Below, piece after piece: positions 1-42,917 of a stretch of 42,917 nt of DNA; positions within the stretch are counted from its first letter, which is position 1; each line of letters opens with the position of its first letter. The stretch is from IMG/VR virus record IMGVR_UViG_3300049561_000024, positions 1 to 42,917 of that record; one strand, given 5' to 3'. This DNA comes from a virus. The position numbers were made by a program, and so were the translations under genes. The notes under the pieces are model-generated. The model was not told the origin of the DNA. It searched no databases and saw only the letters and a list, made by a program, of their open reading frames with translations.

Positions 1-390
1 CCGGCCAACGCTATGCCATTAACGAATGTTACCAATGTATATATATATGCTTCAATTGTATCATATATTTCTACCCAAGTCAAACCATAATCTGTTGATC
101 TGAATATTTTACCATTCGTCCCACTTCCGGCCAACGCTATGCCATTAACGAATGTTACCAATGTATATATATATGTTTCAGCTGTATCATATATTTCTAC
201 CCAAGTCAAACCATAATCTGTTGATCTGAATATTTTACCATTCGTCCCACTTCCGGCCAATGCTATGCCATTAGTAAATGCTGCTAAAGAATTTATATAT
301 GTTTCAGCAGTATCATATATTTCTACCCAAGTCAAACCATAATCTGCTGATCTGAATATTTTATCACCGCCTCCGGCCAACACTATACCG
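1..390 (-). repeat. 126-bp tandem coding repeats (Asp-box units)
   Basis: The word CCGGCCAAYGCTATGCC recurs at 1, 127 and 253, with a diverged copy at 373. The period is 126 bp (42 codons); the last step is 120 bp because two codons are missing. The two left-most copies are nearly identical in DNA, which indicates recent duplication. The array continues past the window edge, so its copy number is unknown. Confidence 0.9.
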
Positions 391-1526
391 CCCATATCAT
401 CCAACAAATTTATTATTTCTTCGTTGTTTATATGTATGCTAATCCGAGTTCCATTATTAATATTTTCTGTATGTATTCTTATCCCATACCAAATAGATTC
501 CAAAATATCATATGATAAATCGCCAACAACAATCATCCCAACTGCTCCGTTGATAATTTTATACAATGTATAATCATAAGTTTGCCCAATATTTAATTGA
601 AATTTGTAATAATTATTTTCATCCACAACATAAAACACCATACCAAATCCTGCATCGCCTGTACCTTGTATTTTACAATAACACACATATCGTTGCCAAT
701 CATATGAATACTGGGTATTGGCTGTTGCCATGTGATATATAGATGCTGATTCTATCGTTGCATTGCCATTATCTATCACAATAGATGTACCATATAACAA
801 TTCCCATTGTAATATATCGTCTTTCACCAAAAATAAATCCAAAAAATCTATGTATGCAATTTCAATTCTTTCGCCGCATGCCCTCGTGAATTTGATTATA
901 TTTTTAATTAATGCCCTGTTAAGATCACCATCATCAACAATTCTTAATGTGCTATAATATTCACCATAAGACGGGCTTCCAGGATTATCTATTATCCACG
1001 AATCACGTCCGTTGTGCAATTCTCCAAATTCATTTTCATCTACTATCCATCTATAATCAAACCAATTCCATATTACGCATCTTGCATTAGTAATCAAAGT
1101 CAATATATCAATCGTTGTTTCTTCTCTACCTCTTTTTTTCCACAACGTTGCAGAAGCAGCAATCAATCTTCGCAGGATAGAATAATCCAAATTATCTGTT
1201 ATATAATCCAATTCAGAAGTCCATCCGACTATCCACTTCAAATATTTTAATGCTTCATCGGGACATTTTGTTATCGACCATAAATTTTTAAGTGCATATA
1301 TATTTTCTTGTGTTTTATTCCAAACTGCTTGTGGTCCTTCAAGAAATCTTTTAACAAATAAAGCCCCTTCCCGTGTGGAATCTGCCTGGCGAATAGTGTA
1401 TAACAAGAAATTATATATGTTCAACGAAAGTGTTTCTTGTGATATTGTTTCGGCGTATCCTATAAATTGTGCCGTTGTTCCACTGGATATAGGATTATTT
1501 GCTAAATCCATTATGCTTTCAACCAT
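1..1526 (-). CDS. Phage tail protein (gpI/TIGR02242-like) with C-terminal Asp-box repeats, partial
   Basis: The ATG at 1526 follows a GGTGAT ribosome site, and the frame stays open to the window edge, so the C-terminus is missing. Residues about 60-130 (KYLKWIVGWTSELDY, then LRRLIAASATLWKKRG) match the phage tail protein I / TIGR02242 pattern of baseplate proteins that anchor fibres next to gpJ. From about residue 385 there are at least four copies of a 42-residue unit, each with an Asp-box (S-T/A-D-Y-G-L-T-W) as in sialidase and BNR beta-propellers. Such repeats usually form a propeller that binds sugar or protein. The gene is last in the baseplate/fibre order, so a host-recognition role is likely (inference). 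The middle part is unassigned. The tail-protein assignment is fairly secure; the propeller ligand is unknown. Confidence 0.8.
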   Translation of the reverse strand, partial: MVESIMDLANNPISSGTTAQFIGYAETISQETLSLNIYNFLLYTIRQADSTREGALFVKRFLEGPQAVWNKTQENIYALKNLWSITKCPDEALKYLKWIVGWTSELDYITDNLDYSILRRLIAASATLWKKRGREETTIDILTLITNARCVIWNWFDYRWIVDENEFGELHNGRDSWIIDNPGSPSYGEYYSTLRIVDDGDLNRALIKNIIKFTRACGERIEIAYIDFLDLFLVKDDILQWELLYGTSIVIDNGNATIESASIYHMATANTQYSYDWQRYVCYCKIQGTGDAGFGMVFYVVDENNYYKFQLNIGQTYDYTLYKIINGAVGMIVVGDLSYDILESIWYGIRIHTENINNGTRISIHINNEEIINLLDDMGGIVLAGGGDKIFRSADYGLTWVEIYDTAETYINSLAAFTNGIALAGSGTNGKIFRSTDYGLTWVEIYDTAETYIYTLVTFVNGIALAGSGTNGKIFRSTDYGLTWVEIYDTIEAYIYTLVTFVNGIALA

Positions 1527-1537
1527 AAATCACCATA

Positions 1538-2587
1538 TTACGGATTAACCGTCAATGTATATAATACTCCTGTTGTTTGTTCTGATGTAACTAATTTCAC
1601 TGTGTCGCTGTCAACCTCCAAAACACTTAAAACCAACAATCCGTTATTGAATGTGTATTTTGTTGGATTTTTTATAGCACTATTATATTTCATAATTTCA
1701 GTAAAAACTACATCGATTCTGTTACTGCTAACAACTACAATTTGTTTTATGGTTGGAATATTTCCAATCGCTAAAAAAGTTTTTGAATTATAATATTCGT
1801 CTATTCTTAAATCATTGATGCTGGTTGGTCCATAGGCGGACACAATAACTTGATATGTAGCTGCGTCGGTCATTTCGGAAGTTATCAAATCAACATACAC
1901 AGGATTATTTACATCGGGCAATAATATTTCACTTATATATGGTGTTACTGCTCCAGGCGTGATAGGAAGGATGCTGTAATAAATAGCATTCGATAAGTTG
2001 CTGTCCTTTTTCATTTTATCATCAAAATATATTCTTAATTTATTGATTTCTAACATATCCGCATATGACACTTTAACAAGATTAACTATTTCGCCATAAA
2101 TATCCGATGTACACAAACTGATGCCACAAATGCAAGTTTCAATTTCTCCCATCCCTAAAAATCTTGGTGTTACTGTGTCATCAGATAACCCTGTATCTGC
2201 GGATTCTGGAAAAATATAACCAATGTATGTCATCGATTTACGTTTCCTAGTACCATATGACGTATTAACTTTACCAGTGCCTGTGGTATTTGTAATGGTA
2301 CCTAACCAATAATTTGTTCCTGCTAATATCCAAGTGGGATCAATAGAATATGTATTCCATTGGTTAGCTACCGTGGTTACTCCCGCGCTATTATGATACA
2401 CACGAACACCAGGTGCACCACCAATATCCGTATACAACGCAAACTTTAAACTTCCAACGGTTGTTGAATAAAATGATACTGATGTTAATTCACCATTATA
2501 AAGTGCTGTCATTTTCATATATGATACAACGTTGGCACCCAAACTACTAGTAGCTGTAATATCCTGACCGATTAATATTGAATCCAC
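1538..2587 (-). CDS. Putative tail fibre protein with Ig-like C-terminus
   Basis: A GTG start at 2587 is chosen because GGAGG lies five bases upstream; an in-frame TTG at 2599 would overlap that site. The first 130 residues look like a beta-sandwich carbohydrate-binding type module (ALYTDIGGAPG, then ILAGTNYWLGTI). The last 65 residues (RIDVVFTEIMKYNSAIKNP and a YTLTVNP ending) resemble bacterial Ig-like domains of the SbsA/Big_5 type. It sits between two other fibre or baseplate genes. Part of its middle region contains a 28-bp sequence repeated exactly at 39306-39333 in another gene. Role in adsorption is inferred from position and fold-like patterns. Confidence 0.6.
   Translation of the reverse strand: MDSILIGQDITATSSLGANVVSYMKMTALYNGELTSVSFYSTTVGSLKFALYTDIGGAPGVRVYHNSAGVTTVANQWNTYSIDPTWILAGTNYWLGTITNTTGTGKVNTSYGTRKRKSMTYIGYIFPESADTGLSDDTVTPRFLGMGEIETCICGISLCTSDIYGEIVNLVKVSYADMLEINKLRIYFDDKMKKDSNLSNAIYYSILPITPGAVTPYISEILLPDVNNPVYVDLITSEMTDAATYQVIVSAYGPTSINDLRIDEYYNSKTFLAIGNIPTIKQIVVVSSNRIDVVFTEIMKYNSAIKNPTKYTFNNGLLVLSVLEVDSDTVKLVTSEQTTGVLYTLTVNP
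2106..2133. repeat. 28-bp exact repeat, copy 1
   Basis: These 28 bases are identical to 39306-39333, and similarity extends about 10 bases further with one indel. The copy lies inside the tail-fibre gene, coding for ICGISLCTS on the minus strand. Confidence 0.85.
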
Positions 2588-2599
2588 AATTACCTCCAA

Positions 2600-3010
2600 T
2601 TAATCCAACATTATCCTAAGACTGCCTGGTGTGAATCTGATTTTATTTCCAGTCACTACAACCAACGGCGTTGGGACGCCTGCTCCGTCATCTATTGTCC
2701 CAATAATAGATGGAGTCCCCATACTATATAACACCCAATATAGTAAAGTTCCCCAATTTTCTGTAGCCTCTGGAAATATTATATCGGTGGCATTAGTTTT
2801 GGTTCCATACACCGCATCGCCCCAATTAACATTATTGTTATCCACAGATACGCGAGCGTATCCGCCACCGGACGGTTCTGTGATATTTGTACCATCATCA
2901 TCTGGCATTGTTAACGATAATCCTATTTCGAGAACAGTATCCAGCAGAGTTGCTCCCACCCCTAACATGGCATCCAATACATTATTTTCCAACAGATTTG
3001 CCAAAGACAT
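2600..3010 (-). CDS. Small tail fibre/baseplate-associated protein
   Basis: This 136-residue protein has the pattern of short phage tail-fibre-linked proteins: an N-terminal helix (LANLLENNVLDAMLG), then GGGYARVSV, a glycine/asparagine strand region, FPEATENWGTLLYWVLY, and a C-terminal GNKIRFTPGSLRIMLD. The SGGGYAR and FP-A-A-T-W-G blocks are typical of this family, which in other phages lies among fibre genes. A GGAGG-type site precedes the ATG at 3010. It follows the gpJ-like gene after 10 bases and immediately precedes the fibre gene, so it is probably translated with them. Precise function is not known. Confidence 0.6.
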   Translation of the reverse strand: MSLANLLENNVLDAMLGVGATLLDTVLEIGLSLTMPDDDGTNITEPSGGGYARVSVDNNNVNWGDAVYGTKTNATDIIFPEATENWGTLLYWVLYSMGTPSIIGTIDDGAGVPTPLVVVTGNKIRFTPGSLRIMLD

Positions 3011-3020
3011 AATAACCTCC

Positions 3021-5174
3021 TTAAGATGGTTGAATTATATTCAAACTCAATGTGCCTAAAATTGGTAATTCTCTAGTTTGCAGTACAATATCTGATACTG
3101 GAGAATTGATCACAACTTTAGTTACACCGCTTATAAACACTTCATGATTGATTCTTGAAAGCGATATTTCATCACCAAAATTCCACATCCACGTTATACC
3201 ATCTTCCTTCAACGCTTCTGGTTGTATTTTCTGTTGTAAAATACCTATGATTGTATTTTCTTCTACATCTCCATATATTGTTATATCCAAATCAATTGAA
3301 GACTGTGTATAATTTGTTGATATGACTTGTTGGTTGGCTACGATGTGCGATGGAATTTGTGGATACACACTTTTATCGCCATTAAAATAAGTTTGTAAAT
3401 CTGTTAATTGTTCTGCGCTGGCATATCCGCCACCTTTAGCCACCACGACCAATTCAATTGTTTTAGGGCCATACCCTTCTTCGACCGCATATGCTCTTCC
3501 AAATGGCTTGGCACCATTAACATCCGTATAAGCAAGTGCAAGATTTACAACATCATCCGGACCAAGTGCAACATCTTTCGTTCTGAGACTTGCAGGTCCG
3601 GCAATCTTGGCCTTTTCCAAACTACTCTCTGAAGCGCCTTGTGCTTCGCCCCATCCGGTTGCTTGTCTTGGATTCCACAATTTATCCACATACGTCAAAC
3701 CAGTTTTATCTACTGTGATCGTATTTGCTCCAACATTACCATTATTATTGGCGCCATAACGATAACTTACAGATATATTGCCAATTCCTAATGGTGGAAT
3801 TTTGCCTGTGCCACCATCACCAAAAACCACAATAACTCTATCATTAGTCGTAAGTTCAATTGTATAATGTTTATCGTTTGATGTGCTTCCGAGAAAATTA
3901 TCAACTCTTATCCATGCTTCGTCATTTACAGCAACTTCATCGCTTCCCATTATAAAATTTTCTTTCGATATGGAAAAACGTTGATTAGGCAATCCCGTGG
4001 AATTTCCAAGTGGATCATCGGTATAACTTTGGCCTTGTGTTGCCAAACGAATAACATATTGTTTCCCTTCGTCCATACGATTATTGATAAATGTCGGTGG
4101 TGTAGGCGATGATACCGAAATTATTCTGTATCGCAGCCAGAAAGCTTCTTGGTTGGATATTATGGTCGGTATCCAATTTTTTGATACCGTATGAGGCAAC
4201 GTATAATCAATATCACCATCTTGTGTAAAATCCATAGTGTTATCTTCTACATCATCGATAATGGTCCAATCAGAGCCAATTGTGTAATCCGTTGCCGTTT
4301 CAGATGGCGATGTTTGCCCAAGTAATCCAATTGTAACTATATTTGTTGTACCATTCCATACACTATATGCATCTTGATATGCTGATGATTCATTAAATGT
4401 AACTCTCACAAGAGTGTTTTGCCTATTTTGTGTGCCTAATAAACTTGTAAGAATTACTTGTAATGATCCACCGCCAATATCTATTACATATGTCGGAGCA
4501 ATTTTTCTCCACAAACCATCATAAAATTCAAATACACCAGATATATTGGCTGCAGGCGTAGTTAAATACGCCGTAAGTTTATCCCACATGACTTGTTTAT
4601 GGCCCCAATATATACAATCCATACTCGCTGGAGTTCCCCATGGCGTCCAATCGTCTGCTGGGGTAATAGGACTATTTGCTTTGGTTGTAAAATCCGTAAA
4701 AACTCCAGCATAACAAGCGTATACAAAACTAAATTGATCAGTTCTTTCAATTTCAAGAGATTCTAAGGATTCAAACATGATCACGGGATTATCGCTGTCG
4801 CGTTTGGTTGCCGATTGTGCCGCTTCGCTTATTATAACAAACGATGATGTGAATATTTTACTGAGTCTGTACACAATATCTGTTTGTGCTGGTGTTGCTG
4901 GACTTAATTGATAGCCTATTAATTTGAACATTTCGCGTACGGTATCTGCCAATTTGGCAGTTGGAAGAGTCGATTCGTTCGCTACCATATCTATCAAAGT
5001 ATTATTGAGGTGACCAACAAGAGCAAAAGCGCGTAAAAGTTGGATCAATGGTTCTTCTTCCAGTTCTTCTGTGAGTTCTGGAACGTAAATGCGTTTATAT
5101 TTTATAAGTTCTTCCAAAATTTCTGGATAATAGAAACCAGAAAAATCAAAATTTGGAATTGTAATTTGTGTCAT
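3021..5174 (-). CDS. Baseplate wedge protein, gpJ/gp47-like
   Basis: 717 residues. The start MTQITIPNFDF at 5174 follows GAGG and clears the previous stop at 5185; longer in-frame starts would overlap that gene. The C-terminal half has the signature of baseplate J-like proteins (VSYRYGANNNGNVGANTITV, then GWGEAQGASESSLEKAK and ASLRTKDVALGPDDVVNLAL). The extended N-terminal half resembles large gp6-type wedge proteins. In contractile tails this protein joins gp25 to the hub and carries the fibre network. Its place right after the gp25-like gene is the standard order. Assignment is secure; the N-terminal region is less clear. Confidence 0.88.
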   Translation of the reverse strand: MTQITIPNFDFSGFYYPEILEELIKYKRIYVPELTEELEEEPLIQLLRAFALVGHLNNTLIDMVANESTLPTAKLADTVREMFKLIGYQLSPATPAQTDIVYRLSKIFTSSFVIISEAAQSATKRDSDNPVIMFESLESLEIERTDQFSFVYACYAGVFTDFTTKANSPITPADDWTPWGTPASMDCIYWGHKQVMWDKLTAYLTTPAANISGVFEFYDGLWRKIAPTYVIDIGGGSLQVILTSLLGTQNRQNTLVRVTFNESSAYQDAYSVWNGTTNIVTIGLLGQTSPSETATDYTIGSDWTIIDDVEDNTMDFTQDGDIDYTLPHTVSKNWIPTIISNQEAFWLRYRIISVSSPTPPTFINNRMDEGKQYVIRLATQGQSYTDDPLGNSTGLPNQRFSISKENFIMGSDEVAVNDEAWIRVDNFLGSTSNDKHYTIELTTNDRVIVVFGDGGTGKIPPLGIGNISVSYRYGANNNGNVGANTITVDKTGLTYVDKLWNPRQATGWGEAQGASESSLEKAKIAGPASLRTKDVALGPDDVVNLALAYTDVNGAKPFGRAYAVEEGYGPKTIELVVVAKGGGYASAEQLTDLQTYFNGDKSVYPQIPSHIVANQQVISTNYTQSSIDLDITIYGDVEENTIIGILQQKIQPEALKEDGITWMWNFGDEISLSRINHEVFISGVTKVVINSPVSDIVLQTRELPILGTLSLNIIQPS

Positions 5175-5184
5175 TGGTAACCTC

Positions 5185-5562
5185 TTAATCGCCACTCGTG
5201 AAAGCGCGTCTGAAAAGTATCTCTTCATCGCTTTCAAGGTTGACATATTTAAATTCGAGTGTCATCGCTTGTTCTGTTGGATCTTCAATCCATTTAATCG
5301 TTTCTTTTTTTAATAAAAAACGCTTTTTAACACGAAATACTTCAAATATATTGTATAATTTTTTTAATATTCGTGCTCTAATTGTTGGATCATTCAAGTC
5401 AAAAATCATATCTTCGCTCAACGTAATATCTTGTTGAAAGGCATTTTCATTTTCACTACTACCAAGAGATATTGTGATAATTTTGGCATCGTTTTCATCG
5501 CCATCAACCAATGCTGCTCCGCCATTTGAACCTATTCCGACTGGTAATTTTAAACCTTTCAT
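5185..5562 (-). CDS. Baseplate wedge protein gp25-like
   Basis: 125 residues. The core DLNDPTIRARILKKLYNIFE followed by charged beta-strands and ending LFRRAFTSGD is the pattern of the gp25/gpW-like lysozyme-related wedge family. In T4 and R-type systems this protein bridges sheath and wedge and starts sheath polymerisation. The N-terminus is glycine-rich and longer than in P2 gpW. It lies between a small tail protein and the gpJ-like protein, as in most myoviruses. Confidence 0.82.
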   Translation of the reverse strand: MKGLKLPVGIGSNGGAALVDGDENDAKIITISLGSSENENAFQQDITLSEDMIFDLNDPTIRARILKKLYNIFEVFRVKKRFLLKKETIKWIEDPTEQAMTLEFKYVNLESDEEILFRRAFTSGD

Positions 5563-5568
5563 GCTACC

Positions 5569-6057
5569 TCACAATATTGGCGTTGGGGCTCCTGGTATTG
5601 GTATTGTGCATATACCGCCTAAATTTTTTGAATGAATTGCAGTAGCTATTGCCGCACACGCAGCGCTCAATTCAAGTTTACTCGAAGTGTTGGCCGCAAA
5701 TACACTTGTTAAGGATGCCGCTATGGTGGTCAGAGTTGTAGGCGGTATTGCCCCTGTGCAAGGGGGCACGGTTGTCCAAACAGTTGGGGCAGCTGTGGCA
5801 ATTATGCCCCAAAACGCAACAATGCCCGTTTGTATCTTGATTGCACCGGCATTTTGAACGCTTATACCCACCATCGCTGCTTTCAATGCCGTAGTAGCCG
5901 CAGCCAACGAATTTGGATTAACTGGTATTCCAGCAACAGATGCACCATAAAAATAAGTTTCCCAAGCGGATGAAAAACGATTAAGCACAACAGTCTCTTG
6001 ATCCGTTGGTATCATATTTTCAAGCCCACTCGCTAATGTTGTTGATAGCATTACCAT
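5569..6057 (-). CDS. Conserved tail/baseplate-associated protein
   Basis: 162 residues, rich in Ala and Thr, largely helical, with a characteristic ending AIHSKNLGGICTIPIPGAPTPI. I recognise this as the kind of short protein often found between spike and gp25 genes in environmental myoviruses, but know no assigned function. The start at 6057 is the first Met; the second (MLSTT, two codons later) is equally possible. The stop is seven bases from the gp25 start. A structural or assembly role is inferred from position only. Confidence 0.5.
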   Translation of the reverse strand: MVMLSTTLASGLENMIPTDQETVVLNRFSSAWETYFYGASVAGIPVNPNSLAAATTALKAAMVGISVQNAGAIKIQTGIVAFWGIIATAAPTVWTTVPPCTGAIPPTTLTTIAASLTSVFAANTSSKLELSAACAAIATAIHSKNLGGICTIPIPGAPTPIL

Positions 6058-6062
6058 ATTAT

Positions 6063-6890
6063 TTACCCATCCGGAAATTTCAAATGTCCGGATGTTATTG
6101 CTGCGTCATATGCCGGTAGTGCTACGGCCGGAGGTCCGCTATTGCCCATGGCTGTTGGATGGACGTGAACATCATATGTCATTTTTACGGAATTATCTAT
6201 ATACGTTTTGAGATTTTCTGCTATCGCGGCCGATACGGCCCCATCGCCGATAGTTGCAACCGTATCCAAATCCTTTTCTGTTATTTCCAACGATGTTCCG
6301 CCATCAATATTTATAATGAATTTTTTACCATCTGTTTGTAAATGAAGAGTGGTTTGTTCCAATAATGTTAATTTGAAACTTCCATCTTTTTCGAATTCCA
6401 AGCGACTAATATCAGCAGGTAATGGAGTTTTACCAATTTGTATAGCGGATTTTTGAAAAGTCATTTGTACAGTCGGATTCTTGGGATCATCATCAAACAT
6501 AAAAATGTGGCCGTGTGGTGTGGCAAAACCTCTTCTTTTTCCATAATTACTTTTGAAATCTGGATGGATTTGTGTTGCCTTATTATTATTTTCTGGTTCG
6601 TCCACCGTGTAATAACGTTTACCTCTCCAATGAGCATCTAAATTATCAATACTCATTTGACCATTTATTTCATCTTCATCCGAAGAAACAGCAACATCCA
6701 ATTCAATTATTTCGCCAATATCTGGCACAGAAAAAACACCCCAATCAAATATAGGATCAATCCACATAGGTAATTCAGTTTCTTCATCGCCAAGAAGAGC
6801 AACGCAAGCCACTTTTATGCGACCTCTTTGCTCATCGTCTTCATTGGCAGTTACAATGGCATCGTGTTTTTCCCATATTACGCTCACCAA
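6063..6890 (-). CDS. Baseplate spike protein, gpV/gp5 OB-fold-like
   Basis: 275 residues. The N-terminal domain (RGRIKVACVALLGDEETELPMWIDP, then GVFSVPDIGEIIELDV) is the OB-fold pattern of phage baseplate assembly protein V and T4 gp5. Positions 100-170 contain TPHGHIFMFDD, as in spike proteins of the VgrG-like group. The C-terminal part has short beta repeats ending in a His/Pro-rich tail (VHVHPTAMG). The protein should cap the tail tube and pierce the envelope. It overlaps the hub gene by seven bases, which suggests coupled translation. No lysozyme domain is visible. Confidence 0.82.
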   Translation of the reverse strand: MVSVIWEKHDAIVTANEDDEQRGRIKVACVALLGDEETELPMWIDPIFDWGVFSVPDIGEIIELDVAVSSDEDEINGQMSIDNLDAHWRGKRYYTVDEPENNNKATQIHPDFKSNYGKRRGFATPHGHIFMFDDDPKNPTVQMTFQKSAIQIGKTPLPADISRLEFEKDGSFKLTLLEQTTLHLQTDGKKFIINIDGGTSLEITEKDLDTVATIGDGAVSAAIAENLKTYIDNSVKMTYDVHVHPTAMGNSGPPAVALPAYDAAITSGHLKFPDG

Positions 6891-8095
6891 GGCACAACCT
6901 TTCTAGCAGCAAAATCTATAGTATAACCTTGATCTTTGGAACATATATGTTTGGCTTTCGTAAAATAATATTTACCACTATACAAATTACTTACGCCTTG
7001 AAGAATGTGCGACTGCCTAGCCCGTATGCTACCGATGCCGATTATTAATCCACGACTCAAAATGAAGTTTTCTCTCATTTTTCTGAACCATTGTTTTGCC
7101 CAAGCATCCACTTCTGCCTGTGTTTTAAACCGGCGATTGGTATTTACATTAAAACTAAAATCATTAAAAAATAATTTTACGTCACTTGCTGTGGTTAATC
7201 CGTCTGTGCCAGTATTATACAACAAATCATCCATGGACACGTCTTCTGTTGCTCCTCCAACGGCGCTTAAATCTGGCGATTTTTCATTTTCTTCTTTAAC
7301 ATTCGTTGTCAGTATAGTTCCAGTCCTAACATCTTTGACGGATACTTCGATTTCCGTGAATGTCCCATTAATCAAGAATTCTGGCTGAAATGATAACAGC
7401 GTGCTATCGTCTTGCTGGTTGTAAATAAATGTGTATTGTTTTTCTTGTAATTTTTCTAAATTATTTGGATCTTTGAAGTGCAAAGTCCATTTTCCTTTAT
7501 CGTCACCATCGACCCAAAACACGAATCCAGTAAGATTCGCTAAACCATTAACAAATTCATAATCAGATTGCCCAGGACGTTGAATAAAATTACTGGGAGA
7601 ATCTGACGTGGCATCTATGTCGAATTCAAATCCATAATCTGATGCCCTATTGTATACAGCATCAGAAAACAACGAATCTTTAAAAACCCTGCCACCTTTA
7701 CCTTTTTTTTTCTTTGGTTTGGCCGGTTCATTATCCATCATAAAAACATCTTTTGAATATGCGGCGACTTGAACCGTGGGCATACCGGATTGTGGAAAAT
7801 TCGGTACTTGTTTTCTGATTACTCCCCTACCAATGAATTCTTGTTCCGAACCATAACCCATCCACAAAGCAATTTCATTGCCTGGTTGTAACACCTTCGC
7901 ATTGCTTACAATAAAATCTGGATTGATAGCACGAATGTGCATAACATCTGCCATGCCATCGGCACTTTCATATTCAACGGATTCCACCAACTCCATAACG
8001 TTTGAATCTAATGGTTGTCCTTCTATCTCCATATTGAATGTTGGAGCCATGAAATCAACTTCACCTATGGTAGGCATTGCCATTGTATCATCCAA
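6884..8095 (-). CDS. Baseplate hub protein, gpD/gp27-like (late control D family)
   Basis: 403 residues. The region YESADGMADVMHIRAIN, then LWMGYGSEQEFIGRGVI and IQRPGQSDYEFVNGLANLTGFVFWVD, is the hallmark of phage late control gene D proteins, which form the trimeric hub matching the tube hexamer to the spike trimer. A Lys-rich loop (KPKKKKGKG) at about 128-137 is an odd insertion. It overlaps both neighbours by a few bases, giving a tightly coupled hub cassette: LysM protein, hub, spike. Confidence 0.85.
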   Translation of the reverse strand: MDDTMAMPTIGEVDFMAPTFNMEIEGQPLDSNVMELVESVEYESADGMADVMHIRAINPDFIVSNAKVLQPGNEIALWMGYGSEQEFIGRGVIRKQVPNFPQSGMPTVQVAAYSKDVFMMDNEPAKPKKKKGKGGRVFKDSLFSDAVYNRASDYGFEFDIDATSDSPSNFIQRPGQSDYEFVNGLANLTGFVFWVDGDDKGKWTLHFKDPNNLEKLQEKQYTFIYNQQDDSTLLSFQPEFLINGTFTEIEVSVKDVRTGTILTTNVKEENEKSPDLSAVGGATEDVSMDDLLYNTGTDGLTTASDVKLFFNDFSFNVNTNRRFKTQAEVDAWAKQWFRKMRENFILSRGLIIGIGSIRARQSHILQGVSNLYSGKYYFTKAKHICSKDQGYTIDFAARKVVPW

Positions 8096-8858
8096 TTAAA
8101 ACGTGACTCGTGTGAGTTACGTTGTGTCTCGTGAAAATACTTTCACGAAGTAGTTTTTGTGGTGTTGATTTTTTCCCTAACATAGTTATAAATGCGATGC
8201 TGGTTGGTTGTGCCTTTTCTTTTCGAATGGCTTCCACACTCGGAAGTCTTATCGTATCGCCAACTTGTATATTGGATATTGTTGGATGCCTATTGCGTAT
8301 AGTAACGCCTAACATGGGATTATTATATTCTCTCCATGCTATTAACTCATAATAATCTCTCACCACGGCACGGTGATATCTAGTTTCAAACAACGCGCCA
8401 CCAGTAAGAGAAAACGGCGCGTAAGCTCTTAGGTTGATGGTAAGGCTTAATCCTCTGATGCTACCCATTATTGTTGGGTCTTCATATTGTATATCAGATA
8501 GGCCATCAATTATACAGTCCATCATCGCCCAACCTTGGCCTACCCAAAATGTTAAAATAGGTGGTTTGTTACCGTATAAAACATCAGGTTTTGCCCAAGA
8601 TTTAAGCAATTCAAAATCTGTTTCTGTGGTGCCTGTAAATGCATCATAATCGTGCATTACGATGCGAAACGAAAGAGTGTCAGCACTTTGATTTAAAAAT
8701 TGAACTATTTCCTTGGTTCTACTTAATGCCGTGTGCGTAGCATAATTTGGTTTTATATTCATGGTTAAATTCACCGGAGCAAATCTACCTTGCATGATCT
8801 GCTTGGTTGTTTGATTTTGTAAAAACCATGATTTCAAACTGAGGAATGGTATATTCAT
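8088..8858 (-). CDS. Baseplate hub/tail tube initiator with LysM-type C-terminus
   Basis: 256 residues. The C-terminal third (YYELIAWREYNNPMLGVTIR, then IQVGDTIRLPSVEAI) has a LysM-type pattern seen in XkdP/gp53-like baseplate proteins that sit just after the tape measure. The N-terminal part (FAPVNLTMNIKPNY, then TLSFRIVMHDY) resembles the tube-like fold of these adaptors. Its start overlaps the tape-measure stop by four bases and its stop overlaps the hub start by eight. The likely role is joining tube, hub and wedges. Confidence 0.72.
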   Translation of the reverse strand: MNIPFLSLKSWFLQNQTTKQIMQGRFAPVNLTMNIKPNYATHTALSRTKEIVQFLNQSADTLSFRIVMHDYDAFTGTTETDFELLKSWAKPDVLYGNKPPILTFWVGQGWAMMDCIIDGLSDIQYEDPTIMGSIRGLSLTINLRAYAPFSLTGGALFETRYHRAVVRDYYELIAWREYNNPMLGVTIRNRHPTISNIQVGDTIRLPSVEAIRKEKAQPTSIAFITMLGKKSTPQKLLRESIFTRHNVTHTSHVLIG

Positions 8859-11800
8859 CCTGCTGCTCTTTTCGATGGTACAACGCCATGCTCAGCCATT
8901 GATCTGCGTTGCCACGGCGTTGATTTATAACCAGCCCTATCTTGTATCTCTCGTTTGTGTCTGGATGTAGCAACATCCATGTTTTCACCATCTACGCACA
9001 TACTATTTTTTATATCCAACGTACGATTATCTTCCAAATTAACGGTCGCATCGAACTGAGGAGTTTCCAACGCCTTTTGTTGTTGTCGTGTTTTCGCATC
9101 ACCGATTGCGTCAACCAAACTCTTTTTATCTCTGATTATGTCGGATTCTCTATAATCTTTGGCGTGTTTTTCCGTCGTCACCCTTACCGAGCCCTTTGCC
9201 GATTCGGCAATTGATATTCCCGCTGTCGTTACATTTCCGGCATGGCCAAAACCTAATTTTCCTTTTTCATTTGTCCCTTCATATGATATGCCTTCATCCA
9301 ACCATTTCTGGATGCTATTTATGTCTACGCCGTTGGCTTTTAGACCTTCTTCCACGTATGGAATTTTGCGTATTAGTTTCAACAAGCCGCCTAATGCCGC
9401 TCGTATAGGCAACGTTAAAGCATTGAATATTGCTGTGCCTATTCTTTTGATACCACCCAGAAAATCTCCTTCTATTATCTGCACGATGCCAGCAAATAAA
9501 TTACTGAAAGCGCTTTTGATTCCGACAACTATATTTTTAACAACACTAACAACAGTACCAACAACGTTAATGATTATTCTAACTATTCCACCAACTATTG
9601 TAACAATGGCATCCAATATGGCCAATATCGCTGCTCCAATAACTTTACCGGTTGTTCTCCATGCCTCGCTTGCTTGTTCGTTGGAACCAAAAATAGCAAT
9701 GATTATTTCATTAAAATCTGCTTTTATTTCTGCGACAACAGTATTAAATGTTTCACTTACAGAAGCCCAAACTGCCTTTACATCGCTGGCAAATGAATCG
9801 AAATTTATTTTCATTGTATCTATCGCCGATACAACCATACTCAACGGACCTTCCAAGATGTTTGTTATTATATCGGCCGCTGTGGTTATAACACTAACTA
9901 TTGTGTCTACAACGGATGCTACAATATCCGATGCCGCAGCTATACCGTTGGCTATTGCCGCGCCCACATCGGACCACGATATTTTCATGCTTTCTGTACC
10001 CTGAAACCAATGACCAAATATCCTATTAAATCTTTCCTTAATCTTATCAACAGTTGTTTCAACACGAGTAACAATACTATTCCATAAATTTTTCCATCTT
10101 TCTTTAATTGGATCAACCACTTCATTCCATCGTTGTTTAAAACCGGATATTACTTGTTGAACTGTCTGATAAAATCCCATAGCGGCATTTTTTATGTCTC
10201 CCCACAACCGAACCATTGTGTCGCTGAATGATTCTCCTTCCCTTCGATAAAAGGCAAAAGCTATTGCCAACGCGCCAACCACAATTAATATTGGCCAAAA
10301 TGCCGCTGCTATCCATGCCAACCCGCTTCTAATAATGGTGATGGCGCCCATAGCAATGTTTTTGAGACCTGTAAATGCTTTCCCAACTCCACCCAATATA
10401 AAACTTAATGCCAATAATGCCAGAAACACTGGCACAATGGCTGTGGCTATTAAAGCGAAATATACGCCATATCTTGTGATAGTACGCAAACCATCTTTGC
10501 CCAATTTTTCTTCAAGAGTTTTCCCAAACTCTCTTATGTGACCAGTTAAATTTTTCCAAGCGCCTATCACGCCATCAATAGCATCTTGCATCCCCATGGC
10601 GATTTGAACAGCAGCGCTACCATATTTACTTTCTATTTCTTGCAATTTTTCTTGGCTGAATATCTCAGCACGTAAAGCATCAGCACGTTTTGATCTTTCC
10701 GCTTCATACATGATGAGATTATCCATGGACTCGGCCATAGTTTTTCTCTCGGCAACAGACATGTCTGTGTTACTAGTCAATGCTTCCTCAAGCGCACGCC
10801 GTCTTAACCATTGTTGAGCACTTGCTGAGCCCTTGGCGCCGCTAAAAGCAACGTCAATCTGTTTCTGTGCTTCGATTTTTCGTGCTTCAATCATCGAAGC
10901 AATCTGCTGATTCATCATTTTGGTGCGTGCGACCCCTAGTTGTGCTTCGGATTTCACTCCTGCAGCAGCTATCTGGGCCGTCTTCATCAGTTCTGCACGC
11001 CGCCTGGACTCTACTTCAAAGGTCTCCAGCACGCCTCTTTTCCTGGCAGCTATCTGTGTTCTGGTCAAATCTTCTTCTGACATCTGCATACGTGTCAATA
11101 CTTGAATTGCGCTTCTTGTTGCTTGTGATTGTGCTTCTGTAGCACCGGCTGATTGTAACCGTTCTGAAGTCTCCTTTGATAATAATATTGCACTTTCAGA
11201 ATTTTGTTTGCTTTCTTCCGACCGTATTTCGCGCAAACCATTGAAACTGAATAATATATTATTCAAACCATCGGTCATCGTATCCATGTTGACAGCAAAT
11301 TCTTTCAACATCGGACCAAATAATCCAATGGAAATTGATTCGACAGAAGATTTCCACAATACCAATTTACCAAGAAAATTGTCGAGACGTCTTTCGGCCA
11401 TTTCATTCGCTGCGCCGATGCCATAACTGGATGCTATTAAGTGCGCTTGAAGATCGTCTATTGCTGCTTTGCCTTGTATTTTCAAGGCATTGTATGCTTT
11501 AACACCTCTTAAACCAAAAAATTCCACTCCAAGAGCAGCCCTTGTAGCAGCATTTGGTATGGCATCAAGTCGCGTTGCAAACTCATTAACTATGGTGGAT
11601 ACAGGTTTCAATTTACCTGTGGCATCAGTTAAAACGATGTTCCATTTTTTCATCATTTCCGTTGTTTTTTCAGACGGATCAACGATTTTGTTCATCATAT
11701 TAACAAACGAAGTTCCAGCAAGTGAACCCTTCAAACCAGCATTGCCCAGCATTCCAAATATAGCAGCAGTTTCTTCCAGCGTAATGTCGAGACCTTTGGC

Positions 11801-12478
11801 CATAGCAGAACCATATTTAAATGATTCTCCTAATGCCGTTATATCAGTGTTGGTGGATGCCGATGTTAACGCCAACACGTCTGCTACGTGACTTGCTTCA
11901 CTCCACTGTAAGTTCATGGATTTAACAACTTGAGCAACTATATTTGCTGCCGTAGCCAAATCAATGGAATCTGCTGCTGCCGCCGCCATTGTGCCTTGTA
12001 AAGAGGCTATTATTTCATCAGCATTCGCTCCAGCGCGACCCAAATATTCCATTGCTTCGCCTGCTTGTGTAGCAGTAAAAACGGAAACAATGCCCATACG
12101 CTTGGCTTCATCGGTAAGTCTACCCATATCCTTTTCATTGGCGCGTGTAATAGCGCCAACTGCTGACATCTGTTTTTCAAACAAAGCAGCTTGCTTGAAA
12201 CCACTACCAACAGCAAGGGTAAGTGGCAACATGCCGATTGCTATATTTCTGATTCCACCACCAAGTTGTTGAACTCCTGTAGCCATTTGTGCTGCGCCTT
12301 GCCTCATTACGGCAACAGCATTACTAACAGAAGCAGACATTTGTGCCATCGATGCTGGCACTCTACCGCCCATCGCTACAAATCTACCTAATGAATCTCT
12401 TGCTCTATCGGTGGCTGATACGAATGGTTTATCATCCGCTGTGATGATTGCTCCTAAACCGTATCGTTCAATTCCCAT
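8855..12478 (-). CDS. Tail tape measure protein
   Basis: 1207 residues, the longest gene here. The N-terminus carries the phage tail tape measure core region (FEKQMSAVGAITRANE, ATQAGEAMEYLGRAG and GLKGSLAGTSFVNMM). There follow long helical segments and a hydrophobic stretch at about 645-725 with two or three membrane-spanning type segments (YFALIATAIVPVFLALLALS and WPILIVVGALAIAFAFY). A second hydrophobic, repeat-like zone lies at about 800-1000. It sets tail length and is thought to pass through the host membrane during infection. By the usual 1.5 A per residue rule the tail tube would be about 180 nm (inference). Confidence 0.92.
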   Translation of the reverse strand: MGIERYGLGAIITADDKPFVSATDRARDSLGRFVAMGGRVPASMAQMSASVSNAVAVMRQGAAQMATGVQQLGGGIRNIAIGMLPLTLAVGSGFKQAALFEKQMSAVGAITRANEKDMGRLTDEAKRMGIVSVFTATQAGEAMEYLGRAGANADEIIASLQGTMAAAAADSIDLATAANIVAQVVKSMNLQWSEASHVADVLALTSASTNTDITALGESFKYGSAMAKGLDITLEETAAIFGMLGNAGLKGSLAGTSFVNMMNKIVDPSEKTTEMMKKWNIVLTDATGKLKPVSTIVNEFATRLDAIPNAATRAALGVEFFGLRGVKAYNALKIQGKAAIDDLQAHLIASSYGIGAANEMAERRLDNFLGKLVLWKSSVESISIGLFGPMLKEFAVNMDTMTDGLNNILFSFNGLREIRSEESKQNSESAILLSKETSERLQSAGATEAQSQATRSAIQVLTRMQMSEEDLTRTQIAARKRGVLETFEVESRRRAELMKTAQIAAAGVKSEAQLGVARTKMMNQQIASMIEARKIEAQKQIDVAFSGAKGSASAQQWLRRRALEEALTSNTDMSVAERKTMAESMDNLIMYEAERSKRADALRAEIFSQEKLQEIESKYGSAAVQIAMGMQDAIDGVIGAWKNLTGHIREFGKTLEEKLGKDGLRTITRYGVYFALIATAIVPVFLALLALSFILGGVGKAFTGLKNIAMGAITIIRSGLAWIAAAFWPILIVVGALAIAFAFYRREGESFSDTMVRLWGDIKNAAMGFYQTVQQVISGFKQRWNEVVDPIKERWKNLWNSIVTRVETTVDKIKERFNRIFGHWFQGTESMKISWSDVGAAIANGIAAASDIVASVVDTIVSVITTAADIITNILEGPLSMVVSAIDTMKINFDSFASDVKAVWASVSETFNTVVAEIKADFNEIIIAIFGSNEQASEAWRTTGKVIGAAILAILDAIVTIVGGIVRIIINVVGTVVSVVKNIVVGIKSAFSNLFAGIVQIIEGDFLGGIKRIGTAIFNALTLPIRAALGGLLKLIRKIPYVEEGLKANGVDINSIQKWLDEGISYEGTNEKGKLGFGHAGNVTTAGISIAESAKGSVRVTTEKHAKDYRESDIIRDKKSLVDAIGDAKTRQQQKALETPQFDATVNLEDNRTLDIKNSMCVDGENMDVATSRHKREIQDRAGYKSTPWQRRSMAEHGVVPSKRAAG

Positions 12479-12490
12479 TTTCCCTCTTGT

Positions 12491-12751
12491 CTATCGCCTA
12501 CGAGCATGTGATCCCTTTGGTATTTTTTTCGATTCGTCCAATTCTTTTTTCAATTGTTTATATAACCGTTCCAAATACCATTCACGATCAACAGATAACA
12601 TGGATTCTATATCTCCATACGTCATCCCTTCCATACAATATGTCAAAGCAAATATCTCCTCACGCAATTCATTGACCGTTTTTAACGGCCAGAACTGCCG
12701 AAAAAACTGTCGAAACTCCAATCTATCGGCATCACATAATTTGAATGACAC
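12491..12751 (-). CDS. Frameshifted C-terminal extension of the tail assembly chaperone
   Basis: This frame overlaps the end of the zinc-ribbon chaperone gene in the -1 frame. Its unique part (LREEIFALTYCMEGMTYGDI, then a charged helix ending KKIPKGSHARR) resembles small helical domains that follow chaperones in other myoviruses. I see no good ribosome site for its own Met codon, and the overlap contains a TTTTTTC slip site with a downstream hairpin. It is therefore most likely expressed as a fusion, the gene joining at 12706 and ending at 12491. Independent translation from 12751 is the alternative. Confidence 0.65.
   Translation of the reverse strand: MSFKLCDADRLEFRQFFRQFWPLKTVNELREEIFALTYCMEGMTYGDIESMLSVDREWYLERLYKQLKKELDESKKIPKGSHARRR
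12674..12706 (-). promoter_or_regulatory. Programmed -1 ribosomal frameshift signal
   Basis: On the minus strand the slippery heptamer T-TTT-TTC occupies 12706-12700 in the correct phase (0-frame codons AGT TTT TTC). A nine-base spacer follows. Then comes a hairpin at 12690-12674 with a seven-pair stem (GGCCGTT with AACGGTC, one G-U pair) and an AAA loop. This is the standard layout of a -1 frameshift element. Its place between chaperone and tape measure matches frameshifts known in many phage tail genes. Confidence 0.8.
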
Positions 12752-13542
12752 TTTGGACAGTTGCCTTCAATCGACATATTTGGTCCAATAGCATTATCAT
12801 CCATTTCCGCTGTGATTGATTCGATGTCTGCCTTACACATCTCGTCAATTTCGTTAATTGCCAGTGCGACTTGTGTCGGCTTACCATTAACATCTAACCA
12901 ATTACTGATGGCGATAATCGAACCCAATATCATTCCGGCTTTGGCCGATCCTGTGTCCATGGAGCCAATGTCTTTCAAACCTTCCAACGCAATCCAACGC
13001 GGCGGGCCCATTAAAAATTCAGTTACTTCCTTGTTTCGAATTACAAATGGTTTTCTTAATTTGTAATTCCAGCAAGTATCCTCGAATTTCTCTGCTGTGC
13101 CTATATCAAGCGTATTAAGATTGGCATTGAATTTGAACTTGTTGCTGCAACTGGGACATTTGATGTCCAGTTTCAAATTGTGTCCAAGCGATACAATTCT
13201 TAACCACGTGTACACATAAAATACATCACCCACAAACATCTGCGAAATATGGATGAGTTTTTCTACTGTTTTCAATTTTTCAAAATCATATGGACCTATA
13301 TGCGTACACATGGTTGAAAGAATGGTGGCTACAAATTGGCCAATACTATGGCCTCTTTGTTGATCACGCAGCGCTCCAAGTTCACGTTCTTCCTTCATTC
13401 GCCATTCACGAGTGGCAAAGGATTTGACTGGAATTCCATCGCCAATCTGAATACCCATAGGCATAGATTGACCAAGTTCTTCCATTGAAATTTGTTTAAT
13501 TTTTTTCTCTGTGGATGTAGATTCTATTGTTTCTTGGTTCAC
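12682..13542 (-). CDS. Tail assembly chaperone, T4-baseplate-protein-like zinc-ribbon protein
   Basis: 286 residues, placed between tail tube and tape measure, the standard place of the tail chaperone. The protein has a conserved core (REWRMKEERELGALRDQQRG, then IGQFVATILSTM) and a zinc ribbon made of CPSC at about 150 and CPKC near the C-terminus. Similar proteins in phages are labelled T4-type baseplate proteins. The last codons contain the -1 frameshift site that would add a helical domain. A GGAGGTGAACC ribosome site precedes the ATG at 13542. Assignment of the family is good; the chaperone role is inferred from position and the frameshift. Confidence 0.72.
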   Translation of the reverse strand: MNQETIESTSTEKKIKQISMEELGQSMPMGIQIGDGIPVKSFATREWRMKEERELGALRDQQRGHSIGQFVATILSTMCTHIGPYDFEKLKTVEKLIHISQMFVGDVFYVYTWLRIVSLGHNLKLDIKCPSCSNKFKFNANLNTLDIGTAEKFEDTCWNYKLRKPFVIRNKEVTEFLMGPPRWIALEGLKDIGSMDTGSAKAGMILGSIIAISNWLDVNGKPTQVALAINEIDEMCKADIESITAEMDDNAIGPNMSIEGNCPKCHSNYVMPIDWSFDSFFGSSGR

Positions 13543-13592
13543 GGTTCACCTCCAATTAGCTGTGCTTTTGTAAAGCCCAACCGTGTTGTTAT

Positions 13593-14030
13593 TTACAGTG
13601 GCATTATTTGATCGAAACTAAGCGTCCATACCACCACTGCCATTTCGCCTTCATTTTCCATTTCTCTGTCCGCTGTGGCTCTTTTCGTGGGGAAAAGTCC
13701 AATCAAAGATTTGGAAACAGCAATATTGCCGCTTATTGACGTTGATATCAATGTGCCAACTTTTTTGTATGTTGGCGCTACTGGATCAGACGATTCGATA
13801 AACCATAATTCCATCGCTGCTTGTTCCAACGTATGATGTTCTGGAATCTCAATGTCGAATTCACCAGGGTTGTGTTGGCCGCCTGAAGCTTTTGTTTTGT
13901 CGGGCAATTCGGTAGTTGCCAATTCATCTTCCAAACCGCCAACTTTTGTGCACGTCAGAACCGGCAATCCAAGTATCAGTAACTGATATTTGTTAACCGG
14001 AATGTGATCAGGATTAATATCGCCTTTCAT
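13593..14030 (-). CDS. Tail tube protein
   Basis: 145 residues, within the usual 140-170 range for contractile-tail tube proteins. The blocks VNKYQLLILGLPVLTCTKVG, then FDIEIPEHHTLEQAAMELWF, and the ending VVWTLSFDQIMPL are typical of the gp19/Hcp-like tube family. An AAGGAG-type site precedes the ATG. It lies downstream of the sheath gene but, unusually, one extra gene (14070-14693) separates the two. Confidence 0.82.
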   Translation of the reverse strand: MKGDINPDHIPVNKYQLLILGLPVLTCTKVGGLEDELATTELPDKTKASGGQHNPGEFDIEIPEHHTLEQAAMELWFIESSDPVAPTYKKVGTLISTSISGNIAVSKSLIGLFPTKRATADREMENEGEMAVVVWTLSFDQIMPL

Positions 14031-14069
14031 CGTAAACTCCTTTTTGAATATATCAAGAGATATTTCAAT

Positions 14070-14693
14070 TTAAAATTGCCTACCGAGTACAAAAACCGAA
14101 AGCACCAATGACGTTGCGGTGGTATCGTTTACCTCTACGTTTGCATACATCGTAGCATTGCCTACGATGGCTGTCTGTGCTTCGCTAAGCGGAATTCGGC
14201 GTGCCTTACCTACTGCATCGAGCCCTGTCAGAGCTTGGGCAGATAGTATCTGCGCGCCACCCGTAGACGTGCCGACATTGATGGTACCGTTACCAGCAAC
14301 AGTACCTGTTTTTGCCGTGACGACGATGACGACTTCTGCTGGTGTGAAAACTTTTGCGGCGCTGCCTGAAAGCGCAGCAGAAACTTCGATTTCATCGGTT
14401 TTGGCTTCCAATCCTACACAAGCCGCTCTGACGTGGTCATCAACGATTGCTGCGATTGCAGCAGTATTCACTGTAACACGCGCGGCAAGAGTATCCAATG
14501 CGCCTTGAACGTCATCAGGATCAGTTCCTGGCCAATCCGTAGTCTGTGCTGGTGTATATGGAATTTCCGTTGGGGTATCCATCCCATTCACTTTGGTGAT
14601 CAACTCGTTGAGTCGAGCCATTGTCACGCCGTGTTCTGGACCAATTCCGATTCCAGAAACTTCATCTTCGGTGAATGTATTAATGCTTGCCAT
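14070..14693 (-). CDS. Putative structural protein between sheath and tube
   Basis: 207 residues. MASINTF at 14693 is preferred because GGAGG lies six bases upstream and is part of the longer in-frame alternative. The N-terminal third is helical (MARLNELITKVNG, then VQGALDTLAARVTVNTAAI), suggesting a coiled-coil trimer. The rest is a beta-rich Ala/Thr/Val domain ending SLVLSVFVLGRQF. This layout resembles fibre or decoration proteins such as phage head fibres, but I cannot name a family. Its position between sheath and tube genes suggests a virion protein expressed at high level. Confidence 0.5.
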   Translation of the reverse strand: MASINTFTEDEVSGIGIGPEHGVTMARLNELITKVNGMDTPTEIPYTPAQTTDWPGTDPDDVQGALDTLAARVTVNTAAIAAIVDDHVRAACVGLEAKTDEIEVSAALSGSAAKVFTPAEVVIVVTAKTGTVAGNGTINVGTSTGGAQILSAQALTGLDAVGKARRIPLSEAQTAIVGNATMYANVEVNDTTATSLVLSVFVLGRQF

Positions 14694-14737
14694 GATTGCC
14701 TCCACTTATAATGGACACTTGGTCCGTTTAATCGGTC

Positions 14738-17020
14738 TTAGCCGACTGATTCAAAAATTCCTTGTTTGCCGATACGGATAATAAATCTTTCTATTGTATC
14801 GGCAAGTTTCAGTTTCACCTCGGCGATCATATCGCCTGCGGCGCGCGTAACGTCTGTGTTGAGTTCTTCGTCAAGCTTAATGATCGCTGCTTCGCCGAAT
14901 GTGTTCCCTCTGATGGCTCGTTTTGGTTGCCACTCGGTCAAGAAAAACATTTTCAACGCCGATAGTGCGAGTGATTCGTTTTCTGTGTCGTTGATCATGA
15001 ATATGAGCCAATCAAACGATTCTTGAAGAACGTGCTCGTAGTAACTCATCAATTCGCGTTGGTGCTTCCAACGCCATGTAGGATCAGTGTTGAGGGTACG
15101 GTCCCCCCAAATAATAAAATTGCCCTTATTTTTCTTGATGATAGAGATACCACATGGATTCAGTTGCTCTTCATCCAATATTACATCGCCTGTTGGTATA
15201 TCCAATAATCTTGCCAACTTGGCATCCACACCAGCTTCAGCTTTGTGATAACCGTTATAATCGGCCGCGATGCGAGCTTCACGACCGTGAATCATTCCTG
15301 TGAGAGATACCAATTTCATTTTCCCTTCGTTGCTCAAGGGATCAGGAACGGTACCATAACTTGGAAAAGATGCAACGGCAAAATCAGAACGACCCAACGT
15401 ATCATTGACGCATGCTATAGCGCCTGTTTCTGTAACGATGTTGGCGGGTATCTCATAACGATATTGGTGATTCTTTGCATCGCTATAACTAACGCCAGCT
15501 TTCTGTACAGCCGTTGATGTACAGCCTGGTGCCGCCATTTTTACCAATCCCATATTTTTTCCGAATATTTGATTGAATGGTGAGTTGCTCACATCCCATG
15601 CTTGTTGAATGTAATCCGAATCAACAAGATCTGCGTGACCATCTATTCCACCGGTCATCTCTAACGGAGCTACCACCATAAATTCATCAGCTGCCGCTGC
15701 TTCGGTGGTCATAGTGGAACCATCGGCAACCGTGATGCTGTCATGGTCATTGTCCACAATTCGATACCTTGTCGATTTGAAATTTACTTTATCTGGATAA
15801 AGGTATCCACCAATCAATGAATCTGCGATAAACGGTTTGTAATTAATGACAAGAGTATTGGTAGCAACGAGAGGGGTAGTCCCGGCAGTTACTGTAAATT
15901 CAGGCGTCCATTTATTGTTGGGTACGAATGGTGTGGCCAAAGTAACAGCGCCCAACGCTCCAAATTTATCACTTACTGCTGTTCCTGCAGTCGCTGAAGA
16001 CATAGTGATGGTGATCTTCTGAGCAATCATATCACCATCTGTTGCAACGATAGCCAGCGTGGGATTTCCACCAGTAGGAGAATTGATCGTAAAATCATGA
16101 ATTACAGCAGTAAGAACAGTCGCGGTTACCGTTCCAATAACACCATAATGATTCGCTGGTCGAACACTTGCCGTATGTGCACCGGTCCATAAATCCACAG
16201 CGAAGATTTCGTCGTTGCCATCATCGTTATTAATGAGATCAACCCAATAACGGCCGCTGGTTGGGTCTGTACTTAAATTGGCATATTTTTTAATGAATGC
16301 ACCATCAACATACACCGAAATGCTGAATTCCGTATCTGATTTTTCTTCTCCATCTGCAATCATAATGCTCAATGCTTTATCATCATTTTCCAAAGCAAGG
16401 TAATATCGCAGACTTGTTCCAGAGAGCAAGTTGTAATCATCCAACATCATTTGATCCGCTGCTACGGTAATCACACCATCATCATCGTTGCCGATAATTG
16501 GATATGATTTGTTCGGAACATCTTCAAGTTCAACGACACCACCTGCCCATTCATTGGTTTTCATAGCCACGCCGGTATCGATGGCGATATTGGTCAAATC
16601 GCCAATGTCATCAAGATCATTTGTATAATTTTTTGCTTTTCCGCCCCATCTCCCACCGTTGGCCGCTTTGAGTGTGCCCATTGGAGTAAGCAATGTACCA
16701 ACCCTAGCACATAGTGGCATTGATGCTTGTGCTTCGTTGCCATCAGTAACACGGATAAGCATCAAACCTCCAGAACCGTTGGCACCGTCATAATAATCGT
16801 ATGCACTATCTGGAAGCAAAGAATCGCTGATGATTCCACCACATTTTTTCTGGAATGTATTTTTATTTTGAGCAACGATAAGTTCACCAATTGGCCCTTT
16901 TTCCAACATCCCGGCATAACCACACCATCCTAAAGCGCCTGGCTCTATGCTCTTTTCGCCTTCCAATTCGATGATAACGGTGCCTGCGCCTCTCGTTGGT
17001 CCATATCTTTTTTGTCCCAT
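14738..17020 (-). CDS. Contractile tail sheath protein
   Basis: 760 residues, long for a sheath but similar to T4 gp18 with extra surface domains. The N-terminus (KRYGPTRGAGTVIIELEGEK) and the C-terminal core (NPCGISIIKKNKGNFIIWGDRTLNTDPTWRWKHQRELMSYYEHVLQ, given here in two blocks: NPCGISIIKKNKGNF and WGDRTL) match sheath proteins, whose C-terminal strands weave the helical lattice. The middle 300 residues are variable beta domains probably exposed on the tail. A GGAGAT site precedes the ATG at 17020. Confidence 0.92.
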   Translation of the reverse strand: MGQKRYGPTRGAGTVIIELEGEKSIEPGALGWCGYAGMLEKGPIGELIVAQNKNTFQKKCGGIISDSLLPDSAYDYYDGANGSGGLMLIRVTDGNEAQASMPLCARVGTLLTPMGTLKAANGGRWGGKAKNYTNDLDDIGDLTNIAIDTGVAMKTNEWAGGVVELEDVPNKSYPIIGNDDDGVITVAADQMMLDDYNLLSGTSLRYYLALENDDKALSIMIADGEEKSDTEFSISVYVDGAFIKKYANLSTDPTSGRYWVDLINNDDGNDEIFAVDLWTGAHTASVRPANHYGVIGTVTATVLTAVIHDFTINSPTGGNPTLAIVATDGDMIAQKITITMSSATAGTAVSDKFGALGAVTLATPFVPNNKWTPEFTVTAGTTPLVATNTLVINYKPFIADSLIGGYLYPDKVNFKSTRYRIVDNDHDSITVADGSTMTTEAAAADEFMVVAPLEMTGGIDGHADLVDSDYIQQAWDVSNSPFNQIFGKNMGLVKMAAPGCTSTAVQKAGVSYSDAKNHQYRYEIPANIVTETGAIACVNDTLGRSDFAVASFPSYGTVPDPLSNEGKMKLVSLTGMIHGREARIAADYNGYHKAEAGVDAKLARLLDIPTGDVILDEEQLNPCGISIIKKNKGNFIIWGDRTLNTDPTWRWKHQRELMSYYEHVLQESFDWLIFMINDTENESLALSALKMFFLTEWQPKRAIRGNTFGEAAIIKLDEELNTDVTRAAGDMIAEVKLKLADTIERFIIRIGKQGIFESVG

Positions 17021-17024
17021 GGAT

Positions 17025-18287
17025 TTAATCTCCTTGTGTTAATACGGTGACGTTCACATCTCCCGTAATTTTGAAATTTGCAATAGCATATACATCCACC
17101 GCATCCTGTTCGTAATATAACGTGCCTAATAATGAAAATCTAAGTTTGCCTGTTTGAATGCCGTCTGCTGGTATGGTACCTTGACTAACATAATCTGATA
17201 ATAATAAAAGAGTGAATTCTTCTCCTGTACCCCATGATGTTAACACAGGATTGTTAACAAAAAATCTTTTCAATTCATCTGCCACACGGGTTTGATCTCT
17301 GGCATTATCTGTAACGATGCTTAAAGTGATTTCCATATCTTGACGTTGTGGTGGAAAAATCTTCACTCCTTTCATCGTAGATTTGTTCATCACAACATCC
17401 GAATACGATAATTCCATTTTATTAGTCAGATTAATATCGCCCAATATTATGGCAGGAACTTTTTCCAATTCATAATATTCCAATCCCGTTGTCACAGCTA
17501 TCACGGGACAATATATCAACTTAATCCATACAATCTTACCCGATGCTATCGATGAAGATAATGTAATAATCTGTGTTGGTGAATCGTATGATTGATATAA
17601 ATCAACAAAATGATCCGGATCATCTGTGTGGTTGAATACGGAATCAATACCACCAATAACATATGGTGTTTCTAGTGGAAAATCATTCTTTAAATCTATT
17701 TCCACAGAATCATCCACCAATGTTATTGGATAATCTGTTATAGGCAATATTTGTGTTTTCAATTGTTTAATAATTGTTCTGTATAAATAATCATCTTGGT
17801 GTTCCACATCGGATGAATACAATATCTTAACGGCTTTTACTATTGGAGTTTTTGTGATGTCTGATGTATATAAATTGATAACCACACCAATTTTTTTCAG
17901 TGTTACTGGAAATGTATTAATATGGTTGGCTATATCGACTTCGGTATTCCATTTGGTGGTACTAATTGCCCATGTTGTTCCGTTGTACCAATATTCGTTG
18001 GTACCGTTGTGCAATCTGAAATTTGTTCCCGTAACTAACCATGTTTTGTCTTCATCGTCATGTGCATTTTCTACAACGCATTCAAATCCTAGCCATTGTT
18101 TAACATTATTGGGATTAATTATCCAAGTTTTAGCATACAAATCATCCGTAAGTGGATATACTCCAGCAACATCGATTAATTTAAGATATTGATCTGCAAC
18201 ATCCAACCGAACACCAACTCCTAATGTTATTTTATTTCGTACTTGATTGGTGAAATCGAAACGTGCAATAAGTTTTTTTAATCTCAT
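17025..18287 (-). CDS. Unknown protein of the connector/tail-completion cassette
   Basis: 420 residues, beta-rich, with many Asn, Asp and Thr residues and no catalytic motif that I recognise. It overlaps the upstream morphogenesis gene by four bases and ends four bases before the sheath start, so it is made together with neck and sheath proteins. The region GVKIFPPQRQDMEITLSIV followed by RDQTRVADELKRFF may be a tail terminator-like segment, but the protein is much longer than T4 gp15 or lambda gpU. Function is assigned only by context. Confidence 0.4.
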   Translation of the reverse strand: MRLKKLIARFDFTNQVRNKITLGVGVRLDVADQYLKLIDVAGVYPLTDDLYAKTWIINPNNVKQWLGFECVVENAHDDEDKTWLVTGTNFRLHNGTNEYWYNGTTWAISTTKWNTEVDIANHINTFPVTLKKIGVVINLYTSDITKTPIVKAVKILYSSDVEHQDDYLYRTIIKQLKTQILPITDYPITLVDDSVEIDLKNDFPLETPYVIGGIDSVFNHTDDPDHFVDLYQSYDSPTQIITLSSSIASGKIVWIKLIYCPVIAVTTGLEYYELEKVPAIILGDINLTNKMELSYSDVVMNKSTMKGVKIFPPQRQDMEITLSIVTDNARDQTRVADELKRFFVNNPVLTSWGTGEEFTLLLLSDYVSQGTIPADGIQTGKLRFSLLGTLYYEQDAVDVYAIANFKITGDVNVTVLTQGD

Positions 18288-18910
18288 TTCTGGCCAATCT
18301 CCTTAAATGCTGCTGCCAACGCTTCGTTCCAAAATTTGGTAGCAATATCGTATAATTTTCCGCTGTCCATAACATTTTTTACAAACGGCCTGGACGGAAT
18401 GATTATGGCGGTGGTACTTTTTTTTAAAGGTTTCCAACCACCAGGCATTTTTTCCCATAATTCTGCTGCTCTGTCTGTAAGTTCTATGGATGGGTCTTGA
18501 GATTTCAACCATAACACATAAAATAACCATCTCATTTTATCTGTTATTTTTATACCAACACCATAATGAATTGCCACCGCTATATTATAAATACCATTAG
18601 TTTGTAACACTCCTATAAATACGGTGAAATCATCGATGATTTGAGAAGTTATTGCCTTGAAAAGTGGTGCGCCAGGACTATCTCCCTTAAGAGGTTCATT
18701 CTTACCACCTTTCAACGCCACAGTAAGTGGTTTATTTGATTCGAATTCCCCTGATGTAATTTCTTGTCTGATAAGCGCTTCTCCTTTTTTGCCGATAAAT
18801 GCCGTTGCCCGTTTAATGTGCTGTCTTACGACCGTCCCGCCCTTTGACAAAGCTTGCTCTAATTTTTTCCAATCACCAGATAACCTTATTCTGGGCGAGC
18901 CTGGCATCAT
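18284..18910 (-). CDS. Phage virion morphogenesis / tail completion protein (gpS/gp10-like)
   Basis: 208 residues. The N-terminal helix with basic residues (KLEQALSKGGTVVRQHIKRA, IGKKGEALIRQEI), a central SPGAPLFKAI block and a C-terminal IPSRPFVKNVM motif followed by an amphipathic helix are typical of the Mu gpG / P2 gpS / HK97 gp10-like group. These proteins finish the head-tail joint or tail. It overlaps the preceding gene with an ATGATG junction and the following one by four bases. Confidence 0.65.
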   Translation of the reverse strand: MMPGSPRIRLSGDWKKLEQALSKGGTVVRQHIKRATAFIGKKGEALIRQEITSGEFESNKPLTVALKGGKNEPLKGDSPGAPLFKAITSQIIDDFTVFIGVLQTNGIYNIAVAIHYGVGIKITDKMRWLFYVLWLKSQDPSIELTDRAAELWEKMPGGWKPLKKSTTAIIIPSRPFVKNVMDSGKLYDIATKFWNEALAAAFKEIGQK

Positions 18911-19308
18911 ACGCCTCTCGATGGCACTCTATCTGAAAAGAATGCTTTCACCATCGATGCGCCATTTTGATCCGAATAATGTCCAACAGGTTCCAACTTT
19001 ATTATGTAAACATTTACATCGTGCCAACCTATCTTCTTAATGCAATCTTGGTGATCCAAAATCAAACTAACGCGATTTAAATCCACATATCGAAATAACA
19101 CATATCCGCTGGCATTTAATCGCGTTCCTGCGGCATCGACAATAACTAAATCTTCAGAATCCCAAGAGACTTGTCCGGGCACAGTAAAAACCATATTACG
19201 TTTTGATTGTTTTATCGGCTCTCTTACATCGTCATCATAAATTGTTCCAGCAATTACCCATTTTTCTATTTGGATATTCACCGGATGTAAAAGATTTGGC
19301 ATCACCAT
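18907..19308 (-). CDS. Head-tail connector cassette protein, unknown
   Basis: 133 residues from MVMPNLLHP at 19308; AGAGG lies upstream and longer in-frame starts would run into the preceding gene. The protein is beta-rich (NMVFTVPGQVSWDSEDLVIV, then ASGYVLFRYVDL). Length and gene order (connector, this gene, gpS-like) suit a head closure or neck protein such as SPP1 gp16, but I see no clear family signature. Confidence 0.45.
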   Translation of the reverse strand: MVMPNLLHPVNIQIEKWVIAGTIYDDDVREPIKQSKRNMVFTVPGQVSWDSEDLVIVDAAGTRLNASGYVLFRYVDLNRVSLILDHQDCIKKIGWHDVNVYIIKLEPVGHYSDQNGASMVKAFFSDRVPSRGV

Positions 19309-19318
19309 AATGATACCT

Positions 19319-20419
19319 CTATCTATATGAGGAATGTGCTGGCGTTGCACATCCGATTGGCGCTCTAAACATTTTAATTATTTCTATTATTTCCTGATCA
19401 TTCGTTATTCCGGTCATATATGGTGAACGTGACGAAACTGGAGCGCCTGATTGTGCGTATTTTATTCGATGGCCATCCGTTTCCTCTTCCAGCAGTGCCC
19501 CGATAATTGGAGGTGGTTGTATTGCCGTGGTCCCCGATAGATATGGCGCTGTAATTTTTTCTATCACCAATTTTAATAATGCCCTTTGTATTGGTTTGGG
19601 CACGCTCATATCTTCTTCAACATAACCCAATGTGCATTTTATTTCCTGATTCCCTCTGCCTTTTCTAAATATCAATTGCCCATAACTTATTGGCGCTGTG
19701 TATATATCACGTACATCATCTGAACGAATAAGTTTGATTCTCGGATTTCTTCTATCATCTGGATACGTGATGGCTGTGTATGCCTTGTATAATCCAATGT
19801 CTAAAGGCGTTTCACTATTATTTATTTTCATGTATTCTACTGATATGATTGGCACACCAAAATGCAACGTATCCGAATCTGTACCATCAATTTTAAGTAC
19901 AACAATTTTTGGAACAAACCATTGCCTACAAGTTCTATCAAGTACCGATTGCCAAAGTTCTATGCTTGACAGAACAGCAGAATCTGGATACAACGCTAAA
20001 TCGGTCAAACCAGCATCACGAACATCCTGAATCGCGATATATGTGTCTATGGATGAACCGGATGATTGAGACAATACTTCAAAATCCTCTGCGCCCAATT
20101 GATATGGCGCAGCAATATTGATTTTCCATCTCCAATATATTCTATGCGTACCAATATTTTCTGTAATTAATGGTGTATATCCGGTGTCAGCAGTATTATC
20201 ATAAGCATAATGTGATCCTATATTGAAATTTCCTGGAGCGCTCGTGACATTTTCCCATTCGCCCGGTATGATCGGAAAAATTTGTGTGCCTGGAAGTCCT
20301 GTTGATATGTCAAATATTTGATAACCAATTTCATAAACATCAGTCAATACGCCACCAACAGTTACAAACCAATTTAGTATTGATGGAGTATTTTCTTGAC
20401 ATCTCGATAAAGCAGGCAT
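19319..20419 (-). CDS. Head-tail adaptor protein with extra N-terminal beta domain
   Basis: 366 residues. The C-terminal two thirds (YIAIQDVRDAGLTDLALYPD, IELWQSVLDRTCRQWF and MSVPKPIQRALLKLVIEKI) follow the pattern of connector proteins of the gp6/gp15 type that bind under the portal. About 130 N-terminal residues (ILNWFVTVGGVLTDVYEIGY, PIIPGEWENV, GTHRIYWRWKI) form a separate beta-sandwich-like domain, an addition to the usual 100-200 residue adaptor. The position downstream of the capsid genes agrees. Confidence 0.6.
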   Translation of the reverse strand: MPALSRCQENTPSILNWFVTVGGVLTDVYEIGYQIFDISTGLPGTQIFPIIPGEWENVTSAPGNFNIGSHYAYDNTADTGYTPLITENIGTHRIYWRWKINIAAPYQLGAEDFEVLSQSSGSSIDTYIAIQDVRDAGLTDLALYPDSAVLSSIELWQSVLDRTCRQWFVPKIVVLKIDGTDSDTLHFGVPIISVEYMKINNSETPLDIGLYKAYTAITYPDDRRNPRIKLIRSDDVRDIYTAPISYGQLIFRKGRGNQEIKCTLGYVEEDMSVPKPIQRALLKLVIEKITAPYLSGTTAIQPPPIIGALLEEETDGHRIKYAQSGAPVSSRSPYMTGITNDQEIIEIIKMFRAPIGCATPAHSSYR

Positions 20420-20428
20420 AACGTACTC

Positions 20429-20806
20429 CTACAGTATATCCTTCCACAAATTTTTTGAAGTTTCCGCCCAAGATTTGGATATTCCGCCATTGATTGGTTT
20501 GTATTCGATTGCCCTTTCGACTTCGGTCGTGTTTCCAAAATCAAAATTTCCATCTTTTTTTCGGGTGTATGTGAATGCATAGCATCGTGCATTTTCACCA
20601 TCATTATTTCCTGACATCACAATGTAATCGCTATAAATTTCTATTGGCCAGACATATCCTTTGTCCTTGGCGATGTTGAGTTTAAACAGCAAATGTTTTT
20701 TGGCTGCATCTGACAACCTTTGTGAAAATTGATTTAATGTTTCACCTTCGATAGTTGGGATATTCTGTTTATGAACAATAATTTCCATTGTCGATATTTC
20801 TTGCAT
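20429..20806 (-). CDS. Conserved phage protein of unknown function
   Basis: 125 residues from MQEISTMEI at 20806, chosen because GAGG lies six bases upstream; a longer in-frame reading begins at 20845. The core FSQRLSDAAKKHLLFKLNI, YIVMSGNNDGENARCYAF and FTYTRKKDGNFDFGNTTEVE looks like a small folded domain that I have seen attached to phage head maturation proteins, but I cannot name it. It lies between a zinc-ribbon protein and the head-tail adaptor. Confidence 0.5.
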   Translation of the reverse strand: MQEISTMEIIVHKQNIPTIEGETLNQFSQRLSDAAKKHLLFKLNIAKDKGYVWPIEIYSDYIVMSGNNDGENARCYAFTYTRKKDGNFDFGNTTEVERAIEYKPINGGISKSWAETSKNLWKDIL

Positions 20807-20841
20807 ATGATACCTCGCTTCCATGTGGTGCCTGTATAGGA

Positions 20842-21294
20842 TCACCTAATGTTAGGATTATAACGTTGTTCTCCGATTTTCAATAACATTACTCGTGCAG
20901 CAGGTTGTTGTGCATATGTCGTGATGCTAAGTTGCATTTCTCCAGCATTACAAATTAATTTTTCCGTGCCACCTTTCGCATCAAATGGTGTATTCTCCAC
21001 AGAAAAACTAACTCTGTTAGCATTCGGCCTTATCAATGTATATTGGTTTCCTGTATAAACAAAATTACCACCGTCATTCACCACACCGCAATCAGGACAT
21101 ACCAATTTTACCAATTGTTTGCATCCTTTATTAGGGCATCGATGCCTACGTGTGTATTGTTTAAATGCTGTGATTGCCGTAATTTTTTGTTGAAAATCAT
21201 AGTCGCCTAAAAGTTGTATGAGTTCTTTCGCTTGATCTTCATTACTTAAATCAAGTTTGAAAGTGTTACCATCATTGATATTGATTTTTACCAC
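20842..21294 (-). CDS. Zinc-ribbon protein, unknown
   Basis: 150 residues. A four-cysteine zinc ribbon lies at about 53-70 (CPNKGC, then CPDC). A beta-rich C-terminal half ends VMLLKIGEQRYNPN. The N-terminus (NTFKLDLSNEDQAKELIQLL) is helical. It is in the head module and has no enzyme motif. A structural or assembly role is a guess. Confidence 0.5.
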   Translation of the reverse strand: MVKININDGNTFKLDLSNEDQAKELIQLLGDYDFQQKITAITAFKQYTRRHRCPNKGCKQLVKLVCPDCGVVNDGGNFVYTGNQYTLIRPNANRVSFSVENTPFDAKGGTEKLICNAGEMQLSITTYAQQPAARVMLLKIGEQRYNPNIR

Positions 21295-21332
21295 GATATC
21301 CTTATTGGCTAATAACCAAACAAGGTTGGCGA

Positions 21333-21797
21333 TTATTTGGTGGTGTGCTTCTTTTTATCTTCGTTGCCCATATCCGATGTTTGATAATTTTTTTTAGCAA
21401 TTGGTACATCCGATAAAGACGCTTCTTGTGTTGGTATCACATCAGAAGGTAACACAGAAGATGGTGTATTGTTCTGTTTCTTGGATGGTTGCGACGGTGG
21501 GCGACACATAATCTCTTCTGCGTGTTGTTTGGCCTTGGATTTTACGTCTTTTGGACGTTTTACAACAACCGGTGATTTGTTGGTTGCAAAACGTGAAGTC
21601 TTGTTTTCCTTGGATATCACAACAAGAAGATTCGCAAAACGTTTTTCATGTAGTTTGATCCACTCAAATTCATCTTTTGTAATTTTTTTTACTGCTCCTG
21701 GCATAAAATACAACGCGCCCGGCATTGATCGTTCAACTCCTTCGCCAAATTCTATTTGGCGTGGATGAACACCTAATGGCATTTGTACGGTTGGCAT
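21333..21797 (-). CDS. Unknown head-module protein with disordered basic tail
   Basis: 154 residues from MPTVQMPLG at 21797, with GGAGGTGCC directly upstream. A compact N-terminal part (ALYFMPGAVKKITKDEFEWI) is followed by a Lys/Ser/Pro-rich tail that is probably disordered and could bind DNA or capsid. No family recognised. It follows the SAP-domain protein. Confidence 0.45.
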   Translation of the reverse strand: MPTVQMPLGVHPRQIEFGEGVERSMPGALYFMPGAVKKITKDEFEWIKLHEKRFANLLVVISKENKTSRFATNKSPVVVKRPKDVKSKAKQHAEEIMCRPPSQPSKKQNNTPSSVLPSDVIPTQEASLSDVPIAKKNYQTSDMGNEDKKKHTTK

Positions 21798-21815
21798 GGC
21801 ACCTCCATTCATCAT

Positions 21816-22286
21816 TTATTTGGTGGCTTTGATAAGCCTACGTTTCAAGTCGTCGACGGTGCCCCCTACATCCAATCCCAAATTAGATGCAAGGTCTTTT
21901 AATTCAGTTTTTTTCATTCCCATGAGATTCTGGTGGGTATAAACCACGATATCCTCATTGCTATTTCCAGCATCGTCATCATCGATGTCGTCGCCGTCGT
22001 CATTGGTATCGGCACCATCATCATCGTCGTCGTTTTCTGAATCACCACCGCCATAATCATTTTCCAATTCACCAACATCGTCATCGTCATCTATCGAATC
22101 CGGCAATTCTTCAATTTTAGACTTGGCTTCCGGATCAAGCATCGATACCGCGAAACTGGCTTGATTTCGATAATATCTGATTTCTGTTGGATTGGTGATG
22201 ATCTGTGGTTTGCCTTGTTTAAAGGCACGGCCGCCCCATTCGTGGGTAAGACTGCTGACCAATTCTACTCTTGCTATCATTGCCAT
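21816..22286 (-). CDS. SAP-domain protein with acidic linker
   Basis: 156 residues from MAMIARVEL at 22286, with GGAGG upstream. The last 38 residues (MKKTELKDLASNLGLDV, then VDDLKRRLIKA) are a SAP/HeH helix-extension-helix motif, which commonly binds DNA. A very acidic Asp/Asn/Gly linker of about 50 residues separates it from an N-terminal part (WGGRAFKQGKPQIITNP). Proteins with a short N-terminal part and SAP/HeH tail are common just after the capsid gene in phages. Role in DNA contact or head completion is inferred. Confidence 0.65.
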   Translation of the reverse strand: MAMIARVELVSSLTHEWGGRAFKQGKPQIITNPTEIRYYRNQASFAVSMLDPEAKSKIEELPDSIDDDDDVGELENDYGGGDSENDDDDDGADTNDDGDDIDDDDAGNSNEDIVVYTHQNLMGMKKTELKDLASNLGLDVGGTVDDLKRRLIKATK

Positions 22287-22356
22287 TTTTGCCTCCAATC
22301 AATGGCTAAAATTACCATGGTGGCGAATTACGTTTTGTTGCTCCACGCCACAGGTA

Positions 22357-23547
22357 CTAGTTCTGTCCGATGTTGCGGACTTTTACAAGCGCATCCACTT
22401 CTTCAATTTCCACAGCAACCTTCGCTGTGATGGCGTATTGATTTACGCCCTTGAAGATGTCTCTGTCTTTCTCGATTCTGACGTCCCTGCCAACGCCCAC
22501 CACAAAGTTGTTCATGTGAGTGAGCATCAATTGCGGATTGGATTTGTATGTCACTTTCACAGTCGCACCGCTACCGATTCCACCGCCAACACGTACAACC
22601 GTACCTGCCGCATAATCTACCGTGTAATTGGTATCTTCAATGTACGCCGCGATTGGCGTACTAGATAAAGTACTGGGCGTGACTACTACATTTTGAACCG
22701 GACCGTATGTGAGCGGTGTTGGCGTAGTACCTGTGAGAACGATATGCTCGACAACAGTCGGCAAGAAACTCCACAACGGTACTTCGGAAATTGGAATTCC
22801 GAATGGACCATGAGCGGCTCCACCTGCTGCGGCGTCACCGAGAGCAGTTGCCCTTGTCGCCAATTTTTCGAAATAAATTTGCGACAAGTCCGGACTCATG
22901 AACCATCTCAACGCCATTCTATTGCGTCTGAATTTGGTGGGCATAGCGCGTAATGCTTTACCAAAAAGAGTAAGACCGATGTTGGCACCCTCGCCGTCGA
23001 CGATATGGCCTGAATCACCAAGAGCCAACCAACCTTTTTGAAGAGCTAAATATGAGTCCTTGATGTACAACGTATCGCTGCCACCTTCAACAATATCACT
23101 CTCCAAGCAGGCCGGTCCCAACTTGTTGCCGTTGATGTACAACTCTTCAATATCATTGGCAGTTTGTGTGCCCATCATCTGGATGACGTGGTCTTCCACA
23201 TTTTCACCTTCGATGTTGATTTCACGAAAATTGTCCCCTATTTCTATGGGCACCATGATTTCGCTTGGGGTCAAGGTGATTTTCGATGTGGTGACGCCGC
23301 GTCTGACTCCAGGGTCTCTGGCCTCTGCTTTTGGCACTGCCAAACGTGTTCCGATACCGATTTTGTCGATGTCGAGCGACTCATTTCGGAATCGAACGAT
23401 ACGTGCATTGTTGCGCAACGTCGTTTCATCGATGACATAATCAAGAAATTTATCTGATTGTGCCGGATTGAGTTTGCCGTTAGTGGCCAATGCATCGGCC
23501 GTGATTACTGCCTTCCGAACCAGCTCTTCATTCGATATGTCCGCCAT
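22357..23547 (-). CDS. Major capsid protein
   Basis: 396 residues from MADISNEEL at 23547, with GGAGGATAAA upstream. The blocks LRNNARIVRFRNESLDIDKI, ITLTPSEIMVPIEIGDNF and DHVIQMMGTQTANDIEELYI correspond to HK97-fold capsid proteins of myoviruses (strand-rich E-loop zone, then the long spine helix). The order scaffold, capsid, SAP protein agrees. No separate cleavage motif can be read with certainty. Confidence 0.85.
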   Translation of the reverse strand: MADISNEELVRKAVITADALATNGKLNPAQSDKFLDYVIDETTLRNNARIVRFRNESLDIDKIGIGTRLAVPKAEARDPGVRRGVTTSKITLTPSEIMVPIEIGDNFREINIEGENVEDHVIQMMGTQTANDIEELYINGNKLGPACLESDIVEGGSDTLYIKDSYLALQKGWLALGDSGHIVDGEGANIGLTLFGKALRAMPTKFRRNRMALRWFMSPDLSQIYFEKLATRATALGDAAAGGAAHGPFGIPISEVPLWSFLPTVVEHIVLTGTTPTPLTYGPVQNVVVTPSTLSSTPIAAYIEDTNYTVDYAAGTVVRVGGGIGSGATVKVTYKSNPQLMLTHMNNFVVGVGRDVRIEKDRDIFKGVNQYAITAKVAVEIEEVDALVKVRNIGQN

Positions 23548-23594
23548 TTTATCCTCCATGCTGCCTTTCGCAAATTGCTTATGGTCTGTTGATA

Positions 23595-24392
23595 TTACAG
23601 GATACCTGACCAAAAGCTCTTTTTTGTTTCCTGTGTGTCTGTACCGCCTGCATTTTCAACGCTATTTGACGGCATCCGTACTTTTTCGATTTTTTCCAAC
23701 CTGTCTCCAAGCGATTTTGTAGTTTGTTGAACTTCTGTAACCATCGTTTCGAATTGCGCCTTGATACCTTCGATTGCTTTGGCGATTGAACTGGCCCCGT
23801 ATGTGGCGCCTGCTGGCGGTGTGACGTTGGGGGATTCCCCTACAGGCACATCCTCCATACCCAATTCCTTTGCCAAGGAGGCCAATTTCTCCAACGCTTC
23901 TTTCAGGGTTGCCTCTCGTTTTGGCGTGAAACGTTTTGCTTTCTCGATGATCATCGAAAGAGCACCCAACGCTGTTTCAAATGATTTCTCGGTTTCCGCA
24001 TCATTTGGTTCTTCGTTTACCGTTTCTTTTTGCGCCGGAACCTCGGTTGGAGCGGCGACCGCATCATTTCTTTTTTCCGGTGGCGTGTCTGTAACCGCAC
24101 TTTTCGCTCCAACGGCCTTGGATATGTCACTAATCAATGTGGTTACTTGCTCCATTGCTTTTGCGACTGCTTCATCCGTTGATTTGGCAATTTCAACAGC
24201 AACCATTTCCGGTGATGTTTGAACACCATCATTTTCATTTGCGTCTTTTTTTACATCTTCATTGATCATTGTGCCTACCTCCTTATCTAGGTTCTTGATG
24301 ACAACAAATTCACATTCGTTGGCCGGTCTATCAACAATCGATACTTCGCCGACCTCCAATTCAATAAATCTTTGTTTGGGTTTATTGCCCAT
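23595..24392 (-). CDS. Scaffold-like capsid assembly protein with XkdF-linked N-terminus
   Basis: 265 residues from MGNKPKQRF at 24392. The start FIELEVGEVSIVDRPANECEF is a motif usually placed at the end of phage prohead proteases. The rest is highly charged, Ala/Glu-rich and helical, with coiled-coil-like parts (LKEALEKLASLAKELG, VTEVQQTTKSLGDRLEKIEK), as in scaffolds. It overlaps the protease gene by 11 bases. A protease domain split into two overlapping genes with a fused scaffold is the simplest view. Confidence 0.7.
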   Translation of the reverse strand: MGNKPKQRFIELEVGEVSIVDRPANECEFVVIKNLDKEVGTMINEDVKKDANENDGVQTSPEMVAVEIAKSTDEAVAKAMEQVTTLISDISKAVGAKSAVTDTPPEKRNDAVAAPTEVPAQKETVNEEPNDAETEKSFETALGALSMIIEKAKRFTPKREATLKEALEKLASLAKELGMEDVPVGESPNVTPPAGATYGASSIAKAIEGIKAQFETMVTEVQQTTKSLGDRLEKIEKVRMPSNSVENAGGTDTQETKKSFWSGIL

Positions 24393-24876
24393 GTGCCTCA
24401 TCTATTTTTTTGGCTTTTGCTCTACCACCAACAGAAAAACCAGTCAATTTACCATTTTTTACAAGTGCCCATGCCTTGTTGTTCTCGACATAAACAGTCA
24501 TTATCCACGAACCCATTTTCACGACAGTGCCATTAATTACAACGTCTTGAGGAGTAGTCCACGATTCACAAAGTTCAAAACCGGTATTACCGAAATATTT
24601 GTGTTGTAAACCAAGTTCTGTCACCTTGTTATATTTCATCAAAAATTTGTGTGCCGCCTTACGTATTACCACGGCATCCATTATATCGCCTTGGGCGTCA
24701 GCAACTTCTGGTTGAAGTACTACCCCAGTCACCAACCTTTCTTCGTTGTTAATTTTCAATAATGGAACGTATATATTTTTGATAACATCTTTTTCATCAT
24801 CGTTTAGTTCAATATCGGAATCGATTATTGACGAACATGCATTTGTTTTTTTTGAAGATGTTTTCACGTCTACCAT
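24382..24876 (-). CDS. Prohead protease, XkdF-like
   Basis: 164 residues from MVDVKTSSK at 24876, with GGAG nine bases upstream. The blocks RLVTGVVLQPEVADAQGDIM, ELGLQHKYFG and VVKMGSWIMTVYVENNKAW ending KLTGFSVGGRA match the XkdF serine peptidase group encoded next to phage capsid genes. The candidate nucleophile is the Ser in SVGG and a His lies in LQHKYF (inference). It would trim scaffold and capsid proteins during head maturation. Confidence 0.78.
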   Translation of the reverse strand: MVDVKTSSKKTNACSSIIDSDIELNDDEKDVIKNIYVPLLKINNEERLVTGVVLQPEVADAQGDIMDAVVIRKAAHKFLMKYNKVTELGLQHKYFGNTGFELCESWTTPQDVVINGTVVKMGSWIMTVYVENNKAWALVKNGKLTGFSVGGRAKAKKIDEAHGQ

Positions 24877-24989
24877 TGCAACTCCATCCCATTTAAAATT
24901 ATCTCGTATTGTAAAAAAAAAGAAGCATACATATATTTTGCAAATATCTTGCACATACACTTAAAGGGAAACGACATAACTAAATTAAT

Positions 24990-25018
24990 ATTTTAATGTG
25001 ATTTAACAATGCAAGCAA
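24990..25018 (-). promoter_or_regulatory. Possible internal sigma70-type promoter
   Basis: TTGCTT at 25018-25013 and TAAAAT at 24995-24990 are separated by 17 bases, in the only sizeable gap of the head operon, upstream of the protease, scaffold and capsid genes. It could add transcription of capsid genes. AT-richness makes chance matches common. Confidence 0.35.
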
Positions 25019-25044
25019 ATTTAACTTTTATACTTGTTGGCCAA

Positions 25045-26133
25045 TTAATGTTTGTGTTGCTTTGGCGGTATCGGAAATTCGATAGGCGCCAACTCCTCAT
25101 AAGATTCGATTTCAGTCGATACATCAACCGTACAACGACACAGATAATGATATGGAGGCAATGAAAGTCCATTGGCCGCCAATTGATCAGATGATAATCC
25201 TGATATTTGCGATGCAGCGACCCATGGATGTATGTTTTTAATGTCTTCAGGATTCTTAGCGTCAAACTCTTTAGCAATTTGATTTAAACCATCTTTGATT
25301 TCAAATGTTTGACCTTGAATTGATAAACATGCTTCGCATATTCTATCTCCACCCGGATTAACGATGGTATATTTGGTAATGCCGATTTGCGAAAATGAAC
25401 GCATTTGACCATAAACTCTGCCTACGGTCATTGCATTGGCCACCAACCCTTCGAAATATTGTTTCTGTGATCCGGTATATCCACTAGGAGTTGTAAAAAT
25501 CCCAAGAACTTTTTCAAGGCGTTCTTTGATCAATTGGCCAGCAAGCATCGAAGAACCGCCTGCTTCCACCATTACTGTACGCGCTACGTCTCTAACCGAA
25601 TCCGATACATTAACATCATAATGATTGCCAACCCAAAAAATATTTTTATCTTCAAGTGCTTCAATTGCTTTATCGTCCACCAAATCAAAAGATGGCATTG
25701 GCTTAATTTTAGATTCAACCTTAGTTACAACGCCCTTACGTTCCATCTTGTGAACGTTGAATTGTAGTGATGCTGTTGTTTGACGTGTAGCTTTCTTGTG
25801 TCCTGCTATTCTAGCAAGTCGATACACACGTGACATTTCCATATTATACACTGGAAGTATTGCTGTTGCCCATTTATTCATTATCTTTTCTATGGCGGAT
25901 GCAATCTTTTTATCCGATTCCAATCTCTTGGCCATTGATATTGCCGTTTTGATTGCTTCTGTTTTGTGTATATCCCAAATGCCCTCAACGTAATTTCTTA
26001 ATCTCAATTCTGACCTTGCGATGCTGGTTAATTCTCTCAATCCCAATGCTTTTTCAACAAGCATATCTCCTGCCGCTACTGCCGTATATGCTTGTTGAAG
26101 TTCAGCATCAATCTTATCGCACGTTATACACAT
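25045..26133 (-). CDS. Minor head protein, MuF/SPP1 gp7-like
   Basis: 362 residues. The C-terminal region GGDRICEACLSIQGQTFEI and LSLPPYHYLCRCTVDV is the Cys/His pattern of the phage head morphogenesis (SPP1 gp7 / Mu gpF) domain. The N-terminal 200 residues are helical. It follows the portal gene after four bases, the usual order, and probably enters the capsid with DNA. No toxin domain is attached. Confidence 0.8.
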   Translation of the reverse strand: MCITCDKIDAELQQAYTAVAAGDMLVEKALGLRELTSIARSELRLRNYVEGIWDIHKTEAIKTAISMAKRLESDKKIASAIEKIMNKWATAILPVYNMEMSRVYRLARIAGHKKATRQTTASLQFNVHKMERKGVVTKVESKIKPMPSFDLVDDKAIEALEDKNIFWVGNHYDVNVSDSVRDVARTVMVEAGGSSMLAGQLIKERLEKVLGIFTTPSGYTGSQKQYFEGLVANAMTVGRVYGQMRSFSQIGITKYTIVNPGGDRICEACLSIQGQTFEIKDGLNQIAKEFDAKNPEDIKNIHPWVAASQISGLSSDQLAANGLSLPPYHYLCRCTVDVSTEIESYEELAPIEFPIPPKQHKH

Positions 26134-26136
26134 TGA

Positions 26137-27867
26137 TTATCTATCCGTGTCATCCCCTGTGGCGACTTCTGTTCGCCTTTTTTCTATTTCGATTTGAAAT
26201 TTATTGTCCAATCTACTTTGTAGATCCATCAACGCATCGGCGACTGATTTTAATGCTGTGACTTGTTGTCCAGGTTCCGATGCATCGGCTTGATTTTTGA
26301 CTGCTTCTGCCATCGTAAGACTGAATGGCAGATCTGCTGGAAAATCTTCCGGAAAATGCGGCAATTCTTTGCTCAATATTTCCTCCAGCATTTCACGTGC
26401 GATTCGGGGAGTCATTCCTCCTGTTTTCTCTGATCCTGACAATATTCTAACCAATTGTTGATTGTCTGTTGTGTTCGGGCTATTGCTGCGATATTGATGA
26501 TATACGATTTCCATCTCTGGAAATAATATGCGATTCATAAAATCATCCCAAGATGAACGTTCTGGTGAAAAAATTTGTTCATCCGCTAACACTCTGCTTG
26601 ATTCCGCCGTGGTGCGTGTATAGTCTTCTGTTTTGCCAATAAATATTGGAGGCAGGCGCCACACTCGCCTTATTCTATCTTGGTTTGCCTTACTGTAATT
26701 CTGAAACAATGCATCTTGATGTTGATTTTCTGTAAGTGCTTTAATTTCCACCTTGACGTTGGAACCGCTGTCTTCTCCTTCAAGTTGTCCCTCTGCTTCT
26801 AGAATCAAAAATTTGCTGTAATTGTCGGAACCTTGTATTTGCGATTCTACGAAATCATTTAGTCTGTCAATTGAACCTTGTGTAAGTTGTCCATTGCTTA
26901 TCATCACCGCCATCGATGGTATATTGTTGTTCTTGAATGTGGTGTAGTTGATTTCTTCCGCGGCTCTATCGCCATATATAGACAATAAATTTCCAATAAA
27001 TCTTGGCAATCCGTATGGCGTACGCGTCGAATACAAACGCATATGAACAACTTCGGTTGCCATTTTTTCTAGTGGAAAATTCGGATCTGTAACTTGTGTG
27101 CCTGTTTCTAAATCGTAATTTCTTGAGTCGCCATATTCTTTAAACCAACAAAGTTTGTGGCCTCCAACGGTGCTTAGATTTCTAAGATGGATAGCTTTGC
27201 TCTGAACAAATTTGCGAAAACGCCTGTATTCACGCATCTTATCTATGACTACGGAACCATCTTCTTGTAACTTCAGAATTTTTCTTTCCACCAACTGTTG
27301 AATGTCATCCAATCTTCCTAATCGCATTTGATAACTAGGTAAATGTGTAAACGATTGAATTTTCCCGGCAGCATCTCTGATCACTTCGAAATAAGCATTT
27401 CCTGTTGCTTCCTTGTCTCCTCTGAGTTTTTTCCTAAATTCCACAAAACTTTCCGTTGTACAATATTGAAAAAAATTGACCAATTTAACATATTCCGCGC
27501 GTACAGATTTTTTAATTTCGTCCGGTATCTTCTGATCACTTGCATCTTTTATTCTAGATAAAAATCTGTGTCCAAAACCATCTATATTCACTTGCATAGT
27601 ATCAATACATTGAATCATCTCGCCGCAATGTTCTGGCATCATAGCCAATGCTAACATATCGAATGGTGGCTCTATAACATTTCCGGTCGATGCAAGTGAA
27701 TGGAATGGGTCTTGCGGGATGCAATGTGATTTTCCTGGTTCGTTTTGTTTTTTTACACCAATTATTTTAGCAGTTATTCTGCGCATCGTGTTTTGATTAT
27801 TTGACGCCAACGTTATATTTGCTGCTTTTTCGATTGGTATTTCGTTTTCAATTTTTTTATCGATCAT
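26137..27867 (-). CDS. Portal protein
   Basis: 576 residues. The central part (TEVVHMRLYSTRTPYGLPRF, NNNIPSMAVMISNGQL, NQDRIRRVWRLPPIFIGKTE) is characteristic of phage portal proteins of the PBSX XkdE/SPP1 group: crown-to-wing region, then the stem-clip area. It is directly downstream of the large terminase and upstream of the MuF-like gene. It forms the dodecameric DNA channel of the head. Confidence 0.88.
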   Translation of the reverse strand: MIDKKIENEIPIEKAANITLASNNQNTMRRITAKIIGVKKQNEPGKSHCIPQDPFHSLASTGNVIEPPFDMLALAMMPEHCGEMIQCIDTMQVNIDGFGHRFLSRIKDASDQKIPDEIKKSVRAEYVKLVNFFQYCTTESFVEFRKKLRGDKEATGNAYFEVIRDAAGKIQSFTHLPSYQMRLGRLDDIQQLVERKILKLQEDGSVVIDKMREYRRFRKFVQSKAIHLRNLSTVGGHKLCWFKEYGDSRNYDLETGTQVTDPNFPLEKMATEVVHMRLYSTRTPYGLPRFIGNLLSIYGDRAAEEINYTTFKNNNIPSMAVMISNGQLTQGSIDRLNDFVESQIQGSDNYSKFLILEAEGQLEGEDSGSNVKVEIKALTENQHQDALFQNYSKANQDRIRRVWRLPPIFIGKTEDYTRTTAESSRVLADEQIFSPERSSWDDFMNRILFPEMEIVYHQYRSNSPNTTDNQQLVRILSGSEKTGGMTPRIAREMLEEILSKELPHFPEDFPADLPFSLTMAEAVKNQADASEPGQQVTALKSVADALMDLQSRLDNKFQIEIEKRRTEVATGDDTDR

Positions 27868-27879
27868 AACGTTCTCCTA

Positions 27880-29343
27880 TTAAATCAATCCAGGTTCTTT
27901 TTCCCTAGATTTTCTTTTTCGATGCATCGTTGCTTTCACAGCTAAATCTAATGCATCGAATAAATCTTTGAATCGATAATTAGGAAATAAAACCAACTGC
28001 TCTACCAATAAATGCATGTTGCCCCCCTTTTTGAAAAACATTTTTTTATTTTCAAAAAGGTGCGATAACTTCCATGCCCTTGTGATTTTATCCTTAATCT
28101 GTGTAATGGGTTTCAATCGCATATCCGTATCATAATCATCTTGTAGGTGTTGATATTGTGCCTGTTGATATGCATTAATCTCTATACAACATCGTATGGG
28201 TTTCCATTTTTCATAAAATTCTATTATTGATGCTGTTTGCTCTCCAAACCTTAAATGTTTATCCATAAAATCCAATATATATCTGTTCTTGCTTTTGTCC
28301 ATACCTAAAATGCATATTGCAAATTTATCAGCACTTTCTGCTTGTGTAATTGCTAAATCCACACCCATATATATCTGTAATTCGGATGGTATATTTTCTG
28401 ACTCGATAAATTGGCAATCGTCATATTGAAATATTTTCCCCTTCATCGCCTCTGTATCGCATTGATATTGAGCATTGAATATGATGATGCCTGATTTCTT
28501 TTTCTTCTTCAAGAACCACGCAGCAGAATATTTTTCAGGCCATGCGCTGCGCCCTTTATCATCCAATGCCGGCTGAATATTGGTATGTCCCTTCAATTCG
28601 TTAATCATCAAATGATGATATAAATCATCGTGATGATACCGTGTTCCTAGTCTGTGATATTCGCCACGATGTTCAACTTGATCATCAGAAGGTTCCAACG
28701 TTGGATCCAACGAAGTATAATACCATGCCTTCACTTTATCTCGTTGGTGTTCCGTTCTAGAATTCTCTTCATCAACCAAGTCATCACACAATATAGCATC
28801 ATAATGCTTACCAACTATTTGGGAACCAACGCCAAGCGTAGTAACACTAGCCTCCTTGGCTCTAGCTGTGCGCGGGAGCACTTCTATTTCACTGTTATCC
28901 CATTTCTTCACCAACCGTGGGTCATAGTATGGACCAAAAATCTTTGCCAGCAGATCATTGTCCTCGAATTGTGCCTTGATTTCTTTCAGAAATGATTCTG
29001 CTTGTCCAGTTGTTTTCGAAACAATCAAAATTCTGAAATTGGGATTTTTAAGCAAATAGTGTATTGATTTCGCAATGGTACACACAGTCGATTTTCCTGC
29101 ACCACGAAACGCCAATTGCAGACTATCTGGATGCTTAAATTGAAATTTTAGCATGTTCAGATGCAATGGTTGAACTTGATATCCTAAAATTTCCGTAGCC
29201 AATATATCAATGCGATTTTTTTCTATAATTTGTCGCTTCAACCACTCTTTTTTCATACCATGATAATATTCTAATTTTTTTACAAGTTCTTGTTTGCCAA
29301 GCTTTTCAAAGTTTTCTACGATGGAAGAAACAGAAGCACTCAT
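27880..29343 (-). CDS. terL: Terminase large subunit
   Basis: 487 residues from MSASVSSIV at 29343, with GGAG upstream and a TAATG overlap with the preceding stop. The ATPase part has Walker A RGAGKST at 80-86 and Walker B ILCDDLVDEEN at about 190. The nuclease part has the first metal-binding Asp in YMGVDLAITQAESADKF at about 330 and a later Asp in LFDALDLAVKA. The domain order and length fit TerL of headful or cos packaging phages; the type cannot be told from this sequence alone. Confidence 0.92.
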   Translation of the reverse strand: MSASVSSIVENFEKLGKQELVKKLEYYHGMKKEWLKRQIIEKNRIDILATEILGYQVQPLHLNMLKFQFKHPDSLQLAFRGAGKSTVCTIAKSIHYLLKNPNFRILIVSKTTGQAESFLKEIKAQFEDNDLLAKIFGPYYDPRLVKKWDNSEIEVLPRTARAKEASVTTLGVGSQIVGKHYDAILCDDLVDEENSRTEHQRDKVKAWYYTSLDPTLEPSDDQVEHRGEYHRLGTRYHHDDLYHHLMINELKGHTNIQPALDDKGRSAWPEKYSAAWFLKKKKKSGIIIFNAQYQCDTEAMKGKIFQYDDCQFIESENIPSELQIYMGVDLAITQAESADKFAICILGMDKSKNRYILDFMDKHLRFGEQTASIIEFYEKWKPIRCCIEINAYQQAQYQHLQDDYDTDMRLKPITQIKDKITRAWKLSHLFENKKMFFKKGGNMHLLVEQLVLFPNYRFKDLFDALDLAVKATMHRKRKSREKEPGLI

Positions 29344-29606
29344 TAGAGTACTCCATTCCAATCAATACATTTTGCGGTGGCTGCTTCGATTGTAGTTTTA
29401 AAATTATGGTTTTTAAGCCATCGTTGTGCTCGTTCTACTGTCCAAAACTTCTTATCGAATCTCAGAGATTGAATCTCAGTTTTACCATTCGACAATATCC
29501 CTATGATTGCCGAAATTCCCCTAGGAAAATTCAAATTGCTACGTCTAAAACTTTTGTATTTGCTTGGTTCTATTTGTCGCGCGGCATGTTCATTTGGATA
29601 AGGCAT
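29343..29606 (-). CDS. Conserved phage protein with PYPNEHAAR motif
   Basis: 87 residues. The N-terminus PYPNEHAARQIEP and the following KFWTVERAQRWLKNHNFKT are a well conserved phage block, often found fused to or beside prohead proteases and capsid-associated proteins. Its role is not known. It ends in a TAATG overlap with the terminase start, so the two are probably translated together. Confidence 0.6.
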   Translation of the reverse strand: MPYPNEHAARQIEPSKYKSFRRSNLNFPRGISAIIGILSNGKTEIQSLRFDKKFWTVERAQRWLKNHNFKTTIEAATAKCIDWNGVL

Positions 29607-29615
29607 GATACCATC

Positions 29616-29996
29616 TTATGTAGTTTTGTGGCTATTAAATCCAGATACCATTATGTCTACACCATCTTCAATCATAGGTTCATACTGACTAATTTGAATA
29701 AAAAAGATACGCCCCATAACGTGAAAATCAATTTCATAAGATTCTCCTAGAGCTAAATTATATCCATAATTTGCTGGTTGTTCTTGAATAAATGTGTTAG
29801 CATTTTCACACCAATACCATATACAAATACTAACACCCATATCCACGGCCGGTATAACTTGAACATGAACCCATTCAAACATCGATGCATTACAGCCATA
29901 TTCTCTGGTAACGTTAGACATATCATCTATTCCGATGACATTTTCCCTGTATAAAATATAATCAGGAGCAACGGATAGTGATGATTGAATCGTCAT
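29616..29996 (-). CDS. Tandem paralogue 3 of a putative virion decoration family
   Basis: 126 residues, paralogous to the two genes before it. Shared positions are the N-terminus (MTIQSS then SVAPDYILYREN), GCNASMFEWVHVQV, and the GRIFFIQI strand near the end, followed by a short SGFNS tail. The predicted fold is beta-rich. It starts within the stop of the preceding copy (ATGA). Expression directly ahead of the terminase and head genes suggests a virion or decoration protein, but no family name is known to me. Confidence 0.55.
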   Translation of the reverse strand: MTIQSSLSVAPDYILYRENVIGIDDMSNVTREYGCNASMFEWVHVQVIPAVDMGVSICIWYWCENANTFIQEQPANYGYNLALGESYEIDFHVMGRIFFIQISQYEPMIEDGVDIMVSGFNSHKTT

Positions 29997-30355
29997 AATT
30001 GATTGTTATATCCTGATACTGCTACGTTAACAAAACCATCCGTACTCAATATTTGAACGAAAAAAATGCGTCCTCTGATTTCCACACTAAACTCATATGG
30101 TATGCCGGGACCGGCTGAGCCTACTTGAATTGGTCCTGACTGATTAACGAATGCACCAATTCTCTCACACCAAAACCAAACACCAACATCTGCTTCGACA
30201 CCAGATTCTGGTATAACTTGAACATGAATCCATTCAAACATCGATGCATTGCAACCGTGTTTCTTAGTAATGCTGGCCATATCATCCGCTGCGCTGACAT
30301 TTTCTCTGTGTAAACTATAATTTGGTGCAGCGGATGGTGATGATTGAATTGTCAT
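29993..30355 (-). CDS. Tandem paralogue 2 of a putative virion decoration family
   Basis: 120 residues. It shares MTIQSSPS, LHREN, GCNASMFEWIHVQVIP, WFWCE and RGRIFFVQI with its neighbours, with the most divergence in the loop at 70-90. Its start overlaps the stop of copy 1 (ATGA), with AGGAG upstream. Three linked copies probably arose by duplication and now could form a hetero-oligomer or be alternative surface proteins (inference). Confidence 0.55.
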   Translation of the reverse strand: MTIQSSPSAAPNYSLHRENVSAADDMASITKKHGCNASMFEWIHVQVIPESGVEADVGVWFWCERIGAFVNQSGPIQVGSAGPGIPYEFSVEIRGRIFFVQILSTDGFVNVAVSGYNNQL

Positions 30356-30726
30356 ATGGAACTCCTGTTAAATCCCGATACCATTATATCCGACGATGCT
30401 GGTTCTGGTGATAAATACGTTACTTGAATAAAGAAAATACGTCCTCTAGTTTCTACGGTGAATTCCATCACTTGGCCTACGTATCCGCCTATCACTTCAA
30501 TGGGCGATGCATTCCGAATAAATGCATTAGCCACATCGCTCCACCACCAAATTTCAACATTCGTTGTTGACTCTATACCAGTTGTAACTTGAACATGGAC
30601 ATATTCAAACATCGAAGCATTACAACCATCATCTTTGGTAATATTGGCCATGTCATCCGGTTGCGTGATGTTCTCCCTATACAACACATAATCGGGTGCC
30701 AGCGATGGTGATGTTTGAATTGACAT
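30352..30726 (-). CDS. Tandem paralogue 1 of a putative virion decoration family
   Basis: 124 residues. It begins MSIQTSPSLAPDYVLYREN and contains GCNASMFEYVHVQV and RGRIFFIQV, the family signature. It follows the 30742 gene by 15 bases and is the first of the three copies to be transcribed. Confidence 0.55.
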   Translation of the reverse strand: MSIQTSPSLAPDYVLYRENITQPDDMANITKDDGCNASMFEYVHVQVTTGIESTTNVEIWWWSDVANAFIRNASPIEVIGGYVGQVMEFTVETRGRIFFIQVTYLSPEPASSDIMVSGFNRSSI

Positions 30727-30741
30727 AAAAGAATCCCTTAA

Positions 30742-31059
30742 CTATTCATGCGCTTCCCAATAAATAGTTTCGCCGCTGACGTTTACATGGTTGGTGGTAT
30801 CAGCATCTCCTTCAACCGTGAAACCATCATCCAATGGCGTAATGCCTTTTGCTGCGATGAAAACAGAGGACACCTTAGTGTTTTCATAAAGTTGAAATGC
30901 CGAATCATCCGGCATCGCTTCATTCCATTCCATCGATGCTGGATTTGCTGAATTGATGAGTTTGACCGATCTTGGCCGAAAACCTACGGTTTCCACATCC
31001 ATTGCCGCGCCCGTCCCCACAACCGAACCGCAGACTACTCTTGCTCCACCAGATGCCAT
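30742..31059 (-). CDS. Conserved small phage structural-module protein
   Basis: 105 residues. The pattern GFRPRSVKLINSANPASMEW, then GITPLDDGFTVEGDAD and GETIYWEAHE, occurs widely in phage structural operons. Beta-rich. It is the first gene after the promoter at 31144-31188 and has a GGAGG site ahead of its ATG. It may be a decoration or fibre-tip protein. Function unknown. Confidence 0.55.
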   Translation of the reverse strand: MASGGARVVCGSVVGTGAAMDVETVGFRPRSVKLINSANPASMEWNEAMPDDSAFQLYENTKVSSVFIAAKGITPLDDGFTVEGDADTTNHVNVSGETIYWEAHE

Positions 31060-31114
31060 GTTATACCTCCATTATTATTGGCTAATAAACTCATTTTAGC
31101 CTGTTATTTCATTA

Positions 31115-31131
31115 GCCTCTCACCAAGAGGC
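31115..31131. other. Small hairpin in the leader of the structural operon
   Basis: GCCTCT and AGAGGC form a six-pair stem with a five-base loop. It lies between the putative promoter and the first structural gene. No T-run follows on either strand, so it does not look like an intrinsic terminator. Confidence 0.4.
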
Positions 31132-31143
31132 AATTCCATTCTA

Positions 31144-31188
31144 AAAACTAGGATACGTGATTTATATTTTTTATCTAGTTTTGGGCAA
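31144..31188 (-). promoter_or_regulatory. Promoter with overlapping operator-like inverted repeat
   Basis: On the minus strand TTGCCC (31188-31183) and TATAAA (31166-31161) are 16 bases apart. An eight-base inverted repeat (AAAACTAG at 31144-31151 and CTAGTTTT at 31175-31182) brackets the -10 element. This is a plausible late or middle promoter under a repressor or activator for the whole virion operon. It starts just after the end of the upstream gene at 31190. Confidence 0.45.
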
Positions 31189-31189
31189 T

Positions 31190-31576
31190 TTAATTCATGT
31201 CGTTATTTTTCGGCATAACGCAATACGAAATTACCAACGGCGGCGGCGGAATAATTTCTGAAAAATCATTGGAATATTTATTTGATAAAATTATTCCAAT
31301 TTTTGTTACAATTGACAACGCATCAATAAATTCCCTGATGATACAATTATATTGCGATCTAATATAGTTGATTTCGCGAGCAGTGTGAATCATCATATCG
31401 AACAATATTTTCGATTCGCCCTTGTCATTTTTTAAAAGATCATCTATAATTTCTTTATTTTCTATGACTTGTCTTGACCACATTTCCATGTGTTTGATCA
31501 TCTCATCTAGATCCACACACGATGGATCAATGAAAATATCTTCGCAATTTCCCACAACACTCTTTCCATCCGCCAT
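31190..31576 (-). CDS. Hypothetical protein
   Basis: 128 residues, mainly helical (LDEMIKHMEMWSRQVIENKE, then MMIHTAREINYIRSQYNCII). A proline run (IPPPPLVI) lies near the C-terminus. AAGGAG precedes the ATG at 31576. No domain recognised. It is the last gene of the accessory run before the structural promoter. Confidence 0.45.
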   Translation of the reverse strand: MADGKSVVGNCEDIFIDPSCVDLDEMIKHMEMWSRQVIENKEIIDDLLKNDKGESKILFDMMIHTAREINYIRSQYNCIIREFIDALSIVTKIGIILSNKYSNDFSEIIPPPPLVISYCVMPKNNDMN

Positions 31577-31582
31577 CGATCA

Positions 31583-31786
31583 TCACTCCTTCGTGTACTC
31601 GTCCGGATTGGCCTGAACTCGCAAATAATCACCCACAGCCTTTGACAAATTTTTCAGACTATCCGATTCGCACGTATTGATAGTGGGATTTTCAAGGTGT
31701 TGTTCCGTTGTCCACCCAATCGGACGTTTCGATAACCACCATTTACATGCCGCCTTTAGCAAACGATTTGCTCTCTTATTTGACAT
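31583..31786 (-). CDS. Hypothetical small basic protein
   Basis: 67 residues. The N-terminal half (KRANRLLKAACKWWLSKRP) is basic and helical; the rest is acidic. GGTGAG lies upstream of the ATG. Six bases separate it from the next gene, so they are probably co-translated. No family recognised. Confidence 0.4.
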   Translation of the reverse strand: MSNKRANRLLKAACKWWLSKRPIGWTTEQHLENPTINTCESDSLKNLSKAVGDYLRVQANPDEYTKE

Positions 31787-31830
31787 TCAATCGACTCACC
31801 TTTCTTGTTCCTTCATTTGTAGATGTTGCT

Positions 31831-32727
31831 TTAACTCATATCGGCATTATCCCTGAATCCCAACCAAATTGGAATTCTAGGGAGATTTTTCACACCGTGT
31901 GGTTGATATTTATATTTGAATATCTTGCCCACGTATTCCTTTTTTTTATCCCATATCCGTTTGCGTAATTCAAGAGTCAGGCCTTGTCCTGTACCACATT
32001 TGAATTCAACGCCGGTATGAACATCACGCGCTAAAAATTTGCCAAGTACCCCAGCCGCAACCTTACCCTCTTTTTTGGCTGATCTCTTGGCATAACCCAA
32101 TTCATTTTTACACAATTCGTTATGGTTGGCGACTTGTTCTTCTAATCCGATAACTTCTGCCTCTGAATCCATAAACACCTTAAGTTTCAAAAGATACCGT
32201 TCTTTCCATGTTGATCTACCGCATTTATATGGCCCGTATGGGGCACGTAATATAACCCCTTCATATCCTGCTTCAAGCATACGTTCCTCATATTTAGCCA
32301 ACTCTATTGGCGACCATAACACGATAAATGGGAGTATTTGGATGATTGTTTTTGTTTCTGAAGAAGTTTCGTTGTACCAATGTGCCATGTATCTCAATCG
32401 TTCTGAATAAGGCATCGCAAGATCACCATCTACCACAAAATCAAACATACAGTATGTAAAATCAGGATTTCCATCTCTTGACATCACATCGGAAGTGACT
32501 TGCTGAAATGAGTTGGATGAAAACAATTCCCCGTCGGCCCCGATAGGCAGATATTTTTCCAGCAATCCCCTGATGTGATGATTTGGAATTGGTTTCCATG
32601 ACCTAGAAAGTATCCGCCCATCCGGATTCAGACATCGAATGCCATCCACTTTTGGCGTAGCAATCATTGGCCATTCTAATTCGCCAATATTTTTAACAGA
32701 TTCCGCCAGCATAGGGGCCGTAATCAT
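31831..32727 (-). CDS. ATP-dependent DNA ligase
   Basis: 298 residues, close to the compact T7-type ligase. Motif I is TPKVDGIR with the adenylated Lys at 26. DGELF (motif III) lies at about 84, YEGVILR (motif IV) at about 175 and LLKLK (motif V) at about 195. The C-terminal OB-fold part contains VGKIFKYKYQPHGVKNLPRI. The enzyme joins nicks in DNA using ATP, serving phage replication or repair. No DNA polymerase is in the window. Confidence 0.9.
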   Translation of the reverse strand: MITAPMLAESVKNIGELEWPMIATPKVDGIRCLNPDGRILSRSWKPIPNHHIRGLLEKYLPIGADGELFSSNSFQQVTSDVMSRDGNPDFTYCMFDFVVDGDLAMPYSERLRYMAHWYNETSSETKTIIQILPFIVLWSPIELAKYEERMLEAGYEGVILRAPYGPYKCGRSTWKERYLLKLKVFMDSEAEVIGLEEQVANHNELCKNELGYAKRSAKKEGKVAAGVLGKFLARDVHTGVEFKCGTGQGLTLELRKRIWDKKKEYVGKIFKYKYQPHGVKNLPRIPIWLGFRDNADMS

Positions 32728-32811
32728 CTGTTATTCCTACCTTTTAATTTGCGATGCATACCGATATATATCCAATTTGCTATTGGCGAGATGATTCTGC
32801 TGGGGTCTTGA

Positions 32812-33078
32812 TTATCGACGTGATTGGCGTAATCGTTTACGCCGATTAGCCGCATTCTGTCGCGCATTTTCAGCTTCTTGTTGCATCGCAATTTCAGAAA
32901 CAACTTTTTCCATCGCCTTGTCCACTTTTTCCGTGGATGATTTCACGTGGATGCGGTAACCGTTGGCGTTGAGCACGTCAATTTTTTGTTTCCGTGTCGA
33001 TAAAGATTTGTCGACATCGTAAATCTGTTTATTGCGTTCGTTGAGCAATCTTTTTTTGTTTTTACGTACAAGTGACAT
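32812..33078 (-). CDS. Small highly basic protein
   Basis: 88 residues with basic ends (VRKNKKRLLNERNKQ and ANRRKRLRQSRR) and a helical centre (VDKAMEKVVSEIAMQQEAEN). It could bind nucleic acid or the host transcription machinery, but this is only charge-based. AAGGAG precedes the ATG. Confidence 0.45.
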   Translation of the reverse strand: MSLVRKNKKRLLNERNKQIYDVDKSLSTRKQKIDVLNANGYRIHVKSSTEKVDKAMEKVVSEIAMQQEAENARQNAANRRKRLRQSRR

Positions 33079-33107
33079 TTTCTTTCTCCTTTTTGATCTA
33101 CATTATT

Positions 33108-33455
33108 TTATTGTGGATGCTTGTTTCTCCACGCGCTCATCAGTGCGTCATTTATCACTGTGATATCGGCGGGTTTCTGAAGCACACATACTACACCGCA
33201 AACAACCTTATTACCGGTATGTATCACAACCGGTAAAGTTGTACTATTGATTACACGAAGCCCGTCACCAGGATTGGGACAATCCCAATCCGTAAGCACG
33301 ACATCATACACACCGCCAGCAAGAAACGCAATTCCATGACCGGCCGATTCGGCAACCGTAACATTTTTCCAATATTTATCCAGTATCCTTTTCAGCATCC
33401 GAGCCATTTGAGGATCATCTTCCACAACGAGCAGATTCAATTCCTTACTTTCCAT
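33108..33455 (-). CDS. Stand-alone response regulator receiver domain (CheY-like)
   Basis: 115 residues, receiver domain only. All key positions are present: acidic E12-D13-D14, phosphoacceptor D56 in VVLTDWDCP, T80 in VVIHTG, and K94 in VLQKPAD. No output domain follows. In bacteria such proteins take phosphate from histidine kinases and bind a partner. The shortened alpha3/beta4 region (GDGLRVINSTTLPVVI) is unusual. No kinase is encoded nearby, so a host phosphorelay would be the partner (inference). Confidence 0.82.
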   Translation of the reverse strand: MESKELNLLVVEDDPQMARMLKRILDKYWKNVTVAESAGHGIAFLAGGVYDVVLTDWDCPNPGDGLRVINSTTLPVVIHTGNKVVCGVVCVLQKPADITVINDALMSAWRNKHPQ

Positions 33456-33471
33456 TTTATCTCCTTGTTAC

Positions 33472-33477
33472 ATTATA
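33472..33477 (-). promoter_or_regulatory. Possible extended -10 element
   Basis: TGTTATAAT on the minus strand is an extended -10 in the 126-base gap before the receiver gene. No good -35 is at the correct distance, and the start point would fall close to the ribosome site. Tentative. The remainder of this gap is AT-rich with nothing else obvious. Confidence 0.3.
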
Positions 33478-33581
33478 ACATGTTTCCATGTTCTCTATTT
33501 CAAGTATAATCCTTGCCGGATGGAAGTAAAGAAAAATAATCCACAATATATATTTTTTTGATAAATGTTATAAAATATTGA

Positions 33582-33830
33582 TTATAAATGCGCATCCCAT
33601 ACGTGGAATGGACGACCGTCTGAACGATATTCTGCTTGAGAAACATCCATCCCAGAAATCATCATGGTATCATTTTCTATTTTTCTAAAATCAGTTTTCC
33701 GAAATCCCAATGCATTACAACGTGTGCACCGAACAGCGAAACCTTCAGCATTAAGACGATGGTGATAAACCGCACAAATCTCTATCCAGTTGTGCGGACA
33801 CTCTTTAATTTCTTTTTCCAGCGTTCCCAT
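33582..33830 (-). CDS. Small putative zinc-binding protein
   Basis: 82 residues from MGTLEKEIK at 33830, preferred because GGAG lies eight bases upstream; an in-frame ATG at 33860 overlaps the previous stop. CPHNW, HHR and CTRC supply metal-ligand-like residues, and FAVRCTRCNALGFRKTDF resembles a zinc knuckle. The ending PFHVWDAHL is unassigned. Confidence 0.45.
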   Translation of the reverse strand: MGTLEKEIKECPHNWIEICAVYHHRLNAEGFAVRCTRCNALGFRKTDFRKIENDTMMISGMDVSQAEYRSDGRPFHVWDAHL

Positions 33831-33856
33831 AATCCAATCTCCAGAACCATCATTCA

Positions 33857-34504
33857 TCATCTTTTAACAACACGCCGTCCTGCTCTGACCTTGTCACGAT
33901 GTTTAGATTTTTGTTTCGAAACATCATTTATTTTTTTCGTCCGAATACCATTGTCACCCAATACCGCCTCTGGTAACGCTGCTCCATGACATATGGAGCC
34001 AGGCGTTACGTCTATTATATTCTTGTCTCCATATTTTCCTAATAAAATATTTAAAGCACCCAGACTACCAACGATTTCTTTTTTCAGTTGATTATCACTA
34101 AGTTCCGCAATCACAATTCCTGCCAACACTTCTGTACGACCTGGGACTTTTTTGAGGATGCCGAATTCTTGCCCCTTGGCAATAATTTTATCAAGTATCT
34201 CGCTACGAGCCCGGATAGCTCCCACAAGTGCGGTTGGTTGTTTGGTAATTTGATATTTTAAAACAACGTTGTCCAAATCGGTCATATTGCACATCTGATC
34301 TATTATATATTGTATATAAATGTGTTCTATAGGCCTTGATCGAATTTCTTCTGTTTTGGCCTCAAACATCGCTGACTTGAGATTTTCATATTCATCAGCC
34401 GATATGCCCATTTCATCGAGTATATCGGCCTCATTATCCCCCGCACACAAAAGTCCATATATACGTACGATTGCCTCTCTCATTTGATCTTTGGTGAGTT
34501 TCAT
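33857..34504 (-). CDS. Possible terminase small subunit / HTH DNA-binding protein
   Basis: 215 residues. Residues 10-45 (REAIVRIYGLLCAGDNEADI, DEMGISADEYENLK) look like a winged or plain helix-turn-helix. The middle (VGAIRARSEILDKIIAKGQE) is a long helix as in small terminase oligomerisation domains. The C-terminus is basic (KQKSKHRDKVRAGRRVVKR). This is the only TerS-like candidate in the window, but it is 4.5 kb upstream of TerL. A transcription regulator is the alternative. Confidence 0.4.
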   Translation of the reverse strand: MKLTKDQMREAIVRIYGLLCAGDNEADILDEMGISADEYENLKSAMFEAKTEEIRSRPIEHIYIQYIIDQMCNMTDLDNVVLKYQITKQPTALVGAIRARSEILDKIIAKGQEFGILKKVPGRTEVLAGIVIAELSDNQLKKEIVGSLGALNILLGKYGDKNIIDVTPGSICHGAALPEAVLGDNGIRTKKINDVSKQKSKHRDKVRAGRRVVKR

Positions 34505-34527
34505 ATTGGTCCTATATCTTCTTTATT

Positions 34528-34968
34528 TTACAATCTGGCATTAATATGAACATTTAAAACAGATATGCCAGATTGTTCCAAGATTGTTGCTGCATCGATA
34601 TTTCTGTAATCGTCCATATAATATACCTTTATTACGCCACCAAGCTGTATGATCCGTTTCGCGCACATTTTGCACGGATATACCGTGGTAAAAATTATTT
34701 TCGACGTGGATGTAGGTTCTGAACACGAAATTACGGCATTTTCTTCTGCGTGTAGGCAGCCGCATGATCCGCTTGCTTCAGGATTATCACATCGATTAGG
34801 CAATCCTATAGCATTACCGTTATACCCCACGGATAATACACGCCGATAATCGTTGGAAACAATTACGCATCCCACATTTCTTCTGGAACATATTGAACGA
34901 CGAGACAACGTGCGAGCAAGTTCCATATATATCACCTCAAAAGATGGTCTTGGTAATGCACTCTCCAT
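34528..34968 (-). CDS. Deoxycytidylate (dCMP) deaminase
   Basis: 146 residues. The zinc site is complete: H73-A-E in CLHAEENAV and P98-C99-x-x-C102 in YPCKMC. The early blocks CSRRNVGCVIV and GYNGNAIGLPNRCD are typical of the dCMP deaminase/ComEB family, and the length agrees. It makes dUMP for thymidylate synthesis in the cytoplasm. No thymidylate synthase is seen here. AAGGAG precedes the ATG. Confidence 0.88.
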   Translation of the reverse strand: MESALPRPSFEVIYMELARTLSRRSICSRRNVGCVIVSNDYRRVLSVGYNGNAIGLPNRCDNPEASGSCGCLHAEENAVISCSEPTSTSKIIFTTVYPCKMCAKRIIQLGGVIKVYYMDDYRNIDAATILEQSGISVLNVHINARL

Positions 34969-34981
34969 GAATTAATCTCCT

Positions 34982-35176
34982 TTAAATATCCGATTCGGCA
35001 CAAACGTTAATTATTTTTTTGCCGAAACACCCAGCTTCGACTGCTCCGGCGCATCCTACTTCAATAGCGATGGTGGATATGCTTTCGAATGGAAGCGGAA
35101 AATCAGCGAATGGAAGCGGTTTACACGATAATACCACTATGGCAGAAAACAAAAATAATAACTTGTACTTTTTCAA
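34982..35176 (-). CDS. Small phage lipoprotein
   Basis: 64 residues starting at a TTG (35176) with AAAGGAG upstream. The N-terminus is a lipoprotein signal: MKKYK, a hydrophobic stretch LLFLFSAIVV, then the lipobox LSC with Cys18 as the lipidation site. The mature part has three further Cys residues (GCAGAVEAGCFGKKIINVC) that may form disulphides. Phage lipoproteins of this size include superinfection-exclusion proteins and outer spanins; the lack of other lysis genes nearby favours the first (inference). Confidence 0.6.
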   Translation of the reverse strand: MKKYKLLFLFSAIVVLSCKPLPFADFPLPFESISTIAIEVGCAGAVEAGCFGKKIINVCAESDI

Positions 35177-35260
35177 AATGTGCTCCTTTGAAATCCGAAT
35201 TCGTTTATAATTCGGTTATCCCTTAATATTTGAACCACAGAACAACAGATGAATTATAAA

Positions 35261-35356
35261 CTACAGGGAAGCCAATCTCTTCCCTGTAGAAACACAGTCT
35301 GCCAACTGTGCAGTAGATCTGTACAGATTTGAACTGCAAACAATCCGGTCAGGATT
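35261..35356. other. Four consecutive stem-loops
   Basis: Four inverted repeats lie nearly end to end: 35261-35289 (11-pair stem, CTACAGGGAAG), 35293-35310 (six pairs), 35310-35337 (GCAGT/ACTGC plus an inner palindrome around GTAC) and 35342-35356 (AATCC/GGATT, spanning a stop codon). On the minus strand they follow the 35349-35540 gene and precede the lipoprotein gene. The 11-pair stem could terminate or process transcripts. The rest of 35177-35260 shows nothing else. Confidence 0.6.
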
Positions 35357-35540
35357 CAGATGCGTGCGGCAACACAACAGACCTTTGTTGGTGGGTATCT
35401 TGATATGATCGCGGATGGTGTGCGTAAATATTGCTCCACCTTGACACATTTTTTTCAATCGTTCGCTCTCCGCACATACATGTTCTTGAACCCATCGGAA
35501 ACCGATGAATCTTCTCATCGCATTGTTTTGACTCGTTCAT
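35349..35540 (-). CDS. Small Cys/His protein, probable zinc-binding
   Basis: 63 residues from MNESKQCDEK at 35540, with AGGGG upstream; a longer in-frame Met at 35564 overlaps the previous gene. The pattern C-x4-H-RFPMGSRTCMCGER is a common small phage zinc-binding signature. The remainder has no recognisable features. A reading frame in another phase (35261-35518) is weaker by this criterion. Confidence 0.45.
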   Translation of the reverse strand: MNESKQCDEKIHRFPMGSRTCMCGERTIEKNVSRWSNIYAHHPRSYQDTHQQRSVVLPHASES

Positions 35541-35550
35541 ATTTCCCCTA

Positions 35551-35991
35551 TTAGCGTTTTTCATTTTTCACCGGTATTATTTCAACTTCAATGATGTGGT
35601 GACTCATCAACACGGCACGCTGATCAAGCGTCTCGATGAATTCACTCACATAATGTTTATTTCTACCATTATTTCTTGGATCAAAAATTTCAATCCGTGA
35701 ATTCCGCGTATCAGCTACTATGCTGTGCATTGTGCCTTCTCTATTCAAAGATGGTACGCACAAAATATACACCATCCCTAAAAAATCTATTTCACGAAGC
35801 CCGCTAAGTTCACGAGCTTTAATACCATTATTCCTCAAATATTGCGATGGGGTTATTCGTCCCCCGCAATAATCATCGTGAAAATTAGCTATGACTTGCG
35901 TAATAGTAGTGTATCGACCAAATTCATTTAACACCATAGTTAGACACGACGCAAGACACGTATCATCCGTTGGTTGTGTAATTAATTTCAT
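35551..35991 (-). CDS. Papain-like C39-type cysteine peptidase domain protein
   Basis: 146 residues. QPTDDTCLASCLTMVLNEFG carries the Cys12 nucleophile context of C39-like peptidases (Q-x-D/Y-x-x-C/T-C). H89 in MHSIVADTRN and D104 in EIFDPRNN complete a Cys-His-Asp triad in proper order, and Q6 is a candidate oxyanion residue. The rest of the core matches in length. No signal peptide or transporter domain is present, so it acts in the cytoplasm. Targets could be host or phage proteins (inference). Confidence 0.68.
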   Translation of the reverse strand: MKLITQPTDDTCLASCLTMVLNEFGRYTTITQVIANFHDDYCGGRITPSQYLRNNGIKARELSGLREIDFLGMVYILCVPSLNREGTMHSIVADTRNSRIEIFDPRNNGRNKHYVSEFIETLDQRAVLMSHHIIEVEIIPVKNEKR

Positions 35992-36000
35992 CTATCCGCC

Positions 36001-36228
36001 TCACACATACAATTTCAATTCTTCATCGTTCGAAATTTCGTCTTTTTTTAACCACTCGTGTTCAATATCAGGAACGTACACCATACTTTCGGATATTGGA
36101 CGTGAAATGCTTGATTTGTGGGGTTGGCTGAAAGTAGACTGGTGCCTCACTATCCATCCGCCCGGAACAGGCAAACGAAGTGTATTCCCGTCTAAGCACT
36201 CCCAACATATTTGCAATACATCTTCCAT
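36001..36228 (-). CDS. Hypothetical protein
   Basis: 75 residues, acidic at the C-terminus (KKDEISNDEELKLYV), with PVPGGWIVRH in the middle. A strong GGAGG precedes the ATG, directly after the structured RNA element at 36250-36337, so this could be the gene controlled by it. No family recognised. Confidence 0.45.
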   Translation of the reverse strand: MEDVLQICWECLDGNTLRLPVPGGWIVRHQSTFSQPHKSSISRPISESMVYVPDIEHEWLKKDEISNDEELKLYV

Positions 36229-36249
36229 GTGTTATCCTCCATTGTAAAG

Positions 36250-36337
36250 AAACGCTTGGTTGGAAGTTCTACGGTTGACCTATTTTAGGTCGTACGCTCA
36301 CCAAACTTGACGTACTCCAGAAGCCAACCAAGCGTTT
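36250..36337 (-). ncRNA. Candidate structured RNA with 14-bp stem and two inner hairpins
   Basis: AAACGCTTGGTTGG at 36250-36263 is the exact inverse of 36324-36337. A four-pair extension (36267-36270 with 36319-36322) continues it. Inside are two hairpins: 36277-36291 (GACCTA/TAGGTC with a three-base loop) and 36292-36315 (GTACG/CGTAC with a 14-base loop), giving a three-way junction. The stem begins one base after the discriminator base of the upstream tRNA-like gene and ends 13 bases before a ribosome site. It may protect or mature the tRNA 3' end or control the next gene. No known family is recognised. Confidence 0.65.
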
Positions 36338-36338
36338 G

Positions 36339-36536
36339 TGGGCCGAACAGGATTTGAACCTGTAATAGCTTAGGCAGAACCAATTCACACGTCCGTCAAC
36401 TATGAAATGGTTCTTTTGGGAACTTCGATGCTCGTGTGGTGCATACAATGATCCACCGTCGTAGTGTAATGCATCAGCCTAGAGTCCGTTTGTTGCTATA
36501 TGCCTTCCTTGCGTCTACCAATTCCGCCATCGACCC
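36339..36536 (-). tRNA. Interrupted Leu-type tRNA-like gene (second copy)
   Basis: On the minus strand GGGTCGA (36536-36530) pairs with TCGGCCC ending at 36340, followed by discriminator A. The 5' half has T8-G9 and a D-arm (GCGGAATTGGTAGACGC) of class II tRNA-Leu type. The 3' half has the T-arm ACAGG-TTCAAAT-CCTGT. Between them are about 140 bases where an anticodon arm and variable arm would need about 31. An AGGCA/TGCCT stem and a 13-pair hairpin (36366-36414 region) lie in the insert. No anticodon can be assigned. CCA is not encoded. Intron or tmRNA-like insert are the alternatives. Confidence 0.6.
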
Positions 36537-36623
36537 ATTATATTGTTGGGAACCGCGCACCTTGTTACACATTATATCTCTATTTCGAGAATGTACACCA
36601 CAATGCTTGTCCGTTCTCAACGA

Positions 36624-36697
36624 TCCGGGTGGCAGGATTTGAACCTGCGACATCTTGGTCCCAAACCAAGCGCGCTACCATGCTGCGCTACACCCGG
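36624..36697 (-). tRNA. tRNA-Pro (anticodon TGG)
   Basis: A full cloverleaf on the minus strand: acceptor CCGGGTG/CACCCGG with discriminator A, T8-A9, D-arm GCGC-AGCATGGTA-GCGC, anticodon arm CTTGG-TTTGGGA-CCAAG with TGG, five-base variable loop, T-arm GCAGG-TTCAAAT-CCTGC. CCA is not encoded (TCG follows). The 87 bases between this and the next tRNA-like gene contain a small TCTC/GAGA hairpin and one ACGGAC word. Confidence 0.95.
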
Positions 36698-36704
36698 ATA
36701 TTAG

Positions 36705-36911
36705 GGGGCTCGCCAGGATTTGAACCTGGAATGGACTTAGGCATTCATCAATCAAATTTCGCCAAATTTGTATCAGAATTTATGGATGCTATTTTGTTCC
36801 CAGTGTGGTTTCAACAACGCCGCTTGCGATTTCGACCATGAAGCACATCTAACATTTTGCATTGTCCGTCCAACCCATTAGCCTGCGTCTTACCAATTCC
36901 GCCACGAACCC
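36705..36911 (-). tRNA. Interrupted Leu-type tRNA-like gene (first copy)
   Basis: GGGTTCG (36911-36905) pairs with CGAGCCC (36712-36706) with one G-U pair. The D-arm region GCGGAATTGGTAAGACGC and T-arm CCAGG-TTCAAAT-CCTGG are clear. About 145 bases separate them. A hairpin with seven pairs and a GGCG loop (CAAATTT/AAATTTG) lies before the shared word GCCTAAG. The base after the acceptor is C, not the usual A. It starts nine bases after the tmRNA end, so both come from one transcript. No anticodon assigned. Confidence 0.58.
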
Positions 36912-36920
36912 ATCACATTG

Positions 36921-37234
36921 TGGAGACGCTGGGAGTCGAACCCAGGTCCATCTAACGATTCACGAGCCGATCATTCACGTGCGTAGTCAATTATATAGCC
37001 AACAGACAAGCTTTACAACAGAAAGGAGAGAAAATGAATGGTGTTCTTTTCCGACAGCAGGTTACAACACCAAAACTCACCGCTGCTAGCAAGTCAAGCT
37101 GCTAACAAGTTAACAACTTGATACGGATATTCGTTGTTTTTGTCGAATATATTTTTGATGGCTTTTACTTGGTTGCCATCATCCAAGGCACGCTCAACAT
37201 CTTTCATCGTAGATGTCGAAACCGTTTCGTCCCC
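36921..37234 (-). ncRNA. ssrA: tmRNA (transfer-messenger RNA), phage-encoded
   Basis: Minus strand, 314 nt without CCA. The 5' end GGGGACGAAACGGTTTCGAC and the 3' end CTGGG-TTCGACT-CCCAG-CGTCTCC-A are tmRNA hallmarks. The acceptor has seven pairs including G3-U70, the alanine identity element. Helix 2 forms from CATCTA with TAGATG. Pseudoknot 1 is CTTGG/CCAAG interleaved with GATGGC/GCCATC; 12 bases later comes the tag frame. A second H-type pseudoknot follows the tag stop (GGTGTT/AACACC with CAGC/GCTG). It rescues stalled ribosomes and tags proteins for proteolysis. Confidence 0.93.
37094..37144 (-). other. tmRNA tag reading frame
   Basis: From the likely resume codon GAC the frame reads DKNNEYPYQVVNLLAA and stops at TGA. 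The ending LAA fits the ClpXP degradation signal. The resume codon is inferred from a 12-base distance to pseudoknot 1 and the A/T-rich ATATTC just before it; it could be one codon off. Confidence 0.8.
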
Positions 37235-37264
37235 AATAAATATGTTCTTTGGTAGGTAATATAT

Positions 37265-37282
37265 TTTATTTTCAAAGAGCTG
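37265..37282 (-). promoter_or_regulatory. boxA-like antitermination motif, copy 2
   Basis: The minus strand reads CAGCTCTTTGAAAATAAA, matching boxA of rRNA leaders (TGTTCTTTGAAAA or TGCTCTTTAACA), the NusB-NusE binding site. It lies 31 bases before the tmRNA 5' end. Confidence 0.6.
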
Positions 37283-37440
37283 AATAAAACCATAAAATTA
37301 GGCAACCATTTAAAAATCTTTCAAATCTAAAATCGGTTTTAACTTTCGTGCAGCCTACTGGTGATTCGCGTATGGCTTGTACAACCATCGTTACGTTTTA
37401 GGATATACATTGAATGGCTGCCTAATTTCATGGCTTTATT
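37283..37440 (-). other. 28-bp helix between two boxA copies
   Basis: 37283-37310 and 37413-37440 are inverted repeats of 28 bases with three differences. In the minus-strand RNA all three become G-U pairs, whereas in the plus strand they would be A-C mismatches, so structure is kept on the minus-strand RNA. The enclosed 102 bases hold a small hairpin (ATGGTT/AGCCAT) and a CTAAAACG/CGATTTTAG pairing. It resembles RNase III stems of pre-rRNA leaders. Confidence 0.65.
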
Positions 37441-37452
37441 TTCAAAGAGCTG
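37435..37452 (-). promoter_or_regulatory. boxA-like antitermination motif, copy 1
   Basis: Identical over 18 bases to 37265-37282, at a distance of 170 bases, and directly before the 28-bp helix on the minus strand. Together the two copies frame the leader of the RNA cluster. Confidence 0.6.
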
Positions 37453-37491
37453 TTCGTTCGTTCTGCCTTAAATATACCTACCACAACCTAA

Positions 37492-37620
37492 TCAAGATGA
37501 ATATTTAATTTTGGTATTGGATGCAAATGGAGTTAATTTACTGTAACTATATTCACGATAAAATCGTTCAGCAGTATCGGTTATTCCGTTGTGCTGTTGG
37601 ATTGCTTCTCCAATCCGTAC
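37492..37620 (-). pseudogene. Possible C-terminal gene fragment
   Basis: The minus frame from about 37620 to the TGA at 37492 reads VRIGEAIQQHNGITDTAERF and YREYSYSKLTPFASNTKIKY, with codon use like the neighbouring genes. No usual start codon with a ribosome site is found; upstream the frame runs into the pentamer array. It may be the end of a gene interrupted by the array, or a short gene with an unusual start. A longer frame from 37710 would translate array sequence. Confidence 0.35.
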
Positions 37621-37659
37621 TAAACCCTTCCTTATGTGACCTCGCAATCGCCATGGACA

Positions 37660-37940
37660 ACCACACCCCGCCGTTACGAGACGCAACCATACGTGGCCTC
37701 TGCTTAACATCGCCGTACCTATCTCCGCATTGCCGCCACATTACTATGACAAACTTTACTGTGCTTTACCATCGCCGTGCCCATCTCCGCATTGCCATCG
37801 CCTTACTTTACACTACACATCGCATCACCGTGTCCAACCCCGCATTGCCTTTGCCAAAACGCACCAGGCTGCACTTAACCATCGCGCTACCATACACCAC
37901 TTCGCCATACTGAACTTTGCTGCGCTTAACCATCGCTAAA
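37660..37940. repeat. Degenerate CNNNR pentamer array
   Basis: On the plus strand the sequence is built of five- and six-base words beginning with C and ending with A or G. From 37874 to 37940 there are 13 in a row (for example CCATA-CACCA-CTTCG, then CTGAA-CTTTG-CTGCG). Larger units of about 51-61 bp begin with CTTWACCATCGC-like words near 37703, 37764, 37817, 37874 and 37925. On the minus strand the words read YNNNG. It has biased composition unlike coding DNA around it and starts exactly at the stop of the upstream gene. Confidence 0.75.
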
Positions 37941-37947
37941 TGGTTAA
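37926..37947. other. Hairpin over the stop codon of the RAMP-like gene
   Basis: TTAACCAT at 37926-37933 pairs with ATGGTTAA at 37940-37947 around a six-base loop that contains the stop codon. It forms the border of the pentamer array. No T-run follows, so termination would not be intrinsic. Confidence 0.6.
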
Positions 37948-38571
37948 TCTTCCTTCTACCGTTTCAAGGATTTCATAGGTGAATTTGCCGTTACCGGCGT
38001 TACGCCATTGCCCGATGCCCTTGAATTCGCCTTTATCCAACGCTTCAACAACAGCCCCTTCCAACGCGTTTTCAAAAAGCACAATGACAAATTCGGCAGT
38101 CGTACCTTCTGGAACAGTTTCGGATTTGGCCAATGCGATACGCTCGCCCCGCATCGTTTCAGCGCGCAAAGGACGAATACATGTCCCAATTGTTGATCCT
38201 GCTGGCATATTCAATTTGATTTTTCTGGGAAATATGAAGATGTGGTTATCCACCACTCTTTTGTGGGTGTATTTAGTGATTTTCTGTTTCCTACCGAGAT
38301 CAATTTGACCATATTCTGTTGCTGCGCCTAACGCCTCTTTGATGAAACCGGCTATCATGTAATCATATAAAATTGGAGTGCCCCCATCGCGATGAAACAC
38401 AGTCATCGACTTTTCTTCCATTCCTTCGGCCGGCAATGTAGACATTTCTTCTGCGATTTTGTCCGCATCACCGCTTTTCTTGGCGATGTGTTCTTTGTAT
38501 ATTTCCGGATTGTTGCTTGCCGTGCCTAGCACTTCTTGTGTGAATGTTATTCTTACGCGCATGCTTTTCAT
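37936..38571 (-). CDS. Conserved phage protein with RAMP-like glycine-rich loop
   Basis: 211 residues. The N-terminus SMRVRITFTQEVLGTASNNP looks like a first ferredoxin-type strand. Residues 185-197 (GIGQWRNAGNGKF) fit the G-x-G-x5-G-x-G loop of RAMP-superfamily RNA-binding proteins such as Cas5/Cas6. The middle has HIFIFPRKIKLNMPAGSTIG and CIRPLRAETMRGERIALAKS. I recognise similar proteins in phages but know of no proven function. AAGGAG lies seven bases before the ATG. The stop codon is inside a hairpin that opens the pentamer array. RNA binding is inference from the loop alone. Confidence 0.55.
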   Translation of the reverse strand: MKSMRVRITFTQEVLGTASNNPEIYKEHIAKKSGDADKIAEEMSTLPAEGMEEKSMTVFHRDGGTPILYDYMIAGFIKEALGAATEYGQIDLGRKQKITKYTHKRVVDNHIFIFPRKIKLNMPAGSTIGTCIRPLRAETMRGERIALAKSETVPEGTTAEFVIVLFENALEGAVVEALDKGEFKGIGQWRNAGNGKFTYEILETVEGRLTI

Positions 38572-38593
38572 TTTCGTTCTCCTTATTTTATGG

Positions 38594-38630
38594 TTGTTTT
38601 ACTCCATCTGCCTTTTATACTGTAAAACAA
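38594..38630. promoter_or_regulatory. Nine-base inverted repeat in the leader
   Basis: TTGTTTTAC at 38594-38602 is the exact inverse of GTAAAACAA at 38622-38630, with 19 bases between. It lies 23 bases before the start of the RAMP-like gene and contains a TATAAA word on the minus strand without a convincing -35. It may be an operator or an RNA hairpin controlling that gene. Confidence 0.5.
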
Positions 38631-38659
38631 TAAATTAAGTTGAATTTAAAAACAATATT

Positions 38660-39052
38660 TTATGAATTATTTTTCTGTGGTTCTAATTTGAACCCGTATG
38701 CTTCAAGTTGGGCCAACCATCTTTTTTCAATGACATGGAAATACATATCCAGATGCGCTATATACACAACCATATTAACCATGCCATCTTTGATGTATGG
38801 CCCAACGAGTTCATATCTGTCCGTCAAATGAACAACAGTATCTCCCACATTCGCCCAACATTCCGTAATTACACAACTACCACGTTGCGTTTGATCTCTT
38901 TCTATCTGTAACGTTAACGTTAACATCGGCCTATAATAACACTCGAAATTAACGATACACACGCCCTTTGCGTAAAAAGATTGAATCATCGTATTCATTC
39001 TGCCCATGAAGATGACAATAGCGCCCAATGTCGTCAAATTTTTATCTTCCAT
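38660..39052 (-). CDS. Hypothetical protein
   Basis: 130 residues, mixed alpha/beta, with SFYAKGVCIVNFECYYRPML and YIAHLDMYFHVIEKRWLAQL. AAGGAAAACAC precedes the ATG. It is in the early-type gene run downstream of the 40996-41024 promoter. No family recognised. Confidence 0.45.
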   Translation of the reverse strand: MEDKNLTTLGAIVIFMGRMNTMIQSFYAKGVCIVNFECYYRPMLTLTLQIERDQTQRGSCVITECWANVGDTVVHLTDRYELVGPYIKDGMVNMVVYIAHLDMYFHVIEKRWLAQLEAYGFKLEPQKNNS

Positions 39053-39061
39053 GTGTTTTCC

Positions 39062-39265
39062 TTATTTTATTTCATCGTCAATTTTATCAATAACAGTTTC
39101 TTCCCAAATTGAATCATCTGGGCCTGGTTGACAACGTTTTGTTGCCAATTTTATTTCATTCGTCTCTTCTTTCCCTTTAGCCTCCAATCCGGCAACATCC
39201 ATCGCTTCCCACGCCGCTTGCATTTCTTCCCACGCCACCATTATTTTTTTCTTAAAATCAACCAT
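39062..39265 (-). CDS. Hypothetical small protein
   Basis: 67 residues from MVDFKKKIM at 39265, preferred because AAGGAGG lies directly upstream; a longer in-frame reading from 39349 would run over the preceding gene. It has an amphipathic helix (VAWEEMQAAWEAMDVAGLEA) and an acidic C-terminus. Overlaps the preceding gene by eight bases. Confidence 0.5.
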   Translation of the reverse strand: MVDFKKKIMVAWEEMQAAWEAMDVAGLEAKGKEETNEIKLATKRCQPGPDDSIWEETVIDKIDDEIK

Positions 39266-39677
39266 CGCTATCCTCCTTGTTATAATCAACTGGTATTGAA
39301 TCAGAGATGTACACAAACTGATGCCACAAATGCCAAGCATCAATAGCAAATGGCAAAACCGATATGCCTTGCTCGTTCAATATTTCCCGACATCTCTTTT
39401 TTGCATCTTCGAACGCACGACAAGCATTACGTGCTGATACCATAACATAATGTCGCGTAGCATCCACGACATTAAAAGCTAACAAATCAATAGTCACTAC
39501 GTCACGCCATACACCACACTTCGATTGTACATTAGCTAAAATCAAATCTTCTCCACGTTCGCCCACCGTATAGACAAAGCTCGCAATATTCACACCCAAA
39601 ACACATCGCTTCGTATAATCATACAGATAAACTGTACTTTTCTCCACCATCGCTGCTTCCGCATCTTTTCGATTCAT
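39258..39677 (-). CDS. Hypothetical protein
   Basis: 139 residues with VYLYDYTKRCVLGVNIASFV and VMVSARNACRAFEDAKKRCR. The ribosome site is weak and the start overlaps the previous stop (ATGA), suggesting coupled translation. The stretch AWHLWHQFVYIS is encoded by the 28-bp sequence shared with the tail-fibre gene, in a different frame. Confidence 0.45.
   Translation of the reverse strand: MNRKDAEAAMVEKSTVYLYDYTKRCVLGVNIASFVYTVGERGEDLILANVQSKCGVWRDVVTIDLLAFNVVDATRHYVMVSARNACRAFEDAKKRCREILNEQGISVLPFAIDAWHLWHQFVYISDSIPVDYNKEDSDG
39306..39333. repeat. 28-bp exact repeat, copy 2
   Basis: Identical to 2106-2133. The two copies are read in different frames by two unrelated genes, so protein conservation does not explain the identity. 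Confidence 0.85.
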
Positions 39678-39865
39678 TTTATTTTCTTGCCTCTAAGTCG
39701 TTTCGACTTCTCGCCATCACGTTGCAGCAAATCATCCAACGCCATCCCATTCCAATCCGATTCAATCCCTTCTGGGGGAGGGCCCAACGCAATATAAGAA
39801 TCGGCTAATTGTTTCTCTTGTGCGCACAAAGTATAAGCAGCCACATCCACAAGTTCATTTTCCAT
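39674..39865 (-). CDS. Hypothetical small protein
   Basis: 63 residues. The N-terminal helix (VDVAAYTLCAQEKQLADSYI) and GPPPEGIESDWNGMALDDLL are followed by a basic end (KSKRLRGKKIK). The ribosome site is an A/G-rich stretch. It overlaps the next gene by four bases. Unknown function. Confidence 0.4.
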   Translation of the reverse strand: MENELVDVAAYTLCAQEKQLADSYIALGPPPEGIESDWNGMALDDLLQRDGEKSKRLRGKKIK

Positions 39866-39882
39866 TTATCTTTCTTCTTTCT

Positions 39883-40089
39883 CTAGTCAACAATAACGCC
39901 ATTAATCGCCGTAATTATTTCGGATAGATCAGGTCCAAAATCATCAGCATCAAAAATCGCTGCCCCTCTCGGCGGTGGCGTATCCCAATCCCAACGACCG
40001 TCAGGAGACACCCAAATGATTGACCCATCAATTGTAGGATCACTCATCACAGCATTATAGATTGCCCCTGCGATCTTCTCTGCTTTCAT
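39883..40089 (-). CDS. Hypothetical small protein
   Basis: 68 residues: KAEKIAGAIYNAVMSDP, then WVSPDGRWDWDTPPPRGAAI and acidic FDADDFGPDLSEIITAI. The start overlaps the stop of the 40086-40190 mini-gene (ATGA), which would supply its ribosomes. Unknown function. Confidence 0.45.
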   Translation of the reverse strand: MKAEKIAGAIYNAVMSDPTIDGSIIWVSPDGRWDWDTPPPRGAAIFDADDFGPDLSEIITAINGVIVD

Positions 40090-40190
40090 TCATTTTTATC
40101 TCGTTTTCCTCTATCTGTTCCAATTCCATCAATGCCACCGCAATCCCCACCGTCTACATGTTTGTTTTCATTCACCAATTTTTTATTCAT
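40086..40190 (-). CDS. Possible 34-residue mini-gene
   Basis: ATG at 40190 follows AAGGGAG by nine bases. The product begins MNKKLVNENKHVDGGD, continues with a Gly-rich part (GGIDGIGTDRG) and ends in a charged tail. Its TGA overlaps the next start codon. The good ribosome site and coupling support it; its small size does not. Confidence 0.4.
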   Translation of the reverse strand: MNKKLVNENKHVDGGDCGGIDGIGTDRGKRDKNE

Positions 40191-40219
40191 TTTTATTCAC
40201 TCCCTTGATTCTGGGTACC

Positions 40220-40954
40220 TTACACCAACCAATCATCAACCCAACCAGACGTCAAATTGCACAATATTTTTTCGCCGCCGTGAACACCGATATAAAACGA
40301 ACACCGCTGACATTCTATCGTTCCTACCACATATCCATTAAAATGTGGGCATGGTGTATTTTTATTACGAACATCCCAAGGGTCTATAGATTCGTTCCTT
40401 TCCAAGGAAGCACTGATTGTGTCCTCTTTATTCGATAGTGTCGCGGGTGGAAGCACTGCGTCCGATAACATAGCAGCACGAGTCCAAATAACGCCACATG
40501 GCCTAACCGTCCTTTGCTCAATACGTCTGCTCACTTCAGCATTTTCCAATTCACCAACTTCCCATCGACGCATCAATTCAACATAAAAATTAACCAGCAT
40601 ATCTTCTTGTTCTCTCAACGTATGAGCAACGGCACCAACAAGTTCACCCAAATGAGCAACGGACTCAATACGTACCTCCACTTCCATATGATCAATTGGA
40701 TCTTCTGAAATCGAAATAACTTCTTCCACCCGCCCGCTTCCATCAAAAAACTGACGATATGACGTCGTCATCACGCCAAATCCCCATTCGTTACCAAAAC
40801 GTTTCCATCCCAAACGATACCCTTTTATATGGGAATCACGTCCTTCAATTCTCCTGAATTCCGTAGCACAATAAATATTGCACCCAACGTTTATTGATTT
40901 AAACATTTTATCAAAGACGTCCAACCGCCTTTGATTCTCCACCAATTGTATCAT
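40220..40954 (-). CDS. Hypothetical protein with Cys/His cluster
   Basis: 244 residues. AGGTGAAAT precedes the ATG. The C-terminal part has CPHF, then ECQRC and a further Cys (KILCNL), a possible zinc site. The N-terminal half (GYRLGWKRFGNEWGFGVMTT) is beta-rich, and a helical middle (LREQEDMLVNFYVELMRRWE) follows. It is the first gene after the promoter at 40996-41024. No family recognised. Confidence 0.5.
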   Translation of the reverse strand: MIQLVENQRRLDVFDKMFKSINVGCNIYCATEFRRIEGRDSHIKGYRLGWKRFGNEWGFGVMTTSYRQFFDGSGRVEEVISISEDPIDHMEVEVRIESVAHLGELVGAVAHTLREQEDMLVNFYVELMRRWEVGELENAEVSRRIEQRTVRPCGVIWTRAAMLSDAVLPPATLSNKEDTISASLERNESIDPWDVRNKNTPCPHFNGYVVGTIECQRCSFYIGVHGGEKILCNLTSGWVDDWLV

Positions 40955-40995
40955 ATTTCACCTATTTCTCTTTCAATAATTAAAACCATGGTTAT

Positions 40996-41024
40996 TTTAT
41001 AACTACTGCACCAAACAAGTTCAA
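40996..41024 (-). promoter_or_regulatory. Sigma70-type promoter for the leftward operon
   Basis: TTGAAC (41024-41019) and TATAAA (41001-40996) with a 17-base spacer is a near-consensus host promoter. It lies 42 bases before the first gene and can drive the small-gene run, the RAMP-like gene and perhaps the RNA cluster, where boxA would prevent early termination. Confidence 0.65.
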
Positions 41025-41528
41025 ATTGAATTCTAAACAAAAATATTGATTATTCGCAAAATATTATTTTCCACCGCTATTAACAGCATTTACCCCATGC
41101 AAAAACCACACTGGGAAAATTAAAGTTACATCCGGCATGTCGTTAATCGAAGTGTTGTGTTGCTTCCCAAGGTCAAAATCACCAAATTTTTACCTTTCAA
41201 CGATTTCAAAATTGGCGTTTTCCAAGTTTTTATGATACTCGAAAAAGCAAAATACCATCTTTTTGAGCACTGGGTCGCTAGATATGTAAATGGCGGCGGT
41301 CATTATTCATTGGCATCTTGCTGATTTGCGGGGTTGGATGTGGTTGGGGTTGGATGTGGAATCGTCGTGGCGTTGTGTCTTTGTGGGATTGCGTGGCAGG
41401 TTATGTGTGTTTGGCATTTGTGTGATTATCATTGATTGGTGTTTTCCATAGTTGTTTGTTGTGTTTCCGATTCGGATGTTTTTATCGATGTTGTAGACGC
41501 ATTAAACTATGGTTGTGTCTTTGTGTGA

Positions 41529-41652
41529 CCATAATTGAATGGATGTGCCCGATGTGTGGCTGTTTGGATGGTTCGAATACGTCCATAGTTGAATAATCGT
41601 GGAGCCATGGTTAGCTGTATACCCATAATTGAATGGCTGTATCGATGTGTGG
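41529..41652 (+). repeat. Imperfect repeats around CCATAATTGAATGG
   Basis: CCATAATTGAATGG occurs at 41529 and 41623, each followed by GATGTGTGG (41551 and 41644). A related CCATAGTTGAAT lies at 41583. Words such as GATGGTTCGA and TTGAATGG recur near 42136 and 42615. Confidence 0.6.
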
Positions 41653-42304
41653 TATGTAGGAATTTTAGTCATAGACTTTCAGCGACCCATACAAGCCATT
41701 CAGAAATACAGCCACACAACGCTTTTCACACCAGTGGGGGCCACCTAGCGCACAACGAGACAGCCAAACAGACAAACAGCCATAGTTCTGTGCGGACACA
41801 ACAACCACAAGCATAGAATGCCAACGCGTTGAACACAAAAATATAATATATCATAGCAATATAACCATTGACCATGATCCAATGAATCAAATGAATCGAT
41901 GCGGCTCGGCTAATCGCAAATAATACTCCTAAACAACCGCACAAGCAGAAGTCACATCGGATGTGGCGATTATATATTCAATTGTGGAAGTAGTTGAGGA
42001 TGAACAATGGTCACCAAAACACATACCCCATTTGATGGGATAACCCGTTGTAATCAATAAACTATACGGCGATATATTGGCACCCTGATGAAGGGTGCTA
42101 TTGCCCATGTATCATTGGAAATGTGGCATTTGTGTGGCCGATTGAATGGTTCGATGAGCACCTGGGACGCTGAATTTCTCATCGTTGTGGATGTGCAATA
42201 CACAATATACTATGTGCCGGTGTCATGTGTGCCGTGTGGCAGGGATCACACCCACGGCACAGTAACACAGAAATACACAAGAATCACGATAATACAACCG
42301 GCAG

Positions 42305-42435
42305 CATCCACAATCGAATTTTCTTTTCTTTCTAATTTTTCTTTTTTCTTTTTTCTATTATCTTTCTTTCTTACGTATATCTATCTCTTTTATTACCTTA
42401 CTTCCTTTATCCTATTGTTTCTTATGTCTATTAAA
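42305..42435 (+). repeat. Polypyrimidine tract
   Basis: About 130 bases of almost pure T and C on the plus strand (TTTTC and CTTTC words). It is bordered by C/A-rich sequence on the left and mixed G/T sequence on the right. Confidence 0.8.
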
Positions 42436-42917
42436 TCTTGCTGTTCTGGATAGATATTTGTGTTACAATCTCCTGATTATCTTTCTTTTGTTCCACGTTC
42501 TTGCATTTGGTTACTTAATTTTGAGCATCCGTGTGGCAATCGGGGAATTGGGTATGATTATGGTTTTCGGTTCCCTTGATGTTGGTGTGGTGACTATGTG
42601 TGGGCATCTGTGTGTGGATGGTTCGATGGTTGAATGGCTATAAAGGATTTGTCTCCTAATACCCATTAGAGCATGTAGCAATATGCGTTGTATAGTAGAA
42701 CAGTTGCTGTTGATACATTGGGCAGAACCCCTGCTCTGTTCGTTTATGTTACATCCTACTCCCATACATACGTTATGGCTACTGTATGTATTTCTTCTGA
42801 TGTTCTATTGTTTGACGGCCGTAGTCCTCTCGTATACGAATTCTGGAAGACTGGTTGTGTTAAGTTGCCCTTGCTTGGTGTTGCTTGGATTTGTCTTCTT
42901 ATTTGAATTGATACATC

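What the first reader, a model, noticed from the sequence alone, without database searches (positions are those of the whole stretch)
36339..36536. Second interrupted Leu-type tRNA-like gene
Same plan as the first copy with a different insert, but both share GACGC...AGGC near the 5' half and a hairpin followed by GCCTAAG before the T-arm. Two independent cases in one cluster argue against random decay.
Basis: partly seen in the sequence, partly recalled or inferred. Interest (0 to 1): 0.7.

Follow-up and report, generated by a model that had tools for sequence, protein, structure and literature searches.

The report
Phage tRNA-like RNA lacking an anticodon
The sequence is a virus gene for an RNA that keeps the top half of a transfer RNA but replaces the part that reads the genetic code with an unrelated folded segment, and it belongs to a large, apparently undescribed group of such RNAs in bacterial viruses whose job is still unknown.

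Summary
Minus strand 36536-36339 carries a tRNA-Leu-type shell: 7/7 acceptor pairs, Leu D-arm, 5-bp T-arm, A73 and U48. Between D-arm and T-arm lie 147 nt instead of about 31-36. A second copy (36911-36706) has an unrelated 155-nt segment; both end in TGCCTAAG before the T-arm. 'Interrupted tRNA' is only half right: no anticodon arm can be rebuilt by cutting the segment out, and none lies inside it. IMG/VR pattern scans found about 120 distinct genes of the same plan. Of 100 unbiased matches, 85 keep 7/7 acceptor pairs (0/100 in a shifted control) and 97 keep U48. The six bases before the T-stem pair with a segment soon after the D-arm far above chance (p=4e-11), with compensatory changes in four sub-families; both window copies place this helix at the same offset. 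In several sub-families the gene is 92-100% identical while both flanks are unrelated; one AGTCAGG shell carries 51 payloads. Decay is excluded for the class. Closest published relatives are the unexplained tRNA introns of Lak megaphages. Best reading: a non-decoding tRNA mimic (structure well supported), probably a decoy or substrate for host tRNA-acting factors (function inferred). I found no description of this Leu class.

The parts
36339..36536 (-). Copy 2: Leu-type tRNA-like gene (bases 1-73), the finding
   Evidence: 7/7 acceptor, D-arm, T-arm, A73; 147-nt spacer
36530..36536 (-). copy 2 acceptor 5' strand GGGTCGA
36340..36346 (-). copy 2 acceptor 3' strand TCGGCCC; A73 at 36339
36511..36529 (-). 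copy 2 Leu-type D-arm with bases 8-9
   Evidence: identical to the D-arm of the class
36347..36363 (-). copy 2 T-arm ACAGG-TTCAAAT-CCTGT
36364..36510 (-). copy 2 payload (147 nt) in place of anticodon arm and variable arm; last base U48
36495..36499 (-). b strand ATAGC of the variable-stem-like helix
   Evidence: at the offset where the class-wide helix starts; not significant for this copy alone
36365..36369 (-). b' strand GCTAT of the same helix, next to U48
36502..36505 (-). a strand AGGC (possible crossing helix)
   Evidence: weak support
36372..36375 (-). a' strand GCCT of GCCTAAG
36376..36414 (-). hairpin AGAACCA...TGGTTCT directly before GCCTAAG
36705..36911 (-). Copy 1: the companion gene (bases 1-73) with a 155-nt payload; discriminator C at 36705
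36868..36872 (-). copy 1 b strand TGGAC
36732..36736 (-). copy 1 b' strand GTCCA
36622..36698 (-). ordinary tRNA-Pro(UGG) between the copies (context)
36918..37234 (-). phage tmRNA, 6 nt upstream of copy 1 (context)
36250..36337 (.). 14-bp perfect inverted repeat AAACGCTTGGTTGG with a 60-nt gap directly downstream of copy 2; possible 3' processing or stop signal

Best explanation
It is a non-decoding, tRNA-like RNA of a tailed phage. The upper half (acceptor, D-arm, T-arm, the A15-U48 core pair, A73) is that of a tRNA-Leu. The lower half is a folded payload of its own, closed next to the T-arm by a helix between the bases before the T-stem and a segment 4-28 nt after the D-arm; the anticodon arm is missing [shown by sequence for the class, likely for this copy]. 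It is presumably cut out of the tmRNA-tRNA transcript by host RNase P and 3' enzymes and given CCA by the host, because the elbow and acceptor that those enzymes read are intact and CCA is not encoded [inferred]. It cannot read codons in the usual way. It most likely works as a tRNA mimic: a decoy, sponge or alternative substrate for host factors that grip the tRNA elbow, acceptor or variable arm, such as tRNA-cleaving defence proteins or LeuRS, with the fast-changing payload set by an arms race [inferred, not tested].
For: Shell kept: 85/100 unbiased matches with 7/7 acceptor pairs against 0/100 in a shifted control, 95 with 5/5 T-stem, 97 with U48; base 48 follows D-loop type (U48 with A15 119/120, C48 with G15 76/77). 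No anticodon arm: with 32/77 generic-D-arm genes as positive control. Helix b/b': 27/120 at p<=0.05, binomial p=4e-11, control windows flat; compensatory changes in L247/L300, L242/L259, L142/L203, L094/L168 (sequences). A gene unit: 92-100% identical with unrelated flanks, ends of identity at the gene ends. 51 payloads in one shell; window-like multiple copies on other contigs; 75/122 pieces without any ordinary tRNA. In sequenced bacteria the checked cases lie beside phage genes. Defence context: phage tRNAs counter tRNA-cutting defence, including cuts in the variable loop (PMC11555353, PMC13096335).
Against: No expression or binding data. The window copies have no close relatives, so they join the class by plan, not by payload; their b/b' helix alone is not significant. 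Copy 1 has C73 and about 20% of the class lack A73, so leucine charging cannot be the general function. The decoy role rests on analogy only.
Confidence: 0.55

Rival explanations
1. A tRNA-Leu precursor whose long middle is an intron removed by splicing, leaving a normal anticodon arm, as proposed for the tRNA introns of Lak megaphages.
For: Interrupted phage tRNAs exist: 32/77 generic-D-arm genes rebuild a perfect anticodon arm when 40-55 nt are removed at 28/29 or 29/30 (0.6 expected), and Lak phages have tRNA introns (PMC6784885). A few Leu genes (L252, L262, L267, L126) do look like tRNA-Leu with a short insert near the anticodon.
Against: Neither window copy gives a 5-pair anticodon stem with U33 for any cut. 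The Leu set is at chance for this (10 seen, 6.3 expected) and for a hidden intact arm (29 against 20.6). Payloads of 20-41 nt occur in the same shell.
Confidence: 0.12
2. The tRNA-like shell is a processing and stability carrier: RNase P, RNase Z and the CCA enzyme trim and protect it, and the payload is the active part, for example an antisense or protein-binding RNA.
For: Constant shell with 51 different payloads; several payloads per phage; spread as a unit. A 15-nt stretch of the copy 1 payload matches 41103-41117 on the other strand, i.e. antisense to minus-strand transcripts.
Against: Across the class payloads do not match their own contig more than shuffled payloads do. Payloads are wholly conserved inside some sub-families and unrelated between them, which fits any payload function.
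Confidence: 0.2
3. A reduced tmRNA-like ribosome rescue RNA: tRNA top plus one long helix enclosing the rest, next to the phage tmRNA.
For: Same overall topology (acceptor, D side, enclosing helix, T-arm) and adjacency to a tmRNA.
Against: No Rfam tmRNA match; 3-70 is G-C, not the G-U that directs alanine; no credible tag frame; full D-arm, unlike tmRNA; most relatives are not beside a tmRNA.
Confidence: 0.05
4. Decaying tRNA genes with insertions, kept by chance.
For: The window copies have no close relatives; copy 1 has C73 and an extra D-loop base; a degenerate tRNA-like sequence lies nearby (35314-35384, 25.5 bits).
Against: 7/7 acceptor pairs, 5/5 T-stem and U48 in both copies. Class-wide conservation, compensatory change, spread as a unit with 92-100% identity, and solitary occurrence away from tRNA clusters.
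Confidence: 0.08

Closest known systems
tRNA introns of Lak megaphages (Devoto et al. 2019, PMC6784885)
   Same: Phage tRNA-type genes with a long extra segment, one of them containing a whole tRNA; function unexplained.
   Different: Described as introns in decoding tRNAs of one phage group. The Lak-A2 case with a nested tRNA (L491:19065) keeps a GCTCA/TGAGC anticodon stem around the extra segment. The Leu class here has no rebuildable anticodon arm and occurs in many phages.
tmRNA (transfer-messenger RNA)
   Same: tRNA-like top, no anticodon arm, one long helix enclosing a large domain.
   Different: No tag reading frame, G3-C70 instead of the alanine G-U pair, a complete Leu D-arm, 198 nt, no Rfam match.
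Bacterial type II tRNA-Leu
   Same: D-arm, T-arm, A15-U48, A73, acceptor length.
   Different: No anticodon arm and no local variable arm; the variable-stem-like helix closes a large payload.
Viral tRNA-like structures and host-mimicking phage tRNAs used against tRNA-cutting defence (T5 tRNA-Tyr, PMC11555353; T6, PMC13096335)
   Same: Phage RNA that imitates a tRNA, possibly as decoy or supply.
   Different: Those phage tRNAs decode; this one cannot. Plant-virus tRNA-like ends (general knowledge) are parts of genomes, not separate genes.
Group I intron in tRNA-Leu(UAA) of cyanobacteria and plastids (general knowledge)
   Same: Extra sequence in a tRNA-Leu gene.
   Different: Payload too short, no group I match, no anticodon exons.

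Membership tests
Decoding tRNA-Leu | 7-bp acceptor, D-arm, T-arm, A15-U48, A73 | tested here: met
   (copy 2; copy 1 has C73)
Decoding tRNA-Leu | anticodon arm with a Leu anticodon | tested here: not met
Decoding tRNA-Leu | local variable arm of about 11-15 nt | tested here: not met
   the bases before the T-stem pair with a segment 11-16 nt after the D-arm instead
Interrupted phage tRNA (28/29 type seen here; Lak type) | removal of one insert restores a 5-bp anticodon stem with U33 | tested here: not met
   32/77 positive control
Group I intron in tRNA-Leu | group I core recognised by covariance models | tested here: not met
   no match at E<=10
tmRNA | match to the tmRNA covariance model | tested here: not met
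   only the neighbour 37234-36918 matches
tmRNA | G3-U70 alanine pair | tested here: not met
   G3-C70 by sequence
tmRNA | tag reading frame | tested here: not met
   no shared or tag-like frame
Leu-shell variable-payload RNA class (defined in this report) | Leu D-arm, 7/7 acceptor, 5-bp T-stem, U48, abnormal spacer | tested here: met
Leu-shell variable-payload RNA class (defined in this report) | helix from the bases before the T-stem to 4-28 nt after the D-arm | tested here: inconclusive
   present at the right offset in both copies and compensatory between them, but p 0.2-0.4 alone
Leu-shell variable-payload RNA class (defined in this report) | stable RNA with tRNA-like ends | not testable with these tools
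   no RNA data

The most novel reading that the evidence does not exclude
Phages carry a system of constant tRNA-like shells with interchangeable payloads (51 payloads in one shell, 2-3 per genome, moving between unrelated genomes as units of about 100-200 nt). This would be a modular small-RNA system that uses a CCA-ended or charged tRNA mimic to present variable RNA domains to host machinery.
Probability: 0.35. Interest if true: 0.9.

Novelty: new variant of a known kind. Interest (0 to 1): 0.74.

Why it matters
Phage tRNA genes are counted by programs that expect an anticodon, so this class is mostly missed or mis-annotated (the window copies are unseen by ARAGORN and Rfam; the Bacteroides phage BS-TP2 gene is unannotated and the Klebsiella phage gene is partly called a stop tRNA). 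If they are stable tRNA mimics, they give a concrete set of RNAs with which to ask why phages carry tRNA-type genes: translation supply, or interference with host tRNA biology and tRNA-cutting defence. The constant-shell, variable-payload pattern can be tested directly with cultured phages.

Tried and rejected
Group I or other Rfam element in the insert: only chance hits at E<=10. Anticodon-loop intron as ARAGORN proposes with introns allowed (Thr(GGU) 121 nt, Ala(GGC) 114 nt): different, imperfectly paired solutions in the two copies, isotypes at odds with the Leu D-arm, no 5/5 stem. tmRNA-like tag frame: none. Alanine charging of the anticodon-less generic genes through G3-U70: 8/45 against 0/32 in intron-type genes, but not consistent within a family, so not relied on. 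A fixed class-wide pseudoknot with a' right before b': not supported. Antisense payloads: at chance across the class. Direct homologues of the window copies by GCCTAAG plus T-arm patterns: none, only ordinary or unrelated genes. Relatives through dCMP deaminase and terminase: contigs found but no Leu-shell gene in those examined. The homology search with L247:640-760 used wrong coordinates and hit a tRNA-Ser; it was discarded, except that it led to the Lak-A2 record. The viral scans stopped at 120 rows, so counts are lower bounds. A nominal permissive scan limited to Leu D-arms also pulls in normal neighbours, tandem tRNA-Leu genes and runs of N in genome assemblies; these were excluded.

Full report
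What is in the window. The record is a 42.9-kb IMG/VR virus contig of a contractile-tailed phage: tail sheath, baseplate wedge, tape measure, portal and a large terminase distant from all named phages (25-29% identity). All genes with an assigned function lie on the minus strand. A small RNA cluster is read leftward: tmRNA 37234-36918, copy 1 36911-36706, tRNA-Pro(UGG) 36698-36622, copy 2 36536-36339.

The observation. Copy 2 is exactly where the finding puts it. It has a 7/7 acceptor, a canonical Leu D-arm, a 5-bp T-arm, U48 and A73; no CCA is encoded. Between D-arm and T-arm are 147 nt. Copy 1 has the same plan with 155 nt and C73. The inserts are unrelated except for the last 14 nt, where both have TGCCTAAG followed by a few bases. 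The acceptor differs between the copies at three pairs and the T-stem at one pair, all compensatory. The leaders and the tRNA halves are about 80% alike, so the copies look like paralogues with different middles.

Is it a tRNA with an intron? I tried every split of a five-pair anticodon stem around a seven-base loop with U33, allowing part of the 5' strand on each side of an insert. Neither copy gives a five-pair solution. As a positive control the same test was run on phage genes with the common D-arm TAGCTCAGTTGGTAGAGC and a long spacer: 32 of 77 are perfectly reconstitutable (0.6 expected), mostly with the insert between positions 28 and 29 or 29 and 30, loops of the CTNNNAA type and anticodons of many isotypes. 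So interrupted phage tRNAs do exist and the test sees them, but the Leu genes are a different thing. The Leu set is at chance for reconstitution (10 against 6.3) and for a hidden intact arm (29 against 20.6).

A class. The pattern says nothing about the acceptor, yet 85 of 100 matches to the N62-92 pattern pair 7/7, against none when the 3' strand is slid by three bases. 95 have a 5/5 T-stem and 97 have U48. U48 is the partner of A15 in the Leu D-loop (general tRNA knowledge); genes with the generic D-loop (G15) have C48 in 76 of 77 cases. The core of the tRNA top is therefore under selection.

Anatomy. The six bases just before U48 pair with an upstream segment far more often than in dinucleotide shuffles (27/120 at p<=0.05, binomial p=4e-11, Wilcoxon p=9e-9); two internal control windows do not. 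The partner usually starts 4-28 nt after the D-arm. Compensatory changes confirm it: L247 GTCAAC/GTTGAC against L300 ACCAAC/GTTGGT; L242 GTAAC/GTTAC against L259 GCAAC/GTTGC; L142 GGTAA(A)GGA/TCCTTACC against L203 GATGA(A)CGA/TCGTCATC with the same bulge; L094 GGAG/CTCC against L168 TAAG/CTTA (sequences). In the window the same helix sits 11-16 nt after the D-arm in both copies: ATAGC/GCTAT in copy 2 and TGGAC/GTCCA in copy 1, four of five pairs differing in a compensatory way. For the two window copies alone the helix is not statistically significant. A second helix, AGGC/GCCT in both copies, would cross the first; crossing helices are common among predicted structures of the class but only mildly above chance.

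Behaviour. In several sub-families the gene is 92-100% identical between contigs while 200 bases on each side are about 50% identical, i.e. unrelated; identity begins and ends at the gene ends. One shell, AGTCAGG...CCTGACT, is found with 51 different payloads, and with middles as short as 20 nt when shorter distances are allowed. It is absent from 395 genomes of the bacterial class of Sphingobacterium paludis. The first base is A in 75 of 135 atypical genes but in 4 of 81 normal tRNA-Leu genes. Multiple copies with different payloads on one contig, as in the window, occur on L105, L248, L276, L300/L301, L302 and L311. 75 of 122 contig pieces of at least 5 kb carry no ordinary tRNA. The hits in sequenced bacteria that were checked lie beside phage genes: terminase and portal in Sphingobacterium paludis, terminase in Riemerella, RecE-like nuclease in Hoylesella and Bacteroides, a phage-type transposase in Christiangramia.

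How it works. The data show a tRNA-shaped top with a replaceable bottom and exclude codon reading in the usual way. Maturation by host tRNA enzymes is inferred from the intact elbow and acceptor. A decoy or substrate role is the best guess: phages fight tRNA-cutting defence with tRNAs (PMC11555353, PMC13096335), and fast change of the lower half with a fixed upper half is what an arms race over tRNA-binding proteins would leave. Leucylation is possible (A73 in 80% of the class, copy 2 included) but not universal. A carrier role for the payload is the main alternative and is not excluded.

Prior art. Devoto et al. 2019 (PMC6784885) reported introns in tRNAs of Lak megaphages, stated that to their knowledge introns in phage tRNAs had not been reported before, and described one that may contain a tRNA. 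A gene of that sort, seen in Lak-A2 (L491:19065), resembles the members here that hold a nested tRNA-like sequence (L203, L088, L105, L173, L485). In the open-access library I found no description of anticodon-less Leu-shell RNAs; most subscription papers and preprints were not searchable. Some members score above the Rfam tRNA threshold as odd tRNAs.

Limits. There are no expression data; membership of the window copies rests on plan, not on payload homology; the function is inferred.

Noticed in passing
L321-L440 (generic D-arm loci), e.g. L418, L392, L378, L374, L404: Phage tRNAs (Lys, Asn, Ile and others) with a 40-55 nt insert between positions 28/29 or 29/30 of the anticodon stem, often a hairpin followed by CAGCAA or ending in GTTACTT; 32 of 77 rebuild a perfect anticodon arm. 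Looks like an uncharacterised small intron class.
   Followed up: partly
L346, L371, L380, L383, L389, L409, L419, L362, L373, L391: A homologous family of generic-D-arm tRNA-like genes without an anticodon arm, with conserved GGTGAAGGACC or GGTAAAGGACC and a covarying outer helix (CCTCC/GGAGG, CGTCC/GGACG, CACCC/GGGTG).
   Followed up: no
L203:5553, L088:8098, L105:3502, L173:5066, L485:7398: Leu-shell genes whose payload holds a nested tRNA-like sequence with its own T-arm, like the published Lak phage case.
   Followed up: no
window 35314-35384, minus strand: Degenerate tRNA-like sequence, Rfam tRNA 25.5 bits (cut-off 29), loop CTGACCG, odd D-arm.
   Followed up: partly
window 36918-37234, minus strand: Phage-encoded tmRNA with predicted tag DKNNEYPYQVVNLLAA, 6 nt upstream of copy 1.
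   Followed up: no
window 41103-41117, plus strand: 15-nt exact match to the copy 1 payload (AAACCACACTGGGAA), antisense to minus-strand transcripts, in a stretch without long minus-strand ORFs; about 0.01-0.02 such matches expected by chance.
   Followed up: partly
window 37265-37475: 18-nt exact direct repeat TTTATTTTCAAAGAGCTG and a 31-nt 87% inverted repeat upstream of the tmRNA.
   Followed up: no
L442, L449, L457, L470 (Trichormus, Paraprochloron, Nostoc, Prochloron contigs): A cyanobacterial family of Leu-D-arm genes with an 82-85 nt spacer, mostly C as base 73, in sequenced genomes.
   Followed up: no
L080:3003-3200 (Klebsiella phage Centimanus, OZ240615.1): Leu-shell-like gene with a 139-nt spacer and 5/7 acceptor pairs, annotated in part as tRNA-Stop(tta); blastn hits suggest the same in related jumbo Klebsiella and Serratia phages.
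   Followed up: partly
L081:1497-1605 (Bacteroides phage BS-TP2, PQ571275.1): Unannotated Leu-shell gene in a cultured phage: GAGTA..GAGCTTT..TACTC..AAAGCTC order suggests a pseudoknot; L209 keeps the pairing with different bases. Best bench system.
   Followed up: partly

Follow-up and report, generated by a model that had tools for sequence, protein, structure and literature searches.

Two RNAs encoded on the - strand of the window, that is, the whole virus record of 42,917 bases that we analyzed, are very probably non-decoding tRNA-like RNAs, each of which, as read from its sequence, possesses the body of a Leu-type tRNA and lacks the anticodon arm. In both of these, referred to here as copy 1 (36705..36911, 207 nt) and copy 2 (36339..36536, 198 nt), we found a fully paired acceptor stem, a Leu-type D-arm, a T-arm, and a U at position 48, together with an insert from which no single deletion restores an anticodon arm; and neither copy contains the anticodon arm with a 7-nt loop that characterizes a canonical tRNA-Leu. 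Elements of the same build are numerous in phage contigs, so that the evidence set out below comes from the window and from that larger family.

The structural genes of the record (portal, terminase, tape measure) are of the siphophage type, and the two copies are part of a tight RNA operon on the - strand, with the order tmRNA, copy 1, tRNA-Pro, copy 2. The phage tmRNA (36918..37234, - strand; 118 bits with Rfam RF00023, and also called by ARAGORN) lies upstream of copy 1 at a distance of 6 nt, and 7 nt after copy 1 comes the tRNA-Pro (UGG) (36624..36697, - strand; ARAGORN and Rfam). ARAGORN reported that tRNA and the tmRNA in the window and nothing else, and Rfam at gathering scores returned the same two genes. 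The homologues of the window phage (one at 39%; two by terminase) were without such elements. Directly after copy 2, at 36250-36337, the arms of a 14-nt inverted repeat match perfectly around a loop of 60 nt, and this repeat is possibly the end of the operon. Upstream of the tmRNA, at 37265-37452, two 31-nt inverted arms, 87% complementary and 96 nt apart, are flanked by a direct repeat of 18 nt, TTTATTTTCAAAGAGCTG, present in two identical copies; and beside the operon, at 37704-37936, there are degenerate tandem-like repeats of 33-42 nt of the CATCGCCGTGCCCATCTCCGCATTGCC type.

The original prediction had delimited copy 1 exactly, and had described its acceptor, D-arm, and T-arm as intact, with the acceptor halves pairing across an insert, which description agrees with our own reading: the 5' strand GGGTTCG (36905..36911) pairs with the 3' strand CGAGCCC (36706-36712) at 7/7 positions, one of these being a G-U, and both arms are complete. 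The Leu-type D-arm is GGCGGAATTGGTAAGACGC (36885..36903) and the T-arm CCAGGTTCAAATCCTGG (36713..36729), while the segment 36705..36712 comprises the acceptor 3' strand plus a discriminator C, all on the - strand. Between the arms an insert of 155 nt (36730..36884, - strand), whose last base is U48, stands where an ordinary tRNA has its anticodon and variable arms. Copy 2 likewise has a 7/7 acceptor, a D-arm, and a T-arm, along with an insert of 147 nt (36364..36510, - strand), U48, and a discriminator A; the C of copy 1 is thus a departure from the ordinary Leu tRNA. The distance from D-stem to T-stem is therefore 155 nt in copy 1 and 147 nt in copy 2, versus about 31 in ordinary tRNA-Leu (three examples). 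Because the regions around the 5' ends (36 nt, 81% identical) and the 3' ends (32 nt, 78%) are similar, the two copies are probably duplicates, as far as can be judged from that identity. The inserts themselves align weakly (local p 0.44, global p 0.005, mononucleotide shuffles), and in the scans of phage contigs we found no relatives of them. The insert hairpins, formerly thought to be strong, are nothing unusual, since the inner loop folded no better than mononucleotide shuffles in copy 1 (z +0.4) and only slightly better in copy 2 (z -1.1).

To place the two copies in a wider context, we scanned IMG/VR with a pattern made up of the D-arm GGCGGAATTGGTA and the T-loop GGTTCRARTCC, with fixed distance ranges between them. 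The conservation of D-arm and T-loop is accordingly a matter of construction, whereas acceptor pairing was not asked for by the pattern. With 50-80 nt between the arms, the acceptor was paired at 7/7 positions in 104 of the 120 unique non-ARAGORN matches and at 6/7 in another 7, among the matches listed; and when distinct stems were considered, again among the matches listed, 56/68 were paired 7/7, versus 5.3% with the 3' strands re-dealt. The range of 80-107 nt gave 73/82 paired 7/7 and, for distinct stems, 51/60 versus 2.8%, among the matches listed; the counts for both of these ranges are lower bounds, three of the pattern scans (Leu or class I bodies) having yielded at least 120 matches each. 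At 137-167 nt, where most matches were ordinary neighbouring tRNAs, 13/19 unique non-ARAGORN matches were paired 7/7 versus 7%. In GTDB the 50-80 pattern returned 53 rows among 84,980 species, with 20/34 unique non-ARAGORN matches paired 7/7; these matches include named strains of Bacteroides, Sphingobacterium, Riemerella, and Christiangramia, and the one GTDB locus that we read closely (L262) is a prophage-like replication region. A relaxed search for the same build found 146 non-ARAGORN matches when 2.45 Mb of fetched loci were scanned, and none once these loci had been shuffled, so that chance is excluded.

From the 141 distinct Leu-body elements we retained 134 after dropping eight loci (L186, L239, L245, L246, L257, L258, L266, L278), which were likely ordinary tRNAs with small duplications or contained N. 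Position 48, which the search pattern did not set, was U in 132/134 of these elements, and in 73/73 of those from the 80-107 scan among the matches listed. A scan with a class I D-arm, meant as a control, proved to contain a second large group besides the Leu bodies, 68/85 unique non-ARAGORN matches being paired 7/7 among the matches listed; and in the class I elements with G15, position 48 was C in 66/68, also among the matches listed. The pair 15:48, the Levitt pair, thus changes together between the bodies, being A15:U48 in the Leu and G15:C48 in the class I elements. The search pattern did not impose this switch, which is an argument for a tRNA fold in both sets. Judged by this pattern of conservation, the core of the tRNA body is kept by selection across the Leu-body family. 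Such maintenance is pertinent to the proposal that we are dealing with decaying tRNA pseudogenes or assembly chimeras, an explanation with which the loss of the anticodon, the hypervariable middle, and the lack of a known function would all agree; decay, nevertheless, would not maintain the 7/7 stems (56/68 distinct stems among the matches listed) or U48, and the shuffled loci gave no matches at all, so that we hold this origin to be very improbable. The discriminator is A in 108/134 Leu-body elements. Because bacterial LeuRS is known not to read the anticodon, leucine charging of the A73 members is possible; for copy 1, in view of its C73, charging by LeuRS is doubtful.

A tRNA was present at 500 nt or less from 37/134 elements, a distance within which 9% of random positions have one; of 50 nearest tRNAs, 48 were on the strand of the element. 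In whole phage records such RNAs are clustered among ordinary tRNAs: one phage (G013) has at least seven of them with the acceptor AGTCAGG beside a large ordinary tRNA set, and four others (G002, G009, G003, G005) contain several; the number of different acceptors in a phage is mostly one or two. The genes that recur beside the elements are generic phage genes, almost all of them on the same strand, and none of them is a constant partner. When Rfam 15 was run on 20 loci, the tRNA model was the only match at gathering scores, and some elements scored 30-41 bits end to end as tRNA. Three elements used as queries gave no match in a phage isolate collection, and a scaffold query returned no record with 80% coverage. 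The titles and abstract openings of the open-access literature contained no description of such RNAs, and a prior description elsewhere is possible. The Leu-body elements are, then, a large and uncatalogued group of virus RNAs that have the look of a tRNA without codon reading.

Other tRNA-like oddities were observed in the same material. A non-decoding class I family (L325, L334, L335, L342, L343, L348, L354, L361, L365, L373, L414, L428) has a conserved domain GGYRAAGGRCC ... AAGCC, in which, when the 12 sequences are compared, each of the five base pairs of the inserted helix shows changes on both sides, the whole-structure covariation being 0.545 versus 0.150 when shuffled; one of its members (L354) has a tmRNA close by, as in the window. 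In a prophage-like region of Bacteroides xylanisolvens XB1A (L293, 9879-10617) four tRNA-like RNAs stand in a row over about 740 nt, none of them called by ARAGORN, and two of the four are of ordinary length with loops of about 4-6 nt instead of a 7-nt anticodon loop; an element of 98 nt in this strain occupies NC_021017 1,004,356-1,004,453. Two elements are nested, one with a tRNA-like arm within the insert (L016, 3502-3655), the other with a small tRNA-like structure within the D-loop (L282, 2498-2730). Three further tRNA-like genes of 151-168 nt (L128, L211, L214), with the acceptor TGTAAGG or TGTAGGG, resemble tRNAs with a very long variable arm.

That the anticodon arm of copy 1 could not be read within a Leu-type body was already part of the original prediction and is borne out by the deletion analysis, which at the same time speaks against the compact intron there put forward. 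If the insert were an intron (group I or a new mini-intron), splicing would yield a normal tRNA-Leu, and insert-bearing phage tRNAs do in fact exist. We made every single deletion in each insert and asked whether what remained had a variable arm and a Leu anticodon with U33 and a stem of 5 bp, a procedure that recovered 11/11 ordinary tRNA-Leu carrying random 60-nt insertions. One deletion restored 24/68 class I inserts among the matches listed (1-3 in shuffles) and 4 of the 207 inserts in the Leu set (shuffles 0-1), about 3 of the 207 being counted as real insert-bearing tRNAs; in the two window copies, however, no single deletion restored the arm with any of the rules applied, not even when every anticodon or a stem of 4 bp was accepted. 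The intron-aware mode of ARAGORN 'found' introns in 114/134 real inserts and in 102-119 of the shuffled ones, with Leu calls in 15/114 versus 11-18, and designated the window copies as Ala and Thr, not Leu. The covariance models for group I and group II introns in Rfam 15, the check originally suggested, matched nothing on the window even at E<=10. Family members of 87-100 nt, moreover, leave little room for an anticodon arm, a variable arm, and an intron. On the strength of the deletion test with its positive controls and of the comparison with shuffled inserts we rejected the intron, and an interrupted tRNA-Leu is an improbable explanation of the window copies.

Of the insert-bearing tRNAs themselves, a set of class I phage tRNAs (L310, L319, L326, L341, L344, L346, L347, L362, L371, L372, L400, L422), comprising Lys UUU, Ile UAU, Arg UCU/CCU, Gly UCC, and Asn GUU, contains an insert of 40-49 nt after position 28 or 29, within the 5' strand of the anticodon stem, whose removal leaves a perfect stem and loop. 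Nine of these inserts, when aligned, have an invariant CAGC after a hairpin; the insert may be an intron of very small size or else an additional arm with a protective role, and we know of no described counterpart. In addition, the 128-nt element near 5428 of L081 is, by intron-aware ARAGORN, a tRNA-Leu (UAA) whose anticodon is followed by an insert of 38 nt.

The Leu-body inserts share little with one another, 153 inserts giving 13 groups of two or more; their comparison shows a long, hypervariable, and fast-changing segment that has replaced both the anticodon arm and the variable arm. As to a common architecture, we considered an H-type pseudoknot in which helix A opens near the D-arm and helix B closes beside the T-stem, and compared it with dinucleotide shuffles in all 141 elements. 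The mean z was -0.73 (s.e. 0.10, n=141), with p<=0.05 in 39/141, and the alternatives were weaker in the same 141 (two hairpins in a row, mean z -0.41; nested helices, -0.11); helix B ended 2 nt before the T-stem in 32% versus 12% in shuffles. The L256/L262 type is an example of the members with a pseudoknot. Within the 13 groups, cells changed on both sides stayed paired in 19/22 instances versus 17/42 with the partners slid by 1 or 2, the cells not being independent. For inserts of up to 85 nt the mean z of the pseudoknot was -0.80, while in the 16 inserts longer than 85 nt, both window copies among them, no fold beat the shuffles (pseudoknot mean z -0.12, s.e. 0.23). The pseudoknots in the window are for that reason proposals only. 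In copy 1 (- strand), a helix A of AGGC (36881..36884) with GCCT (36739-36742) and a helix B of TGGAC (36868..36872) with GTCCA (36732-36736), both picked out by eye and not significant alone, could together form a pseudoknot; in copy 2 (- strand), the corresponding candidates, likewise not significant alone, are AGGCA (36501-36505) with TGCCT (36372-36376) and ATAGC (36495-36499) with GCTAT (36365-36369). Both window copies also hold TGCCTAAG near a pseudoknot-like arrangement, and an HDV-like ribozyme was considered for that reason and dropped, other members of the family being without TGCCTAAG; a scan for that motif found 8 contigs, none of the window's type.

The alternative that copy 1 was a tRNA-like RNA built on the tmRNA plan stood in its first half, since the RNA is indeed tRNA-like (and non-decoding), and found no support in the second. 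A tmRNA-like RNA with a short message of its own would account for the tRNA end, the long insert, and the adjoining tmRNA, features in which the copies do resemble a tmRNA and its operon neighbour; the D-arm, however, is a genuine tRNA D-arm, the tmRNA models recognize the neighbouring true tmRNA and nothing else, with no meaningful score on either copy (permuted tmRNA 19.6 bits, cut-off 47), and the inserts of the relatives are short and unrelated. The tmRNA plan is therefore unsupported, and we rejected this identity as having next to no likelihood. With tRNA-Leu, the elements share the acceptor, the D-arm, the T-arm, A15:U48, and mostly the discriminator A, but differ in being without the anticodon arm, in having an insert, whose length ranges from 36 to 161 nt among the elements analyzed, and, in copy 1, in the discriminator C.

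The closest known RNAs to the window copies are RNAC and RNAD of phage T4, of 139 and 119 nt, which lie in a tRNA cluster at 6 and 1 nt from their neighbours. At its end RNAC has the T-arm of a tRNA, along with an acceptor in which pairing is partial (5/7 by eye). The likeness, one of build, is that of phage RNAs packed among tRNA genes; unlike the window copies, the T4 RNAs, two in one phage, have no Leu-type D-arm and an imperfect acceptor. These species 1 and 2 stable RNAs are referred to as being of unknown role in passages of two papers (PMC9697503, PMC3014915). The 'tRNA-Undet' genes of the isolated Bacteroidota phage pT24 of Tenacibaculum, annotated as undetermined, are likewise tRNA bodies without a normal anticodon loop, although they differ from the window copies in having class I bodies of 79 nt and an extended hairpin. 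Engineered tRNA scaffolds, for their part, carry a foreign RNA in the anticodon-arm place of a tRNA body; in comparison, the window RNAs would be natural and phage-borne.

The full explanation that we favor, as a reasonably probable one, is that of a non-decoding tRNA-like RNA in which the tRNA body is the scaffold for a variable effector domain. RNase P and the enzymes that process tRNA 3' ends would release the RNA from the tmRNA/tRNA transcript; the RNA would receive CCA and would fold into the tRNA L-shape, in which the insert would form a domain of its own at the site of the anticodon arm. The body would then serve for processing and stability, tRNA-binding proteins would perhaps recognize it, and the variable domain would act on a host or phage partner. 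The most plausible role of this domain is that of a decoy or a regulator of tRNA-binding or tRNA-attacking host factors, although this is a guess, and less likely than not to be right. In the main narrower form of the scaffold explanation, the RNA would be a decoy that absorbs such factors (anticodon nucleases, toxins, LeuRS) during infection, which would suit a tRNA body kept without decoding, inserts as hypervariable as in an arms race, and several copies per phage; the target is nevertheless not known, many inserts have no anticodon-like loop, and no gene, of whatever kind, was a constant neighbour, and we consider the decoy unlikely. Neither a partner gene among the neighbour genes nor a complementary target in comparisons of the inserts with their own loci was found. 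A guide or antisense RNA was rejected, there being no extra match of the inserts to their own locus (2 matches outside the element, in a count that left out the window's own two inserts).

These genes, skipped by ARAGORN and without an Rfam 15 family of their own, are yet common in phage contigs. They provide material for comparison in the old question of the role of T4 RNAC and RNAD, and they offer a case on which the uses of the tRNA body outside decoding can be studied, for which the named host Bacteroides xylanisolvens XB1A, with its prophage-like region, makes laboratory tests feasible. As a tentative generalization, to which we assign somewhat less than an even chance, the tRNA body may serve phages as a general-purpose and exchangeable carrier of structured RNA domains, and the resulting RNAs would constitute a new non-coding class acting on the host in infection; if so, Leu and class I bodies alike would be such carriers, and a genome would have several of them, which would share their acceptor within the phage and each display a different domain.
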